Shown: piece by piece, positions 1-64,000 of the stretch
How positions within the stretch are numbered: the stretch's first letter is position 1
Layout: every line of letters begins with the position of its first letter
From: Algibacter luteus
GTDB lineage: Bacteria > Bacteroidota > Bacteroidia > Flavobacteriales > Flavobacteriaceae
Length of the DNA stretch: 64,000 nt
Assembly: GCF_900141715.1 (NCBI RefSeq)
Contig: NZ_FQYK01000002.1
Location: 177,495-241,494, forward strand
Direction of reading: 5' to 3'
Made by a program: the position numbers and the translations under genes
The notes under the pieces: generated by a model
Told to the model about the DNA's origin: nothing
Database searches by the model: none
The model's input: only the letters and a program-made list of their open reading frames with translations

Positions 1-1109
1 AATATTCAGTTCTAATTAAAAGTATTGATGATTTTAAAAAATCAGGCTCTGAGCAAATTGATAAAAATAACTCAGTAATTAGTGATGCTTATATCGCACC
101 TAAAAACAATACAGAATTACAACTATTACAAATTTGGGAAAGTTTGTTAGGAATAAATCAAATAAGCACAAAAGCTAATTTCTTTGAACTTGGAGGTAAA
201 TCTTTAGTTGCGGTAAAAATGTTTACACTCATTAATAGAAAATTTAAAACAAAACTATCTGCAACTGCATTATTAGAACATCCTACTATAGAAAAACTTT
301 CTAATTATATTTCATCTGATTCTAAGACGGAATCTTGGAAATATGTAATACCTATAAAATCAAAAGGTGATAAAAATCCGCTTTTTTGTGTACATGGTGG
401 TGGAGGCTATGTTATATTCTTTAATCCACTATCCAATGCTTTAAACGATGATATTCCAGTTTATGCTTTACAACCGGCTGGATTAAATAATGACAGTACA
501 ATGCACGATAGTATAGAAAAAATGGCTTTAGATTACGCTAAGGAGATTAAAGAAGTTCAACCTAATGGCCCTTATAATATATTAACTTATTGCTTTAGTC
601 CTGCTGTAGGAATAGAAATTGCAAATATTTTTAAAGAAAAAGGAGAAAGAACAAACTTGATTGTAATTGATAGTATAATCAAACAAGAAGATTTTACCGA
701 CCCTGAAAGAATAAAAATGCGCATTTATGGTTTCTTAAATCGTGTTTTGAAAAATCCTATCAATGCTGTAAAGTTAATGACCATAAATAACTATCGAAGA
801 TTTTTAGAGCCCATGGTTATAAAACTATTTGCTTCAAGTAGCAAAAAGAATCTGGATAAAATTACTCGTAATTTGGTCAAAATTTATATAAATTATGGTT
901 GGTATAAAAACCACACCGATGATGTTTTACTAATATTAACAGAGAAAGCAGATAAAAAGCTAAATCCTACATATATTAAATCTTGGGAAGGTATCACCAA
1001 CGGTAATGTTGAAGTGCGATATACAACCGGAAAGCACCATGAGTTATTTAACTCACCTCATATAGAATCTATAGCAAATCACATTGAAAATAGTATTTAT
1101 AAAAAATAA
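1..1109 (+). CDS. Non-ribosomal peptide synthetase, C-terminal part (carrier + thioesterase), 5' truncated by window edge
   Basis: The reading frame is open from the left edge, so this is only the end of a longer synthetase. A peptidyl carrier domain is visible, with the FFELGGKSL motif whose Ser (codon 201-203) would carry phosphopantetheine. It is followed by an alpha/beta-hydrolase type I thioesterase: oxyanion stretch PLFCVHGGGG, nucleophile elbow LTYCFSPAVG, acidic residue in NLIVIDS, and His in TTGKHHELF. The elbow aligns with the usual GWSFGG but has Cys (codon 591-593) in the Ser position and lacks the first Gly. The domain should release the peptide by hydrolysis or cyclisation. The phosphopantetheinyl transferase gene follows 5 bp after the stop. 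The product cannot be predicted because the adenylation domains lie outside the window. Confidence 0.9.
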   Translation, partial: YSVLIKSIDDFKKSGSEQIDKNNSVISDAYIAPKNNTELQLLQIWESLLGINQISTKANFFELGGKSLVAVKMFTLINRKFKTKLSATALLEHPTIEKLSNYISSDSKTESWKYVIPIKSKGDKNPLFCVHGGGGYVIFFNPLSNALNDDIPVYALQPAGLNNDSTMHDSIEKMALDYAKEIKEVQPNGPYNILTYCFSPAVGIEIANIFKEKGERTNLIVIDSIIKQEDFTDPERIKMRIYGFLNRVLKNPINAVKLMTINNYRRFLEPMVIKLFASSSKKNLDKITRNLVKIYINYGWYKNHTDDVLLILTEKADKKLNPTYIKSWEGITNGNVEVRYTTGKHHELFNSPHIESIANHIENSIYKK

Positions 1110-1114
1110 TAATC

Positions 1115-1846
1115 TTGAGTTTTTCAGTTGATAAAAATATATCATTAGATAAAAATGAAATCCATATCTGGTTTATCAATTTTAATATTTCCGAAAAATA
1201 TTTTACTTTATTAAACTCCTTTTTATCCGAAGATGAAATTCTTAAAGCCTCTAAATTTAAATTTGAAAAAGACAAAAACTGTTCTATTATTACTAGAGGT
1301 GCCTTACGATTACTTTCTGGAAAATATTTAGGCTTAAATCCTCAAGAAATAAAATTTAAATATGGTGATTTTGGCAAACCTGCCTTTAATTTTGAAACGC
1401 CACTAAAATTTAATGTCTCCCATTCTGGAAATATTGCAGTTTTAGGTTTTTGTTTACATGAAGACATTGGTGTAGATATCGAAGTCATGAAAGCTAATTT
1501 TAATGTATTTGATATTGCATCAAATTACTTTTCAAGTTCCGAAATTGAGGCTTTAAAAATATTACCCAGAGAAGAACATACTAAAGGGTTTTACAGATGC
1601 TGGACTCGTAAAGAATCATTTATAAAAGCAAAAGCAAAAGGGCTTTCATTTCCTTTAGATTCATTTTCTGTTAGTATAGATTCAGATATAAAAGCAGAAC
1701 TTTTAGAAACCAACTGGGATTACAGTGAAAAAGAATTATGGAAGCTATTTTCATTTTCATCACAAGAAAACTACATCGGAGCAGTTTCAGTTAAAGGCCA
1801 AATTCAAAAAGTAAACTATTTCAATTTCAAAGAATTTTTCAAATAA
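1115..1846 (+). CDS. 4'-phosphopantetheinyl transferase, Sfp type
   Basis: Transfers the phosphopantetheine arm from CoA to the carrier-domain serine. Family signatures are present: a central DIGVDIEVMK block (Mg-binding acidic residues) and WTRKESFIKAKAKG (the W-x-x-KE-x-x-x-K block). The length of about 243 aa fits the Sfp group. The start is taken as TTG at 1115 because no in-frame ATG precedes the conserved EIHIWFINFN opening; an upstream start would overlap the synthetase gene. The 5-bp gap to the synthetase implies co-transcription, and the enzyme most likely activates that synthetase. It ends 6 bp from a convergent gene. Confidence 0.93.
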   Translation: MSFSVDKNISLDKNEIHIWFINFNISEKYFTLLNSFLSEDEILKASKFKFEKDKNCSIITRGALRLLSGKYLGLNPQEIKFKYGDFGKPAFNFETPLKFNVSHSGNIAVLGFCLHEDIGVDIEVMKANFNVFDIASNYFSSSEIEALKILPREEHTKGFYRCWTRKESFIKAKAKGLSFPLDSFSVSIDSDIKAELLETNWDYSEKELWKLFSFSSQENYIGAVSVKGQIQKVNYFNFKEFFK

Positions 1847-1852
1847 ACTAAA

Positions 1853-2836
1853 CTATTTACGCACCGCACTCTGTGTACAAGGGCAGTTACTAATTCCCTG
1901 CAAGAAGTTTAGTCCAATAGTTACTACGTGTGTTCCAGAGTTGTAAGCAGACAACTCATTTGTTGTAATTTGATAGGCATAACCAAAGTAGAAAATAGAT
2001 TTTTGAAAGCCTACCATCGGACCAATATTTAATGGTTTAAGAAGTTGATCGTTCAAGAATCGATACGAAATACCCGCCCAAAAATAATCGTAATCTCTAT
2101 TGTATTTTCTTAGTTTAAAGTTTAAATCTGTACTAGAACGTTTATCACTACTAAACATTTGATAGTAAATTGAAGGTTCAAATTCTAACCCACTTTTCTT
2201 AGGACCTTTAAAGGTATAACCCGTATAAATTTGATAATTTAAAAGTAGATTTGGTTCCGAAACTCTTATAGATTCATCAATTTTCTTATCTAAAATATTA
2301 TTGGCGTTGAAGCTAAAAAAGGCACCTTTATATCGTAATAATGCTCCGATATCGAAATTGTTATTCGACGTTCTTCTATCATCGGTAACAAACGGGTCGA
2401 TTATTGGGTTTTCGTAAGTTGTATTGAAGTTATCAATATCAATTCTGAAATTATTAATGTTATATGAAATACCAAATGATAAATATAATTTTGAGTAATA
2501 ATCTAAAACCAAATGATGCGCAAACGATATTTTACCACCTGTCTGGATTGTATTTCCATTTCTATCATTATATAATGAAATACCAACACCAGACCGGTCT
2601 GCTATTCTAACATCGGCATAAATTGATTGATTGTCTGGAGCATTTTTAATACCTACCCATTGTGTTAAGCCGTTTGCTCGTATTTTTAAATTATCTCCAA
2701 TACCAGCATAAGTCGGTGATACTACAAAGTCGTTATCGGCTAGGTGCTGCGTAAATACAGGTAAATTTAATTCTTGACCATAGCCACTTGCCATAACCAC
2801 GAACACCAGATATATATATAATTTTTTAATTTGCAT
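1853..2836 (-). CDS. PorP/SprF family type IX secretion system outer-membrane protein
   Basis: A signal peptide ending near GYGQ is followed by the PorP/SprF opening NLPVFTQHLADNDFVVSPTYAG and an amphipathic beta-strand-rich barrel (alternating aromatic strands such as LYLSFGISYNI and DYFWAGISYRF). The length of 327 aa is typical. In the family, SprF-like proteins serve the secretion or surface attachment of a neighbouring SprB-like adhesin. Here it lies 22 bp downstream of the giant adhesin gene on the same strand, so it is most likely its dedicated partner and the last gene of the operon. Confidence 0.93.
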   Translation of the reverse strand: MQIKKLYIYLVFVVMASGYGQELNLPVFTQHLADNDFVVSPTYAGIGDNLKIRANGLTQWVGIKNAPDNQSIYADVRIADRSGVGISLYNDRNGNTIQTGGKISFAHHLVLDYYSKLYLSFGISYNINNFRIDIDNFNTTYENPIIDPFVTDDRRTSNNNFDIGALLRYKGAFFSFNANNILDKKIDESIRVSEPNLLLNYQIYTGYTFKGPKKSGLEFEPSIYYQMFSSDKRSSTDLNFKLRKYNRDYDYFWAGISYRFLNDQLLKPLNIGPMVGFQKSIFYFGYAYQITTNELSAYNSGTHVVTIGLNFLQGISNCPCTQSAVRK

Positions 2837-2858
2837 AATTCTTTAATTTAGTATCCGT

Positions 2859-5800
2859 TTATCTGTATAATGTAAAGTGTCCTACAAATTCACGTTTATC
2901 TCTCGGCTCATTCAATTTTACAACATACCAATAATCACCAGAGGGCAACTCAACGCCTTTATATTTCCCATCCCATTTATCGCCAATTTTTAGTGTGGCT
3001 ACTTTTCTTCCGTATCTGTCAAAAATATTGAAGGTTAAATTTTGGTATTGCTCAGCACAACCTGGGCCCCATTCATCTAAATTACCATCGCCATTTGGGG
3101 TGAAATAATTCGGAATACAAACATCAATAAATTCAAAGAATCTAGAAGCTGAAACTTCACAACCATTGGCATCTATAACCGTTACGGTATAGTCAGCAGA
3201 TTCAAAAATTAAAAAAGTATTTTCGTTTCCAAACGATTGTCCGTTAAGTAAGAATTCATAAGGTTCTGCGCCTCCAGATGCTGATGCCACAATTTCATTG
3301 AGACCGCCATCTGCGATTGCTAAAGCAAGAGGTTGAAAGGTTTCAATTTCAAAAGGAATGCCGTTATCCGTAATTTGAACACAACCATTTGGATGGCGTA
3401 CTTCGATGTAATGCGAACCAGGAGATAGGTTTTCAAATACGCCCGTTCCGGTTGCAAATGGGCCTCCATCTAAAGCATATTCTAAAACTGAAGTATCGGC
3501 AATACTCGAATTTACACTAACGGTAACTGTATTGGTTACCGTATTAGTATTATTGGCATCATTAATACATTCATAATCTATATCGGCTATAGGTTCTAAA
3601 ACGATGGGTTCTGCTAAAGGAATTGAAAATGGACTATCGCCACCACAATTACTATTATCTAAGACATAAACCATTTTTTCACCACCTTCTAAATTATCAA
3701 AAGTGTAGGTGGTTGTTCCTAATGGTAATTGAATATAATTTACATCATCTAAACTCACACTATACGGAGGTTCACCTCCTAAAATTTCAATACTAAAAGA
3801 GCCTGTTGTATCACCATCACAAGGTGCTTCACTGAGTATCGTGTATGTGAATCCTAACGGTGCTGGTTGATCAATATCAAAGTTATAAGTCACATAACAA
3901 CCCAATTCATCTTGTACAACAATATCATAATTACCAGGTGCTAAATTTTCAACATCGGCCAAATCAAAAAACTGATCGAGCTGTGGTGAAATTGCATATT
4001 TTATAAAACCTGATCCACCAGAAGCAGTGATTTCTAAAATACCGTCGTTTTCTCCATTACAGGTAACATCAATTGGATTAAATGACACATCTAAAGGTAG
4101 TGCCGCATTATCGATTGGTGCCACAGCAGAAACTACTAAACAATCTCCACTATCTACTTGCACTTGATAATTGCCTACAGGTAAGTTTGTAAACACTCCC
4201 GGACTATCTTGAGTTACCGGTGTTATTGGATTTCCTGAAGTATCTTGTAAAGTATAAACGTAGTTACCAAGGCCACCTTCCGCTGAAGCAATAATAACTC
4301 CATTATCATCTCCGGCACAACTTATGGTTGCATTTGTTGTATCTAGACTTACCGTAAGAGTTGGTAACGGATCGTTAGTAATACTGTTTGAAACTTGTGC
4401 AGAACAGCCATTAGCATCTCGAACATAATACCTGAATGTTCCTGTTGAAACTGAGAAAGTTACAGATGACACAAAAGTTCCGATGACATTTGTGAATGTG
4501 GCTGTATCGCTATATTCGTAAATACCTGTTCCGCCTGTGGCACTTAATGTTAAAGTTGCCATCGTGGTACATGTTTGAGACGTTGCTTTTACTAAACTAG
4601 CTTCTACTTCAGTTGGTTGAGAAATGGTAACATTAGAAGTAGTGAACTCACAATTATACCCATCTGTAACAACCACGTTGTATGTTCCTGCTCCTAGCCC
4701 ATTAAAAATTGGTGAAGTTTGCGGACCTGAAGAGCTCACAACAGGTGTAACCATGTTTAAAGTATATGTATAATTTGATCCTTGACCACCAGTAACACCA
4801 CTAACAGTTATACTTGCATTGGTATCTCCAAAACATGTTAGCATACTAGGTGTTGCGTTAATTGTGGCGTCTATTGGTGTTGGTAAAATAAGTGAAATAT
4901 TATCTGAAACGATACATCCGCCAGCGTCCATAACATTTACAGTGTATGAACCTGCAGATAAATTTGTAAAGGTCCCATTAGGTGAATAAGCTACTGTTGC
5001 AGCACCTGTTAATTCGTACTGATAATTTCCCCAACCTCCGCTTGCTGTGGCTGTAATTGTACCTTTATCATCATCACAAGTAACGTTTGAAGTTTCTGAA
5101 ATGACTAAGGCTAATGGTTCTGATGGAGATGGAATAATTACTGACGCCGTTGCAGAACAAAACGGACTTGCAGTTTCGGTTAAAACTACCGTAAATGATC
5201 CCGCCGACATGCCTGAAACTAATTGTGGGTTGGTTGACGTATTTGCCGCAATAGGACCTAAAACAGATACCATCGAACTATCAAAAACCTCATAAGTATA
5301 TGGTCCGGAATATCCACTGACACTTATTTCGAATTCGCCATCGTTGGCTCCAAAACAGGTTATCGCAGAAGGCGTAGTTGTTATTGAAGGAGATAAAGCT
5401 TCTGGAAGTACTACAGTAACATCTTCTGAACAGCTAGTTACTGTATCTGTAATAGTAACAACATAAGTCCCTGAAGGTACTCCAGAAAACACATTACCAG
5501 ATAACGTAATTGAAGCAGGATTTGGGCTAATAGAATAGGTATATGAACCTGTTCCGCCTGACCCGGTTATAGTAATTTCACCATCATCATTATTACAAGT
5601 TGGTAAAATGGTTACACTTGGTGTTAATGCTAAAGAGGCTTCAATATCCACCGTTACTATATTTCCACAATTGTTTGCATCTCTAACCTCAACGGTATGC
5701 GTTCCTGATGATAAATCAGAAATTGTAAAAGGGGCTGTTCTATTTTGAAAAGCTCCTCCATCTATACTAAAACTATAAGGCGCTATTCCTGCTGAAGTCA

Positions 5801-8800
5801 ATGTTACATCTATCGCGAAATCACCTTCTGAAACTGTACATTGATTATTTACATTTGCTGTGATTACAGGTTCTGGATCTGATGGCAAAACAATTATTGG
5901 TGTAGATTGTATACAACCATAAGCATCTTGTGCATGCACATAATAGCTATTTGCATCTACATTAAATGTACTTGCCGATGACCACAGTGGATCTGTGGCT
6001 ACAGGCGGAATTGCTGATGTTGTTATCTGATATAAGTATGGAGGCGTTCCTTGACTTGCAATAGCACTAATAATTCCTGAATTAGGATTACAATTAGCTG
6101 GCTTATCAACATATGCATTGACTTCTAATAATTCAGTTGATTCTCTAATTTCAAAAATAGCTGATGCTGATTGACAACCATCATAAGACCCTGTACCGCT
6201 TTCAGTAAATCGGATATAATATTGACCTGGAGCCAAAGTTCCTGGTGCAGGAGTAGTAATTGTTTCTGGTGTTCCGAAAGTTACTGCTATACTGGTTGGT
6301 CCGCTTACTGAAACGTTCGTATAGGCAGTAAAAATCTCATATTCAACAGAAGTCGTTGTGCTATCAAAATTATCAATAGTAAAGGTTACGCTTCCATTAT
6401 TTTCACCTTGACAAACCACATTATTAGGAACAACAGATGACGTTAAAGTGGAAGCCGGAGCGATTGCTGAATCCGCAGATTTTACATAATAACAGTCGGT
6501 AACTAAATCATGAACCACAAAAGTATAAACAACACCTGGAGTTAAATTGGTAAATGTTCTTTGGTTGGGAAATCCAACATCAGATGGAAAATAAGTTAAT
6601 GTATAAGGAACTGTATTGAATTCTAAAATACCAAATTCATAGCTTCCACTTCCCACAGCCGAAATCGCTTCAACTACAGCTGTTCCACCTGATGTACAAT
6701 CAGGTACGGTTGTAGTTACATCGATTAATAAATCTGATGGTGGTGAAGCTATAACTTCTTGCTTAGACAAACTACATCCATTAGCATCTACTGCGGTTAT
6801 AGTATAAGTTCCAAAGTTGATAATATTAAACGTATGGTCTTCATTTGATACCGCTGAATATGGGCTTCCAGGTATAACATCGCCAAAATTATTTGTAATG
6901 TAATACGTAAAAGCCGTCGTTCCTCCAGTTACATTTTGTATCGTGATAGAACCTAGACTTGAACCACCCGGATTATTACAAGTAATATCTACTTTGGTTA
7001 AAGCAAAATCGATTGGAATTGGTTCTGAAATGGTAATTGTTTCGGTATCCGAACAAGAATTAGCATCGGTTAAAGTAATGGTATAATCGCCTGCTGATAA
7101 TCCTGAAGCTTGAGTTCCGTAATCGGTACTTGTTGTATTATTATAAACATTAAATGTGAAGGGTGCAGTCCCCACTGAATTATTAATTGTAATTTCAATA
7201 GCTGCATTACTATCGCCACTACATAAAATCGGTTGAGTCTGCGTTACCGAAAGTATTTCTGGTAAAGAAATAGCATTAATTGTTTGTACGCCGGATTCGG
7301 CAATACAACCATTAGCATCTGTAATTTGAAATTGATAAGTTCCGTCGGTAGCCGCAGTATGGGTAAAAGTAGTTCCTGTTACGGAATTAGAGCCACTGTA
7401 AGCACCTCCATTAAATGAAACTGCATAAGTAAATGGCGTTGTTCCTCCAGAAATATTTCCTGTTATGATACCGTCGGGCGATGCTGTACAATCTAAATCT
7501 TTAGTAATTACTGTGCTTACAGTTATAGGAGGTAACGGCGCTATCGTATAAGTTTCGCTATACGTACATTCGTTTGCATCTTTAACTTGAAAAGTATAGG
7601 TGTCAGGACTTAAACCAGAGAACACATTCAAACTTTGGTAAGGTGTTACAGCTCCTGAAGGCGCAATTATTTGATATTCTAAAGGTGTTGTTCCTCCTGT
7701 AGTCCCTGTAATGGTTACATCTGAAGTCAGGGCGGGACAACTAACTGGTGTGTTAGAGAAATCCATATCCGTAGGTGGATCTAGTGAATCAATTGTAATT
7801 GGAGCTGCTATAAATGCACATCCACTTGAGTCTTGAACAGTTACCGTATAGGTTCCATCGGTTAATCCACTGAACGTTGTGCCAGTTTGAAAATTTACAC
7901 CATCTAAACTATATGAATAAGGCGCTGTACCTCCACTTACACCAGATACTGTTATAACACCATCTGATATACAAGTATACGGAGACGTTAAAGTGGCCGT
8001 TCCTGTTACCGTTGCCAGTGTGTTTATTGTTATGGTTTGTGGCGATGTTACGCAGGCATCTGGACCAGAACTATATTGCACAACCACATCATAAGTTCCA
8101 TCGGCAAGTCCAGTAAATACATTTGAATTTGAAAACGTGGTGCCATTATCTATACTATATTGTAATGTGTTTCCATTAGGATTAGTCACGTTTATTGTAA
8201 TGGAGCCTGAATCACCTTGATCTGAACATGCAATATCGGTTTTACTCACTGTAAAATCAGGAGCAGGTACTGCTTCTACAGTTATTGATGTTTGTGCAGA
8301 ACAGTTATTTGAATCTACTACAAGAATATCATAAACTCCTGCTGTTGAAACTGGTATGATTGGTGTGGTTTGAAATGCGCTTGATCCATTCACAAAGTAA
8401 AAATATGGAGGTGTGCCGCCAGTTGGATACACTGTTATTTCACCATCAGTACATGTTAACGGTTTTGTTAAGGCCGAAGTGGCTTCTAACAACGGAGGTT
8501 CAATAATTTCAATATCTTCTGAGTGTATACATCCATCTTCAGTTGAAACATCAATCGTATACGTTCCAGGATTTAAGTTCGAAAATGTATAATCGTTTTG
8601 AGTAATTGGTCCAACACTATTTACCAAAGTTCCTCCTTGAGAAATCGAAAAGAAATATTGTGGTCGTACATCGTTAGCAGCCACCGAAACACTTCCCAAT
8701 TCTCCATTACAATAAGGTTGCGTTATAATTGTTGAAACTGTAAAATCTGTTTGTCTAATTTGAACGTCAGGAACGGTAAAAATACAAGGGTTTGGGTCTA

Positions 8801-11099
8801 CTCCTATTTGTCTAATATAAACATCATATATACCCGGTGTATTCACCGAAAACACATTACTAGCTTGATAGTTTACACCATCAATACTATATTCATAACC
8901 ACTTGGAACGTTACCTACAACAATTTCACCTGAAGTAGTACAATAAATATCTCTAGAAGTTACCGTTGGAACGAGTAAATTCGTATAAATATTAAAATAA
9001 AACTGGTTGAAACATCCACCGTCGTAGTTTAATGTTAATCGATACTGACCTGCAGTATCTGCTAAAAAATTTGGTCCTGTTGTTACTTGATTCCAAGTAC
9101 ACGAAGCATCTTCATTGGCACAATCTGGATTTGACACAGCCGTACAGCTCGATTCATCTAATTGTTCCCATATAATAGATGTTGTATCCGTAATATTGGT
9201 TTCAATAAGTCTTGGTCCGTTGCCTCCACATAAAAAGATATTAGGTAATTCTTTACCATCATTAGGGCAAATTACAACTTGGTCTGCGTACGGAATTACA
9301 GGATTAGTAACTCCTGCGCCAAAAGTAACCACTTCAAAAACTTGTTCGGTAGACTGACATGGTGCCACTGCAGTATTCCATACATAATACGTTCCTGTTG
9401 AAGTTACGGTTATAGATTGTGTTGTTCCTATTACAGGAGAACCCGTGGGACTTGTAGACCATGAGTAAGAGTCGTATCCGTTTCCTGAAGTTAAAACTGT
9501 ACTAGCACCACAAAGGATAACTTCTTCTTCAAAAGTACAATCAATATCAGCTAAAAAATTAGTTGCACCAGGTGTTAATAAACAGCCGGTATTAGTGTTA
9601 AAACTTGGGTCGTCTGATATGGTAAATGTTGGGTTTAAAGTTCCGTTATATGTGGAGTACGCTTGATTGCTAATTATATTCGAACAGGCATCGGTTAACA
9701 AACTACACGTTGATACCACAGTTACTTTAAAACGAATTTCTTGTACAGGATCGTTCTCTTCAACGATTGAATTGTCCACAGCAAAAACAATCTCTCTTGT
9801 TGTAGGATTATAACTTTGTACTGTAACACCAGCAGGTAATGAAACAATATCTGCAGGGTAATTAAATACAATATTTGTTGGAAGAATATCTCTTATTATA
9901 AGATTAGTGGCGTTATCATTTCCGGTATTTTGAAAACCTAAAATATAGTTTAACTCGTCACCAAGATTAACCAATTGCCCGCCAATATCATTGCCAGCAG
10001 CATCTTCAACTATTTTTGTTAAAACAATATATGGTTCTATAATATCTACCGCTAAAGAGAAAAAATATGGAAAATAGGTATCTCCACTAGTTTCCAATCG
10101 TACCGTAGCAGAAGTCGCATCGTTAGCAATAACTGAGTTTGCTGGATTAGGGACAACCATCACACCCGTATCAAATCCAAGTGTGTTTGTACTATTTGGG
10201 TTTCTATTGTTAACAGGTAACGCACTCAATTGTGTTACTGAACTATTAAAAAAGTTTGTTGCGGGTCTATCGGCAGTAGAAAGATTTAATCCATTTAGTA
10301 ATAGTTGATCTCCTAAAATTGGACTGTCGCCTTCTAAAGTTGCAAATGCAAAATTAGCTCTAACAGGTGCAGGTGCAGGAACTGTTCTAAATCCTGCAAC
10401 GGGAATATCTAATGTTGGATTAGCTCCAGGAATACTAATGGCACTAAACCCATCAAAACTAGTAATAGATTTACCTGGTAAAGTTGGGTCTTCATAAACA
10501 ATATAAAGCGACCAACCTGCTGAATGCCCCGTATTATTTCCAAAATCTCCAGTTCGACCCTGAGCACTTGAAACATTCGCAACTGTATACGTTCCTAAAT
10601 CATTAGCTAATCCTGTTACAATATTAGTTACATCGGCAAAACAGGCATAAGGAAAACTATCACCAGCATCAACCGAAGTTCCGTTGGCATCAAAAATAAC
10701 CGTACCAACTATGTCGTTATAACCACCTGTAGGCCCTTTAAACTTTACATTTGTAAAAGGTTCTGCCCCTTCTGTAACTGCTCCCCAATACAATCCGGCA
10801 TGTATAATTCTATAACATCCAGGATTTGGAATTGTTAAGTCGGCACTGGAAGAATTAAAAGTACTTGGATCTCCGTCAATATCAATATATACCATGTTTA
10901 CGGTATGGTTGTACACCGACCCATCATTAAAAGCATTATTATCTGGCCCCAATATGTTATTCCCAATTAACTGGATATCTCCTTTTAAATCTTGATTAAA
11001 CCGTGGCGTAAAAGGAACAAAATTTTGCGCAAACATTTGCAAGCTCAAAACGAGTAGCAATAATACGAGGGCCGTATGTTTTATAGTAGGTTTTTTCAT
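2859..11099 (-). CDS. Giant SprB-like repeat adhesin with type B T9SS sorting domain
   Basis: A 2746-residue secreted protein. Layout: signal peptide (residues 1-25, MFAQ end); N-terminal beta-rich domain; DUF11-like domain (about 355-475, VNLGDELNYILGFQNTG); then a long array of SprB-type repeats of roughly 75-95 residues. Each repeat has the pattern C-x-G-x-x-x-G-x-[IV]-x-[IV], GGT-PP-Y-x-[FY], GTY-x-[IV]-x-[IV]-x-D-x-x-GC. The C-terminal gliding-motility-associated domain starts near residue 2661 (IPNYFTPNGDGNLDEWGPGC, later FDRYGRKV and WDGKYKG-ELPSGDYWYVV). Cys pairs recur in most repeats. In gliding flavobacteria, SprB is moved along the surface by the motor. This homologue sits with its own PorP/SprF genes, so it is probably an adhesin for motility, attachment or polysaccharide binding. 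The ligand is unknown. Confidence 0.93.
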   Translation of the reverse strand: MKKPTIKHTALVLLLLVLSLQMFAQNFVPFTPRFNQDLKGDIQLIGNNILGPDNNAFNDGSVYNHTVNMVYIDIDGDPSTFNSSSADLTIPNPGCYRIIHAGLYWGAVTEGAEPFTNVKFKGPTGGYNDIVGTVIFDANGTSVDAGDSFPYACFADVTNIVTGLANDLGTYTVANVSSAQGRTGDFGNNTGHSAGWSLYIVYEDPTLPGKSITSFDGFSAISIPGANPTLDIPVAGFRTVPAPAPVRANFAFATLEGDSPILGDQLLLNGLNLSTADRPATNFFNSSVTQLSALPVNNRNPNSTNTLGFDTGVMVVPNPANSVIANDATSATVRLETSGDTYFPYFFSLAVDIIEPYIVLTKIVEDAAGNDIGGQLVNLGDELNYILGFQNTGNDNATNLIIRDILPTNIVFNYPADIVSLPAGVTVQSYNPTTREIVFAVDNSIVEENDPVQEIRFKVTVVSTCSLLTDACSNIISNQAYSTYNGTLNPTFTISDDPSFNTNTGCLLTPGATNFLADIDCTFEEEVILCGASTVLTSGNGYDSYSWSTSPTGSPVIGTTQSITVTSTGTYYVWNTAVAPCQSTEQVFEVVTFGAGVTNPVIPYADQVVICPNDGKELPNIFLCGGNGPRLIETNITDTTSIIWEQLDESSCTAVSNPDCANEDASCTWNQVTTGPNFLADTAGQYRLTLNYDGGCFNQFYFNIYTNLLVPTVTSRDIYCTTSGEIVVGNVPSGYEYSIDGVNYQASNVFSVNTPGIYDVYIRQIGVDPNPCIFTVPDVQIRQTDFTVSTIITQPYCNGELGSVSVAANDVRPQYFFSISQGGTLVNSVGPITQNDYTFSNLNPGTYTIDVSTEDGCIHSEDIEIIEPPLLEATSALTKPLTCTDGEITVYPTGGTPPYFYFVNGSSAFQTTPIIPVSTAGVYDILVVDSNNCSAQTSITVEAVPAPDFTVSKTDIACSDQGDSGSITINVTNPNGNTLQYSIDNGTTFSNSNVFTGLADGTYDVVVQYSSGPDACVTSPQTITINTLATVTGTATLTSPYTCISDGVITVSGVSGGTAPYSYSLDGVNFQTGTTFSGLTDGTYTVTVQDSSGCAFIAAPITIDSLDPPTDMDFSNTPVSCPALTSDVTITGTTGGTTPLEYQIIAPSGAVTPYQSLNVFSGLSPDTYTFQVKDANECTYSETYTIAPLPPITVSTVITKDLDCTASPDGIITGNISGGTTPFTYAVSFNGGAYSGSNSVTGTTFTHTAATDGTYQFQITDANGCIAESGVQTINAISLPEILSVTQTQPILCSGDSNAAIEITINNSVGTAPFTFNVYNNTTSTDYGTQASGLSAGDYTITLTDANSCSDTETITISEPIPIDFALTKVDITCNNPGGSSLGSITIQNVTGGTTAFTYYITNNFGDVIPGSPYSAVSNEDHTFNIINFGTYTITAVDANGCSLSKQEVIASPPSDLLIDVTTTVPDCTSGGTAVVEAISAVGSGSYEFGILEFNTVPYTLTYFPSDVGFPNQRTFTNLTPGVVYTFVVHDLVTDCYYVKSADSAIAPASTLTSSVVPNNVVCQGENNGSVTFTIDNFDSTTTSVEYEIFTAYTNVSVSGPTSIAVTFGTPETITTPAPGTLAPGQYYIRFTESGTGSYDGCQSASAIFEIRESTELLEVNAYVDKPANCNPNSGIISAIASQGTPPYLYQITTSAIPPVATDPLWSSASTFNVDANSYYVHAQDAYGCIQSTPIIVLPSDPEPVITANVNNQCTVSEGDFAIDVTLTSAGIAPYSFSIDGGAFQNRTAPFTISDLSSGTHTVEVRDANNCGNIVTVDIEASLALTPSVTILPTCNNDDGEITITGSGGTGSYTYSISPNPASITLSGNVFSGVPSGTYVVTITDTVTSCSEDVTVVLPEALSPSITTTPSAITCFGANDGEFEISVSGYSGPYTYEVFDSSMVSVLGPIAANTSTNPQLVSGMSAGSFTVVLTETASPFCSATASVIIPSPSEPLALVISETSNVTCDDDKGTITATASGGWGNYQYELTGAATVAYSPNGTFTNLSAGSYTVNVMDAGGCIVSDNISLILPTPIDATINATPSMLTCFGDTNASITVSGVTGGQGSNYTYTLNMVTPVVSSSGPQTSPIFNGLGAGTYNVVVTDGYNCEFTTSNVTISQPTEVEASLVKATSQTCTTMATLTLSATGGTGIYEYSDTATFTNVIGTFVSSVTFSVSTGTFRYYVRDANGCSAQVSNSITNDPLPTLTVSLDTTNATISCAGDDNGVIIASAEGGLGNYVYTLQDTSGNPITPVTQDSPGVFTNLPVGNYQVQVDSGDCLVVSAVAPIDNAALPLDVSFNPIDVTCNGENDGILEITASGGSGFIKYAISPQLDQFFDLADVENLAPGNYDIVVQDELGCYVTYNFDIDQPAPLGFTYTILSEAPCDGDTTGSFSIEILGGEPPYSVSLDDVNYIQLPLGTTTYTFDNLEGGEKMVYVLDNSNCGGDSPFSIPLAEPIVLEPIADIDYECINDANNTNTVTNTVTVSVNSSIADTSVLEYALDGGPFATGTGVFENLSPGSHYIEVRHPNGCVQITDNGIPFEIETFQPLALAIADGGLNEIVASASGGAEPYEFLLNGQSFGNENTFLIFESADYTVTVIDANGCEVSASRFFEFIDVCIPNYFTPNGDGNLDEWGPGCAEQYQNLTFNIFDRYGRKVATLKIGDKWDGKYKGVELPSGDYWYVVKLNEPRDKREFVGHFTLYR

Positions 11100-11174
11100 A
11101 GTAATAATATTTATTCTTTCTTTTTTACTTGGGGCATTTTCAAAAAGAAATTATAATCATTTTTGTTATTCCAA

Positions 11175-13844
11175 TTAATTTTCAATTTTAACCATAGCCA
11201 TTTTACTATTGTATGGTTTATTTCCTTTGTTATTATCTAAAGCTGTTTTAGCTTCTCCTATTCCATCATACTTTTCATAGTAGATATAATATTTACTTGT
11301 ATTCACATCGAAAAAGAAATTGATATCTTTTTGTCCAGCAGCAACGGCTTTCTCTAAAAAGGCATCCCTTTGTGCTACATCTGTATGAACCGCAATAACT
11401 AAATAATAACCAGATTCAACTTTACTTACATTTTTAACAATTTGAATATTGCTTAACGCTTCACCATGATTAAAATCTTCCGATGTTAATGGTTGTGAAC
11501 TCGGTTGCGTAAATTTCTTAATACGCTCTAAAGTGGCTCTATCTTTAAAATATCTATCATCTTCATTATCATAAGCAGCACGTTTAATTCGTCTTCGTTT
11601 CTCATAATCTGTTGCCACCTTAATATCATCCAATGTTGTCATTAAGTTTTGCAACATATTTTTAGATTGTATTTGCTCTGATTTTAATTCTTGAATCGCG
11701 TTTGCATATGCCACATTTACTGCATCCTCTTTGCTCTTTACCTTTTTAAGACGGTCTCTATAAAGCTTTTCAATCTCTGTAATTTTAGCATTACCAAATT
11801 CTATTGAATTATTTATTTTGAGTTTCAAGCTTTCGATAACCGCATTTTCAGCAGAAACACTTTTAAATGCTTTTGGAGCACTAACTATGCCTTTTTCACT
11901 TAAATCGTTCTCCTCTTTTAAATCGTTTAAATCTTGTTGCTTAATTGCAACTTTAGCACTCAATTCATTCAACATTAAACTTTGTTCATCCGAAGTACTA
12001 CTTATAACTTTTTCAAGTTCATTTAAAGATTTCGTTGCTTCATTAAGTGGAGCTTCTTGTGCTTTAGCTTCTGCTTCTTCGGCGATTCTTGCTTGTTCTG
12101 CTTGAATTCTCGCTTCCTCAAGTGCTTTAGCTTTTCTGTCAGCTTCGGCCTGAACTTTTGCTTCTTCGGATATTCTGGCTTGCTCTTCTTGTTCTGCTTT
12201 TAATCTTGCCGCTTCAACTGCTTTGGCTTTTGCGTTAGCTTCGGCCTGAACTCTTGCTTCTTCAGCTATTCTGGCTCGCTCTTCTTGCTCTGCTTTCAAC
12301 CTCGCTTCCTCAACTGCTTTGGCTTTTGCATCTGCCTCAGCTTTAATTCTTGCTGCCTCAGCTATTCTGGCTCGCTCTTCTTGTTCTGCTTTTAATCTTG
12401 CTGCTTCAACTGCTTTGGCTTTTGCTTCTGCTGCTGCCCTAACTCTGGCTGCCTCAGCTAATCTGGCTCGCTCTTCTTGCTCTGCTTTCAACCTCGCTTC
12501 CTCAAGTGCGTTGGCTTTTGCGTCTGCCTCAGCTTTAATTCTTGCTGCCTCAACTATTTTCGCTTGCTCGTCTTGTTCTGCTTTTAATCTTGCGTCTTCA
12601 AGTTCTTTAGCTTTAACTTCTGCTGCTGCCCTAACTCTGGCCGCCCCAGCTATTCTTGCTTGTTCTTCTTGTTCTGCTTTTAATCTTGCAGCTTCAATTT
12701 CTTGAGCTCTTGCCTCTTCTTGAGCTTGAATTACAGGTTCTTCATTTATTTCATTCTTAACTTTCGTTGTTATGACTTTATCGGAATTAGCCTCGGTGTT
12801 ATCAGAAGCCACTGTAACTTTTTTCTTTGATGTTTTTGATTTTGAAGTGTTTCTTCGTTTAGCAATTGGTCTTCTTTTACTATTAGACGGTATTAACAAT
12901 GCTTCTTCATCATCGTCACCAGCATAATCGTATCTATTTCTATTATTAAATTTATAGGCCAAAGTAAAATCGTGGGCGTTTCCAAAAGTTGAAAAACCGC
13001 CAACGCCTTTTTCGTAATTATATTCGATTACTATTTGCGGACTAATATTTAAACCTATTCCAGCAGAAAAGGCATACAAACTATTGTATCCGCCTTGAAA
13101 CCAAATTCCTTTTGGTACCATTAACATTACCATTGCTCCAACTACAGTTTGATCTTTTCTTAATTCTGCGCTGACTAAACCTGTGAACCTGCTTTCATCA
13201 AAAAAACCTCTGCTATTCATATAGCCTGTGTACATGATGTGTGCTTGAAAACTGTGCTCTGGGTTATCTTCTATCATTTTAGAAGACGTGACATTATATG
13301 AAACTAAGTTATTAACAGAAAGTCCAAAATCTAAAAATTCTGTTCCATAATTTATTCCCGGGTTCAAAGTAATAACTGAATTTGATGGCACGTCATCAAG
13401 CGATGAATCGGGAAAATTCGTAATTACGCTTCCATCGTTAATTCCACTTTTGTAAAACCCTAGGTTCATACCAAAAGTCAAATTGCTGTCCCTATCAAGA
13501 ACAGCATTATATGCAAAATTAGCAACACCTCCAAAGGCCGTTAACACCCCATAATTTTGTTGAAATAGCGAAATTCCGGCTCCTATATTCTCTCGGAACC
13601 TCCCGGAATACGAGAACAAATAGGTTTGTTGCGCGTTATCAAATTGTGCCCATTCTCTCTTACTATTAAAACTAATATATTTGTTTTGCTCTCTAACAAA
13701 ATTGAATGTTGGGTTAATATATTGTCGGTTAAATTTTAACGAATTTCTACTAGGCATGTTAAACGCAACAACTCCATCGTCTTGAGAATAGAGCTGCTGT
13801 GTAATACAGAAAAATAAAACTATATGTAATAGATATTTTTTCAT
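11175..13844 (-). CDS. PorP/SprF-like barrel fused to repeat coiled coil and SPOR-like C-terminus
   Basis: 889 aa. After a signal peptide (LYSQ) comes a PorP/SprF-like barrel (about residues 25-300, including FNRQYINPTFNFVREQNKY and FSAGIGLNISPQIVIEYNYE). A basic linker follows (about 320-345, SKRRPIAKRRNTSKSK). Next is a charged Ala/Glu/Lys coiled coil made of six 32-residue units beginning ARLKAEQ (residues 386-577), then further helical sequence to about 790. The last 90 residues (GYYLVIAVHTD, KYYIYYEKYDGIGEAK) look like a SPOR-type domain. The coiled coil resembles TolA-like periplasm-spanning helices. It could link an outer-membrane secretion barrel to peptidoglycan; this role is inferred. 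The gene starts 1 bp after its upstream neighbour's stop, so the two are co-transcribed. Confidence 0.88.
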   Translation of the reverse strand: MKKYLLHIVLFFCITQQLYSQDDGVVAFNMPSRNSLKFNRQYINPTFNFVREQNKYISFNSKREWAQFDNAQQTYLFSYSGRFRENIGAGISLFQQNYGVLTAFGGVANFAYNAVLDRDSNLTFGMNLGFYKSGINDGSVITNFPDSSLDDVPSNSVITLNPGINYGTEFLDFGLSVNNLVSYNVTSSKMIEDNPEHSFQAHIMYTGYMNSRGFFDESRFTGLVSAELRKDQTVVGAMVMLMVPKGIWFQGGYNSLYAFSAGIGLNISPQIVIEYNYEKGVGGFSTFGNAHDFTLAYKFNNRNRYDYAGDDDEEALLIPSNSKRRPIAKRRNTSKSKTSKKKVTVASDNTEANSDKVITTKVKNEINEEPVIQAQEEARAQEIEAARLKAEQEEQARIAGAARVRAAAEVKAKELEDARLKAEQDEQAKIVEAARIKAEADAKANALEEARLKAEQEERARLAEAARVRAAAEAKAKAVEAARLKAEQEERARIAEAARIKAEADAKAKAVEEARLKAEQEERARIAEEARVQAEANAKAKAVEAARLKAEQEEQARISEEAKVQAEADRKAKALEEARIQAEQARIAEEAEAKAQEAPLNEATKSLNELEKVISSTSDEQSLMLNELSAKVAIKQQDLNDLKEENDLSEKGIVSAPKAFKSVSAENAVIESLKLKINNSIEFGNAKITEIEKLYRDRLKKVKSKEDAVNVAYANAIQELKSEQIQSKNMLQNLMTTLDDIKVATDYEKRRRIKRAAYDNEDDRYFKDRATLERIKKFTQPSSQPLTSEDFNHGEALSNIQIVKNVSKVESGYYLVIAVHTDVAQRDAFLEKAVAAGQKDINFFFDVNTSKYYIYYEKYDGIGEAKTALDNNKGNKPYNSKMAMVKIEN
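12114..12689 (-). repeat. Six tandem 96-bp coding repeats (coiled-coil units)
   Basis: Six head-to-tail units of 32 codons, each starting with ARLKAEQ, lie inside the PorP-SPOR fusion gene; a seventh, degenerate unit begins ARIQAEQ. Units alternate between two subtypes (ARIKAEADAKA and ARVRAAAEAKA), which suggests duplication of a two-unit block. Because the units are similar at the DNA level, copy number may vary between strains. Confidence 0.9.
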
Positions 13845-13845
13845 G

Positions 13846-15285
13846 CTATTTGACGACCGTGATCGTGCCTTTTTTTGTTTTACCGTTTGAAGGGGTTATG
13901 ACATAATAATACAAAGGGTTTATATCTTGAAATTCAATATTATTATCTGGCCAATTATTTTGATAATCATTCGTACTAAACACAATATTTCCTTGAGCAC
14001 TGTAAATAGTAATTATGGTATTAGTACCACTAACATATTGTTGAGGAATTTCCCAGGTATCATTAGTACCATCACCATTAGGACTTATAACATTTGGAAT
14101 TTCAGCAACATCTGGAAATGCAGATCTTACTATAAAAGGAAACTCAGTTTCTGCGTTGCAACCAGAAGTTTGCGTCACCACAACTTTATATGAGCCTGTT
14201 TGTGTTATTTGGTAACTATTTCCTGAAGCTTCACTAATCATGGTATCATTTAAATACCATTTAAAATCAGGGCTGTTCGCTGAGGTTGTAACCGTGGCAA
14301 TTAAACTTTCGTTATCGTTTAAATTATTAATTTCTTCAACGTTAATGCTACTTGTAAAATCGGTGTTCTCTAAGTCTATAGAGGCACTGGTCATGCAGTT
14401 ACCTAAATCGATATTTACGGTATAAGTTCCTGACTCATTAGTATCGTACATTTGGCTAGTTGCACCAGAAATAGCTTCGCCATCTTTAAACCATTGATAA
14501 GCATCTGCATTAATCGCACTTAAAGTTGTTGGTCCGTCTGCTGAACAATACGGATTTCCTAAACTAGAATTGATATTACTTGTTGAGCCTGATGAAGCTT
14601 CACTTACAGATACGCGATTTGAAAATGAATTTGATGTACAACTACCATAATTGGTTTCTGCAAAATAAGTTCCTGGTTGATTCACTAACAAAGTTTCGCC
14701 ATCTGCAACAAATACTGATGTTGTAGGACTTGTTTCTTTAAACCATTTAAAAGTTAAAGATGGATAATTTAATGGTGAATCATTTGAAGGCCCTCCTGGG
14801 TTATCTATTGATAATAAATAGCTACCACCAGAACAATAAGCGCCTGAAGCAATTAAATTATTTATTGAAAACGGCGTGTCTTGTAATTTATAATATGCAG
14901 GAAAAGCGTTTGAACTTGAACTGATTGATGTTGGATTTGTACTTTTAACTCTTATTCTGAAATTTTCACCAGCTATTGTTGTTGGCAATGAAAAACTAAT
15001 ATTTACTGGAGATGTTGTAACCGCACCAGAAGCAGTGGTATGTACTGTAATAGGATTTGAAAAACTTCCGTTACCATCAGAAAGTTCTAAGATAAATTGA
15101 TTTGAAGCACCTAAAGCTGATTCTGGGGAAAATGAAAACGAAACATTGTAAGTATTAAATGAAGGACTTGCGCATGCTTGTGTAAAACCTAAACTAGGTT
15201 TACTAATAACTATTTGTGCGTTAACCGTTCCATTTAATATTAAAATGAAACAAGCTACCGCATAAAATAGAGAAAAGTTCCTCAT
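13846..15285 (-). CDS. Secreted Ig-like protein with type B T9SS C-terminal sorting domain
   Basis: 479 aa. A signal peptide (GTVNAQ) precedes several Ig/PKD-like beta modules, recognisable from repeated Y-x-W-[FY]-K/L-[DN] cores (LTFKWFKETSP, AYQWFKDGEAIS, PDFKWYLNDTMIS) each followed by a G-x-Y strand (GTYFAET, GTYTVNI, GSYKVVV). The C-terminus from about residue 395 is the gliding-motility-associated / CHU_C type domain (IPNVISPNGDGTNDTWEIPQ) that directs type IX secretion. It is the first gene of the operon that continues through the PorP-SPOR fusion, the giant adhesin and PorP/SprF. Its ligand is not evident. Confidence 0.88.
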   Translation of the reverse strand: MRNFSLFYAVACFILILNGTVNAQIVISKPSLGFTQACASPSFNTYNVSFSFSPESALGASNQFILELSDGNGSFSNPITVHTTASGAVTTSPVNISFSLPTTIAGENFRIRVKSTNPTSISSSSNAFPAYYKLQDTPFSINNLIASGAYCSGGSYLLSIDNPGGPSNDSPLNYPSLTFKWFKETSPTTSVFVADGETLLVNQPGTYFAETNYGSCTSNSFSNRVSVSEASSGSTSNINSSLGNPYCSADGPTTLSAINADAYQWFKDGEAISGATSQMYDTNESGTYTVNIDLGNCMTSASIDLENTDFTSSINVEEINNLNDNESLIATVTTSANSPDFKWYLNDTMISEASGNSYQITQTGSYKVVVTQTSGCNAETEFPFIVRSAFPDVAEIPNVISPNGDGTNDTWEIPQQYVSGTNTIITIYSAQGNIVFSTNDYQNNWPDNNIEFQDINPLYYYVITPSNGKTKKGTITVVK

Positions 15286-15430
15286 ACAATTTTATTTTTT
15301 ATAAAATAAAACAGCTAGAAACTTATACCATCCTACATGAAATGTTAGAGTTAGATTTATTTCCAATATCTTTAATAGGGTAATTTTTTAAGTATAGCTT
15401 TCTAGAGTTTTTTTTTAAATAATTAATTCT

Positions 15431-16756
15431 TTAATCCATTAGTAAATCTGAATCAACTTCGTTTGAAGCAATGATTTTATTGATTCTCAATCTAAAATCT
15501 GGTTTTCTAGTATTTTGTGCATCTATAAAGGTTTCATGATTATCACTTTTAGAGTACACATTATAAAAAGCACTATTGCCATACCAATTTTCTAAATCTT
15601 CGTTATTTGAGTTGTATTCAACAAAAATGTTTCCATTACAATTGTTAAATAGCATCGCATTGAACCCAATTTTTTCAAGATTTTCTTGATTTATTGAAAT
15701 ATTCTCATCTAATATTACGGCGGGATTAAACCCTGAAATAACACTTTTGTTCATATTTAAAGCAGCGTCAGCTCCAATAAAAACTGCTTCTTGTATTAAA
15801 TTCATTTTAATATCATTAGCCAAATTTTCACTCGTATTTAAAAAAGTTAGGTTCTGAGCCTTTACTGTGGTATGGTCTTTAGAAAAATCAAATTCTTGTT
15901 TTTTATCGTATGATTTTACCACCATACATTTTGAACCCAAACCGTTTGAAGCATAAGGCGATCTAACTGCTAAGGAGTTAAACATATCTACTTGTGCACC
16001 ATAATTAAATTTAAAGTCGATACCTTGAGATTTATACGACACCATTTTGTTTAATTTTAAATAACCTCCCCAAACTTCAACACCATTGCCTTCTGAATTA
16101 GAAACCATAATATTTGTAAGGTTTGTTTGCTCACCAACACCAGCTAGAAGTAAGCCATTGAAGTAACTATTTTCAGAAACTCTATTGCCAGCGTATTCAA
16201 TTCTTATAAATGAGATATTACCAGAACATGATAACTTTTCGTCACCACCATAATTAGTGTGCACATAATCACTTCCGCTTAGATTTGGATAAAACATAGC
16301 AACAGATCCGGTGCCATATCTATTTATAGGTGCGTTGCCTAAAACGATTAGTCCACCCCAATCTCCAGGCCTTTTAACACTTCTGTTCGAAGAAAATACT
16401 ATGGGATCTGTTTCAGTCCCATTTGCCATAAGGAGTGATCCTCTAGTTATGTTAAGTGACGCTTTTGTTTTATAATCGCCAAGAATAACTGTCCCTGGCT
16501 CTATAGTTAGAGTTGCACCTTGTGTTACAAAAACACTTCCTAGAAGTAAATACACTTCTTTTTTGTACAAGGTTGTGTTTTCAGAGATATTGCCAGCCAA
16601 AATTTTAGTTGGTTCTCCATAATCGTTTTGATTTGGTTTAAATTCTGCCCAATTATCAAGCCAATTTTCTTCACTGTAAATCCCTTTTTCTTGCTGAGCA
16701 AAACAATTTGCAACAAACACAAGTAGTATGAAAATGATTTGGGTAAAGTTTTTCAT
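15431..16756 (-). CDS. Secreted right-handed beta-helix protein, function unknown
   Basis: About 441 aa from ATG at 16756; a TTG two codons upstream is a weaker alternative start. A signal peptide (VANCFAQ) is followed by the motif GATLTIEPGTVILGD. This and the GDWGGLIVLGNAPINR block are typical of Bacteroidota surface/secreted proteins with a parallel beta-helix. Repeated short strands (LTNIMVSNSEGNGVEVWGG, LKLNKMVSYKSQGIDFKF) support that fold. No catalytic motif and no T9SS sorting domain are visible at the C-terminus, so how it reaches the surface is unclear. It is monocistronic, with long flanking intergenic regions. Confidence 0.75.
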   Translation of the reverse strand: MKNFTQIIFILLVFVANCFAQQEKGIYSEENWLDNWAEFKPNQNDYGEPTKILAGNISENTTLYKKEVYLLLGSVFVTQGATLTIEPGTVILGDYKTKASLNITRGSLLMANGTETDPIVFSSNRSVKRPGDWGGLIVLGNAPINRYGTGSVAMFYPNLSGSDYVHTNYGGDEKLSCSGNISFIRIEYAGNRVSENSYFNGLLLAGVGEQTNLTNIMVSNSEGNGVEVWGGYLKLNKMVSYKSQGIDFKFNYGAQVDMFNSLAVRSPYASNGLGSKCMVVKSYDKKQEFDFSKDHTTVKAQNLTFLNTSENLANDIKMNLIQEAVFIGADAALNMNKSVISGFNPAVILDENISINQENLEKIGFNAMLFNNCNGNIFVEYNSNNEDLENWYGNSAFYNVYSKSDNHETFIDAQNTRKPDFRLRINKIIASNEVDSDLLMD

Positions 16757-16963
16757 AGTCAAAATAGTTTAGTTAAATCAAAAAAACTTCGATTTAAAAT
16801 AATACTCAAATATAGAAAAAAATCCATGAAATACTAATAATTTCGTTGAAATACATTAAAATTTGATTTTTTATAAGAATTTTAATCGATAAACCGTAAA
16901 TGAATGAGCGAAAATTTTGGTTAAATATTAAATGTTTTGGAAGAATACATTTATTAAAAAATA

Positions 16964-17035
16964 AAAATTGATATCCAATTTTGATTTGACCTCATCTTTT
17001 TAAGAATAGAGCAATTAAAATTGGATATCAATTTT
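16964..17035. repeat. 19-bp perfect inverted repeat with 34-bp spacer
   Basis: Left arm AAAATTGATATCCAATTTT (16964-16982) and right arm AAAATTGGATATCAATTTT (17017-17035) are exact reverse complements. It begins 45 bp past the stop of the small secreted-protein gene. The rest of the 16757-17079 gap is AT-rich and shows nothing else I can name. The repeat could act as an unusually long terminator hairpin, but there is no clean T-tract; it could also be the ends of a small non-coding element. Confidence 0.85.
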
Positions 17036-17079
17036 GTACTACAACTTTATGATTGAAAATAAAATTTTCTAAATATAGT

Positions 17080-17526
17080 CTATCTAAAATCGTTGTATTG
17101 ATGTAGCGATTTCATAATTTCTTCATAAAACAATATACCAGCTATTAAATTTCCAGTATCTGAATATGGTAAATACTCTTTATGAAATTCGTTTGTGTTT
17201 TCAAGGTAATTATCTGTAGATTCGAATTGACCATCTAAAGCTTTTTTATTATCATTGCTAGTAGGAATACCTAAAGTAGCCATTGTTACCCCAGGCTTAG
17301 TAGCGAAAGCAACATAAGGCAATGTTTTTACAAGTACCTGTACTCTTTCGGAATATAAAGCTATTAACTCACCTTTCTGCATACGGTCCAATTCACCTTT
17401 ATTGTGATATTTACCTATTGATGTTTTCTCGCTTATAAAGCTCTTAGGCAGTTTCTTTTTTTGTGCAAAACCAATGCCAGTAAAGAGAAAAAGGCTTATA
17501 CTGAATAAAATAATCTTCACTTTCAT
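17080..17526 (-). CDS. Small secreted protein of unknown function
   Basis: 148 aa with a clear signal peptide (FLFTGIGFAQ). The mature part is about 125 aa, basic at its N-terminus (KKKLPKSF) and predicted helical, with no motif I recognise. The sequence YLENTNEFHKEYLPYSDTGN suggests a soluble periplasmic or surface protein. The start is the ATG just before the signal peptide. It stands alone between long AT-rich spacers. Function is unknown. Confidence 0.75.
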   Translation of the reverse strand: MKVKIILFSISLFLFTGIGFAQKKKLPKSFISEKTSIGKYHNKGELDRMQKGELIALYSERVQVLVKTLPYVAFATKPGVTMATLGIPTSNDNKKALDGQFESTDNYLENTNEFHKEYLPYSDTGNLIAGILFYEEIMKSLHQYNDFR

Positions 17527-17727
17527 GTTATAGATTTAAGGGTTTAGAATACAAATTTATGTAATTTATCGTAAAAAACAAGCGTTTTATCGAATTATTT
17601 TATAAACAGTAATACTATTGTAGCCTTAAGCCTACAAATAAATTATTCCCAAAACGGCTAAATATTGAAATCCAATTATTTACTTAGTGAAATCAAAATA
17701 AGAGTAACAATAAATTATAATTTGAAA

Positions 17728-19368
17728 TTAAAATAATTTCTTATAATAATCATCTGCCATTCGTTGTGTTGTAAATTCCGGAATCACATCATCCATTCCT
17801 TGATATACAATTTTTTGCCATTTTTCAGGATTATCATAATATGTTGGAGCCACTTTGGTTTCTAAAATGTCATACAAATTATTAGCATCAATATTATCTT
17901 GATCCCAAGTAGGTAAATGGTGATCTAGCGCTGGTAATACGAAACAATTTTTTCCATCTTCTTGAAATTCAGGAATCCAACCATCATTTGTTGAAACATT
18001 CACAGATCCATTCATAGCTGCTGTCATTCCACTTGTTCCTGAAGCTTCACGAGTAATTCTAGGGGTATTTAACCAAACATCTGAACCACATTTTAGTTTT
18101 TTTGATAAGTCTATTTCATAACCTACCAAAACTGCAATGTTAGGTTGACTTTTTGATTGATGCACTAAATGATTAAAGACATCGATGGCATTATAGTCAA
18201 ATGGATAAGGTTTACCTGCCCAAATAATTTGAATTGGATATTTTTGGTTAGACAACAATCTTTTAAATCTATCAAAATCATGCAATAACAAATCGGCTCT
18301 TTTGTATTCAGCAAAACGTCTAGCCCACACCACTGTTAATACATTTGGATTAAATGTTTTACCTGTTTGCTGTAAAACAGTATCGAATAACTCGGTTTTT
18401 AATTCTGTTTTTCGTTTTTTATATGCTTTGATATTCTTTTTAGTCCATGCTTTTTTAATGGTTTCATCTTGCCAAAACTTTTGATTTTGTGCATTTGTAA
18501 TCGGTATTATTTTACTGACCCCTTCATAATCTTTCCACATATCGTTGGCTACAATGGCATGTAATTTCGATACCGCATTTGCTTTTTTAGACATTCGTAA
18601 AGCCGAAATGGTATAATTTATTTTACCACCATTAACCATTTCCTTTTCAATTTCTTCTTGAGATAAAGTTCTACCAAAAAAGCCACACCTGTTTAAATGT
18701 CGAGCATCACGTTCTTCATTTCCTGCTTTCTCTGGAGTATGGGTTGTAAAAACCATTTGACTTTTTTTAACACCCCGATCTCTTAAATAATAAAATGCTG
18801 GTAATGCATGCCCTTCATTAAGGTGATAAGTGTCTGCACCTCCCAATGCTTCAACAACTTTGGCGCCTCCAATTCCTAATACAATACTTTGAGAAACTCG
18901 CGTAACGGGATTTGAATCATACAAATGGTTGGTTATCGTTCTAGACAAATGATCATTTCCTTCAACATCTGTACTTAAAAAATACATGGGTACAGTTCCA
19001 AATATTTCAGGTTTTAAGACATAAGCTCTTACCTTAACATGAGGGTTATCATGCAGTTTTATTTCCACTTCAATTCCTGTGTCTTCAAGAAAATCGAAAT
19101 GTTTTTCATTAAATTCCACTTTTAAAGTTTGGTCTTCATTTCTTGCTTGGTCATAATAACCATATTTCCAAAGCATTCCAACACCTATCATATTCTGCTT
19201 CAGCTCAAAACCAGATCGCATATGCGAACCTGCTAAAAATCCTAGTCCTCCAGAATAAATATTAAAGGATTGATGGATACCAAATTCCATACTAAAGTAT
19301 GCTACTTTCTTGTTGTATTCTTTTGCAGGTTTATATGGGTGATACCATTTACTATATTCGCTCTTCAT
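17728..19368 (-). CDS. Short alpha-glucan phosphorylase-like protein (GT35) lacking the PLP lysine
   Basis: 546 aa. It matches the short branch of the glycogen/alpha-glucan phosphorylase family: VAYFSMEFGIHQSFNIYSGG and GFLAGSH near the N-terminus, HLNEGHALPA, TTHTPEKAGNE, and VVWARRFAEYKRADLLLHD (phosphate/sugar-site Arg and Lys). The diagnostic block EASGTSGMTAAMNGS normally reads GTSGMK, the Lys forming the Schiff base with pyridoxal phosphate. Here the codon (18022-18024, complement ACA) gives Thr449. The rest of the fold appears intact and the reading frame is undamaged. Either this branch is catalytically different or it is not a phosphorylase. No glycogen genes are adjacent. Confidence 0.85.
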   Translation of the reverse strand: MKSEYSKWYHPYKPAKEYNKKVAYFSMEFGIHQSFNIYSGGLGFLAGSHMRSGFELKQNMIGVGMLWKYGYYDQARNEDQTLKVEFNEKHFDFLEDTGIEVEIKLHDNPHVKVRAYVLKPEIFGTVPMYFLSTDVEGNDHLSRTITNHLYDSNPVTRVSQSIVLGIGGAKVVEALGGADTYHLNEGHALPAFYYLRDRGVKKSQMVFTTHTPEKAGNEERDARHLNRCGFFGRTLSQEEIEKEMVNGGKINYTISALRMSKKANAVSKLHAIVANDMWKDYEGVSKIIPITNAQNQKFWQDETIKKAWTKKNIKAYKKRKTELKTELFDTVLQQTGKTFNPNVLTVVWARRFAEYKRADLLLHDFDRFKRLLSNQKYPIQIIWAGKPYPFDYNAIDVFNHLVHQSKSQPNIAVLVGYEIDLSKKLKCGSDVWLNTPRITREASGTSGMTAAMNGSVNVSTNDGWIPEFQEDGKNCFVLPALDHHLPTWDQDNIDANNLYDILETKVAPTYYDNPEKWQKIVYQGMDDVIPEFTTQRMADDYYKKLF

Positions 19369-19490
19369 AATGTTATTTATTTTTAAGTGGTAAACTTATC
19401 AAAAAACACCCGTTAGATTTCATGATTATTATCATGCTAACTGATTATTTTGAAAAATAATTATTTATTGATTTTTTTTTTAGAATCTAT

Positions 19491-20888
19491 TTACTTTCCA
19501 ATACAGAAATTAGCAAAAATATTACCCAACAAATCATCCGTTGTAATTTCACCAGTTATCTCACCAAAATGGAACAAAGCCTGACGAATATCGATTGCTA
19601 ACAAATCGCCAGACAACCCAGTATCTAATCCATGCTTTACTTTATCAATCTCTTCATAAGCCTTTGATAATGAATCATAATGACGAGAATTAGTTACAAT
19701 AGTATCATTATTTCTTAGTGCACCAGTATTTACGAAACTTAAAAGTTTGTCTTTCAATTCATCAACACCAATGCCTTTTTTAGCCGATAAGAAATGAATT
19801 TGTGGAATTTCCGTTTTTATAGATTCTATGTTGGCTTCACTTAATTTATCAACCTTATTGGCAACTATTAAAAGTGGTTTTAAGGGATATTTATTTTTAA
19901 TTTTTTCAATCTCTATTTTAAAAGAATGTATAAACTGGTCTTCTTTAAAATTTAAGCTATCGGCTATAAAGACAACAACTTGAGCCTGCTCGATTTTCTC
20001 GAAAGTCTTTTTAATTCCTATACTTTCAACAACATCCTTAGTTTCTCGAATACCTGCGGTGTCAATAAATCTAAAACCAATACCACCTATACTAATTTCA
20101 TCTTCAATAGTATCTCTTGTAGTTCCCGCAATTTCTGAAACTATAGCCCGTTCTTCATTTAACAGGGCATTTAAAAGTGTCGATTTCCCCACATTAGGCT
20201 CTCCAACAATAGCCACAGGAATACCATTTTTAATAACATTACCTACCGCAAACGAATCGATTAATCGTTTTAGAACAAACCGTATGCGTTCTATTAATTC
20301 TTTAAATTGGGTTCTGTCAGCAAACTCAACATCTTCTTCAGCAAAATCCAACTCTAACTCAATTAAAGATGCGAAATTTAAAAGCTCTTCGCGAAGTTTA
20401 GCTATTTCAGAAGAAAAACCACCGCGCATTTGCTGCATCGCTATTTGGTGCGAGGCTTCGTTATCGCTTGAAATTAAATCGGCAACAGCTTCCGCCTGAC
20501 TTAAATCTAGTTTTCCATTTAAAAACGCACGAAGGGTAAACTCGCCCGCTGTGGCCATTCTACAGCCTTTTCTTAGAAACAATTGTATGATTTCTTGTTG
20601 GATGTAATTTGAGCCATGACACGAGACCTCTACTACATCTTCACCCGTATAAGAATTGGGGTTTTTAAAAACAGAAACTAAAACTTCATCAATAGTTCTT
20701 TTACCATCTACTATGTGCCCTAAATGTATGGTATGCGTTTTTTGGTTTGTTAAAGATTTTTGATTTTTAACCGATCTAAAACAACTATCTGCAATGGTTA
20801 TGGCATCTTTACCAGAAAGTCTTATAACGGCAATGGCACCTGCACCAGAAGGTGTTGCTAAAGCTACAATGGTGTCTTGATTTATCAT
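19491..20888 (-). CDS. mnmE: tRNA uridine-5-carboxymethylaminomethyl(34) synthesis GTPase MnmE
   Basis: 465 aa, full length. With MnmG it modifies U34 of tRNAs. The N-terminal folate-binding domain opens with DTIVALATPSGAGAIAVIR. The G domain has GEPNVGKSTLLNALL (P-loop), EIAGTTRDTIEDE (switch), DTAGIRET and NKVD. The protein ends with the hallmark CIGK (Cys462) needed for modification. The gene stands alone and precedes a long divergent spacer. Confidence 0.97.
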   Translation of the reverse strand: MINQDTIVALATPSGAGAIAVIRLSGKDAITIADSCFRSVKNQKSLTNQKTHTIHLGHIVDGKRTIDEVLVSVFKNPNSYTGEDVVEVSCHGSNYIQQEIIQLFLRKGCRMATAGEFTLRAFLNGKLDLSQAEAVADLISSDNEASHQIAMQQMRGGFSSEIAKLREELLNFASLIELELDFAEEDVEFADRTQFKELIERIRFVLKRLIDSFAVGNVIKNGIPVAIVGEPNVGKSTLLNALLNEERAIVSEIAGTTRDTIEDEISIGGIGFRFIDTAGIRETKDVVESIGIKKTFEKIEQAQVVVFIADSLNFKEDQFIHSFKIEIEKIKNKYPLKPLLIVANKVDKLSEANIESIKTEIPQIHFLSAKKGIGVDELKDKLLSFVNTGALRNNDTIVTNSRHYDSLSKAYEEIDKVKHGLDTGLSGDLLAIDIRQALFHFGEITGEITTDDLLGNIFANFCIGK

Positions 20889-21256
20889 GCATCAAAAATA
20901 CTAAATTTGAAATGCTTATTACTAATACAAGGGCAACAAAACCTCTTCATGAATTTTAAATTCAAACGGATTAATATTTTAAGTTAACTTATTGTTGTAG
21001 AAAGTGAATTCATGCCGACAGTTCACGATTGAATAATTAGTTAATATTTTTTTTGTAAAAATTTAGAACTTCACAAATAGCTGATTTACAATTATTTAAC
21101 TATTATTTATTATGCAAGCATAGTATAATTTTGAAGTCAATTCAATACTATTAATGTGACGCATTAATCAATTGAGTGTCAAAATAATAGCATCCAAGTT
21201 TACTATTAATATATATATAATTCAACTAGCGCAACCAAGACAAAGATTTGCAACCC
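20889..21256. other. Divergent intergenic region with palindromic sites
   Basis: 368 bp of AT-rich DNA between mnmE and a small divergent gene, with no coding signal. It contains TATGC-AA-GCATA at about 21111-21122, related to the ATGC-NN-GCAT palindromes at 30.1 and 33.6 kb, and ATTAATG-TGACG-CATTAAT at 21150-21168. Both could be operators, but that is inference. Confidence 0.45.
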
Positions 21257-21688
21257 ATGAAAATAACCGATTCAAAGTTTTCTGATCAAATTTTAAAGTG
21301 TATTGAAAACCCTTTAGGAAACATCTACTTTTTCAACCATGTAGCGGTGGTAGAAATACATGAAGGTGTACATTTTGATATCCAAAAGGCACCTTTAATT
21401 ATAACAGAACTTACATCTTATTTCGGCCATTCTCAACCCTATGGCGTTGTTGCCAACCGCATTAATTCGTACTCTGTAGATTTGTTGGATACTCACCTGT
21501 ATCGTGAACAAGCCAAAAACCTATATGCATACGGTGTTGTAGGTCATGATCTTGCAGGTAAAATGAATGCCGAATTAGAAAATGATTTTTGCAGTTCGGA
21601 TAAAGTGGATTATGAAAATCTACACGATGCCATCTTCAATGTGTATAACAAAGTAAAAAACAGCGGTTTGTTTTATTCCACTAAATAA
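21257..21688 (+). CDS. Hypothetical protein, possible SpoIIAA/STAS-like fold
   Basis: 143 aa from ATG at 21257; a TTG three codons earlier is possible. It is cytosolic, with no signal peptide or membrane segment. The order of strands and helices (GNIYFFNHVAVVEIHEG, then helix, then YGVVANRINSYSVD) is reminiscent of small SpoIIAA/STAS-like proteins, but I do not recognise the family with certainty. Its 3' end overlaps the convergent CvfB-like gene by 16 bp, so the two transcripts would be antisense to each other there. Confidence 0.7.
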   Translation: MKITDSKFSDQILKCIENPLGNIYFFNHVAVVEIHEGVHFDIQKAPLIITELTSYFGHSQPYGVVANRINSYSVDLLDTHLYREQAKNLYAYGVVGHDLAGKMNAELENDFCSSDKVDYENLHDAIFNVYNKVKNSGLFYSTK

Positions 21689-22506
21689 ATGCCGTCAGGT
21701 TTAATTTCAATCAAGCGCTTTTTATACAAAGTTCCAACTGCCTTCTTGAAATTTTTCTTGCTCATTTGAAGTGTTTCTTTAATAGCTTCCGGACTCGATT
21801 TGTCTGTTAGATTTAAGTACCCGCTGTTATCTTGTAATTCTTTCATAATTTTATCGGCATTAGGCTCTATATTTCTATAGCCAACCTGTCCTAATGCGAT
21901 ATCCAACTTATTTCCCGGACGTATTTTTTTAACAATGCCTTTAAGTTTATCGCCTACACTTAAATCTCTGAAAATACTGTCTTTATAAATTAAACCAATG
22001 TGTTTTTTATTTACAATCACATTCATCCCGATATCAGATGGATGAGACACTATCAAATCAACAGCATCAAATTCGGCAACAGTTAATTCCTTATTATCTA
22101 AAAAGCGATTTGTTTTACTAGAAGCTACTAACCTATTTGTTTTTTCATCTAAATAGCAGTGTACCAAATACCAACCTCCTGGTTTCATTTTGAACGCTTG
22201 CTCGCTAAACGGGCAAAACAATTCTTTAACTAAACCCCAATCTAAAAAAGCGCCATAATCAGTCACTTGGTTACAGCGTAACAAGGCAAAATCACCACGC
22301 TTAATATAAGGCATATCTGTAGTTGCAACTGGGCGTTCCTCATTATCTAAATACACAAAAACATCAAGCTTTTCCCATATCTTGAAACCCTCAGGCACAT
22401 AACGGTTTGGAAGTAACACTTGATTATCATCATCATCAACTAAATAAACACCATGATCGGTTTCACGAAGTATTTCTAATGTATTTATTTCACCTAAATT
22501 TATCAT
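21673..22506 (-). CDS. CvfB-like S1 RNA-binding protein with winged-helix C-terminus
   Basis: 277 aa. Several S1-like OB modules are seen: residues about 1-60, 65-130 (RGDFALLRCNQVTDYGAFLDWG, the S1 signature) and 145-205 (IGLIYKDSIFRDLSVGDKLKGIVKKIRPGN-like, with GDKLKG and KLDIALGQVGY). A C-terminal winged-helix follows (SPEAIKETLQMSKKNFKKAVG). This is the layout of CvfB/YitL, an RNA-binding protein linked to virulence regulation in staphylococci. Its role in flavobacteria is not established. Its 3' end overlaps the convergent gene. Confidence 0.9.
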   Translation of the reverse strand: MINLGEINTLEILRETDHGVYLVDDDDNQVLLPNRYVPEGFKIWEKLDVFVYLDNEERPVATTDMPYIKRGDFALLRCNQVTDYGAFLDWGLVKELFCPFSEQAFKMKPGGWYLVHCYLDEKTNRLVASSKTNRFLDNKELTVAEFDAVDLIVSHPSDIGMNVIVNKKHIGLIYKDSIFRDLSVGDKLKGIVKKIRPGNKLDIALGQVGYRNIEPNADKIMKELQDNSGYLNLTDKSSPEAIKETLQMSKKNFKKAVGTLYKKRLIEIKPDGIYLVE

Positions 22507-22576
22507 GCGCCAAAGGTAACAATTTTTATGTGTCGTGTTAAGTAATTAAAAGCTGAACTTTATCTAATTATTTTTT

Positions 22577-22663
22577 ACTTTTTGGGGTATCCCTAATGGG
22601 TTGGGATTTTACTACTTTCCGGATTATCGTCGGGCATCAAACACCGTTGAATTCCTTTCGCAC
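22577..22663. repeat. Dispersed intergenic element, degenerate copy B
   Basis: A patch richer in G+C than its surroundings, related to the element at 39251-39350. The core GGGTTGGGATTTTACTACTT (22598-22617) matches the other copy at 17 of 20 positions. The 3' motif GTTGAATTCCTTTCGC (22646-22661) matches at 13 of 16, and order and spacing are similar. The outer pairing seen in the other copy is lost here. No ORF. Confidence 0.7.
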
Positions 22664-22686
22664 CAAATCGCAACTACATTTCTATT

Positions 22687-22706
22687 ATGCAAGCGATAGC
22701 TTGCAT
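22687..22706. repeat. Short perfect hairpin
   Basis: ATGCAAGC, loop GATA, GCTTGCAT: an 8-bp perfect stem immediately 3' of the dispersed element and 22 bp before the DUF2853 terminator. There is no T-tract, so it is probably not a terminator. Confidence 0.6.
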
Positions 22707-22718
22707 CTCAAAATAATG

Positions 22719-22748
22719 CAAAAAAAAAGCACCGCAAAAAGCAGTGCT
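22719..22748 (-). terminator. Rho-independent terminator of the DUF2853 gene
   Basis: Read on the minus strand: stem AGCACTGC, loop TTTTT, GCGGTGCT with one mismatch, then a run of eight or more T. It starts 24 bp after the stop codon. Confidence 0.85.
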
Positions 22749-22771
22749 AAATGTATTATATAAACTATTTA

Positions 22772-23110
22772 CTAGTAAACTGACTCTTTACCGAAATGTT
22801 TAGTTAATAAATAGTAAACAACAGCTCTATATTTATTACGGTTAGATTTTCCATATTTTTCAATAACTGCATTTATACCTTCATCTAATTTAGGTCCATC
22901 TTTCAATCCTAATTTCTTGATTAAGAAGTTTTTCTTAACTGTATTTAATTCAGACTCATCAGATCCTGATACTGTTGCAGCGTCAGCGTTGTAAATAGAT
23001 GGTCCGCAACCAATAGTTACTTTTCTTAATAAATCCATGTCTGCGTTAACGCCGCATTTTTCTTTTAAATCAGTAGCATATTTTGCAATAAGCTCGTCTC
23101 TTTTACTCAT
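22772..23110 (-). CDS. DUF2853 family protein
   Basis: 112 aa, cytosolic and helical. The opening (KRDELIAKYATDLKEKCGV) and the C-terminal stretch KYRAVVYYLLTKHFGKE match the DUF2853 family, which is known structurally but has no assigned function. It has its own terminator and a separate upstream spacer, so it is probably transcribed alone. Confidence 0.88.
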   Translation of the reverse strand: MSKRDELIAKYATDLKEKCGVNADMDLLRKVTIGCGPSIYNADAATVSGSDESELNTVKKNFLIKKLGLKDGPKLDEGINAVIEKYGKSNRNKYRAVVYYLLTKHFGKESVY

Positions 23111-23207
23111 AATATTCTAGTTTTAAGGTGTTAATAAAATAAATTAATTAATAGCAGTATAAATATAGCTAATTTTTAGACACCACAATTATGATTAAGT
23201 CACATAC

Positions 23208-24968
23208 TTATTTTATAAACTCGAAGTAATTTAAAAGAATTTCGTCATTAATAGATCTAGGTGTAAAAACTTCTAATAATTTGGGTTTATTACCTTCTAA
23301 ATAAAACGATTGTAAAGTTGATTTTAAGGATTCATAATCAGTTGCTGTTTCATATTTAATACCATACATGTTACAAAGATGTTCAGCGTTTAATTCATGT
23401 TTGGTTTCAAAATAAGTATCAAAATTTTCAGTGCTTTTATGTCCTGGTAATATTCTAAAAATACCACCACCTTGATTATTTATTACAATTATTCTGAAGT
23501 CTTTAGGAATGTAATTATTCCAAAGTGCATTACTATCATAAAAAAAACTTAAATCGCCAGTAATAAAAAGTGTAGGGCGCTCGTTGGCCACAGCACAACC
23601 TATAGCTGTTGATGTGCTACCGTCTATACCACTCGTACCTCGATTGCAAAACACTTCAATAGATTTATCAATTTTAAACAACTGGGTATATCTTATGGTT
23701 GAACTATTTCCAGATTGTAAAATATATTGTTTAGGTATCGATTTTAAAACTGCATTAAACACTTTGAAATCTGAAAAAGGAATGCGATCAGTATAGGCTT
23801 TATGCCTTTTTAATCGATGTTGATTTACTGCTGTCCAAGTTGATTTATAATCACTTTTAACATAATGTGTAATCTTAGTCAAAAACGTTTCAAAAAATTC
23901 GTTTGGGGTTACTTTAAAATGATTATTCAAACAAAAAAACGTATCGTTAGCTATTTTTGCATCGATATGCCAATGCTGTTTAGGTTGATATTTACGAAGT
24001 AGTTGTTTAATTTTTTTGGATACAATTAAGCCCCCTAACGTTACCAGAATATCTGGACTGAGTTGTTTTTTTTCAGTGTCGTTTAATGGCGCAATCAATT
24101 GATCTATACTTGTAAAAAAACTTGGATGATGTAAATTCGAAGTGGTTTCTGTGAGTACAATTACGCTATCATCTTCTGCCAATTCGTCCAACCATTTTTT
24201 CTCAATAGAATTTGGAAAATTTTCGCCAACTAATATCATTTTTTTAGAGGCATCATTCCAATCTTCTAAGCAAGATTGAAGTAAATAATCTTCTATTTCC
24301 TCTGATTCAATATCAACATCAATAACTTTTGGTGTAACGCTTAATTTTTCAACGGTTTCATAAAGTGGTTCGTTAAAAGGGATATTGATGTGCACTGGTC
24401 CTTTTTTAAATCGTGCCACATTTATAGCCACATTAATTTGTTCTTCGTTGTGTGTTTGAATGTCTTTCTGCAAGCCTAATAACCGCTCAAATTTATCTTC
24501 TAAATTCTTTATAATGGGCAGTTCTTCTTGTTCAGGTACATTCTTTTCATCTTTTAAGTCTAATTTTAAATTGGCGGAATATAAAATATGATTTTCAAAT
24601 ACATTTTTCTGATTAATGGTTTGCCCATCACCAATACCAACGAGGTGCTTAGGTCGGTCTGCAGATAATACAACCAATGGAATATTACTGTAAAAAGCCT
24701 CTGATACCGCAGGATAATAATTCAATAACGCACTACCAGAAGTACATACTACAGCTGTAGGTTCTTTTAATTGTTGCGCAATGCCTAATGCGAAAAATGC
24801 AGCACATCGTTCGTCAACAATACTATAACTTTTAAAGAAATTATCGTTTGTAAATCCAATAGTTAAAGGCGCATTTCTACTTCCTGGGGAAATTACAATA
24901 TGCTTAACACCTTTAGCCTTACAGAGTTGAATAACAGTTTGGGCAAGCGGAATTTTTGGGTAAATCAT
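23208..24968 (-). CDS. menD: 2-succinyl-5-enolpyruvyl-6-hydroxy-3-cyclohexene-1-carboxylate synthase
   Basis: 586 aa from ATG at 24968; a TTG seven codons upstream is less likely because KIPLAQTVIQLCKAKG is the usual MenD opening. This thiamine-diphosphate enzyme adds 2-oxoglutarate to isochorismate in menaquinone synthesis. Motifs: ISPGSRNAPLTIGF, CTSGSALLNYYPAVSEA, and the ThDP/Mg motif GDLSFFYDSNALWN. It lies about 50 bp downstream of menF, same strand. Confidence 0.96.
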   Translation of the reverse strand: MIYPKIPLAQTVIQLCKAKGVKHIVISPGSRNAPLTIGFTNDNFFKSYSIVDERCAAFFALGIAQQLKEPTAVVCTSGSALLNYYPAVSEAFYSNIPLVVLSADRPKHLVGIGDGQTINQKNVFENHILYSANLKLDLKDEKNVPEQEELPIIKNLEDKFERLLGLQKDIQTHNEEQINVAINVARFKKGPVHINIPFNEPLYETVEKLSVTPKVIDVDIESEEIEDYLLQSCLEDWNDASKKMILVGENFPNSIEKKWLDELAEDDSVIVLTETTSNLHHPSFFTSIDQLIAPLNDTEKKQLSPDILVTLGGLIVSKKIKQLLRKYQPKQHWHIDAKIANDTFFCLNNHFKVTPNEFFETFLTKITHYVKSDYKSTWTAVNQHRLKRHKAYTDRIPFSDFKVFNAVLKSIPKQYILQSGNSSTIRYTQLFKIDKSIEVFCNRGTSGIDGSTSTAIGCAVANERPTLFITGDLSFFYDSNALWNNYIPKDFRIIVINNQGGGIFRILPGHKSTENFDTYFETKHELNAEHLCNMYGIKYETATDYESLKSTLQSFYLEGNKPKLLEVFTPRSINDEILLNYFEFIK

Positions 24969-25018
24969 TGAGTCCTTTTCTAACTTCAAAAATAAGAAAT
25001 ACGCCGCTATTTATGCAA

Positions 25019-26134
25019 TTACAAAACACTTTTAATCACTATTGATTTTGATACGGTTTCCTCCCACTCTTGCTCTGCGTTCGAGCTTTCGGTAATACCA
25101 CCACCAACATAAATTATGGCTTGCTGGTTTATAAGTTGCATACATCGAAGATTAACGTACAACTGTGTGCTCTTTTTAGTTACCGCATAAGCTCTATTTT
25201 CAATATTACGCTTCGAGGAACGAGGTGCTACTTTAATTTCGCAATTTAATTCGCCTAAAAATCCCGTATAAAATTCGCGGTTATAGTTTTCATGATTTAA
25301 AATAAAAGCTTTAGCAGCTTCTTTTGGCAATCCGCATACTGCTGGTGTTGGATGCAAAGCATCTATAATTTGCTCTAAAGGTACTTTAGGTTTTAACTGC
25401 GCCGAAATAATGGTTTTTAGATGCACTAAATTCCCTGCCTTTACGGTTTCAATATCTGAAACTTTAAAATGTTCAACTGATGGTTTTAAGTTTTCAATAA
25501 TAAAATCGGTAACAAATTGTTGCTCTTGTAATTCTTTTTCTTTCCAAACAACATCTAAACTGCCCTTAAAATCTTGTGTGCCAGCTAAGGCCATAATTGA
25601 AAATCGGCTGCCTTCAATCTTTATTAAAGTCTCTGGTGTTGCCCCTAACCATAATCCTACTTTTGGATGATACCAGCAATAAACAAAGGCCGAATTATAT
25701 TTGTTTAAAAGTTTTTTAAAAGTAGCAATTGGTTTGGTTTGAGAAGCTGGAACTATTTCTTGTCTTGAAAGCACCACCTTTTTTAATTCTGAATTTTTAA
25801 TAGCCGATACTCCTTTTTCAACAAGTTGAATATGAAAATTTTTAGCATCGTTTAAATTGAAATCTGAACCAGTTTTGGCTTCGCTGAATGTTTGTAGCTC
25901 TATTTTAGTATGGATAATTTCTGAGATTTCATTTGGAATTAAAACCGTGTTCTTCATATTATCAAATGGAGAAAACACAAATCCTTTTTGGTTAAAATCT
26001 TGAGTAAAAACTAAATCTGCATTACTTTGGAGTCTGCCCCAAATCTTAGCTTGGTTGGGTTTTCTGTAAACAACAAAGGGTAATTGATTTTGGTAATGCG
26101 TTTCAACTTGCTTGTAAAATTCTTCTAACGTCAT
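25019..26134 (-). CDS. menF: Isochorismate synthase (chorismate-binding enzyme)
   Basis: 371 aa. Converts chorismate to isochorismate, the first committed step of menaquinone synthesis. The chorismate-binding fold is seen in the C-terminal two thirds: KVVLSRQEI, GATPETLIKIEG, LHPTPAVCGLPKEAA and REFYTGFLGEL, ending with YVGGGITESSNAEQEWEET. It sits between the thioesterase (2-bp gap) and menD, which identifies the pathway as menaquinone rather than siderophore. Confidence 0.95.
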   Translation of the reverse strand: MTLEEFYKQVETHYQNQLPFVVYRKPNQAKIWGRLQSNADLVFTQDFNQKGFVFSPFDNMKNTVLIPNEISEIIHTKIELQTFSEAKTGSDFNLNDAKNFHIQLVEKGVSAIKNSELKKVVLSRQEIVPASQTKPIATFKKLLNKYNSAFVYCWYHPKVGLWLGATPETLIKIEGSRFSIMALAGTQDFKGSLDVVWKEKELQEQQFVTDFIIENLKPSVEHFKVSDIETVKAGNLVHLKTIISAQLKPKVPLEQIIDALHPTPAVCGLPKEAAKAFILNHENYNREFYTGFLGELNCEIKVAPRSSKRNIENRAYAVTKKSTQLYVNLRCMQLINQQAIIYVGGGITESSNAEQEWEETVSKSIVIKSVL

Positions 26135-26136
26135 CC

Positions 26137-26559
26137 TTATTTTTTAGGTAAAGCTATAGTTGTTAGTTTACAAATTGATATTAAATTATCTGCTTCGTCA
26201 GTTATTCGAATATCGAGTAATTGCGTAGTTCTTCCTTTATGTAAAAACGTTGCATTAGCAAAAATGTAACCTTCTCGAATACTTTTTAGGTGGTTTGCTG
26301 ATATTTCTATACCACGAACAAAAAACTTTTCTGGGTCGTTAAAAATATGAGAAGCAAAACTGCCTACACTTTCTGCTAAGGCTACAGTTGCACCGCCATG
26401 TAACACGCCATCTGGCTGATGAACTCTTGAATTTACTGGCATTTTTGCAATTAAAAAATCGTCCCCAAAATCTATCATTTCAATGTTTAAGGTTTCCATT
26501 AAGGTATTTTTACAAGCTTTATTAAGCTGCTCTAAAACATCTTTTTTATTTAATTGCAT
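26137..26559 (-). CDS. menI: Hotdog-fold thioesterase, probable 1,4-dihydroxy-2-naphthoyl-CoA hydrolase
   Basis: 140 aa from ATG at 26559, chosen over an upstream TTG because MQLNKKDVLEQLN is the usual beginning. PaaI/YdiI-type signature VHQPDGVLHGGATVALAES-GS, with the catalytic acidic residue in ALAES. It releases CoA from DHNA-CoA in menaquinone synthesis. The substrate assignment rests on its position as first gene of the menI-menF-menD operon (2 bp before menF), since PaaI-type enzymes otherwise act on several acyl-CoAs. Confidence 0.85.
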   Translation of the reverse strand: MQLNKKDVLEQLNKACKNTLMETLNIEMIDFGDDFLIAKMPVNSRVHQPDGVLHGGATVALAESVGSFASHIFNDPEKFFVRGIEISANHLKSIREGYIFANATFLHKGRTTQLLDIRITDEADNLISICKLTTIALPKK

Positions 26560-26631
26560 AGAAAAACGTAATTTTAAATCGTGTTTGTAAAAGTACAAAA
26601 TGCATATAGAATTAATCTTATTCTTAATTAA

Positions 26632-27204
26632 ATGATTGCACCAACTTTAGAAAATAACCGTGTAAAATTATCGCTATTAGACTTAAGTAATTATAAGCAC
26701 CTAATTAAGATAGCGCAAGAGGATAAATTAATACACTATTCTCCAAGTAAAATAGACACACCTGAAGATTTAAAAGTTTATGTGCAAACCGCAGTTGATG
26801 CTTATTATCAAAAAACAGCGATTCCGTTTATAATTTTTGACAAAGAAAAAAAAGCCTACGCAGGTTGTACCCGTTTTGGTTTTATAAATTACAAAAACAA
26901 AGTATTACACATTGGTTGGACATGGATAGGTCGAGAATTTCAAGGCACAGGGTTAAATACAAATATGAAGTTTTTAATGCTGCAATATGCCTTTGAATCG
27001 TTACAATTTGATAAAGTAGAGTTTAGAATAGATGAACGCAATTTAGTATCCAGAAAAGCTGTTGAAAAACTTGGTGCAAAACTAGAAGGCATTCTACGAA
27101 AAAATACTTTAATGCTTGATGGTTTTAAACGAAGCACCTGCTGTTATGGTATTTTAAAGGAAGAATGGAAAAGCATCAAAGCGACCCGTTTTGTTGGATT
27201 TTAA
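26632..27204 (+). CDS. GNAT family N-acetyltransferase (RimJ/RimL-like)
   Basis: 190 aa. The acetyl-CoA-binding stretch WTWIGREFQGTGLNTNMKFL is followed by VEFRIDERNLVSRKAVEKLGAKLEG and by GILRKNTLMLDGFKRSTCCYGILKEEW, the standard RimJ/RimL-type pattern. The substrate cannot be told: ribosomal protein or small-molecule amines are both possible. It is divergent from menI with about 70 bp between the ATGs. Confidence 0.88.
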   Translation: MIAPTLENNRVKLSLLDLSNYKHLIKIAQEDKLIHYSPSKIDTPEDLKVYVQTAVDAYYQKTAIPFIIFDKEKKAYAGCTRFGFINYKNKVLHIGWTWIGREFQGTGLNTNMKFLMLQYAFESLQFDKVEFRIDERNLVSRKAVEKLGAKLEGILRKNTLMLDGFKRSTCCYGILKEEWKSIKATRFVGF

Positions 27205-27245
27205 AGGGTTTAATAATTGAAAATATTTCGGTTTTAACGCCAATT

Positions 27246-27623
27246 TTACTTCTTTTCTTCTCGTAATATTTTCTCCATTTTACGACCTTTTGCCAATTCA
27301 TCAATGAGTTTTTCCATTTGTCTGCAACGTTTATACAATTCAAATTCATCCTCTATTTCTTCAATTCGATAACCACAAACAACTCCTTTAATCATGTGTT
27401 CATTTGGATGAATTTTAGCTTTTTGAAAAAATGTTCCAAAAGTTACTTTCTCATCAATAAGTTTTTGTAAATCGTCTTTATCAAAACCGGTAAACCATTC
27501 TATGACTTGATTGAGTTCTTCTTTTGTTCTACCATTCTTTACCAATCTATTCAAATAATGTGGATAGATAGATGCGAATATCATAGTAGCGACTTGTTCA
27601 TTTTTTTCGGCAGTAACTTTCAT
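27246..27623 (-). CDS. DUF2200 family protein
   Basis: 125 aa, cytosolic. Conserved features of DUF2200: YPHYLNRLVKNGRTKEELNQVIEWFTG, TFFQKAKIHPN and IKGVVCGYRIEEIEDE. No function is established. It converges with the acetyltransferase gene across 41 bp. Confidence 0.85.
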   Translation of the reverse strand: MKVTAEKNEQVATMIFASIYPHYLNRLVKNGRTKEELNQVIEWFTGFDKDDLQKLIDEKVTFGTFFQKAKIHPNEHMIKGVVCGYRIEEIEDEFELYKRCRQMEKLIDELAKGRKMEKILREEKK

Positions 27624-27678
27624 CTTTATTTAATTTTAAATTTTTTATTCTAATTATTAATAAGCAAAGTAAAATCAA

Positions 27679-28572
27679 TTATTTGCTCATATTTACCTTG
27701 TATGCTTTTACCCTATTGTTAAAAAAGGTAGGAATCAGTAACGTTTGTGTTGAAGGAATATAATCAATATCTGCAGTTTGAATAGATTCAGCTTCCGTAT
27801 TTAAAAGTAAGGTTTTAGTCCAATCATTTGAGTTTATGTAAAAAATAGCGCCTTTCCAACTAGAGATTATAAAATCTCCATTTTGCAAACGTACAACACC
27901 ATCACCATGACCAATGTCTGTAGTTAAAGTTTTAAAAGTAAGATCCTTCATATTCATGATTCCGAAATTCTGATTACCTGATTCTAAATAATATAGGCCT
28001 TCTTTTTGCCATAAAAGCCCATTAAGTCGATTTAAATCGCCTTCTGCTAAAACAACTACATTTCCATTATCCAATTTATATATCGTATTTGAATTAGAAC
28101 CAGAGCTATAAACTACACCGTTCGGACTTACTGTAATATCATTTAATTGCGGATTATTTGGTACCTCATATCTATTCAATATTTTTTGTTGCTGAATATC
28201 AATCTCGACAATAGCATCAATATCATTAACGTACAATTTTCCATTAGAAATACCCATACCCTTTGGTCCGCTTAAACCTTCAATCCATTTCAGATTTAAT
28301 ATCTCCCCCTTATCGTTTATGGTAGAAATAAAACCGTTGTTATCTTTTTCCCATGGTTCCTCATTAATGTTGGCAACGTAAATAATCTTCGATGCGTCAT
28401 CATACAAAACAGCTTCGCAGGTAGTTAATAATGAGTCTGTTTCCCAAATAAATTGAAGACTTGGCTCGATAGTTTCTAAATCTTTTTCTTGTTTAGGTTG
28501 ATTTGCTTTTTTTCCACAAGACAATATAAAACATGAGGTAATAATTAGGATAATGGTAACTTTTAAATTCAT
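27679..28572 (-). CDS. Beta-propeller lipoprotein (SMP-30/gluconolactonase-like)
   Basis: 297 aa from ATG at 28572; 11 further codons upstream are open but do not fit a signal peptide. The lipobox FILSCGKK predicts a lipid-anchored Cys. The mature part has repeated propeller blades (KIIYVANINEEPW, GISNGKLYVNDID, TVSPNGVVYSSGSNSN, LQNGDFIISSWKGAIFYI), as in the SMP-30/NHL type. It is probably a periplasmic sugar-lactonase-like or ligand-binding protein; specificity is unknown. Confidence 0.8.
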   Translation of the reverse strand: MNLKVTIILIITSCFILSCGKKANQPKQEKDLETIEPSLQFIWETDSLLTTCEAVLYDDASKIIYVANINEEPWEKDNNGFISTINDKGEILNLKWIEGLSGPKGMGISNGKLYVNDIDAIVEIDIQQQKILNRYEVPNNPQLNDITVSPNGVVYSSGSNSNTIYKLDNGNVVVLAEGDLNRLNGLLWQKEGLYYLESGNQNFGIMNMKDLTFKTLTTDIGHGDGVVRLQNGDFIISSWKGAIFYINSNDWTKTLLLNTEAESIQTADIDYIPSTQTLLIPTFFNNRVKAYKVNMSK

Positions 28573-28769
28573 TTTTAAAGTATTTATAAATCTGATTGAT
28601 AACATTTAACCGTTGTATAATGTTTTTTTGTTTTCTTTGAAAACCTATGTCATAGTACTCAAAATTAGTAAATTATGACTACGTTAAACCTATTAAATAA
28701 GTTGTTTATCAAGTAATTTTAACTCGAAACTATAAATCATTTAAAATTACAAAAGATAAAATTAATTGT

Positions 28770-29126
28770 ATGAAGTTCTTTATTATAATTCTGGCATTAA
28801 CTTTTACGAGTATATGTAGTGCACAATTTATTTCAGGAGATGATAAACTCCATTTTGGTGCTGGTTTCTTAATTTCTGGCGGAACTTATACTCTGGTATA
28901 TTCAAAAACTAAAAACAAAAAGAAGGCTTTTTGGTATAGTTTAGCAGCTTCTACTTTTGCAGGTTTATCTAAAGAAATTTATGATGGTTATATCATCGAA
29001 GGACGGTTTGACACAGGAGAAGCCATTGCTACAAGTCTAGGTGGACTAACGGCAAGTACAACACTCCAGTTGTTTGTTGGCAATAGCAAGCGTAGGCAAA
29101 TGAAGCATCTGGTTTTAGTTAACTAA
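28770..29126 (+). CDS. Small envelope protein, YfiM/DUF2279-like
   Basis: 118 aa. A signal peptide (SICSAQ) is followed by DKLHFGAGFLISGG, a helix with FWYSLAASTFAGLSKEIYDG, and DTGEAIATSLGGLTAS. These blocks resemble YfiM/DUF2279 small membrane-associated proteins (D-K-x-x-HF opening, KE-x-x-D middle). Function is unknown. The 3' end overlaps the convergent monooxygenase gene by 12 bp. Confidence 0.7.
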   Translation: MKFFIIILALTFTSICSAQFISGDDKLHFGAGFLISGGTYTLVYSKTKNKKKAFWYSLAASTFAGLSKEIYDGYIIEGRFDTGEAIATSLGGLTASTTLQLFVGNSKRRQMKHLVLVN

Positions 29127-30062
29127 GCGATTTATTATTTCTTTGGTTGGTAAAATTTCATTGGTGTGTTCAATACTTGGTCCTGCTACCCAAACGGTTT
29201 TATATGTAGCTTTGGTTGCTGCATTTTTGGTAGCATTCATTCCTATTGAAAATCTAATCATTTTCACCCATTTTTTAAGTTTTTTGTTTTTATTTAAAAC
29301 AGACTCCAACCAGGTTTGTTTTGTTCCTATTTTTTGAACATATGGCGTATTGATTACGGTACATGGTGTTCCTGAGATACGTTCTGTCATAACAATATCA
29401 TCTGCCCCATATTCAACACAAGCTTGCTTATACTCTTCTGTTACATTGGCCTCAACAGATGCGATAAACGGACTTCCAACTGATACGCCTTCAGCACCAT
29501 AACTTAGCATCCTATCTATATCTGCCTTACACCCAACACCTCCTGCAGAAATAACTGGAATTTTACAGTTTGTACTTAACTCTTTTATTAATTCCTCGGG
29601 AGATAAGTTTCCACGATGCCCTCCTGCTTCATTATTTACTGCTATAATAGCATCTGCGCTAAGGTATTCAACTTTTTGTGCAAATTTTAAATCGGTTACA
29701 TCACAAAATACTTTAATGCCCACTTTATGTGCCTGTTTAATGGTTTCTTCAGGACTTCCCAAAGATGTTATTATAAAGTCACAGCCTTCTTCACATATCA
29801 CTTCCAATTGCCCCTTATATTTGACATTTGATTTATTTACTATTAAATTAAAGCCAAAAGAACCACCTTCTGGTTTAGCCGCTTTTAATGCTTTTAACGC
29901 TGCTCTTAACTCATCTAATGTTCTATAATTTAACGCTGGTATACATCCAGCAATGCCACCATTCATAGCTTCTTTTACCATATCTACATTTGAAACTAAA
30001 AACATAGGAGCTTGAATGATTGGATATTTAATGTTTAATAATTTAGTGAGTTTTGTTTCCAT
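29115..30062 (-). CDS. Nitronate monooxygenase-like FMN enzyme
   Basis: 315 aa. TIM-barrel flavoenzyme of the nitronate monooxygenase / 2-nitropropane dioxygenase family: KYPIIQAPMFLVSN, FGFNLIV, NNEAGGHRG (catalytic His region), and the FMN phosphate loop VISAGGVG plus GAEGVSVGSPFIAS. It oxidises nitronates or related substrates; some relatives are enoyl-reductase-like, so the substrate is uncertain. A TTATTATGC-GT-GCATAATAA palindrome sits 33 bp before its ATG and may control it. Confidence 0.88.
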   Translation of the reverse strand: METKLTKLLNIKYPIIQAPMFLVSNVDMVKEAMNGGIAGCIPALNYRTLDELRAALKALKAAKPEGGSFGFNLIVNKSNVKYKGQLEVICEEGCDFIITSLGSPEETIKQAHKVGIKVFCDVTDLKFAQKVEYLSADAIIAVNNEAGGHRGNLSPEELIKELSTNCKIPVISAGGVGCKADIDRMLSYGAEGVSVGSPFIASVEANVTEEYKQACVEYGADDIVMTERISGTPCTVINTPYVQKIGTKQTWLESVLNKNKKLKKWVKMIRFSIGMNATKNAATKATYKTVWVAGPSIEHTNEILPTKEIINRLVN

Positions 30063-30094
30063 TGCTGATAATTAATTTCAACAAATATAATAAA

Positions 30095-30114
30095 TTATTA
30101 TGCGTGCATAATAA
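30095..30114. promoter_or_regulatory. ATGC-NN-GCAT palindrome, candidate operator
   Basis: TTATTATGC, GT, GCATAATAA: 9-bp perfect arms. It lies between the divergent monooxygenase gene (33 bp from its ATG) and the first secreted paralogue (155 bp from its ATG). Related sites occur at 33543 and 33632. Confidence 0.6.
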
Positions 30115-30268
30115 AATTTGTTTAAAACCAATAATACCAACTTTCATATAATCAATTTAAAAGAAATTTAAAGTTACCTAAGTAGCACAACAACAACCTA
30201 TAATCTTCTATTTTGAAACAATTAAACAAATTTATTTTAATTAACCTCTAACATAAAAACCAACCATT

Positions 30269-30793
30269 ATGAAAAAACTATTAATTTATCTCACCGTTAT
30301 TGGGTTTATTAACCTCGGGTTTTCACAAATCCATCAAAACTATGTTGATAATTACCAACTTGCAAGCGTGGTTATTAATGCACCTAATTATACTTATCTT
30401 CAAAAAGTACAGGACTTTAATACTCCTGTACGAGTTAAAAAACTTGAAAATCAAGTGGCTTCATATAATATAAAATCGGATCCTATATATGATTTAGCCT
30501 TTGAAGATAAATACAAAGTCATATTTGAAGAAACCAAAAGTAAAATTGTTGTTACTTATGATAAACACGGAAATATATTAACATCGTTTGAGAAATTCGA
30601 AGATGTGAGGCTTCCTCAAGATATTTATGCCTCAATTGCTAACGATTATCCCGGATGGGCTATAGTTAACGATACTTATATAGTGAAATATTACCAAAAT
30701 AAGGAAGAGGTACGTAAAATTTACAAGATAGAAATCTCTAAAGATGATACTACTAAAAATTTAAGAATCAATTCACTAGGACTTATAGAGTGA
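30269..30793 (+). CDS. Secreted PepSY-like paralogue 1 of the 30-35 kb island
   Basis: 174 aa. The signal peptide ends near LGFSQ. The mature part has a short N-terminal segment (LASVVINAPNYTYLQKV), then a two-lobed alpha/beta pattern. The conserved block is YKVIFEETKSKIVVTYDKHG, NILTSFEKFEDVRLPQDIY, NDYPGWAIVNDTYIVKY, IYKIEI. That resembles the PepSY-like / DUF2874 type of small periplasmic protein, but assignment is by pattern only. The D-x-x-G-K/N-I turn and EKF-x-x-[IV]-x-LP are shared with the three other paralogues in this island. It is followed by a terminator, so it is probably a single-gene transcript. Confidence 0.8.
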   Translation: MKKLLIYLTVIGFINLGFSQIHQNYVDNYQLASVVINAPNYTYLQKVQDFNTPVRVKKLENQVASYNIKSDPIYDLAFEDKYKVIFEETKSKIVVTYDKHGNILTSFEKFEDVRLPQDIYASIANDYPGWAIVNDTYIVKYYQNKEEVRKIYKIEISKDDTTKNLRINSLGLIE

Positions 30794-30812
30794 TAAGTAT
30801 TAAAGATATAAT

Positions 30813-30853
30813 AAGGTGCCAGTATTTTTATGACAACTTGCACCTTTTTTTTT
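30813..30853 (+). terminator. Intrinsic terminator after secreted paralogue 1
   Basis: Stem AAGGTGC (30813-30819) pairs with GCACCTT (30840-30846), followed by a T-run to 30853. The loop is long (20 nt). Confidence 0.75.
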
Positions 30854-30986
30854 AATGATTTAAAATGAATCCAAACTATCTTAATTCATTGAATTTCAGC
30901 ACAAAACATCCATTAGTGAAAATTATTAGGTTTTTTTAAGTATCTTTATTTCCAATTCTCCTCGATTTTCTAATTTGTTTTACTTG

Positions 30987-31003
30987 AAAGTTATAATAAC
31001 TTT
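30987..31003. promoter_or_regulatory. Inverted repeat upstream of first Crp/Fnr gene
   Basis: AAAGTTAT-A-ATAACTTT, 8-bp perfect arms, 38 bp before the ATG of the regulator. It is a candidate autoregulatory operator; it does not match the classical Crp (TGTGA-N6-TCACA) or Fnr (TTGAT-N4-ATCAA) boxes. Confidence 0.4.
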
Positions 31004-31040
31004 TGAGTGACCATTACATTGATCATTTTAAACTAAAAAA

Positions 31041-31736
31041 ATGAATTCAGTTCAATTTGAAAGTTATTTTAAAAGTATTGCAAAGAGTGATCTTTTTTCG
31101 AACATTCCTCCTAGTTCGATTGCAGAATTACTCAACAATAGTACTTTAGAAAATTGGCAAAAAAAAACTTGTTTCATTAGCAAAGATGTAATCCATAATA
31201 AATTTCATATTTTAATTTCAGGCAAAATAAAAGCCTATAATTATGATTTTAGGAACGACCGAAGATTCACGCTGTTTTTATTGAAAGAAAACGATCTATT
31301 TGACGTATTCTCATTGGAAAATAAAATGGAACATAATATTCATTACGAAGCTTTAAAAGACTCATTGGTGCTGTCAATACCTGTATTTAAAATGAAACAA
31401 TGGGCACATAAAAATCCTGCTATTCATACTGCATTAACACAGTATGTTTTGAATAGAATTTTAGTATTGGAAAATTTCATAAACGATGTTGTAATTGAAG
31501 ACACGTTTACGAGGTTAACTAAATTATTTATAAAATATATAGATAAGCCAACTAAAAAATTTACAATGATTAATGACTTATCTCATGATGAGCTCGCACA
31601 GTTAATAGGCACAACCAGAGCAGTTTTGAATAGACATATTCAAGTATTTAAAGACAACGGTATCATTGAAGTAAGTAGAAATAGTACACAGTTAAAAGAC
31701 TATAACAAACTTTTAAATATGGCAAATAATTTATAA
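31041..31736 (+). CDS. Crp/Fnr-family transcriptional regulator, copy 1
   Basis: 231 aa. The N-terminal cyclic-nucleotide-binding-like beta-roll (about 1-115) has the FHILISGKIKAYNYDFRNDRRFTLFLLKENDLFDVFSL pattern. A long dimer helix follows, then a C-terminal winged helix-turn-helix (about 170-215, LSHDELAQLIGTTRAVLNRH, the typical Crp recognition helix). The Arg/Ser phosphate pocket of true cAMP receptors is not evident, and there are no four Cys for an Fnr iron-sulphur cluster. The ligand is therefore unknown. A close paralogue lies immediately downstream. Confidence 0.92.
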   Translation: MNSVQFESYFKSIAKSDLFSNIPPSSIAELLNNSTLENWQKKTCFISKDVIHNKFHILISGKIKAYNYDFRNDRRFTLFLLKENDLFDVFSLENKMEHNIHYEALKDSLVLSIPVFKMKQWAHKNPAIHTALTQYVLNRILVLENFINDVVIEDTFTRLTKLFIKYIDKPTKKFTMINDLSHDELAQLIGTTRAVLNRHIQVFKDNGIIEVSRNSTQLKDYNKLLNMANNL

Positions 31737-31975
31737 TAACCAGTTTAGAATATATAATTTGATTTTAGAATGAACCTCTAACAATAGCTGCACATTTCCC
31801 TTTAGAAGGCCATGTAATATCTGTTAATTTTATTTTAAAATATTACATTTCTCGATTAAAAATTGTATATTAAGGTTTCCCTTTTGAATTTAAAGAAACA
31901 TTCTAAATTAATCATTTTTCCTCAAAAAATTAATTTAACCTCGTTTTGATTTGATATGGTATAAATTCAAATGCA

Positions 31976-32674
31976 ATGGGAAAAATCGATCAAAATAATC
32001 CTTATTTTATCAATTTAAAAAAGAGTAATCTTTTTGATAAGTTATCCAATCCATCCCTTTTAAATCTTTTTGATATTGGTTACATTGAACAATGGCCAAA
32101 AAAAACATGTCATTTTGGTGACAAAAACATTCATAAATTTCATATTATTCTAACAGGAAAAATAAAGGTGTATAATTATAATATTGAAAACGACCGATAT
32201 TTTACGCTTTACATTCTTAAAGCTAATGATATGTTTGATGTATTAACTTTAATTAATGGTTATACACATAATATTTATTACGAATCTTTAAACTATAGTG
32301 AAATTTTATGTATACCAGTTGCTAGTATGAAAGTATGGCTAACTAAAAACCCGATTTTTGTGAAATCTATTCTAGACTTTACTTTACATAAAATGAATCA
32401 TCTTGAAGAATATGTAAAAGAAATAATTATAGACGATACACCAACTCGATTCGCAAAGCTATTAATTAAATATCACAATAAACTTACAAATAAGTTAGAA
32501 GTCATTAACAATCTTCCTCACAATGAATTAGCAAACTTAATAGGCACTACCCGAGCTGTTTTAAACAGACATATCCGCACTTTAAAATTAAGTGGTATTA
32601 TAAAAATACATAAGAAAAATATTGAAATTTGCGATATGGATAAATTGGTTAGTCTTATTAAGAGCGACAATTAA
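31976..32674 (+). CDS. Crp/Fnr-family transcriptional regulator, copy 2
   Basis: 232 aa, colinear with copy 1 over its whole length: FHIILTGKIKVYNYNIENDRYFTLYILKANDMFDVLTL matches the same beta-roll stretch, and LPHNELANLIGTTRAVLNRH the recognition helix. The HTH is almost identical between copies while the ligand domain has diverged, so both may recognise similar DNA but respond to different signals. It is separated from copy 1 by 239 bp with no clear terminator. The start is ATG at 31976; another ATG 5 bp earlier is out of frame. Confidence 0.92.
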   Translation: MGKIDQNNPYFINLKKSNLFDKLSNPSLLNLFDIGYIEQWPKKTCHFGDKNIHKFHIILTGKIKVYNYNIENDRYFTLYILKANDMFDVLTLINGYTHNIYYESLNYSEILCIPVASMKVWLTKNPIFVKSILDFTLHKMNHLEEYVKEIIIDDTPTRFAKLLIKYHNKLTNKLEVINNLPHNELANLIGTTRAVLNRHIRTLKLSGIIKIHKKNIEICDMDKLVSLIKSDN

Positions 32675-32833
32675 TACATTAAGAAACATTTAACAGTATT
32701 TCGCACCTAGGTAACTTTTTAAACTGAATTGCTCGATTATCTTTGGTTCAATCCCAACAATAGAATTGTACAATTTTTTAAGAATTAATGATAGTTTATT
32801 AGTTAACGGAATTATTAATTTAACACAAAAAAA

Positions 32834-33352
32834 ATGAAAAATTTTATTATTGGTTTATTAGTTTTAGGACTCACCAACCTATCAGTTGCACAGAATAAAA
32901 GTTTATCACAAAGTGAACTTTTACCAGAAGTAACAATTGTTCCACGCAATTTAACTTATATAAGTAAAGTTGTTGATGATAACGCACCGTTAAAGGTTAA
33001 AAAACTGGAGAGAACTGTTGCCCGTTACGATGTAACAGAACATCCAGATTTTGAATTAGAAGACATTCAAGCATTTGAAGTAATTTTTCAAGAATCAAAT
33101 GCGAGAGTTATCGCTACTTACGATGAAGCTGGGAAAATTTTAAAGTCTTTTGAGAAATTTAAAAATATTGCTTTACCCAAAAATATTGTAAAGCAAATAA
33201 TGATGAAATACCCAGGATGGCATTTTGAATCAGACACCTATTTGGTGCGATACTTTCAAGGAAAAGAAGCTAAAAAATATTACACTGTTAAACTCTTGAA
33301 AGACGATAATAGAATTAAATTAAAAATTGATCCATCTGGAAGAATTCTTTAA
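32834..33352 (+). CDS. Secreted PepSY-like paralogue 2
   Basis: 172 aa; signal peptide ending LSVAQ. The N-terminal segment reads LLPEVTIVPRNLTYISKV. The conserved block follows: FEVIFQESNARVIATYDEAG, ILKSFEKFKNIALPKNIV, MKYPGWHFESDTYLVRYFQG, YYTVKLL, ending KIDPSGRIL. It is the paralogue nearest to number 1 (shared KVKKLE and YPGW). It lies directly downstream of the two regulators and is followed by a strong terminator. Function unknown. Confidence 0.8.
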   Translation: MKNFIIGLLVLGLTNLSVAQNKSLSQSELLPEVTIVPRNLTYISKVVDDNAPLKVKKLERTVARYDVTEHPDFELEDIQAFEVIFQESNARVIATYDEAGKILKSFEKFKNIALPKNIVKQIMMKYPGWHFESDTYLVRYFQGKEAKKYYTVKLLKDDNRIKLKIDPSGRIL

Positions 33353-33380
33353 AATTTTATTATGGCAAATTCTCAATAGC

Positions 33381-33425
33381 ACCGCAAATGTTACTACTAG
33401 TTTTAGGGCATTTGCGGTTTTTTTT
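33381..33425 (+). terminator. Intrinsic terminator after secreted paralogue 2
   Basis: Stem ACCGCAAATG (33381-33390) pairs perfectly with CATTTGCGGT (33409-33418), followed by a T-run. Confidence 0.9.
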
Positions 33426-33542
33426 ACTTCACTTAACATTGCTTTAATTTCTAAATCTACTCAGTTAATAAATTTACCACATTCAAAAGCAACCATTTTT
33501 ACCTCTTTATAAGTTTTCTTTAATTCCTTTTGTAATAATTTA

Positions 33543-33566
33543 AATTACTATGCATGCATAGTAATT
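33543..33566. promoter_or_regulatory. 24-bp perfect palindrome, candidate operator
   Basis: Half-site AATTACTATGCA is followed directly by its exact complement TGCATAGTAATT. It shares the ATGC-NN-GCAT core with sites at 30095 and 33632. The surrounding 33353-33681 gap otherwise holds only the terminator of the previous gene, a small ATTGAT-T-ATCAAT palindrome overlapping its right end, and AT-rich spacer. Confidence 0.65.
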
Positions 33567-33631
33567 GATTATCAATAGGTTACAAAAATATTCATGTAAA
33601 CCATTGATAACATGACTTTTATCATATTTTT

Positions 33632-33647
33632 ATTATGCATGCATAAT
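33632..33647. promoter_or_regulatory. 16-bp perfect palindrome, candidate operator
   Basis: ATTATGCATGCATAAT, 35 bp before the ATG of secreted paralogue 3 and 89 bp after the start of the 24-bp palindrome with the same core. Confidence 0.65.
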
Positions 33648-33681
33648 TAATTTTATACTCGAAAAATATAAAACCTCTATC

Positions 33682-34182
33682 ATGAAAAAATTATTATCTG
33701 TAGTATTCACTTTAAGCTCTTTAAGTTTAATATACTCGCAAACTGTGGAATTACCTGAAACTGTAATAACAGTAAATTCTGATTATATGAACTCAGTGGC
33801 ATATGAAAACAATTGTAGTTACGTTAACAAATTGGAAAAAGCTCTTTTAGAATATAAATCATCTCAACTTTCTGAATTATACGACACTAAAAACGACATC
33901 TACAATGTTACTTTTCAAATTCCTGAAGGGCAAATAGTTGCTTCATTCAATAAGGATGGAAAAATTATTAAAACTTTTGAAAAATATAACAACATAAGAT
34001 TACCTCATATTGTATTGCAAGCTATTGCGGAAAAGTATCCTCAAAGTAGTATTGTAGAAGATGTTTATGTAGTTAAATTTCATTGTGATGAAGATGCTTT
34101 AGAACAAGTTTATAAAATAAAAATTAAAAACAACGATTCTATAATAACTGTGAAAACCAATAAAAAAGGAGAGTTTATATAG
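33682..34182 (+). CDS. Secreted PepSY-like paralogue 3
   Basis: 166 aa; signal peptide ending LIYSQ. The N-terminal segment reads VELPETVITVNSDYMNSV. The shared block follows: YNVTFQIPEGQIVASFNKDG, KIIKTFEKYNNIRLPHIVL, EKYPQSSIVEDVYVVKFH, YKIKIKNND, ending KTNKKGEFI. It is closest to paralogue 4 (DVYNV/DIYNV-F-IPEG). Two ATGC-NN-GCAT palindromes lie in its promoter region. Function unknown. Confidence 0.8.
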   Translation: MKKLLSVVFTLSSLSLIYSQTVELPETVITVNSDYMNSVAYENNCSYVNKLEKALLEYKSSQLSELYDTKNDIYNVTFQIPEGQIVASFNKDGKIIKTFEKYNNIRLPHIVLQAIAEKYPQSSIVEDVYVVKFHCDEDALEQVYKIKIKNNDSIITVKTNKKGEFI

Positions 34183-34465
34183 AATTAATCTTTAAACCGA
34201 TATAATAACCACATTTTAATTTGGCAACTTTCACAAGAGCAAAAAGATGACCAATATCATATGCTTTAATTTAAAGTTGCCTCGTAATTTGATTGTTACT
34301 AATATATGGTTTAAAAACAAATTTTGTTACAGATCTTAACTCATATTAAATGTTAAATTTTAACATTAAACACCCCACTAAACACCTGTTATTCTGATAG
34401 TTATCATTGCAAGAGCTTTATCATTAATGTAACTTAAAGTTATTAACCTTTAATACATTAATACT

Positions 34466-34966
34466 ATGAAAAAATTAATTTTTAGTCTGATTGTTTTTTG
34501 TCTGACCTTTGAGGTTTATTCTCAAATAACTCAATTACCTGAGGTGGTTATCACAGCAGTAAATTATAAATATTTGAACGCTGTTGAAAATGAAGATACC
34601 GATATATCTGTTCAAATGCTACAAGAAAAAGTAGCCATGTACGATATAAAAGAATCAGAACTTTACGAAGATGAATATGATGTTTATAATGTATCCTTTT
34701 TTATCCCCGAAGGAAAAATACTTGCAGCATATGATAAAGATGGAAAAATTATTAGAACAATTGAAAAATTTAAAGACATTAAATTACCGAGGGCAGTTCA
34801 GCAAGCTATAGGTAAAAGATTTCCAAATTGGTCTTTAGAAAAAGATGTTTATCTGGTAAATTTTCACAGGGACCACGATAAAATTTTTAAGCAATACAAA
34901 GTGAAACTTAAAAATGGAAATAAAACTATGAGGGTAAAATTAGATGAGAACGGTGATTTTATTTAA
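34466..34966 (+). CDS. Secreted PepSY-like paralogue 4
   Basis: 166 aa; signal peptide ending EVYSQ. The N-terminal segment reads TQLPEVVITAVNYKYLNAV, a LPEVVITA stretch that superficially resembles a TonB box. The shared block follows: YNVSFFIPEGKILAAYDKDG, KIIRTIEKFKDIKLPRAVQ, KRFPNWSLEKDVYLVNFH, QYKVKLKNG, ending KLDENGDFI. Proteins of this kind are, to my recollection, sometimes mislabelled nicotinate-nucleotide adenylyltransferase; no nucleotidyltransferase motif (such as GxFxPxHxGH) is present here. Upstream lie two small inverted repeats (AATGTTAA-ATT-TTAACATT at 34349 and TAACTT-A-AAGTTA at 34430). Confidence 0.8.
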   Translation: MKKLIFSLIVFCLTFEVYSQITQLPEVVITAVNYKYLNAVENEDTDISVQMLQEKVAMYDIKESELYEDEYDVYNVSFFIPEGKILAAYDKDGKIIRTIEKFKDIKLPRAVQQAIGKRFPNWSLEKDVYLVNFHRDHDKIFKQYKVKLKNGNKTMRVKLDENGDFI

Positions 34967-34992
34967 TTAGTACAGACAAACTGCAAAAAATC

Positions 34993-35026
34993 AAAAAGCA
35001 CAATTAACAATTTGATTGTGCTTTTT
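34993..35026. terminator. Bidirectional intrinsic terminator
   Basis: AAAAAGCACAAT and ATTGTGCTTTTT form a perfect 12-bp stem around a 10-nt loop. The A/T-rich ends serve both the + strand paralogue 4 gene and the convergent - strand methyltransferase gene. Confidence 0.9.
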
Positions 35027-35050
35027 CAATTGAATAGAGTTACTTCAACG

Positions 35051-36280
35051 TCAATCAAGAAAATGATAATATCCGCATTTTAAGTAAGCACCTTCAGGAA
35101 AACTAATAGGATGATCAATATCATGAGTCGTTTTAAGAACCTCTTTGTAATTTCTATTTGTTGATGCCAAGACTTGACTATTAATATCAAAAAAAGTTTG
35201 AGCTAACACTCTTGAAGAGCACGATGCTAATACTAATAAGCCTTTTTTAGCAGTAAGTTTTTCGCCCAATTCAGCCAATTGTGCATATTTCTTTTTAGCC
35301 AACTCAATTTCAGAGGCTTGTTTTGCAAAACTTGGTGGGTCTATTACAACAACATCATAAGTCACGTTATTTTTAATGAGCTTTTTTAATTCTGCGAATG
35401 CATCACCTGCAATAATTTTGTGTTTTCCTGTGTACGGATTTAATTTACCATTACTCAACGCAATTTCTAAAGCTTGTTTGCTAATATCTAAACTCGTAAC
35501 TTCTATAGCGCCATTCGCTAATGCATGTACAGAAAAACCACCAGCATAACTAAACACATCCAATACTGTTTTCCCTTTACTCCACTCGCCTACTTGTTTT
35601 CTATTAGCGCGATGATCTAAAAAATAACCTGTTTTATGCCCTTTGATTACGTTTGCCGAAAAGTTAACACCGTGTTCAACAAAGGTTACAACCTCATTGT
35701 GAAGCGTACCATAAACAACTTCGCCATTTTTTAATTGATGCAATTTTGACTGTTCCAAGTTTCTACTTAAACGTATGACTATAGTATCTGCCTTTGAAAC
35801 AACTCTTAAAATTGGAATAATCGTTTCTAAATAGGATAACCAAATTTCCGAATATATTTTTACCACTAAAACTGATGCATAAACATCTGCTATTAGTCCA
35901 GGGAATCCATCATTTTCGCCAAAAAGTAAACGATAACTATTGGTGTTCGTTTTTAATAAGGGTTGTCTTTTTGAAAAGGCCTTTTCTATTCGATTTTTAA
36001 AAAAAGCTGCGTTAATTTCAGCTTTGACTGTACTGCTATGAAGCATTTTAATCCTAATAGGAGAACTAGCGTCATAGAGCCCTAATCCAATAACTTTATT
36101 CTTATTTTTTCCAAATATTATGGCCAAATCACCCGACTTAGCATCGTCAGTTATTTTGATGATATTATTTGAAAACACCCACGGATGCCCTTGCACAACA
36201 AATTGTTCGCCTTTTGCATTTAGTTTTACTGCTAATCTTTTGGGATTGTACTTAGACTTTATTTTTATTGAGAATTCCAT
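35051..36280 (-). CDS. Class I SAM-dependent rRNA methyltransferase, RlmI-like
   Basis: 409 aa from ATG at 36280 (MEFSIKIKSKYNPKRLAVKL); 21 further upstream codons are open but do not match the family opening. An N-terminal PUA domain (GHPWVFSNNI) is followed by a Rossmann methyltransferase domain: GYFLDHRANRKQV, LDVFSYAGGFSVHALANGA (SAM motif I), VVIDPPSFAK (motif IV), LVLASCSSRV. RlmI in E. coli makes m5C1962 in 23S rRNA; the site here is inferred. Confidence 0.92.
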   Translation of the reverse strand: MEFSIKIKSKYNPKRLAVKLNAKGEQFVVQGHPWVFSNNIIKITDDAKSGDLAIIFGKNKNKVIGLGLYDASSPIRIKMLHSSTVKAEINAAFFKNRIEKAFSKRQPLLKTNTNSYRLLFGENDGFPGLIADVYASVLVVKIYSEIWLSYLETIIPILRVVSKADTIVIRLSRNLEQSKLHQLKNGEVVYGTLHNEVVTFVEHGVNFSANVIKGHKTGYFLDHRANRKQVGEWSKGKTVLDVFSYAGGFSVHALANGAIEVTSLDISKQALEIALSNGKLNPYTGKHKIIAGDAFAELKKLIKNNVTYDVVVIDPPSFAKQASEIELAKKKYAQLAELGEKLTAKKGLLVLASCSSRVLAQTFFDINSQVLASTNRNYKEVLKTTHDIDHPISFPEGAYLKCGYYHFLD

Positions 36281-36419
36281 GTGTAAATTTGAGTAAAAGT
36301 AATTGTTTTCTTTAAGATGTTTTAAAGTTGATATTATTATCATTTCGCTCTAAAAAAACTATAATCTATATTAAAAGATATAACCAAAATTAAACTTTTT
36401 TGAAGGCAAAATTTCAGTA

Positions 36420-37067
36420 TTAAGAATAATACTTTTTAAGTGTAAAATTCCAAATATTTTTTTTAAATAATTTGATACTCAAACATAATTCTAATGGTTT
36501 AGCATTAAATTTTTTTTGATATTTTATGGCTGAAAAATTGAAATATTCACTAATTGAATAAAAAGTATTAACCCCTTCCTTTTCTAACAATTTATAACAT
36601 TGATACCTTAAATAAGGAGCAATTCCTTTTCCACGATAGTTTTCATATACATACATAAAAACAAAAAAGTGTTCATTTTCATTTAAATTAAAAAGTCTAT
36701 TTCTAAAGTAAAACGATTGGCTACGAATAAATAAAAAAGCGACTATGTCGTCGTCTTTTTTTAAACCTACGCAGGTTACCCCATTATTTAAGTCTTTAAA
36801 TAAAAAATTATCGTTAATACCAAGTATAGAATTCTTGATATAATTAATTTCAGTTTTACCAAAAATGGAAAGCTTTAAATCTAAATCTGGAGTTTTGATT
36901 TGGTCTGGATTAACTTTACTAGACATCGACTTACAATAATAATAAGGCATAAAATCTAATCCGATTTTAGCCAAATTATTCCGTACACCGTGCAAAAATA
37001 ATCCATACTTAATATAAGTTGCTATGCACTTAAGCCTATTTAAAATGCCGTTTTTACTTTTCTCCAT
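36420..37067 (-). CDS. GNAT-fold acyltransferase, function unknown
   Basis: 215 aa. The central-to-C-terminal part has a GNAT acetyl-CoA loop (YENYRGKGIAPYLRYQCYKLL) and the following beta-strand/helix (NTFYSISEYFNFSAIKYQKKFNAKPL). The first 60 residues are basic and partly hydrophobic (YIKYGLFLHGVRNNL). The C-terminus is Lys-rich. No substrate clue comes from the neighbours; it stands alone between the methyltransferase and the dnaK terminator. Confidence 0.75.
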   Translation of the reverse strand: MEKSKNGILNRLKCIATYIKYGLFLHGVRNNLAKIGLDFMPYYYCKSMSSKVNPDQIKTPDLDLKLSIFGKTEINYIKNSILGINDNFLFKDLNNGVTCVGLKKDDDIVAFLFIRSQSFYFRNRLFNLNENEHFFVFMYVYENYRGKGIAPYLRYQCYKLLEKEGVNTFYSISEYFNFSAIKYQKKFNAKPLELCLSIKLFKKNIWNFTLKKYYS

Positions 37068-37147
37068 CTATGGAATTTAACACAATCAAAATACGATTAA
37101 TAATTTAGATTCATGCATTTCAATATTTGGGAAACTAATTAAAACAA

Positions 37148-37176
37148 AAAACGCAAGCATTACATGCTTGCGTTTT
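37148..37176 (-). terminator. dnaK intrinsic terminator
   Basis: AAAACGCAAGCA and TGCTTGCGTTTT form a perfect 12-bp stem with a 5-nt loop, 25 bp after the dnaK stop. On the minus strand it continues into further T. Confidence 0.9.
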
Positions 37177-37200
37177 AATATAAATTGTAAGTAACTAAAC

Positions 37201-39108
37201 TTATTTCACTTCTTCAAAATCTACATCTTCAACATCGCTACCCTCAGCTTGATCTCCTGCACTAGCATCTGGTCCTGGAGCTTCACCTCCAGCTTGTTGC
37301 GCTTCAGCTTGCGCTTTATACATTTCTTCAGACGCTACTTTCCAAGCTTCGTTTATCTTTTCTAAAGCTGGTTCAATAACTGCTAAGTCTTTAGACTCGT
37401 ATGCTTTTTTCAACTCTTCTAAAGCATCAACTATTGGTTGCTTCTTATCATCAGATAATTTATCACCAAACTCTTCTAATTGCTTTTCCGTTTGGAAAAT
37501 CATAGAATCAGCTTCATTTAATTTTTGAGCTTGTTCAGCAGCTTTTTTATCAGCTTCAGCATTTGCTTCAGCATCCGCTTTCATCTTTTGAATTTCTTCT
37601 TCAGTTAATCCAGACGACGCTTCAATTCTAATATCTTGCTTCTTACCAGTCGCTTTATCTTCCGCAGATACTTTAATAATACCATTGGCATCAATATCAA
37701 ACGTTACTTCAATTTGAGGTGTACCACGTCTTGCAGGTGGAATACCATCTAAATGGAAACGTCCAATAGTTTTATTATCTGCAGCCATCGCTCTTTCTCC
37801 TTGTAATACATGAATCTCAACAGATGGTTGATTATCTGCAGCCGTAGAGAATACTTGCGATTTCTTAGTAGGTATAGTTGTATTTGCATCAATAAGTTTT
37901 GTAAATACATTACCCATAGTTTCAATACCTAGAGATAAAGGCGTTACATCTAAAAGTAATACATCTTTAACATCTCCAGTTAATACACCACCTTGAATAC
38001 CAGCTCCAAGAGATACTACTTCATCAGGATTTACACCTTTACTTGGTGCTTTTCCAAAGAATTTCTCAACAGCAGCTTGCACCGCAGGTATACGTGTAGA
38101 ACCACCTACTAAAATTACTTCATCAATATCACTTTTACTTAAACCAGCAGCTTTTAATGCCGACTCACAAGGCTCGATAGTACGTTTTACTAAATCGTCA
38201 ATTAATTGCTCGAATTTAGAACGTGTTAACGTACGCACTAAGTGTTTTGGTCCACTTGCAGTAGCCGTAATATATGGTAAGTTAATTTCTGTTTGTGCAG
38301 AAGATGATAATTCAATCTTCGCTTTTTCAGCAGCTTCTTTTAAACGTTGTAAAGACATAGGATCTTTTCTTAAATCCATGCTCTCTTCAGCATTAAACTC
38401 GTCTGCCAACCAGTTTATAATTTTTTCATCAACGTCATCACCACCTAAGTGTGTATCACCGTCTGTAGAAAGTACTTCAAAAACACCATCTCCTAATTCT
38501 AGTATCGAAACGTCATGTGTTCCTCCACCAAAATCAAAAACCACTATCTTTTGGTCTTTTCCTTTTTTATCTAATCCGTAAGCTAATGCCGCGGCAGTAG
38601 GCTCGTTAATAATACGCTCTACTTTTAAACCAGCAATTTCACCAGCCTCTTTGGTTGCTTGACGTTGGCTATCGTTAAAGTAAGCAGGTACTGTAATAAC
38701 CGCACGAGTTACATCGGTTCCTAAATAATCTTCAGCTGTTTTCTTCATTTTTTGAAGAATCATTGCCGATAATTCTTGAGGCGTATACAAACGTCCTTCA
38801 ATATCAACTCTAGGCGTGTCATTATCACCTTTTACTACTTTATAAGGTACACGCTCTGCCTCTTTTTTAGACTCAGAATATTTATTCCCCATAAAACGTT
38901 TAATAGAATAAACAGTTTTTGTAGGGTTTGTTACCGCTTGTCTTTTCGCAGGATCACCAACCTTAATCTCTCCTCCTTCTACAAATGCAATCACCGATGG
39001 CGTCGTACGTTTACCTTCCGCGTTTGGGATTACAACAGGCTCGTTACCTTCCATCACAGAAACGCAAGAGTTGGTTGTTCCTAAATCGATTCCAATAATT
39101 TTACTCAT
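37201..39108 (-). CDS. dnaK: Molecular chaperone DnaK (Hsp70)
   Basis: 635 aa, full length. Nucleotide-binding domain: [30 protein letters not shown] and [12 protein letters not shown] substrate-binding domain and an acidic C-terminal tail ([10 protein letters not shown]) follow. The usual GGGTFD is GGGTHD here, with His in place of Phe, a change seen in some DnaK proteins. dnaJ and grpE are not adjacent, the gene being monocistronic with its own terminator. A TGACAC-A-GTGTCA palindrome lies 80 bp upstream and may be a stress operator. Confidence 0.97.
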
Positions 39109-39187
39109 AATATTTTATTTATTGTGTTGAATGTTCATTTTTAATTTCGGAAAGTATAAGTCAATCATTATGCCAACTCAAAAATGC

Positions 39188-39200
39188 TGACACAGTGTCA
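39188..39200. promoter_or_regulatory. TGACAC-A-GTGTCA palindrome upstream of dnaK
   Basis: Perfect 6-bp arms, 80 bp before the dnaK ATG. It is not a CIRCE element (TTAGCACTC-N9-GAGTGCTAA). A heat-shock or stress role is only inferred from position. Confidence 0.45.
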
Positions 39201-39250
39201 TATTTTTATCAATTTTCAGTCGTAGTCTCCGTTTTCAGTTACTTAACCCT

Positions 39251-39350
39251 GTCATTTTTGGGGCGCAACCACAAGGGTCGGGCTTTCACTACTTGCTCCC
39301 TCCTAAAAAGTCGGGGAGCTCAAACAGGTCGTTCAATCCCTTGCGCGAGT
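39251..39350. repeat. Dispersed structured intergenic element, copy A
   Basis: A distinctly G+C-richer patch in the 39109-39431 dnaK/sdaA spacer. The outer arm GGGGCGCAA pairs with TTGCGC near the 3' end; the inner arm GCTCCC pairs with GGGAGC across 12 nt. The core GGGTCGGGCTTTCACTACTT (39275-39294) and 3' motif GTTCAATCCCTTGCGC (39331-39346) recur in degenerate form at 22577-22663. It has no coding capacity. I recall similar GGGTCGGGCTTTC-containing spacers in other flavobacterial genomes but could not check. Confidence 0.75.
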
Positions 39351-39400
39351 TCGTTTGAAAAAATACATGTCAAATAAAATATAATCTCTGCAAAACCATC

Positions 39401-39408
39401 TATATTTG
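39401..39408 (+). promoter_or_regulatory. TAnnTTTG -7 element upstream of the serine dehydratase gene
   Basis: TATATTTG, 23 bp before the ATG, fits the Bacteroidota -7 consensus TAnnTTTG. No good TTTG -33 box is found at the expected spacing. Confidence 0.4.
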
Positions 39409-39431
39409 TCCAACTATAACGTTTGCGTATT

Positions 39432-40853
39432 ATGGAGTGTATCTCAGTTTTCGACATGCTAAAAATTGGTGTTGGCCCTTCAAGCTCCCACACACTAGGG
39501 CCTTGGCGCGCAGCAGAACGTTGGATTAAAGAACTCAAAACCGCCAATAATTTTGATAGCGTTGAAAAAATAACAGTAAACCTTTACGGCTCTTTATCTC
39601 TAACAGGAAAAGGGCACGCCACAGATTATGCCGTTATGCTAGGATTATATGGCGCAAATCCTGAAACCATTCCAACAGAAAAGATTAGCGAAATCATTTC
39701 AGATATAAAAAATACCAATATCATTCTTTTTAATAATGAGAAGGATTTAGCTTTCAATCCAAAAACAGACATTATTTTTAATAAAAAGTTTTTGCCTTTT
39801 CATGCCAATGCATTAAAATTCTCAGCCATTTGCAATGGTAAAAAAATAACCTCTACATTCTATTCCATTGGTGGCGGATTTGTGGTAAAAGAAGAACGGA
39901 AAAACTCCAAAAGAAATTTCGAAATAAAATGTACGTTCCCGTACCCGATTGATAAGGGCACAGAATTACTGCAGTTTTGTAAAAACTTAAACCAATCCAT
40001 ATCGCAAGTCGTTCTTGAAAACGAAAAATCCATTCGCTCAGAAACAGAAATAGATTCAGAATTGAAACGCATCTGGGAAACCATGTTGGAATCCATGTAT
40101 CTAGGCTGTCATACAGAGGGTAATCTTCCTGGTGGCTTAAACGTGCGTCGGCGTGCGTACGATATGCATTTAAATTTAAAAGGTAAAACACCATATAACA
40201 ACCCTGTAGAATGGATTTACAGCATCCGCGATACCGAAGTCAAATTTCGTCAAATACTTAAATGGGTAAGTTGTTTTGCTTTGGCGGTAAACGAAGTTAA
40301 TGCATCATTAGGTCGTGTAGTTACTGCTCCAACCAACGGAAGCGCTGGTGTAATTCCTGCCGTTTTAATGTACTATTTAGTAATTGAAAACCACGATGGG
40401 AATTTTGAAGACATTAAAAAATTCTTGTTAGTAGCCGGAGAAATTGGGAGTATCTTTAAAAAAGGAGCCACGATAAGTGCTGCTATGGGCGGTTGTCAAG
40501 CCGAAATAGGTGTTTCTTCAGCCATGGCTGCCGGAGCATTAACCGAATTGTTAGGAGGCACACCAGAGCAGGTATTAGTTGCTGCAGAAATAGCCATGGA
40601 ACACCATTTAGGATTAACCTGCGACCCTATTGGTGGTTTAGTTCAAATACCTTGTATAGAACGCAACGCCATGGGTGCCATAAAAGCCATAAATGCTGCT
40701 GAATTAGCCTTAGATACTAATCCAGAAAATGTAAAAGTACCTCTAGATAAGGTTGTAAATACCATGTGGGAAACAGCAAAAGACATGCATTCTAAATACA
40801 AAGAAACATCTGAAGGTGGTTTAGCGGTTGGCGTCTATTTAACCGATTGCTAA
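39432..40853 (+). CDS. sdaA: L-serine ammonia-lyase (iron-sulphur type)
   Basis: 473 aa from ATG at 39432; a TTG three codons upstream is weaker. Deaminates L-serine to pyruvate. The single-chain form carries the beta domain ([25 protein letters not shown]) and the alpha domain ([64 protein letters not shown]). The Cys residues in GGCQAE, LTCDP and IPCIER are the usual [4Fe-4S] ligands. It converges with the NTF2-like gene, 1 bp between stops. Confidence 0.95.
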
Positions 40854-40854
40854 A

Positions 40855-41316
40855 TTAATCTTTACCGCAAGAGGAACGTCTGCGCGTATCAATTAAATAA
40901 ATAATTTTCCAATTCTCGCCATCTTTAAACAACTGGAACGAGTTTACACCACAATGGCTAAATGTATCGTTAAGCCAAAATTCATACGGGGTCCACGCAT
41001 TGGCCATATTTCCATCTACTTGAATGTTGTAATCTAACAAACGTTCATCCCATTTTTGGTCACTGGGTCTGTTAGCAATGGCATTTATAAGCTTTTGAAT
41101 ATCATCGTTAACCAAAATATCTTTTCCTTCTTTATTTCTATAAGCCGTTTGCAATACAATTTTATCTGCCATAACAGATTTCATAATCGTTGTATCACCC
41201 TTATGGAATCCTTCAAAAAAAGTATTTACCGTATTTTTTACTTGAGTTGCTTCATCTACTTGCCCATATAAAGTACTCGAAATTAAAAATGCTAAATAAA
41301 AAATTATACGTGCCAT
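40855..41316 (-). CDS. Secreted NTF2-like (SnoaL/DUF4440-type) protein
   Basis: 153 aa from ATG at 41316 ([13 protein letters not shown]), which gives a proper signal peptide ending TLYGQ; the longer reading from 41355 has no better start. The mature protein has the NTF2 cone-fold pattern: [33 protein letters not shown], then strands with [11 protein letters not shown] and [26 protein letters not shown]. No catalytic assignment is possible. Confidence 0.82.
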
Positions 41317-41433
41317 AGATTTAAATTTCCAACTAAAATAACTGATAATCAACAATCAAACTTCAGTTTAAAGAAAAGTTTAACAGTATCTGCTTTATTT
41401 AGTATTTTTACGTGCAAACTAAACCTAAAACCA

Positions 41434-42252
41434 ATGTCTGTAGCTAAAAAAGAATACAAGCGCGTTACCGTAAAAACATTAGTAGATATGAAAGCCAATG
41501 GCGAAAAAATATCTATGCTTACTGCCTATGATTATACTATGGCCAAAATTGTTGACGGTGCTGGAGTTGATGTTATTTTAGTAGGAGATTCTGCGAGTAA
41601 TGTTATGGCTGGACATGAAACCACCTTACCTATTACCTTAGACCAAATGATTTATCATGCTTCTTCTGTAATTAGAGCTATAGACCGTTGTTTAATTGTA
41701 GTGGACTTACCATTTGGTAGTTATCAAAGCGACCCCAAAGAAGCTTTGCGTTCTGCAATTCGCATCATGAAAGAAAGTGGTGCGCACTCGGTAAAATTAG
41801 AAGGTGGTCGCGAAATAAAAGAGTCTATAAAACGTATTTTAAACGCTGGTATTCCTGTAATGGGACATTTAGGTTTAACGCCGCAATCTATTTATAAATT
41901 TGGTACTTATACCGTTCGTGCTAAAGAAGAACAAGAAGCAGAAGATTTATTAGAAGATGCCAAAATGCTAGAGCGTATTGGATGTTTCGCAATAGTACTA
42001 GAAAAAATACCGGCTGAATTAGCTAAAAAAGTGGCTGATAGTGTGAGTATTCCTATCATTGGAATTGGGGCTGGTCCTCATGTTGATGGTCAAGTGTTGG
42101 TTTTACATGATATGCTAGGAATGACACATGAATTTAACCCTAGATTTTTACGTAGATATTTACATTTATATGAAGAAATGACTAAAGCTATTTCGCAATA
42201 TGTTGATGATGTAAAAACTCAAGATTTCCCTAATGAAAGTGAACAGTATTAG
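41434..42252 (+). CDS. panB: 3-methyl-2-oxobutanoate hydroxymethyltransferase
   Basis: 272 aa. First step of pantothenate synthesis: adds a hydroxymethyl group from methylene-tetrahydrofolate to 2-oxoisovalerate. Motifs: [35 protein letters not shown] (Mg-binding Asp), [39 protein letters not shown]. No panC or panD is nearby. A tandem repeat block and a four-helix-bundle gene lie between it and the pseudouridine synthase gene. Confidence 0.97.
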
Positions 42253-42264
42253 TTTAGACTTTAT

Positions 42265-42304
42265 TAGATTGCTAGATTGCTAGATTGCTAGATTGCTAGA
42301 TTAT
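42265..42304. repeat. Tandem 8-bp repeat (TAGATTGC)
   Basis: Four exact TAGATTGC units (42265-42296) and a fifth, TAGATTAT, followed by looser TAGATAA units up to the ATG at 42326. The complementary AATCTA motif is repeated just after the four-helix-bundle gene. Confidence 0.9.
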
Positions 42305-42325
42305 TAGATAAATTAGATAATATAG

Positions 42326-42679
42326 ATGCACAGATTCAAAGAATTAGAAATTTGGAAAAGAAGCAGAGTTTTTAGTTCTGAAATATATAGTTTAACTTCC
42401 AAATTTCCTGAATCAGAAAAATTTGGGCTTACAAATCAACTGAGGCGCGCTTCGGTTTCCATTCCTTCAAATATAGCTGAAGGCTCTTCAAGACTTTCGG
42501 AAAAAGACTTTGCTAGGTTTTTACAAATAGCCTTAGGTTCTTGTTACGAAATAGAAACACAACTATTAATTTCTTCAGATTTAAAGTTTATTGATAATAC
42601 TGAATTAAATAATGCTTTAAACGAAATAGAACAAATTATAAAAATGATTTCAAAATTTAAATCAACCCTAAAAATCTAA
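42326..42679 (+). CDS. Four-helix-bundle (S23 / 23S rRNA IVS-type) protein
   Basis: 117 aa. Typical S23 family pattern: LEIWKRSRVFSSEIYSLTSKFPESEKFGLTNQLRRASVSIPSNIAEGSSR, where FGL-x-x-QLRRA-x-SIPSNIAEG is diagnostic, then FLQIALGSCYEIETQL. Such proteins were first met inside 23S rRNA intervening sequences, and also occur as free-standing genes in Bacteroidota. Role unknown; a pentameric bundle is known for the family. Short repeats of opposite orientation flank it on both sides, suggesting a moved unit. Confidence 0.92.
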   Translation: MHRFKELEIWKRSRVFSSEIYSLTSKFPESEKFGLTNQLRRASVSIPSNIAEGSSRLSEKDFARFLQIALGSCYEIETQLLISSDLKFIDNTELNNALNEIEQIIKMISKFKSTLKI

Positions 42680-42704
42680 CGGGTCTAAAAATCTAACAGG
42701 TCTA
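42671..42704. repeat. Two 17-bp direct repeats after the four-helix-bundle gene
   Basis: AAAATCTAACGGGTCTA (42671-42687) and AAAATCTAACAGGTCTA (42688-42704), differing at one base. The first includes the stop codon of the four-helix-bundle gene; a third partial unit runs into the next gene's start. Confidence 0.9.
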
Positions 42705-42707
42705 AAA

Positions 42708-43403
42708 ATGTCTAAAGTATTGTCTAACAAATACAACCTTCAGGTCTTACATGAAGACAACCATATTATCATAGTAAATAAACGAGCTGGCGATATTGTG
42801 CAAGGCGATAAAACGGGTGATAAACCACTTAGTGATGTTGTAAAAGAATATATAAAAGATAAATACAATAAGCCTGGAAACGTATATTTGGGAACGGTTC
42901 ATAGGCTAGACAGACCAACAACCGGACTCGTCATATTCGCAAAAACAAGCAAAGTTTTACCGAGACTGAATAAATTATTTCTTTCAAAAGACATCAAAAA
43001 AACATACTGGGCTTTAGTTAAAAACCAACCACCAAAACAAGAAGACACACTTATAAATTGGTTAAAAAAGAATCCTAAAAACAATAAATCTACAGCCTAT
43101 TCTAAAGAGGTAATAGACAGCAAAAAAGCCATTCTTCATTATAAACTCATTAAAAAACTGGATTCTTATTTTTTACTTGAAGTGAATTTAGAAACGGGCA
43201 GACATCATCAAATTCGAGCTCAACTCTCAAATATTGGCTGCCCAATAAAAGGCGATTTAAAATATGGCTTCGACCGCAGTAATAAAGACGCAAGCATCAG
43301 CCTACATGCTAAACATATAGACTTTATTCACCCTGTTAAAAAAGAAAACATCTCCATTGATGCACCATTACCAGATGATGCATTATGGAACGCTTGTCTT
43401 TAA
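42708..43403 (+). CDS. RluA-family pseudouridine synthase
   Basis: 231 aa. Converts uridine to pseudouridine in RNA. The catalytic motif GTVHRLDRPTTGLVIFAKT contains the Asp nucleophile (HRLD). LETGRHHQIRAQLSNIGCPIKGDLKYG is the second RluA signature. There is no S4 domain, so it belongs to the short forms like RluA/TruC; the target (rRNA or tRNA) is not determined. Confidence 0.93.
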   Translation: MSKVLSNKYNLQVLHEDNHIIIVNKRAGDIVQGDKTGDKPLSDVVKEYIKDKYNKPGNVYLGTVHRLDRPTTGLVIFAKTSKVLPRLNKLFLSKDIKKTYWALVKNQPPKQEDTLINWLKKNPKNNKSTAYSKEVIDSKKAILHYKLIKKLDSYFLLEVNLETGRHHQIRAQLSNIGCPIKGDLKYGFDRSNKDASISLHAKHIDFIHPVKKENISIDAPLPDDALWNACL

Positions 43404-43429
43404 ATATTTCATATCTTTAAAAGAAAAAA

Positions 43430-44809
43430 TTGAGACCCATTCCAGAAATTGTTGCAACACAAAAATCATTTTTTAGATCACAGAAAACTAAGGATGTTTC
43501 AGATAGAATTTCACTTTTAAAAGCCTTTAAGGTTGAAATAATAGCAAATGAGGAAGCTATTTTAAACGCACTTCATCAAGACTTTAGAAAGTCTGGTTTC
43601 GAAGCGTATTTAAGTGAGTTCGGGCTAGTTATATCACAGCTTAACTTAGCCATTAAGAATCTAAAACAATGGACTAAACCACAACGCATTCCAGCATCTT
43701 TATTAACCTTTCCTTCAAAAGACTTTATTTACAAAGAACCATACGGGACGGTATTGATTATTGCCCCCTGGAATTATCCGTTTTTATTAGCTTTAGAGCC
43801 ATTAATTATGGCCATTGCCGCTGGAAATACAGTGGTTTTAAAACCAAGCGAATTAACAAAGCAAACCTCTAAAATTATAACCCAAATAATTAAAAATGTT
43901 TTTGAGGAATCACAAGCCATTTCTATTGAAGGTGGTGTTGAAACATCGACAGCGCTTTTGGCTGAAAAATGGGATTACATCTTTTTTACTGGAAGCACGA
44001 AGGTTGGAAAAATTGTTGCTGAAGCTGCTGCTAAACATTTAACACCTGTTACCCTAGAGCTAGGTGGAAAATCACCCTGTATAATCGATAATACCGTTAA
44101 TTTAAAATTGGTTGCAAGACGATTAATTTGGGGAAAACTACTCAATGGCGGACAAACGTGTATTGCGCCAGATTATATTATCGTAAAAACAGAAATTAAA
44201 GAGCGTCTCATAATTGCCTTAAAAACAGAAATAATTAAAAGATATGGCGAAAACCCTGAAACTTCACCAGATTTTCCTCGAATAATTAATCAAAAGAACA
44301 CTAAAAGATTAGCTGCGCTACTTGAAAGTGAGAAGATTGTATATGGTGGCGTTATCAAGGAAGAAGATTGTTATGTTTCTCCAACTTTAATTGACAATCC
44401 ATCGCTTTCTAGTCCGATAATGCAAGAAGAAATATTCGGACCAATATTACCGATAATTCCTTATCAAAACCAAGAGGATATTGAACATATTATTTGGAAT
44501 TTGGATAAACCTTTATCACTTTACGTATTTTCAGAAAACAAAACTTTTATAAAATCTGTTCTAGATAAATTTAGTTTTGGTGGCGGCGTTATTAACGATA
44601 CATTGATTCATTTCGGAAACGATAAATTGCCGTTTGGAGGCGTTGGAGCCAGCGGTATTGGTAATTACCATGGCGAATACGGTTTTTATGCGTTCTCAAA
44701 CTTAAAACCAATTGTTAAACGAGGTCTTTGGTTTGACCCTACGTTTAGGTATGCTCCTTACCAAAGCAAATTAAAGTTATTAAAGAAAGTATTTAAGTAT
44801 TTTGGCTAA
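43430..44809 (+). CDS. Aldehyde dehydrogenase (class 3 / fatty or aromatic aldehyde type)
   Basis: 459 aa. NAD(P)-dependent oxidation of aldehydes. Motifs: PYGTVLIIAPWNYPFLLALEPL, LELGGKSPCIID (catalytic Glu), NGGQTCIAPDYIIV (catalytic Cys), QEEIFGPILPI and PFGGVGASGIGNYHGEYGFYAFS. The short length and lack of an N-terminal extension fit the class 3 / AldH-type branch. The start is TTG at 43430: an in-frame stop lies four codons upstream and no ATG precedes the conserved region. Ends 1 bp before the convergent histidine kinase gene. Confidence 0.92.
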   Translation: MRPIPEIVATQKSFFRSQKTKDVSDRISLLKAFKVEIIANEEAILNALHQDFRKSGFEAYLSEFGLVISQLNLAIKNLKQWTKPQRIPASLLTFPSKDFIYKEPYGTVLIIAPWNYPFLLALEPLIMAIAAGNTVVLKPSELTKQTSKIITQIIKNVFEESQAISIEGGVETSTALLAEKWDYIFFTGSTKVGKIVAEAAAKHLTPVTLELGGKSPCIIDNTVNLKLVARRLIWGKLLNGGQTCIAPDYIIVKTEIKERLIIALKTEIIKRYGENPETSPDFPRIINQKNTKRLAALLESEKIVYGGVIKEEDCYVSPTLIDNPSLSSPIMQEEIFGPILPIIPYQNQEDIEHIIWNLDKPLSLYVFSENKTFIKSVLDKFSFGGGVINDTLIHFGNDKLPFGGVGASGIGNYHGEYGFYAFSNLKPIVKRGLWFDPTFRYAPYQSKLKLLKKVFKYFG

Positions 44810-45610
44810 TTAAGCTAAAGGATAATCTAAGGTGAGATTAACCCCATTTCCGGGTTTAGAACTTATATCTAAAATAGCTTTAATTAATTGGGCTCTACTT
44901 TTCATATTAATCAACCCGGAACCTTGTTCTATTTCATTAATATCAAAACCTTTACCGTCATCTGTAGCAGTAATAATTATTTTTTCAGGTCTGTAATCTA
45001 GCGTAATACCAATGTTTTTAGCCTCAGAATATTTTACTGAATTAGACAAAAACTCTTGAAGAATTCTAAAAATGATAATTTCATGTTTTCGGTCGTTAAA
45101 CTCAACTTTATCACCTATAATTCTGAGCTCAGCTGATGTGAATTTCATTTTTTTAAGTCGGTCTAACTCGTTAGTGATAGACTTCTCAAAGCCAATATTC
45201 AAAATTACATCATTATTTAATGTTCTAGATAGCGATCTTACCTCTTTCAAGCCATTGCTAAGGGCATCTGTGGTGTCTTTAAACTTTTCTTTAACATCGT
45301 CTGAAACTTGCATTTTAAGTATGCTTAATTGCATGCTTGCGAATGATAATAATTGCCCAACATTATCATGCAATTCCCAACCTATATTTTTTAATGTTTG
45401 TTCTTGAGCTTCTGTTTGAGCTTGAATTATTTCGGCTTCAAAAGCTTGTTGTTGCTTTATCCTTTCTTGAAGAAGTTTATTTTTTCGTTTTTGAAAAACA
45501 ACAAAAAACACAATAACTAGTGATGTAATGATAATTAAAACTAAAATCATATACACTAATAAATATCGCTCTGAGGCTGTACTTGTTAATCGTTCTGCGG
45601 TTTGCACCAT
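44810..45610 (-). CDS. Sensor histidine kinase (NarX/LiaS-type HisKA_3)
   Basis: 266 aa. One N-terminal membrane helix (MILVLIIITSLVIVFFVVF, about 20-40), a coiled coil, a dimerisation/phosphorylation helix with LKNIGWELHDNVGQLLSFA (His of ELHD), and an HATPase domain (N box FLSNSVKYSEAKNI, G box DDGKGFD, GSGLINMKSRAQLI). There is almost no extracytoplasmic sensor part, so sensing may be done by the three upstream 7-TM proteins. Its first 25 bp overlap the preceding gene, indicating translational coupling. No response regulator is encoded nearby. Confidence 0.92.
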   Translation of the reverse strand: MVQTAERLTSTASERYLLVYMILVLIIITSLVIVFFVVFQKRKNKLLQERIKQQQAFEAEIIQAQTEAQEQTLKNIGWELHDNVGQLLSFASMQLSILKMQVSDDVKEKFKDTTDALSNGLKEVRSLSRTLNNDVILNIGFEKSITNELDRLKKMKFTSAELRIIGDKVEFNDRKHEIIIFRILQEFLSNSVKYSEAKNIGITLDYRPEKIIITATDDGKGFDINEIEQGSGLINMKSRAQLIKAILDISSKPGNGVNLTLDYPLA

Positions 45611-46329
45611 AATAAAGCAAAGGTATAAGTTAAATACATAAACATATTTGAATAGAGATATATCTTTTTTTGTAAAGTTATATAATTCAAATCGCCAAAA
45701 AATTCTGGATGCCTAAACGGCTTACTCAAATCCACTGAGCTATAATACATGCTGTAAAATATCAGAGGAGTTGTAATCAACCACCAAATAAATATCACAA
45801 CTGAAATATAAAAATTTAATGATCTATAAAAAAATAAAACTTTTTCACTTCGTAAGAGTTCGATAAAATAAAATGTGCAGCAAGTAAACACTATGATGGC
45901 TCCAAAAACACTTAAAATTGGAAAAGACATGTGAAAAAATTTATTCCCGTTCGCTATAATATAAACTATTGAAAACACGAGATATGAATAGCCAGTGTAT
46001 TTTAAAACAGTTTTTAACCTGTTATTTTCAATAATCTTAAAGTAATAAAAATTAAAAAAAAGTATGGCTCCAATTTTCCAACAAATCGTATATAACCAAT
46101 AGTTTTTTTCAATTAAAGTACCCATAAGAAAATGCAAGAACTCGTTGGGTCTCACATAAATTATATACCCTCCTACCAATTCTAAAATGGCTACATAAAT
46201 TAAAAAGTATATGAAATATTTAACTACTGAATTACTAAATTTTCTATAAACAAATATACCAGTTACAGCTGCCAATATTTCTAAACTCTTTGTGAGTAAA
46301 GAATAATTTTCAATTAAAAAATCATTCAT
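45586..46329 (-). CDS. 7-TM membrane protein, paralogue C of a tandem triplet
   Basis: 247 aa with about seven hydrophobic segments: around residues 15-32, 38-58, 80-100, 108-128, 136-160, 168-195 and 220-242. Conserved with its two upstream paralogues: LEILAAVTGI, YFIYFLIY, KNYWLYTICWKIGAILFF, SLNFYISVVIFIWWLITTPLIF, and a final MYLTYTFALLWC. No known domain is recognised. It overlaps the kinase gene by 25 bp and the upstream paralogue by 4 bp (ATGA). Confidence 0.8.
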   Translation of the reverse strand: MNDFLIENYSLLTKSLEILAAVTGIFVYRKFSNSVVKYFIYFLIYVAILELVGGYIIYVRPNEFLHFLMGTLIEKNYWLYTICWKIGAILFFNFYYFKIIENNRLKTVLKYTGYSYLVFSIVYIIANGNKFFHMSFPILSVFGAIIVFTCCTFYFIELLRSEKVLFFYRSLNFYISVVIFIWWLITTPLIFYSMYYSSVDLSKPFRHPEFFGDLNYITLQKKIYLYSNMFMYLTYTFALLWCKPQND

Positions 46330-47045
46330 TCTTTAAGATTATGTTCCTTCTCCGGACTACACCAAATAAAGGCAAATGTGAAAGTTAAATACATAAAAAT
46401 ATTAGAGAACAGAAAAATTTTCCATTTTAAATGAATAAAATCCCAATCAACGTTCCTAAAATAAATATGAAAGAACACTAAAGGTGTAATTATTAACCAC
46501 CATAAAAATATCGTAGCTGCAATGTAAAAATTAATAGATTTATAAAAGTATAAAACGGTATCGCTTTCCAAAATTTCTAAAAAATAAAATATAGCACACA
46601 TAAATATAATAAGGGCTCCGAGTACACTAATGATTTGAAATGGTCTGATAAAAAAATCACTGAAATTAAGAGCTATATAAATGAGGCAAAAGCATAGAAA
46701 AGCATAGCGACTTATTTTTAAGATAATACGAAAACGCTTTGTTTTCAATATTTTTAGAAAATAAAAGGAATAAAACATAATACCTCCTATGCTCCAAAAC
46801 AATGTACCCCACCAATAATTTCTTCTAAAAACCGTGTCCTTAAGAAAACCTAAAATACCGTTATTTTCAACCAAATAAGTATACATCGACACGATTTCAG
46901 CGAAAGCAATAAACACTAAAAAGTATATAAAATATTTAGTGTATGTGTATTTATATTTCTTGAAAAGTAATATTCCAGTTACCGCAGCAAGAATCTCCAC
47001 AAAATGTGTTATGTGTATGTAGTTTTTTATTAAGAAGTCATCCAC
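46326..47045 (-). CDS. 7-TM membrane protein, paralogue B of a tandem triplet
   Basis: 239 aa, same topology and motifs as its neighbours: VEILAAVTGILLFKKYKYTYTKYFIYFLVFI, RRNYWWGTLFWSIGGIMFY, SINFYIAATIFLWWLIITPLVFF and FMYLTFTFAFIWC. Its TGA overlaps the next ATG, and it starts 4 bp after the previous paralogue. Function unknown; the invariant Trp and Tyr in the NYWW and FIWWLI motifs would suit a membrane ligand pocket, which is speculation. Confidence 0.8.
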   Translation of the reverse strand: MDDFLIKNYIHITHFVEILAAVTGILLFKKYKYTYTKYFIYFLVFIAFAEIVSMYTYLVENNGILGFLKDTVFRRNYWWGTLFWSIGGIMFYSFYFLKILKTKRFRIILKISRYAFLCFCLIYIALNFSDFFIRPFQIISVLGALIIFMCAIFYFLEILESDTVLYFYKSINFYIAATIFLWWLIITPLVFFHIYFRNVDWDFIHLKWKIFLFSNIFMYLTFTFAFIWCSPEKEHNLKE

Positions 47046-47049
47046 AAGA

Positions 47050-47763
47050 TTAATTTATTCCAGTTTTATCTGGTTTACAGAATATTAGGGCAAAGGTGAA
47101 AGTTGAATACATAATGATGTTAGCAATTAAATAAATTAAATATCTCAATCGAATATATTCAAAATCTCTATTTAGTAAATAAATATCGAAAAAAACAATA
47201 GGCGTTATGATTAACCACCAAATAAAAATGGCAAAACTGATATAAAAATTTAACGATTTATAAAATATTAGAATTTTATTGCTTCTAAGTACTTCGATGA
47301 AATAAAATACTGTGCAAAAAAATATGACACACGCACCAAAAATATTTATAGAAGGAAAAAATCGAATAAAATAATCATCCCAATTTAATACAATATAAAT
47401 AATCGAAAAAACTAAGAAAATTAAACCAATAACTTTTATAATTAATTTAAACTTTTTCGTCCTTAATATTTTGTTGTAATAGTAAGCAAAAAATAAAATG
47501 GCGCCTACTTTCCAAAACAAAGTTGACCACCAATAGTTTTTCTCTAATACTGTGCCCTCTAAAAAATTTAAAAACCCATCATTTTTAACATGATGGGTGT
47601 ATGTACTAACAAAATCACCAAAAGAAAGATATATTAAAAAATATATAAAATACTTTGCATGAGTATACTTATATTTTTTAAAAAGTACAATTCCAGTTAT
47701 AGTTGCCGTTAACTCAACAACTCTGGTTATTTCAGTTCTATATTCAAATAAGATTTCTTCCAA
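47050..47763 (-). CDS. 7-TM membrane protein, paralogue A of a tandem triplet
   Basis: 237 aa. Same family: VELTATITGIVLFKKYKYTHAKYFIYFLIYL, EKNYWWSTLFWKVGAILFF, SLNFYISFAIFIWWLIITPIVFF and MYSTFTFALIFC. It is closest to paralogue B in the KKYKYT and YFIYFL region. It follows the 172-aa protein gene by 11 bp and so belongs to the same operon as the kinase. Confidence 0.8.
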   Translation of the reverse strand: MEEILFEYRTEITRVVELTATITGIVLFKKYKYTHAKYFIYFLIYLSFGDFVSTYTHHVKNDGFLNFLEGTVLEKNYWWSTLFWKVGAILFFAYYYNKILRTKKFKLIIKVIGLIFLVFSIIYIVLNWDDYFIRFFPSINIFGACVIFFCTVFYFIEVLRSNKILIFYKSLNFYISFAIFIWWLIITPIVFFDIYLLNRDFEYIRLRYLIYLIANIIMYSTFTFALIFCKPDKTGIN

Positions 47764-47774
47764 AAATCTTATTA

Positions 47775-48293
47775 CTATTGAGGATAGTTCTCATCACCTC
47801 CTCCTCCATCATTAAATGGCGGTGCAGGAATATCATCATCAGACGGAGGTAATAATAGATTTAAACTGCTTGCCTTTGATGTGTTTTTAGGCCCAGTTGG
47901 AACAATAAACATCGTGTTTCTATTCTTTTTAATAGGGTCTTTTACTTTTCCGTAATTACCCAAATATACTCGAACACCCGTCATGGTATACCCTAAAGTA
48001 TCAGATTTTGCTTTGGCATAAGCTAAATACGCATTAACATCATCTAAAGACCACCATACAGAACGAATTTTCTTTTTTGAACCTTCTACTTCTAAAGTAG
48101 AATCAACTTCAGTTGGATTTCGTTCTTCCCAATTCTTGCTAAGCAATTTAGCTTCAGCTACCGATATAGTGTCTTTGGGTATTTTATTTTCTGCATACAT
48201 AGTTGGTTTATCATCACATTGCCTCGGACAAAAATAATACGTTAATACTGCTCCAATGATTATTCCTAAAATAATTGGTCCTAGTTTTTTCAT
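47775..48293 (-). CDS. Membrane-anchored hypothetical protein, first gene of the kinase operon
   Basis: 172 aa. A single N-terminal hydrophobic helix (GPIILGIIIGAVLTYYF) anchors a soluble domain containing VWWSLDDVNAYLAYAKAKSDTLGYTMTGVRVYLGNYG. The tail is low-complexity and acidic/proline-rich (PPSDDDIPAPPFNDGGGGDE). I do not recognise the family. It precedes the 7-TM triplet by 11 bp. Confidence 0.72.
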   Translation of the reverse strand: MKKLGPIILGIIIGAVLTYYFCPRQCDDKPTMYAENKIPKDTISVAEAKLLSKNWEERNPTEVDSTLEVEGSKKKIRSVWWSLDDVNAYLAYAKAKSDTLGYTMTGVRVYLGNYGKVKDPIKKNRNTMFIVPTGPKNTSKASSLNLLLPPSDDDIPAPPFNDGGGGDENYPQ

Positions 48294-48446
48294 GTTTTAA
48301 AAAGTTGTTTAGTTAATAATAGCTTGCTTAAAAATAGTAAAAAGATTTAACTATTGTAAGAATACTTGTGTTATAAAGATTTTTTGGTAATTCGTAATAC
48401 TTAACAAACAGTCGAACAACTTTTTTACAACATTATATTATATCGC

Positions 48447-48905
48447 TTATAAATTAATAGCATAACTATGTTTTACTTCGTTGATAACGAACATGCTGTG
48501 TGTACTTCCAATATGGTTAATACGCGTTAATTTATTTACCATAAATTCTCTAAATGCTGCCATATCTTTAACTAAAACCTTAAGTAAATAATCATAATCG
48601 CCACTTAAATGGTAGCATTCCAATACTTCGTTTAACTCTTTTACCTCCTTCTCAAAGCTTACAACGAACTCTTGACTGTGTTGAACGAGTTTGACATGAC
48701 AAAATACTACAAAATCGCGCTCAACTTTCTGTTTATTCACAATCGCAATATAACCATCTATAAATCCTTCTTTTTCTAGTTTTTTTATTCGTTCGTAAAC
48801 AGCTGTAACTGACAGCCCCAAATTATTAGAAAGCTCTTTATTGGTTTGTTTACTATCCTTTTGTAGTAATTCTAATAATTTTTTATCTGTAGCATCAAAT
48901 ATCAT
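48447..48905 (-). CDS. Lrp/AsnC family transcriptional regulator
   Basis: 152 aa. The N-terminal winged HTH (DKKLLELLQKDSKQTNKELS, NNLGLSVTAVYERIKKLEKEG) is followed by a RAM ligand-binding domain (VKELNEVLECYHLSGDYDYLLKVLV). Such regulators sense amino acids and often control a divergent amino-acid gene. Here the divergent neighbour, 188 bp away, is a methionine gamma-lyase-like gene, making it the likely target. Confidence 0.93.
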   Translation of the reverse strand: MIFDATDKKLLELLQKDSKQTNKELSNNLGLSVTAVYERIKKLEKEGFIDGYIAIVNKQKVERDFVVFCHVKLVQHSQEFVVSFEKEVKELNEVLECYHLSGDYDYLLKVLVKDMAAFREFMVNKLTRINHIGSTHSMFVINEVKHSYAINL

Positions 48906-49093
48906 AGTTGAATATATTTCTTAAAATAGGTAATAATGAAGTAAATTACAATTTTATTATCTATAAATAATACATTTTTTAGATTTATTTTCTACAATTA
49001 CTATCTTATATTGTTTTTTAATCTAAAATTAATCAATTTTGAACTCAATAATATTTGTTTTCTAACCCATTCAACACTACAAAACTATAAATC

Positions 49094-50296
49094 ATGGCAT
49101 TTAAACCCGCAAATAACATTCAAGATCTCCAATATTTTGGCGAATTCGGAGGAGTTAATCCTTCCATATCTGATAGTTCAACTTACACTTTCCTATCTGC
49201 GAAAACGATGTTTGATACTTTTGAAGGAAATGCCGATGGTTGCTATCTGTATTCGCGTCACTCCTCGCCTTCAAATTTATATTTAGGGGAAGCCCTTGCT
49301 GCTATGGAAGGTACAGAAACGGCGAACGTATCGGCCTCTGGTATGGGCGCAATTACACCCGTAATTATGCAACTTTGTAGCGCTGGAGATCATATCGTTT
49401 CTAGCAGAACCATATACGGCGGTACTTATGCGTTTTTTAAAAATTTTACGCCTAAATTTAATATTAACACCAGCTTTGTTGATATTACAAAACTTGATTT
49501 GGTTGAAGCAGCAATAACTAAAAACACCAAAATAATTTACTGCGAATCTGTTAGTAATCCGTTGTTAGAAGTGGCCGACATTAATGGTTTAGCTAAAATT
49601 GCCAAAAAGCATGGTTTAAAATTAGTAGTAGACAATACGTTTTCTCCCCTTTCAATTTCGCCTGCAACCTTAGGTGCAGATATTGTAATTCACAGTTTAA
49701 CCAAGTTTATTAATGGCTCTAGTGATACCGTTGGTGGTGTGGTTTGTGGTACTCAAGAATTTATAAATGACTTACGTAATGTCAATGATGGTGCTTCGAT
49801 GCTTTTAGGTTCAACTATGGATAGTCTGAGGGCTGCTTCTATTTTGAAAAACCTAAGAACATTACATATTCGTATGCAACAACACAGTAAAAATGGCTTG
49901 TATCTTGCAGAAAAATTTGAAGCTGATGGTTTAAAAACAGTTTATCCTGGTTTAAAATCGCATCCTTCACACGAATTATTTAAAACTATGATGAATAAGG
50001 ATTACGGCTTTGGGGGTATGTTAACCATAGATGTTGGCTCAATAGAGAAAGCTAATGAGTTAATGGAACTTATGCAAAACAATAATTTAGGATATCTTGC
50101 TGTGAGTTTAGGGTTTTATAAAACCTTATTTAGTGCTCCGGGAAGTTCTACTTCATCAGAAATTCCAGAAGAAGAACAAAAGGAAATGGGCTTAAGTGAC
50201 GGATTAATTCGATTCTCTATTGGATTAGACGCAGATATTGAACGCACTTACCAAATGATGCATGAATGCATGGTGAAGCTAAATATTCTGAATTAA
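49094..50296 (+). CDS. Cys/Met metabolism PLP enzyme, methionine gamma-lyase-like
   Basis: 400 aa. Fold-type I PLP enzyme of the gamma-family. YSRHSSPSNLYLGEALAAMEGTE is the usual substrate/PLP phosphate region; the Schiff-base Lys is in HSLTKFINGSSDT (Lys204); VVDNTFSPLSISP and GSTMDSLRAASILKNLRTLHIRM support the family. The specific reaction (methionine gamma-lyase, cystathionine gamma-lyase or gamma-synthase) is not settled by motifs. The divergent Lrp-type regulator favours a catabolic role on an amino acid. Confidence 0.88.
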   Translation: MAFKPANNIQDLQYFGEFGGVNPSISDSSTYTFLSAKTMFDTFEGNADGCYLYSRHSSPSNLYLGEALAAMEGTETANVSASGMGAITPVIMQLCSAGDHIVSSRTIYGGTYAFFKNFTPKFNINTSFVDITKLDLVEAAITKNTKIIYCESVSNPLLEVADINGLAKIAKKHGLKLVVDNTFSPLSISPATLGADIVIHSLTKFINGSSDTVGGVVCGTQEFINDLRNVNDGASMLLGSTMDSLRAASILKNLRTLHIRMQQHSKNGLYLAEKFEADGLKTVYPGLKSHPSHELFKTMMNKDYGFGGMLTIDVGSIEKANELMELMQNNNLGYLAVSLGFYKTLFSAPGSSTSSEIPEEEQKEMGLSDGLIRFSIGLDADIERTYQMMHECMVKLNILN

Positions 50297-50336
50297 AAAT
50301 AGACAATTAGCACAACTAAATTTTTAAAAGTAAGTA

Positions 50337-50783
50337 TTAGGCACAAGCATCATGTTGTAATGCTCTGTAATATGCCAATTCGTTTGAGATATCAATGGTA
50401 TCAACCTGAATAGACTTTTTAATGGAATTATACTGCTGAATTACTTGTGATAATTCAAATTTATCATCAAACTGAGATTCTAATTCTGAAAGATAAACGA
50501 GTGTTTCTAAATTTTTTCTTAACCTAAAATAAAGAACGCTTATTTTAGAATCCAATTCTAGGTTACTAAATTTTCTTTTGGGTGACGATATACCAATTAC
50601 TCTTGATGCCTTATTATTAAAACTCTTAATGGGATTGTAACTCTTTGGTTTTTCAATTTCAGATAGATGATTTACAACTTCGCTATTAACATAAATATTT
50701 AAAACTGGATCGACATTTTCATCCGACCAAAATGAAAAAAAGGATATAAAATATATTTTAAATAGATTAATAAATGAGGACAT
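50337..50783 (-). CDS. Hypothetical protein
   Basis: 148 aa. A hydrophobic N-terminal stretch (INLFKIYFISFFSFWS) may be a signal or anchor. The rest is helical and charged (LELDSKISVLYFRLRKNLETLVYLSELESQFDDKFELSQVIQQYNS). No family is recognised. It is flanked by spacers of 40 and 174 bp. Confidence 0.6.
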   Translation of the reverse strand: MSSFINLFKIYFISFFSFWSDENVDPVLNIYVNSEVVNHLSEIEKPKSYNPIKSFNNKASRVIGISSPKRKFSNLELDSKISVLYFRLRKNLETLVYLSELESQFDDKFELSQVIQQYNSIKKSIQVDTIDISNELAYYRALQHDACA

Positions 50784-50957
50784 TTTAATAATGGATTAAT
50801 TGTTTTAATATTTGGACCCCAATTAACAATTTGGTCACAAATCAAACGTAAACAACTTAAAATCAGTTAAATAAAAGTGCAAAGTATAATCCTTAAACCG
50901 CTCAATATACGTCAAATTAGACGTTCACAAAAGATTCAATTAAACTTAAAACAGATT

Positions 50958-51980
50958 CTAGATTCCTTTAATCCTTATCCATAAAGTATTAATAATATCA
51001 CCTAAACTTTCAAACTTAGGTTTAAAGGGTTTCATGTTTAACCTGTTACCATCTTCGTAGAGCCTTAAACTAAAAACAGATGTGTTAGGATTATCAAGAT
51101 CTAACAGCGGGTATCTAAGGTCGTTATATTCAAATTCATTTTCACCTAATTTATATACACTGTAATACTGGTTACTAAACCAAGCTAAATCTTTTATGTC
51201 TTTATAATCTGAAGGTTTTAAATCGCGTTGTTTAGGAACTTTTTTAAAGTCTAAAAAGCTATTTTTCGTATCCATTAGAGAATAATCAGAAACATAATAT
51301 GAACTCTCGGTTTCTGCAATTCCATACCACAATATATTATTAAAAATTGCTGGTTGCGTACTAAATCTAGTGGCACTAATATAACTTTCTTTTAAAGATT
51401 TTCTAAAAACGGAATCGATATATAGCTTGTTTCCAAAAGTAAAAAGCATATAAACAGAGCTGATACCTATACCGGTTTTTAGCAAAAACCGTCTTTTTAA
51501 AGATGTACGTTTAAAAAACATTAACGCTATCATGCAAACTAAAAAGGGAAACGTGTAAGCAGGATCTGCAACTGCAATATTATTTAAGGCCACTCTATAA
51601 TTACTAAAAGGGGCGAATAATTGGGTGCCATAAGGTGTAAAACAATCTAAAATAGGATGTGTAAACAACGACCAAAAGAATAAACTAATCCAGTCTTTTA
51701 GCGTTGTAGAATTTCGACGCTTACCAGAATTATATAATTTATAGGTAAGCCAACCAAGTATTATAGCTGCTAAAATTGAAAATAAAATAGAGTGCATGAA
51801 TCCTCTATGAAACAACATGGCATCAATTTCGTTGCCATAAAGCCAACTTCCCACCAAAACATCTAAATCAGGAATAGTGCCTCCAATCGCACCAAATAAC
51901 AAAGCTTTATTGCCTATTTTCTTTCCAAGCACAGCTTCTCCGCATGCTGCTCCTAAAACAATTTGAGTAAGTGAATCCAT
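50958..51980 (-). CDS. Membrane-bound metal-dependent hydrolase, YdjM/DUF457-like
   Basis: 340 aa. The N-terminal half has four to five membrane segments and the family motifs MDSLTQIVLGAACGEAVLGKK-like opening, GAIGGTIPDLDVLVG, FHRGFMHS and THPILDCFTPYGTQ. His/Asp residues in these blocks are presumed metal ligands, as in the YdjM family. The C-terminal half is soluble, with a repeated Tyr/Ser-rich character. The substrate is unknown. Confidence 0.88.
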   Translation of the reverse strand: MDSLTQIVLGAACGEAVLGKKIGNKALLFGAIGGTIPDLDVLVGSWLYGNEIDAMLFHRGFMHSILFSILAAIILGWLTYKLYNSGKRRNSTTLKDWISLFFWSLFTHPILDCFTPYGTQLFAPFSNYRVALNNIAVADPAYTFPFLVCMIALMFFKRTSLKRRFLLKTGIGISSVYMLFTFGNKLYIDSVFRKSLKESYISATRFSTQPAIFNNILWYGIAETESSYYVSDYSLMDTKNSFLDFKKVPKQRDLKPSDYKDIKDLAWFSNQYYSVYKLGENEFEYNDLRYPLLDLDNPNTSVFSLRLYEDGNRLNMKPFKPKFESLGDIINTLWIRIKGI

Positions 51981-52020
51981 ATTTAGCTAGCAAAGTTAAC
52001 TAACTAATTTATATAAACAG

Positions 52021-52794
52021 CTATTGAGGAATTCGTCTTAGCCAAACAGCCACACGCGCACTATTTATATTGCCAACTTCAGTTATTGATCTGAAACCTA
52101 AAGTGGTTCCTGACGGGATTGCAATAGGTGTCGCTAAAACTTCGGTGTAAGACATATTATCATTGGCACCGGAAGCAGTAAACCTAAAAAGCTCTGTAAA
52201 GGTATTATTTGCTGAAATATCTCCCACGCCCATAATTAATGTATCGGTAGCATTTAAAGTATTATCGGCATGAAAACTTACGGCATAAGCTTCCCACGCT
52301 TCTGGTAATGGAATACCAATAAAACCAGCATCGCCATTTCCATAAGACCATTGCGAATTGTTATTGCTAATACTACCTGCTTCTTCTGCCCAAATAACAA
52401 TCTTCTCGTACGCAACTTTGTTTTCGCCTATTTGTTGCCAATTGGTACCATCACTCTGTAATTGAATTGTAGTTCTGCTTTTTATGGTTGAAGTTACTAT
52501 GCCATTCAAATTGGTAAAATTAGACACCGTGGTAACATTACTAGTTGGATTTTTAATACAATATATTCTACCCAAACAAGCACTCGCTAAAGGTAAAGTG
52601 ATTGTGGGATTTCCAGACAGTATTACGGTATGATGAGAATCATTTAGTGTGAGACTGGATGAAGTTGTTATTATATTTAAAGATAAAGAACCATTAACAT
52701 CTAAAGTTGATAGCGGATTCGTTGTGCCTATCCCAACCTGTGCAAACAAATTTAAACATAATAACAAAAAAAACTGAGAGACTATTTTTTTCAT
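52021..52794 (-). CDS. Secreted protein with VGIGTTNPLSTLDVNG motif
   Basis: 257 aa. A signal peptide ending NLFAQ is immediately followed by VGIGTTNPLSTLDVNGS, a motif common at the start of Bacteroidota tail-fibre-like and surface proteins. Next come a beta-rich section (LNDSHHTVILSGNPTITLPLA) and a C-terminal region ending ARVAVWLRRIPQ. There is no T9SS sorting domain or chaperone (peptidase S74) domain. Function unknown. Confidence 0.72.
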   Translation of the reverse strand: MKKIVSQFFLLLCLNLFAQVGIGTTNPLSTLDVNGSLSLNIITTSSSLTLNDSHHTVILSGNPTITLPLASACLGRIYCIKNPTSNVTTVSNFTNLNGIVTSTIKSRTTIQLQSDGTNWQQIGENKVAYEKIVIWAEEAGSISNNNSQWSYGNGDAGFIGIPLPEAWEAYAVSFHADNTLNATDTLIMGVGDISANNTFTELFRFTASGANDNMSYTEVLATPIAIPSGTTLGFRSITEVGNINSARVAVWLRRIPQ

Positions 52795-52913
52795 TATTTT
52801 ACAAGTTAATACTTAACGATGATTATTCAAAAAAAGTGTGGCATTAAATACATTTGTGTGAATTATACAGTTGCAAAAAGTTCAAATGCTGTGAAATACC
52901 TTTGATTTTAAGA

Positions 52914-53150
52914 TTATTTCGAACGTAGAAAATATAACTCATCAGGCATTAACGCGGACTGAATATCCAAATTAGAGGCTTTTGGTTCTATATTTTCTTC
53001 CATAGCGTTCTCTTTGAAATTATAATTTGAATTTGATTTAGAATCAGATTTGCTGTAAATCATAAAATAAAGAACTACAAATACGAATAATAATGATAAG
53101 GCAAATAACATTGGAACTAACAATTTGAGGTTTACTTGATTATGACCCAC
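52914..53150 (-). CDS. Small single-pass membrane protein, hypothetical
   Basis: 78 aa from GTG at 53150. One strong membrane helix (LVPMLFALSLLFVFVVLYFMIY) is followed by a Ser/Asn/Lys-rich linker and a short acidic tail. There are no homologues I can name. An internal ATG just before the helix (MLFALS) is another possible start. It is divergent from nhaC, with about 70 bp between the starts. Confidence 0.5.
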   Translation of the reverse strand: MGHNQVNLKLLVPMLFALSLLFVFVVLYFMIYSKSDSKSNSNYNFKENAMEENIEPKASNLDIQSALMPDELYFLRSK

Positions 53151-53222
53151 AAAATCAATTAAGTCACATCATTTTGAAAGAAACATAGAAAATCGTAACA
53201 TTACAGGACCAAAAAAATCCGA

Positions 53223-54698
53223 ATGAAAAAGGACAAGAATATCTCTGAATTTAAAGCAGATACCCAAACTATCATAGAAAATAAAGAACTAAATTTTTTA
53301 GAAGCTTTAATTCCTGTGATTATCCTAATGGGACTTCTTTTTTATAACATTGTATTTGCAGAAGGCGAACTTTTAGGGGCATATTCTAATCAATTTATTC
53401 TACTTATTGGAGGTTTAATTGCAGCTTTTGTCGGCTTCTTTAATAAGGTTTCCATATTAAGAATGGTAACCGAAATTTGGGAAAATCTAAAGAGTGTTTT
53501 TATTCCAATCATGATTTTATTTCTAGTGGGTGCTTTAGCCGGTACTTGGTTAGTTAGTGGTGTAATTCCTGCCATGGTTTATTATGGGTTACAGGTACTA
53601 AGCCCAGAAATATTTTTACCTGCTTCTGTCATCATATCAGCCATTATATCTATAGCTACAGGTAGTTCATGGACAACTTCTGCAACTGTTGGTATTGCAT
53701 TGGTTGGTATAGGAACTGCTTTAGGAATAAACTCTGGTATGATTGCTGGAGCTGTTATTTCAGGTGCTTATTTTGGTGATAAAATGTCACCCTTAAGTGA
53801 CACTACTAATCTTGCGCCAGCGATGGCAGGTACCGATTTATTTACACATATAAGATATATGAGTTTTACAACGGTGCCAACAATAATCGTAACCTTAATT
53901 GTGTTTAGTATTTTAAGTTTCGTTATCAAAACTACTGGAAGCGCAGATGTTAGTAATTTATTGCAAACTATAAAAACTACTTTTAATATTTCTCCTTGGC
54001 TATTTTTAGTGCCTTTAGCAGTTATAGCACTTATCCTCCTAAAAACAAAACCATTAATAGCCTTAAGTGCAGGCGTTATTTTAGCAGCCATTTTCGCCTT
54101 TATTTTTCAACCCGAAATACTTAATAATTTGGGATCATCAAAAATAAACTCAATAATTACATCCATGTTTTCAGATACCCAAATTATAACTGAGAACGAA
54201 AATTTAAATGACCTATTTTCGGCTGGTGGAATGAAAGGTATGCTTTGGACCATTTACTTAATTATTTGCGCCATGGTTTTTGGAGGGATAATGGACGGCA
54301 TAGGTGCACTTTCAAGAATTACAAGCGCCCTTCTAAGTTTAGCAACATCTGTTTTTGGTTTATTTGCAAGTACTGTAATTAGTTGCTTAGGCTTGAATAC
54401 CATTGCTTCTGATCAATATTTGGCAATTGTTATTCCAGGGAAAATGTTTAAAAAAGCCTTTCAAGACAAAGGATTAGCTCCTGAAAATTTAAGTAGAACT
54501 CTAGAAGATTCCGGAACCGTTACCTCGGTTTTAATTCCTTGGAATACCTGTGGCGCTTATCAATCAGGTGTTTTAGGTGTGGGTGTTAGCGAGTATTTCT
54601 TTTATGCTATATTCAATTGGCTAAGTCCGTTTACAACTTTACTTTTTGCAGCCTTTTCTATTAAAATAAAGCAATTAAAAACTCAAAAACAATTCTAA
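53223..54698 (+). CDS. nhaC: Na+/H+ antiporter NhaC
   Basis: 491 aa with about 11 membrane segments. NhaC family blocks: IVFAEGELLGAYSNQ region, ATGSSWTTSATVGIALVGIG, SGAYFGDKMSPLSDTTNLAPAMAGTDLFTHIRYM (the key ion-path segment), LEDSGTVTSVLIPWNTCGAY. It exchanges sodium for protons, as expected in a marine organism. Monocistronic. Confidence 0.93.
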   Translation: MKKDKNISEFKADTQTIIENKELNFLEALIPVIILMGLLFYNIVFAEGELLGAYSNQFILLIGGLIAAFVGFFNKVSILRMVTEIWENLKSVFIPIMILFLVGALAGTWLVSGVIPAMVYYGLQVLSPEIFLPASVIISAIISIATGSSWTTSATVGIALVGIGTALGINSGMIAGAVISGAYFGDKMSPLSDTTNLAPAMAGTDLFTHIRYMSFTTVPTIIVTLIVFSILSFVIKTTGSADVSNLLQTIKTTFNISPWLFLVPLAVIALILLKTKPLIALSAGVILAAIFAFIFQPEILNNLGSSKINSIITSMFSDTQIITENENLNDLFSAGGMKGMLWTIYLIICAMVFGGIMDGIGALSRITSALLSLATSVFGLFASTVISCLGLNTIASDQYLAIVIPGKMFKKAFQDKGLAPENLSRTLEDSGTVTSVLIPWNTCGAYQSGVLGVGVSEYFFYAIFNWLSPFTTLLFAAFSIKIKQLKTQKQF

Positions 54699-54786
54699 CT
54701 CACTCATTTTCAACACGCATAAATAAATACTATTTCTCAATAAGTATTTAAAATTTTATGTAGCTCGATACTCTACTCTTGTATAC

Positions 54787-54794
54787 TATTTTTG
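54787..54794 (+). promoter_or_regulatory. TAnnTTTG -7 element of the peroxiredoxin operon
   Basis: TATTTTTG, 44 bp before the ATG, matches the Bacteroidota -7 consensus. The -33 box is not clear. Confidence 0.35.
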
Positions 54795-54838
54795 CGGCTG
54801 TAAAACCGAATTATTAATTATTAAAAAATAGAATACTT

Positions 54839-55483
54839 ATGTCTTTAGTAGGAAAAAAATTCCCAAATTTAAATGTAGATGCCATGAATGACATGGGCGA
54901 TACTTTTAAATTAAATGTATTAGAAGAAGCTGTAAACAACAAGAAAAAAGTGGTGTTATTTTGGTATCCAAAAGATTTCACATTTGTTTGTCCAACTGAA
55001 TTACATGCTTTTCAAGCCGCTTTACCAGAATTTGAAAAAAGAAACACAATTGTAATTGGTGCATCTTGTGATACGCCTGAGGTTCATTTTGCTTGGTTAA
55101 ACACTGAAAAAGATAACGGCGGTATTGAAGGTGTAACTTACCCAATTTTAGCGGATAGCAACAGAAACTTATCTAGTGTTTTAGGTATTTTAGATATTAC
55201 CAACGAAACCTACGATGAGGAAACAGGAACAGTACAAGTTGAAGGCGATAACGTAACGTACAGAGCTACTTATATTATTGATGAAGATGGTGTTGTACAA
55301 CACGAAAGTGTTAACAACATGCCTTTAGGAAGAAATGTTGGCGAGTACATCCGTTTAGTAGATGCATTAACACACGTTCAAGAAAAAGGAGAAGTTTGTC
55401 CTGCAAACTGGGAAGAAGGAAAAGACGCTATGAATGCGAATAGAAACAGTGTTGCTGAATATTTATCTGCGCACGCAAACTAA
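54839..55483 (+). CDS. 2-Cys peroxiredoxin (AhpC/Prx type)
   Basis: 214 aa. Reduces H2O2 and organic peroxides. Peroxidatic Cys in DFTFVCPTELHAFQ; resolving Cys in GEVCPANWEEG near residue 193; structural YIIDEDGVVQHESVNN. It is the first gene of a three-gene operon with a thioredoxin-like protein 2 bp downstream that is probably its reductant. Confidence 0.95.
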   Translation: MSLVGKKFPNLNVDAMNDMGDTFKLNVLEEAVNNKKKVVLFWYPKDFTFVCPTELHAFQAALPEFEKRNTIVIGASCDTPEVHFAWLNTEKDNGGIEGVTYPILADSNRNLSSVLGILDITNETYDEETGTVQVEGDNVTYRATYIIDEDGVVQHESVNNMPLGRNVGEYIRLVDALTHVQEKGEVCPANWEEGKDAMNANRNSVAEYLSAHAN

Positions 55484-55485
55484 TT

Positions 55486-55803
55486 ATGATGTTAAAGGAA
55501 TTAAACGAAGATAATTTACAAAGTCTTGTTGCCGAAAACGAAACTGTAGTGGTACAGTATTCAGCAACATGGTGCGGTAACTGCCGTATAATGAAACCAA
55601 AGGTAAAAAAATTAGCTTCAGAGCTTGAATACGTTACTTTTGTGATTGCAGACGCAGAAAAATTCCCAGAAAGCAGAAAGTTAGCAACGGTTGATAATTT
55701 ACCAACCTTTGCTACTTTTAAAAATGGCGCATTTGTAAATCAAGTGCAAACCAACAAATTTGATGTTTTAAAAGATTTAGTAAATGAAGTTACCAGTAAT
55801 TAA
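55486..55803 (+). CDS. Thioredoxin-family protein with CGNC active site
   Basis: 105 aa. Thioredoxin fold with active site SATWCGNCRIMKP, where Asn replaces the usual Pro of CGPC, and cis-Pro motif NLPTFATF. The changed dipeptide should alter the redox potential. Genomic coupling to peroxiredoxin (2-bp gap) suggests a dedicated reductant. Its last 20 bp overlap the next gene. Confidence 0.92.
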   Translation: MMLKELNEDNLQSLVAENETVVVQYSATWCGNCRIMKPKVKKLASELEYVTFVIADAEKFPESRKLATVDNLPTFATFKNGAFVNQVQTNKFDVLKDLVNEVTSN

Positions 55804-56041
55804 ACACTTAACTCAGTTTATTGAAGACAATGACGAGGATTACATTGTTGAAACCATTGAAACGTTAGAAGCTTTAACAGAAGTATCATCTTTAAAAGAT
55901 GAAGAATTAGATGTTATTGGCGAATTGATTTCGAATATGTATGGAGCCATCGAAGTTCATAAAATGACCAAAGAAGGTACGCCCAAAAAGGAAGCTTTAA
56001 ATAGTTTCATGAGTCGCGTTTTGGGTTCGATTGACAAATAA
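55784..56041 (+). CDS. DUF6952 family small protein
   Basis: 85 aa, acidic and helical (MKLPVIKHLTQFIEDNDEDY, ETIETLEALTEVSSL). Matches a small flavobacterial family habitually encoded after a peroxiredoxin-thioredoxin pair. The start overlaps the thioredoxin gene by 20 bp, so translation is coupled. Function unknown. Confidence 0.83.
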   Translation: MKLPVIKHLTQFIEDNDEDYIVETIETLEALTEVSSLKDEELDVIGELISNMYGAIEVHKMTKEGTPKKEALNSFMSRVLGSIDK

Positions 56042-56068
56042 TTGAAAAAGAGAAATTGACTTTTTATA

Positions 56069-56100
56069 AAACCACTTTGTGTAAGCAAGGTGGTTTTTTT
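56069..56100 (+). terminator. Intrinsic terminator of the peroxiredoxin operon
   Basis: AAACCACTTTG (56069-56079) pairs with CAAGGTGGTTT (56086-56096), with one G-T pair, followed by a T-run. Confidence 0.9.
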
Positions 56101-56229
56101 GATTTATCAGCACACTCCTTTTATTAAAAATTAACTTACCTTAGTTTCAAACTAGATAAAGCACTTCAATTGTAAATACATACTGTGTTTCAATTTAACT
56201 TTATCAATTAATTTGTAGCTCAATACAAA

Positions 56230-57204
56230 ATGAATAAGTATGTCATCTTAACCATTAGTTTGTTGATACTATCGTGTTCTGAAAAAAAACCTTCAGACAA
56301 AGCATTGATAGATAAAACAAAAATCAACCAAAGCCTAAGCAAAACTTCAATTGTTATTTTAGGCACTATTCAAGATGCTGGCTCTCCTCAAATTGCCTGT
56401 AAAAAGGATTGTTGCAGTACGCTTTTCGATAATCCTGATGTTAACAGACAAGTTATTTCACTAGGGCTTATTGATAAAGAAAATGATAAAGCATATTTAT
56501 TTGAAGCAACGCCAGATATTGGAACACAGATGAAAATATTAACCAGCCTAAACACCGAAAACAATAATGAAATTGTAAACGGAATTTTTTTAACTCATGC
56601 CCATATTGGTCATTATTCGGGTTTAATGTATTTAGGAAAAGAAGCCATGGATGCACAAAACACGCCAGTTTTTGTCATGCCAAAAATGAAAGACTTTTTA
56701 TCTAAAAATGGGCCTTGGGATCAATTGGTTCTACGAAAGAATGTGGAACTTCATGAAATGGAAAACAGAAAATCAGTCAATTTATCTACATCCCTTAAAG
56801 TGACGCCTTTTATAGTACCTCATCGAGATGAATACTCCGAAACCGTTGGCTATCGAATTGAAGGACCAAATAAGAGTGCATTATTTATTCCAGATATTGA
56901 TAAATGGGAAAAGTGGGAAAAGGATATCATTGAAGAAATAAAAAACGTGGATTACGCTTTTTTAGATGCTACTTTTTATAGTGGTGAAGAACTTGAAAAC
57001 AGAGATATAAGCCAAATACCTCATCCATTTATAATAGAGAGTTTGGAGAAATTTAAAGGACTGAGTAGTAAAGAAAAAAACAAAATAATTTTCATTCATT
57101 TTAACCATACCAACCCTGTGATAAATCATGATAGTAAGGAAAGAAAGCTGATTCATGACCAAGGCTTTCACATAGGCGAAATTCAAGATGTTTTTGAGCT
57201 CTAA
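56230..57204 (+). CDS. PqqB-like metallo-beta-lactamase-fold lipoprotein
   Basis: 324 aa. The lipobox LLILSCSEKK predicts lipidation. The fold resembles PqqB: VILGTIQDAGSPQ, then a Cys cluster (IACKKDCCS, Cys57, Cys61 and Cys62) that may bind a structural zinc. The metal motif is THAHIGHYSGL (His123, His125, His128), in which the usual Asp of HxHxDH is Gly127. Later blocks FIVPHRDEYSETVGYRIEG and FLDATFYSGEEL follow. No other PQQ genes are nearby, so a cofactor role is doubtful; it is probably a periplasmic hydrolase. Confidence 0.83.
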   Translation: MNKYVILTISLLILSCSEKKPSDKALIDKTKINQSLSKTSIVILGTIQDAGSPQIACKKDCCSTLFDNPDVNRQVISLGLIDKENDKAYLFEATPDIGTQMKILTSLNTENNNEIVNGIFLTHAHIGHYSGLMYLGKEAMDAQNTPVFVMPKMKDFLSKNGPWDQLVLRKNVELHEMENRKSVNLSTSLKVTPFIVPHRDEYSETVGYRIEGPNKSALFIPDIDKWEKWEKDIIEEIKNVDYAFLDATFYSGEELENRDISQIPHPFIIESLEKFKGLSSKEKNKIIFIHFNHTNPVINHDSKERKLIHDQGFHIGEIQDVFEL

Positions 57205-57236
57205 TCCAATGAAAACAATGCACTTAAGTGCTGATA

Positions 57237-57707
57237 TCAACTTAATAGATTTACTATCACGCTATAGCCTTTTTCTTTGGCATAATCTATTGCCAATTTC
57301 CCTTCATTGTCTTCAATAAATTTATCTGCTTTATGTTTTAATAATAGTTTCACTACTTTTTCTTGATTATACATTGTAGCGAATATTAAAGGTGTATAGC
57401 CAAGGTTATTTATTGCATTTATATTAGCCCCAGCTTTTATTAAAATGTTTGTTAAATCTGTATTTCCTTTAAAGGCTACACCAATTAAGGCTGTATTTCC
57501 GGAACCATCGCAATCATCAACTGAAGCATTATGCTTTAAAAGTGTCTCTACAACATCTTTTTTATCAAAGTAAGAAGCGAAGATTAAAGGCGTAAATCCC
57601 CTAACATCTTTGGCATTTGCAAGTTCTGGGTTTGTCTTTAATTGGGCTTCAACCGTTTCTAATTGACCTTGTTGTAAAGCATTAAAAAATAGCTCAACTT
57701 TATTCAT
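57237..57707 (-). CDS. Ankyrin-repeat protein associated with KatG
   Basis: 156 aa made of about four ankyrin repeats, each with the D-x-x-G-x-TPL-x-x-A core (DVRGFTPLIFASYF, DGSGNTALIGVAFK, NNLGYTPLIFATMY). No signal peptide is seen, so it is probably cytosolic. It lies 78 bp downstream of katG. An ankyrin protein (AnkB) encoded beside a catalase in Pseudomonas aeruginosa supports catalase activity, so a similar helper role is likely here. A terminator-like hairpin separates the two genes. Confidence 0.9.
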   Translation of the reverse strand: MNKVELFFNALQQGQLETVEAQLKTNPELANAKDVRGFTPLIFASYFDKKDVVETLLKHNASVDDCDGSGNTALIGVAFKGNTDLTNILIKAGANINAINNLGYTPLIFATMYNQEKVVKLLLKHKADKFIEDNEGKLAIDYAKEKGYSVIVNLLS

Positions 57708-57729
57708 ATATTCTTAAATAAAAAATTAA

Positions 57730-57765
57730 AAAAGACTATCTAAAAAATTATTTAAATAGTCTTTT
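57730..57765 (-). terminator. Terminator-like hairpin between katG and the ankyrin gene
   Basis: AAAAGACTAT (57730-57739) and ATAGTCTTTT (57756-57765) form a perfect 10-bp stem. Read on the minus strand it ends in a long T-rich tract just after the katG stop and just before the ankyrin ATG, so it may lower ankyrin expression relative to katG. Confidence 0.75.
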
Positions 57766-57785
57766 ATAAAAATCTCAAATGATTA

Positions 57786-60017
<2,232 letters not shown>

Positions 60018-60288
60018 TTATATTTAGTGTTGATTATTAAAAAATTAGAATGTCTTAAAGTTAATAAATTACAGACTTAAAACCGACTTAAATTTATTTT
60101 TTAATGCTATAACAGGATTGATAAAATTTATAATGAACCTCTAAAATGATAGTTTTTAAATATACTATAACAGAACATAAAAACAATTACCATATAAAAC
60201 CAGATAACTTTGATCAAATTCAAAAAAATAATTAGGATTAAGCTATTTAATATTACTATTTTAGATGTTCAATTTAAAACATTAAAAA

Positions 60289-60795
60289 ATGGCTACAGTA
60301 ACTCTTAAAGGATCACCAATTAATACATCAGGAAACTTACCAAAAGTGGGCACAAAAGCTCCAGACTTTTTATTAACTGCAACAGATTTATCTGTTAAAA
60401 GTTTAACGAATTATAAAGGATCAAAAGTGGTTTTAAACATTTTTCCAAGCGTTGATACTGGTACTTGCGCTCAATCTGTTAGGGAATTTAATCGAGAAGC
60501 AGGCGAATTAGAAAACACAAAAGTACTTTGTATTTCTCATGATTTACCTTTTGCTCATGCCCGTTTTTGTGGTGCTGAAGGATTAGATAATGTCATCAGT
60601 TTATCTGATTATAAAGATGGAAGTTTTGGAAGAGCTTATGGTTTAAACTTTGTAGATGGACCGTTAGAAGGCTTGCACTCTAGATCAGTTGTAGTTTTAG
60701 ATGAAAATGGAACCGTAATTTATACAGAACAAGTTGGCGAAACTGTTGATGAACCAAATTATAAGGCTGCTCTAGACGCACTTTACAATGCCTAA
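60289..60795 (+). CDS. tpx: Thiol peroxidase
   Basis: 168 aa. Atypical 2-Cys peroxiredoxin: peroxidatic Cys in FPSVDTGTCAQSVREFN and resolving Cys in ALPFAHARFC-like ARFCGAEGLDNVISLSDYKDG. Reduces alkyl peroxides with thioredoxin. Its stop overlaps the start of the next gene by 8 bp. Confidence 0.96.
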   Translation: MATVTLKGSPINTSGNLPKVGTKAPDFLLTATDLSVKSLTNYKGSKVVLNIFPSVDTGTCAQSVREFNREAGELENTKVLCISHDLPFAHARFCGAEGLDNVISLSDYKDGSFGRAYGLNFVDGPLEGLHSRSVVVLDENGTVIYTEQVGETVDEPNYKAALDALYNA

Positions 60796-61156
60796 AAAAG
60801 AATCTTTTACCGAGAATCGATTAAAAAGTGTTGGATACGCCTTTAAGGGCGCTTTATTGCTCGTAAAAACAGAGGCGAGTATAAAAATTCAGCTGGTTAT
60901 TGCTATTATAGTAACTATTGCCGGATTTTATTTTGAGATTTCTTCCTATGAATGGATTATTCAAATTCTTGCGATTGGATTGGTAATGAGTATCGAAGGC
61001 GTTAACACTGCTATTGAAGAAATAGCAAACTTTGTGCACCCAGAACGTCATCCAAAAATTGGCTTAATAAAAGATATTGCTGCCGGAGCTGTTTTTATAG
61101 CTTCGGTTTTTGCAAGTATAGTTGGCTTAATTATTTATCTTCCGAAGATTTTTTAA
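60788..61156 (+). CDS. dgkA: Diacylglycerol kinase (prokaryotic DgkA family)
   Basis: 122 aa with three membrane helices. Motifs: RLKSVGYAFKGALLLVKTEASIKIQL, and GLVMSIEGVNTAIEEIANFVHPE, the catalytic E-x-x-NTAIE block. It may phosphorylate diacylglycerol or undecaprenol; the substrate is not resolved by sequence. Overlaps tpx by 8 bp; 115 bp separate it from ftsK. Confidence 0.93.
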   Translation: MPKKESFTENRLKSVGYAFKGALLLVKTEASIKIQLVIAIIVTIAGFYFEISSYEWIIQILAIGLVMSIEGVNTAIEEIANFVHPERHPKIGLIKDIAAGAVFIASVFASIVGLIIYLPKIF

Positions 61157-61271
61157 AATACTATATCGCTTAGGATAAACGTTAGTAATTTGTATTTTTG
61201 TCCCATTACTAAATAATGGAATTGAAGTATAAAATTTTAAAGATTTCATTTTTTGAAACAACAAACCATTA

Positions 61272-63653
61272 ATGGCTAAAAGCAAACCCAAAACTAAACG
61301 AGCACCTAAAAAACCGTTGAAAGCGCCTAGTTTTAAATTATCTAGCCAGCAGAAGTTGGTGTGGGGCAGTTTCCTTGTCATACTCGGATTATTACTTTTT
61401 ATAGCCTTTGTTTCTTTTATTTTTACTGGTGAAGCAGACCAAAGTACACTATCAAATTTTACTTCCAGAGAAATAGAAACTCAAAATTGGTTAAGTAAAT
61501 CGGGGGCATGGTTAAGCGACTTTTTTATTCAACGCGGGTTTGGTATTGCATCTTTTATTTTTTCAGGATTAATCTTTCTTTCGGGCGTATATGTTTTAAT
61601 GAACATTAACAAAACAAAACTAAGAAAACATTGGTTTTGGGGCGTACTTATCATTGTTTGGTTGTCTATCCTTTTAGGCTTTTTTGGTCATAAAAATGAT
61701 ATCCTTGGTGGTACATTCGGTTTTGAAATTAATAGTTTCCTTCAAGATTATATTGGTAAAATAGGAACCATTCTTTTACTCATATTCGGTTTTATCACCT
61801 ATTTAGCCATTCGTTTTAAAGTGACTTTTGAAAGTATTGCTAAAGTATTTACATCTGCTAAAAAAGATATAAAAGACGATCTTTCAGAATTAAAAGAAGA
61901 TATCATTGTTCCGTTAGATAACAATTTATCTGAAGAAGCTGAAGCCATCAAATCTGCTTTTGAAATACCTTTAGAAGAAAAAACAGCTGAACCGCAAACA
62001 AAAGTTAAACCAGTTGCTGAATCTGCTCCACTAGAAGTTAAAACGCCAATAGTTGAGGAAGAACCCGAAATAGAAATTAAAGTTGAAGACGTTAAAGAGG
62101 AAGTCTCAGAATCTGATAATCTTGCTAACAAATTGGTTGAAGATTTCGGACAATTCGACCCTACGTTAGAGCTTGCCAAATATCAATTTCCTACCCTTGA
62201 CTTATTAAAAAAGTACGATACTGAAGGCATTACCATCAATCAAGAAGAACTTGAGGAAAACAAGAATAAAATTGTTGACACCTTAAAAAATTACAATATT
62301 GGAATAGCCAGCATTAAGGCGACTATAGGGCCAACAGTAACGCTTTATGAAATTGTGCCAGATGCCGGAATTAGAATATCAAAAATTAAAAATCTCGAAG
62401 ACGATATTGCATTATCGCTTTCAGCATTAGGTATTCGAATTATTGCGCCCATACCCGGAAAAGGAACTATTGGTATTGAAGTACCAAATAAAAAATCGAC
62501 CATTGTTTCCATGCGCTCTGTTATTTCATCTAAGAAATTTCAAAGTTCAGAAATGCAATTACCTATAGCTTTAGGTAAAACCATTAGTAACGAAACCTTT
62601 GTGGTAGACTTAGCTAAAATGCCTCACTTACTTATGGCGGGGGCTACAGGACAAGGAAAATCGGTTGGATTGAATGCAGTATTAACTTCGTTACTATACA
62701 AAAAACACCCTGCTGAAGTAAAGTTTGTTTTAGTTGATCCTAAAAAAGTAGAGTTAACGCTTTTTAATAAAATTGAGCGTCATTATTTGGCAAAATTACC
62801 AGACAGTGAAGACGCTATTATTACCGATAACACCAAAGTTATCCATACATTGAATTCGCTGTGTATTGAAATGGATAATCGATACGAACTTCTAAAAAAC
62901 GCATTTTGCAGAAATATTGCTGAATATAACGAGAAGTTTAAAGCACGTAAATTAAACCCTAATGATGGGCATCAATTTCTACCATATATAGTTTTGGTAG
63001 TTGATGAGTTTGCCGATTTAATCATGACTGCGGGTAAAGAAGTAGAAACGCCTATTGCACGTTTAGCACAATTAGCTCGTGCCATTGGAATTCATTTAAT
63101 CATTGCAACACAACGTCCATCGGTTAACGTTATTACTGGTATTATTAAAGCCAATTTCCCTGCGCGTATCGCGTTTAGAGTAACCTCAAAAATCGATTCA
63201 AGAACCATTTTAGATGGCTCTGGAGCCGACCAACTTATTGGTCGCGGAGATATGCTTTACACCCAGGGCAACGATTTAATTCGTGTACAATGTGCTTTTG
63301 TTGATACGCCTGAAGTTGAAAAAATTACCGACTTTATTGGGGCTCAAAAAGCCTACCCTGATGCTTATTTGCTTCCTGAGTATGTAGGCGAAGAAAGTGG
63401 CACAAGTCTTGATATAGATAAGTCAGACAGAGATAAACTATTTAAAGATGCGGCAATTGTAATTGTAACGGCACAACAAGGTTCGGCTTCGCTATTACAG
63501 CGAAAACTAAAATTAGGTTATAATAGAGCTGGTAGATTAATTGACCAGTTAGAAGCCGCAGGTATAGTTGGACCTTTTGAAGGCAGTAAAGCCAGACAAG
63601 TTTTAGTCCCTGATTTGTTAGCTTTAGATAAATTATTAGAAGACGAAATATAA
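61272..63653 (+). CDS. ftsK: DNA translocase FtsK
   Basis: 793 aa. Four N-terminal membrane helices (about residues 30-180), an acidic linker (about 190-290), then the motor: Walker A GATGQGKS (457-464), VLVVDEFADLIM (Walker B), ATQRPSVNVITG. The C-terminal gamma winged helix (AAIVIVTAQQGSASLLQRKLKLGYNRAGRLIDQLEAAG-type, about 715-785) reads KOPS-like sites. It segregates chromosome termini at the division septum and loads XerCD recombination. Confidence 0.97.
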   Translation: MAKSKPKTKRAPKKPLKAPSFKLSSQQKLVWGSFLVILGLLLFIAFVSFIFTGEADQSTLSNFTSREIETQNWLSKSGAWLSDFFIQRGFGIASFIFSGLIFLSGVYVLMNINKTKLRKHWFWGVLIIVWLSILLGFFGHKNDILGGTFGFEINSFLQDYIGKIGTILLLIFGFITYLAIRFKVTFESIAKVFTSAKKDIKDDLSELKEDIIVPLDNNLSEEAEAIKSAFEIPLEEKTAEPQTKVKPVAESAPLEVKTPIVEEEPEIEIKVEDVKEEVSESDNLANKLVEDFGQFDPTLELAKYQFPTLDLLKKYDTEGITINQEELEENKNKIVDTLKNYNIGIASIKATIGPTVTLYEIVPDAGIRISKIKNLEDDIALSLSALGIRIIAPIPGKGTIGIEVPNKKSTIVSMRSVISSKKFQSSEMQLPIALGKTISNETFVVDLAKMPHLLMAGATGQGKSVGLNAVLTSLLYKKHPAEVKFVLVDPKKVELTLFNKIERHYLAKLPDSEDAIITDNTKVIHTLNSLCIEMDNRYELLKNAFCRNIAEYNEKFKARKLNPNDGHQFLPYIVLVVDEFADLIMTAGKEVETPIARLAQLARAIGIHLIIATQRPSVNVITGIIKANFPARIAFRVTSKIDSRTILDGSGADQLIGRGDMLYTQGNDLIRVQCAFVDTPEVEKITDFIGAQKAYPDAYLLPEYVGEESGTSLDIDKSDRDKLFKDAAIVIVTAQQGSASLLQRKLKLGYNRAGRLIDQLEAAGIVGPFEGSKARQVLVPDLLALDKLLEDEI

Positions 63654-63720
63654 TTAAATGTGTTTTCCGCAATTGACACTGAACACAGATGAAGAGCGGA
63701 AATGAAAAAATAAACTTTCA

Positions 63721-64000
63721 ATGAAAAAATTAGTAACCATAGTATTAATAGCCTTATCCGTTAACGCATTTGCTCAAAACAATGCCAAAGCATTACTCAA
63801 CGAAGTATCTGAAAAAGTAAAGAGCTACGATAACATCTCTTTAGATTTCAAATACACTCTGGAAAACCTTTCAGAAAACATCAAACAAGAAACCAAAGGC
63901 GATGTGGTTATGCAAGGTGAAAAATACAGATTAAACATTTTAGGTGTTACCCGCTTATTCGACGGTAAGACTTTGTATTCTATAAGTGTTGAAGACGAAG
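63721..64000 (+). CDS. lolA: Outer-membrane lipoprotein carrier LolA, 3' truncated by window edge
   Basis: First 93 residues only. A signal peptide (ALSVNAFAQ) is followed by KALLNEVSEKVKSYDNISLDFKY, QETKGDVVMQGEKYRLNI and LFDGKTLYSIS, the typical LolA opening. It would ferry lipoproteins across the periplasm. It lies 67 bp after ftsK, a common arrangement in many bacteria. Confidence 0.88.
   Translation, partial: MKKLVTIVLIALSVNAFAQNNAKALLNEVSEKVKSYDNISLDFKYTLENLSENIKQETKGDVVMQGEKYRLNILGVTRLFDGKTLYSISVEDE

Follow-up and report, generated by a model that had tools for sequence, protein, structure and literature searches.

Why two paralogous Crp/Fnr-type regulators should be interleaved with four genes for related secreted proteins is the question raised by a six-gene cluster of Algibacter luteus, located within a 64,000-nucleotide stretch (the window) of contig NZ_FQYK01000002.1. 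The reading that we consider fairly probable from sequence comparison is a private regulator-promoter-target module. In it, dimers of Crp1/Crp2 would activate the neighboring PepSY-like gene in class II fashion through TGCTAC-N4-GTAGCA centered at -41.5, with the other secreted genes under FNR- or MarR-type control. An unstudied exported protein family of flavobacteria would thereby gain predicted switches, with operator and promoter position specified exactly and three inputs proposed, and become testable as an envelope protein family.

The cluster and its secreted proteins

The six consecutive plus-strand genes described in the initial annotation are present, and all begin with ATG (Table 1). 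The four secreted proteins (signal peptides judged by eye) indeed form one family: they align over their full length with 26 invariant columns, sec2, sec3, and sec4 sharing 41, 33, and 34% identity with sec1, and a profile built from them retrieves these four and no others from the whole genome at E 0.01. The claim that secreted genes possess their own terminators is partly supported. Inverted repeats with T runs follow sec1, sec2, and sec4, but none of these stems was picked up by a consensus terminator scanner, whose two matches were both intragenic (1.4 expected).

Table 1. Features of the cluster, in window positions
Feature	Position	Strand	Remark
MarR-type operator TATGCGTGCATA, upstream of sec1	30099..30110	.	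predicted
Crp-type operator of sec1, AAAGTTACCTAAGTAGCACA	30170..30189	.	profile score 19.8, window best; predicted
-7 element of sec1, TATTTTGA	30209..30216	+	operator center 29 bp before
sec1, secreted protein, 174 aa	30269..30793	+	weakly supported tree group of mostly Crp-linked family members
Terminator-like stem + T run after sec1	30810..30849	+	inverted repeat; no report by consensus scanner
crp1, Crp/Fnr-type regulator, 231 aa, without cNMP-anchoring residues	31041..31736	+	
crp2, crp1 paralogue, 232 aa	31976..32674	+	
Degraded Crp-type operator of sec2, TTTCGCACCTAGGTAACTTT	32699..32718	.	score -0.1, chance level by score alone
-7 element of sec2, TATCTTTG	32738..32745	+	operator center 29 bp before
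sec2, secreted protein, 172 aa	32834..33352	+	directly 3' of crp2, likewise in other genomes
Terminator-like stem + T run after sec2	about 33381..33424	+	inverted repeat; no report by consensus scanner
MarR-type operator TATGCATGCATA, distal, upstream of sec3	33549..33560	.	predicted
FNR-type site of sec3, TGACTTTTATCA, 1 mismatch	33613..33624	.	-7 TA at 33648, 29 bp after center
MarR-type operator TATGCATGCATA, proximal, sec3	33634..33645	.	between FNR-type site and -7 element; predicted
sec3, secreted protein, 166 aa	33682..34182	+	11-member clade, MarR-type palindrome in all its promoters
FNR-type site of sec4, TGATAGTTATCA, exact	34395..34406	.	-7 TA at 34430, 29 bp after center
sec4, secreted protein, 166 aa	34466..34966	+	groups among family members with FNR-type sites
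Terminator-like stem + T run between sec4 and convergent gene	34988..35031	.	inverted repeat; no report by consensus scanner

The suggested resemblance to PepSY/DUF2874 is favored by fold comparison, whereas all four proteins fall far under the PF11396 (PepSY_like, DUF2874) gathering cut-off of 28.3 bits: sec2 and sec3 score 14.8 and 14.6 bits, sec1 and sec4 are not matched by this profile, and 3/53 secreted-family members match the profile at E 0.1. In NCBIfam, sec1 had two matches far below threshold and the other three proteins had none. A short Crp-linked protein at another locus (L211) passes the PF11396 cut-off with 32 bits. The only secreted protein of the window to be modeled well was sec4 (pLDDT 90); sec2, modeled from its single sequence, gave a poor result (pLDDT 47) that was set aside. 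The same five DUF2874/BLIP-like structures top the Foldseek comparison of sec4 (E 3e-4 to 1e-2, prob 1.00) and head its VIA list (Z 6.3–7.3). The predicted fold of the family points to DUF2874/BLIP-like proteins, with modest scores (TM 0.33–0.38, Z below 8).

Members of the DUF2874/PepSY_like family have been suggested to inhibit or bind a periplasmic partner, as is also thought of BLIP-like proteins, and the exported Sec proteins may likewise act in the periplasm by partner binding. In many family members, the signal peptide is followed by a flexible tail (LPEVVIT, LPETVIT, or LSEVVVT), which we take to resemble the TonB box of outer-membrane receptors. The proteins could conceivably be soluble periplasmic TonB-binding proteins, built from a BLIP-like body and a TonB-box tail, which slow or divert energy-dependent uptake, with low oxygen, fatty acids, and, via the Crp subfamily, a third and private signal acting as switches; we think this very unlikely.

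A Crp subfamily linked to secreted genes

The two regulators are alike over their whole length, as initially described (E 6e-70, 46% identity over 223 residues), and no other protein of the genome comes closer to the pair than E 1e-12. Both possess a C-terminal HTH_Crp_2 domain (38.9 and 46.1 bits, above the cut-off of 27). For an N-terminal cNMP_binding-type domain they score 24.6 and 25.0 bits, just under the Pfam cut-off of 27.5; a 23-sequence Crp profile matches Crp/Fnr structures over the full length (E 4e-27). In cAMP-binding CRP, a Gly-Glu pair and an Arg hold the cyclic phosphate. These anchoring residues are absent here, with FGEL facing FDVF and PRTS facing EHKV in profile alignments to 3r6s and 4byy, which places crp1 and crp2, as judged from these alignments, in a Crp subfamily without the usual cAMP-anchoring residues. 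This branch would have lost cAMP binding, and a response to a signal other than cAMP is predicted. The N-terminal cysteine cluster that defines oxygen-sensing FNR is also absent, neither protein having a cysteine before residue 44; C4 and C7 occur in a different regulator of the genome (in L039).

Linkage was assessed at 80 named Crp loci, kept from 102 found. At 75 of these, a secreted-family profile match follows on the same strand no more than 2 kb downstream; at L134 the match is upstream, and at L162 and L200 a short PepSY-like gene was recognized by eye. A PepSY-like gene adjoins Crp in 78/80 loci, and no such neighbor was found at L145 and L210. At the genome level, the secreted family occurs in 28/31 genomes with the Crp subfamily versus 83/268 without (Fisher 1e-10, kinship ignored). 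The co-occurrence in other flavobacteria that the initial annotation proposed checking is borne out, and the linkage of Crp and secreted genes is real. Seven Crp relatives from outside the bacterial family (E about 1e-31 to 1e-34) showed no secreted-family match within ~1.5 kb on each side. The annotation had also reasoned that secreted genes occurring widely without a Crp-like neighbor, together with expression unchanged by loss of either regulator, would speak against a link. The first half of this applies, since 83 of the 111 genomes with the secreted family (299 genomes of the bacterial family in total) have no Crp subfamily member at E 1e-30. However, all 35 secreted genes examined at Crp-free loci lack the Crp-type operator, and the link is therefore supported rather than refuted.

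The cluster might instead have arisen when a secreted gene was duplicated locally, in the usual way, next to two unrelated Crp genes, without common control. Tandem paralogues are commonplace, and close relatives of sec3 and sec4 in the tree sit at Crp-free loci; the repetition of the linkage in 78/80 loci and three chromosomal contexts, with an operator shared across loci, disfavors this explanation and makes it extremely improbable.

Operators and promoter position

Upstream of the secreted gene lies a palindrome, TGCTAC-N4-GTAGCA, with the half-site layout of CRP. Exact CTAC-N4-GTAG was found in 43/87 secreted-gene upstream regions versus 8/647 control regions. Profile scores above the control 99th percentile were obtained for 24/33 secreted genes at Crp loci and 0/35 at Crp-free loci, a comparison whose test set partly shares genomes with the training of the profile, and in which several "no Crp" loci come from genomes with Crp elsewhere (G056, G031, G211, G257). 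The site is strong at sec1; at sec2 its score is indistinguishable from chance. The meaning of the window palindromes emerged only through cross-genome comparison: within the window, neither the Crp palindrome, searched as 16 bases with 3 mismatches allowed (1 versus 0.7 expected), nor TTTAAAGTTACCTA as a plain motif (24 versus 27 expected) is enriched. Across ten Crp genomes, exact sites are only twice as many as for a reversed-pattern control (16 versus 8).

The distance from the palindrome center to the -7 element TAnnTT is exactly 29 bp in 63/63 scored sites, TA lying at +29/30 and TT at +33/34 from the center in every case versus 0–5 occurrences at each other offset from 10 to 60; 61/63 of these sites precede an annotated ATG. 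The spacing is kept at 33/39 sites from Crp loci of another collection, and a site with this spacing occurs in 11/14 regions whose Crp falls outside the 80. Exceptions are L052 (upstream sequence missing), L077, L092, and L100, where no site exceeds the threshold, and L098, which has two sites off the spacing, one preceding its secreted gene; a further palindrome was looked for in the Crp-secreted gaps of L077 and not found. Because TAnnTTTG occupies -12 to -5 in Flavobacterium psychrophilum (excerpt of PMC9723704), the operator would be centered at -41.5, with start sites inferred from the -7 element. This is the class II activator position in E. coli; of the 23 FNR-activated promoters whose starts are known, 19 place the site no more than 4 nt from there (excerpt of PMC3688515).

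Some Crp/Fnr sites repress, and by position alone the 29-bp spacing may be compatible with repression of the neighboring gene too. We nevertheless hold repression to be quite unlikely: the center is invariant, coincides with the E. coli class II place (PMC3688515), and is shared with FNR-type sites before COX1 (cbb3-like) and radical-SAM (HemN-like) genes of this genome.

Alternatively, another regulator could bind the palindrome, Crp being a passive neighbor kept by synteny. A dnaK-like gene accompanies secreted genes in 27/61 regions whether or not Crp is present, and the crp genes themselves have no site: none was seen upstream of crp1 and crp2 among the best palindromes inspected, nor any exact palindrome upstream of the 80 named crp genes, and there is therefore no sign of autoregulation. 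Moreover, the association of site and Crp is not significant on the tree after kinship correction because only two independent pairs on well-supported branches were testable (L052 was coded as site-less). The absence of the site at 35/35 secreted genes lacking Crp at their locus, the recurrence of site and Crp together in two further chromosomal contexts, half-sites arranged as for CRP, and placement at the class II position all argue against such a bystander role, which we regard as unlikely. Under the favored module, Crp subfamily proteins would bind as dimers and activate the adjacent PepSY-like promoter.

An FNR-type site with the same 29-bp spacing (≤1 mismatch) precedes 21/35 family genes at Crp-free loci versus 1/647 controls. 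These members are putative targets of an FNR-type, low-oxygen regulator whose site differs but occupies the same position, and during descent one kind of site has therefore probably taken the place of the other. Such promoter rewiring would have seemingly replaced the site of one Crp/Fnr relative with that of another while fixing the -7 distance to the base.

The palindrome at sec1 and sec3 looks like a fatty-acid MarR operator. The palindromes noted initially stand out genome-wide, TATGCATGCATA occurring 15 times in 3.38 Mb at ≤1 mismatch (reversed control, 4) with three copies in the cluster, but the window count alone, at 2 mismatches, is not above chance (7 versus 4.4 expected). A fatty-acid MarR is a likely repressor at sec3 and candidate second input at sec1. 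The earlier inference that the Crp pair controls a set of envelope proteins, perhaps under different conditions, is upheld in kind but holds for two genes, not four: sec1 and sec2 (degraded) have Crp-type operators and would be under Crp1/Crp2, whereas sec3 (one mismatch) and sec4 have FNR-type sites and would answer to an FNR-type regulator.

Comparison with known systems

The open-licence literature yielded nothing on the flavobacterial Crp/Fnr family together with PepSY, on an Fnr regulon with cbb3 and a binding site in Bacteroidetes including flavobacteria, or on Fnr and Crp Fnr with cbb3 under microaerobic conditions in Bacteroidetes. Among the matches listed there, as judged from the listing, nothing related to the TGCTAC/GTAGCA palindrome in flavobacteria appeared; among those listed for fatty-acid MarR in Bacteroidetes, none was on topic; and the excerpts retrieved for periplasmic PepSY and Crp regulator pairing in Bacteroidetes held none on this pair.

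Structures of DUF2874/PepSY_like (PF11396) proteins (3u1w, 4k61, 4hbr, 4fr9, 4ipb) and BVU2987 (3due) lead the sec4 fold comparison. These proteins are short and exported, as are those of the window, which differ in falling below the Pfam cut-off, in their modest fold scores, and in having additional helical and flexible sequence at the N terminus. The HaeSR locus of P. gingivalis also has a DUF2874 gene, for lipoprotein PG0717, adjoining regulator genes, but HaeSR is a two-component system tied to heme rather than a Crp regulator (excerpt of PMC3764172). Electron-transfer PepSY-like proteins (excerpt of PMC8238504) were set aside as membrane proteins of other Pfam families. The excerpts of PMC10434189 and PMC9478572 on iron-responsive "PepSY" proteins of Bacteroides or Bizionia do not tie these to the secreted family.

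The sec4 site has the motif and the 29-bp spacing seen in the FNR-type regulon of the genome. Unlike the COX1/cbb3-like and HemN-like targets of that regulon, the sec proteins are exported and have no known redox role, and the regulator at the sec4 site is a predicted one.

The closest regulatory parallel is with Crp/Fnr class II activators (E. coli CRP and FNR; C. glutamicum-type structures 3r6s and 4byy), with which Crp1 and Crp2 share the two-domain layout, an HTH_Crp_2 domain above cut-off, and a palindromic site of CRP half-site spacing with an inferred center at -41.5. The half-site is TGCTA here and TGTGA for E. coli CRP. Unlike the latter, the Crp1/Crp2 subfamily has replaced the Gly-Glu and Arg of cNMP anchoring, and its sites mostly lie close to the regulator gene, 14 of the 16 exact sites in the ten genomes being within 10 kb of a Crp gene on the same contig.

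A Secreted Family Encoded beside Two Crp/Fnr Regulators

ORF reading bore out the order, sizes, and strand of the six genes described in the initial annotation (window positions 30269–34966), four encoding secreted proteins (sec1–sec4) and two encoding Crp/Fnr-type regulators (crp1 and crp2). Alignment likewise supports its assignment of the four secreted proteins to a single family, and the two regulators, which it had called alike, share 46% identity. A profile search of the 3.38 Mb genome retrieved exactly four members of the secreted family, all within the cluster. Relatives were found in 111 of 299 genomes from the same taxonomic family using a profile built from the four (E 1e-5) and in 24 of 395 genomes of the phylum using a 53-sequence profile (E 1e-8). 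The genera of the named relatives belong to Flavobacteriaceae, and we place the window in that family too. Pfam profiles did not reach sec1–sec4, and PepSY_like matched 3 of 53 family members at E 0.1. In four regions, including the window, a gene near the cluster encodes a small exported protein resembling YfiM (NCBIfam E 7e-4, below the cut-off).

In an AlphaFold2 model of the sec4 product (53 sequences, pLDDT 90), the helical signal peptide leads into flexible chain at approximately residues 20–33, after which come two helices and then strands around one helix. Its closest matches among solved structures are Bacteroidales proteins of the DUF2874 and BLIP-like types; the scores are modest, with TM 0.33–0.38 and Z values of 6.3–7.3 versus 5.7 for the next unrelated structure. 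In PMC2954215, the authors of the DUF2874 proteins suggest that these act as inhibitors via partner binding. Of 131 distinct family proteins, 27% carry a TonB-box-like motif, in the strict form [EDG][TVI][VITLM][VI][TS] at residues 17–60, versus 1% of shuffled segments; the motif lies where the sec4 model is flexible.

Linkage of the Crp Subfamily to the Secreted Family

Relatives of crp1 and crp2 (the Crp subfamily) were gathered from the named genomes, and the best 80 of 102 were used. At 75 of these 80 loci, a same-strand gene matching the secreted-family profile has its start no more than 2 kb downstream, the nearest at 29–533 bp; four of the 75 matches are short and weak (135–145 aa; L164, L204, L207, and L211), with the short L211 protein being a Pfam PepSY_like member above the cut-off. 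Reading the remaining five neighborhoods identified an upstream secreted-family gene at L134, a short PepSY-like form, judged by eye, at L162 and L200, and no PepSY-like gene at L145 or L210. The Crp subfamily occurs in 31 of the 299 family genomes (E 1e-30), and the secreted family is present in 28 of these versus 83 of the 268 genomes without Crp (Fisher p 1e-10, kinship ignored).

Comparison of gene context across 61 regions placed the Crp–secreted pair in three settings. In the first, which is that of the window, what we take to be dnaK (27 regions) and nitronate monooxygenase (23 regions) adjoin, both with and without Crp. The second is marked by an adjoining gene presumed to encode cysteine synthase (5 regions), and the third by the short form of the secreted gene (5 regions). 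Gene names such as these are our own readings of the sequences, unless Pfam is cited.

A Candidate Crp-Type Operator at Fixed Spacing

Of 87 upstreams of secreted genes at the named loci, 43 contain the dyad CTAC-N4-GTAG, versus 8 of 647 for control ORFs at the same loci. From 38 distinct sites, a palindromic 20-base profile was built, AnTGCTACTTAAGTAGCAnT, in which the center pair is flanked by C/T and A/G; the threshold was the 99th percentile of controls (12.8). In regions from the genome search, 33 secreted genes lie at Crp loci and were scored, of which 24 exceeded 12.8; one more was dropped for too short an upstream sequence, and part of the Crp genomes are common to the training and test sets. 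Where the locus lacks Crp (29 regions), none of the 35 secreted genes did so, the best reaching 5.2. This absence is by locus rather than by genome, because some of those genomes (G056, G031, G211, and G257) carry Crp elsewhere. Of 14 regions whose Crp gene lies outside the 80, 11 possess an above-threshold site at the right spacing, while L077, L092, and L100 have no site above threshold. The half-site spacing of TGCTA-N6-TAGCA equals that of the familiar CRP site, TGTGA-N6-TCACA. Across ten Crp genomes, the exact 16-base operator occurs at 16 sites (0–4 per genome) versus 8 for the reversed control, and 14 of the 16 sit within 10 kb of a Crp gene.

All 63 scored sites in the 87 upstreams have TA at +29/30 and TT at +33/34 from the dyad center, 61 before the annotated ATG and two only if read into the annotated gene; every other offset from 10 to 60 accounts for five sites or fewer. 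The candidate at sec2 had already ranked first in its upstream region when spacing was checked; taken by itself, its score is unremarkable. Of the two halves of the sec1 site, one has the usual form and the other is AGTTAC, a half shared with the sec2 site; a Crp1–Crp2 heterodimer is conceivable.

Candidate Crp-type operators and a neighboring gene in the window
Feature	Position	Remarks
sec1 candidate Crp-type operator	30170-30189	score 19.8, exact 29-bp spacing
sec2 candidate Crp-type operator	32699-32718	score -0.1, exact 29-bp spacing
YfiM-like exported protein gene	28770-29126	

Several further palindromes were observed. The operator is extended to perfect or near-perfect 28-base palindromes at L142, L143, L181, and L187, with outer arms varying between loci. 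More Crp-operator sites lie near the regulator at L099 (six sites), L098, L096, and L097, where they precede genes for membrane proteins we take to be HdeD-like, members of a lipoprotein family, and additional secreted proteins. A different dyad, GCAA-N2-TTGC, lies upstream of crp in 35 of 80 regions versus 2.2 expected (e.g., L152, L158, and L195), in relatives of Salegentibacter, Christiangramia, Gillisia, and Salinimicrobium.

MarR-Type and FNR-Type Sites and the History of the Promoters

A scan of 400 bp upstream found the MarR-type palindrome TATGC-N2-GCATA at 11 of 35 secreted genes lacking Crp and at 4 of 34 that have it, versus 9 of 647 controls (300 bp); in 9 of these 15 secreted genes, it forms a pair 77–96 bp apart. 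In all six genomes examined, the window's and five others (L122, L232, L233, L234, L237, and L245), the palindrome TATGCRYGCATA precedes the same MarR-type gene, which is followed by a 3-hydroxyacyl-CoA dehydrogenase gene (Pfam on the window genome's copies). The longer form WTATGCRYGCATAW gave 17 sites versus 2 for the reversed control in these six genomes. In the window's genome, TATGC-N2-GCATA is further found ahead of genes for a FabH-type protein and an electron-transfer flavoprotein, and other sites precede genes without a plain fatty-acid link. We read the palindrome as a putative fatty-acid MarR operator. In the sec3 promoter, it is flanked by the FNR-type site on one side and the −7 element on the other, a location that would suit repression.

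FNR-type sites, TGAT-N4-ATCA, are frequent at family genes without Crp (19 in the 69-gene set, 15 at 29-bp spacing). When only correctly spaced sites are counted, an exact one is present at 13 of the 35 genes whose loci lack Crp versus 0 of 647 controls, and one with at most one mismatch at 21 of 35 versus 1 of 647, the scan covering 350 bp for family genes and 300 bp for controls. The sec4 site is exact and that of sec3 has one mismatch.

In a tree of 69 family proteins, sec1 and sec2 share a group of mostly Crp-linked genes that has weak support (SH-aLRT 83), sec3 belongs to an 11-member clade (SH-aLRT 100) with the MarR palindrome in all its promoters, and sec4 to a 6-member group (SH-aLRT 89) with the FNR-type motif in all members. 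The cluster thus unites lines found apart elsewhere. Crp-site state requires eight changes on the tree, and we infer rewiring of the promoters.

Across the window's genome, ATGATA-N2-TATCAT occurs at 6 sites versus 0 for the reversed control, preceding, among others, a COX1 gene (presumably cbb3-like) and a radical-SAM gene (presumably HemN-like); ∼3 kb from the COX1 site is a Crp/Fnr gene whose product has cysteines near its N terminus. Judged by content, this set looks like an FNR-type, low-oxygen regulon. Six of nine loci from this genome and three others show 29 bp on one side, including all four of the window's genome, and the spacing was not found at L250, L251, or L259. The motif stands at a fixed 29 bp from TAnnTT at G000:C5:112538 (L248), L252, L255, and L261.

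The 29-bp rule of FNR-type sites may offer a guide to class II promoters in flavobacteria. As given in PMC9723704, the Flavobacterium psychrophilum sigma-A box TAnnTTTG spans −12 to −5, and the 29-bp spacing would therefore place the center of the Crp-type dyad at −41.5. Of 23 E. coli FNR-activated promoters with known starts, 19 have a site no more than 4 nt from −41.5, according to PMC3688515.
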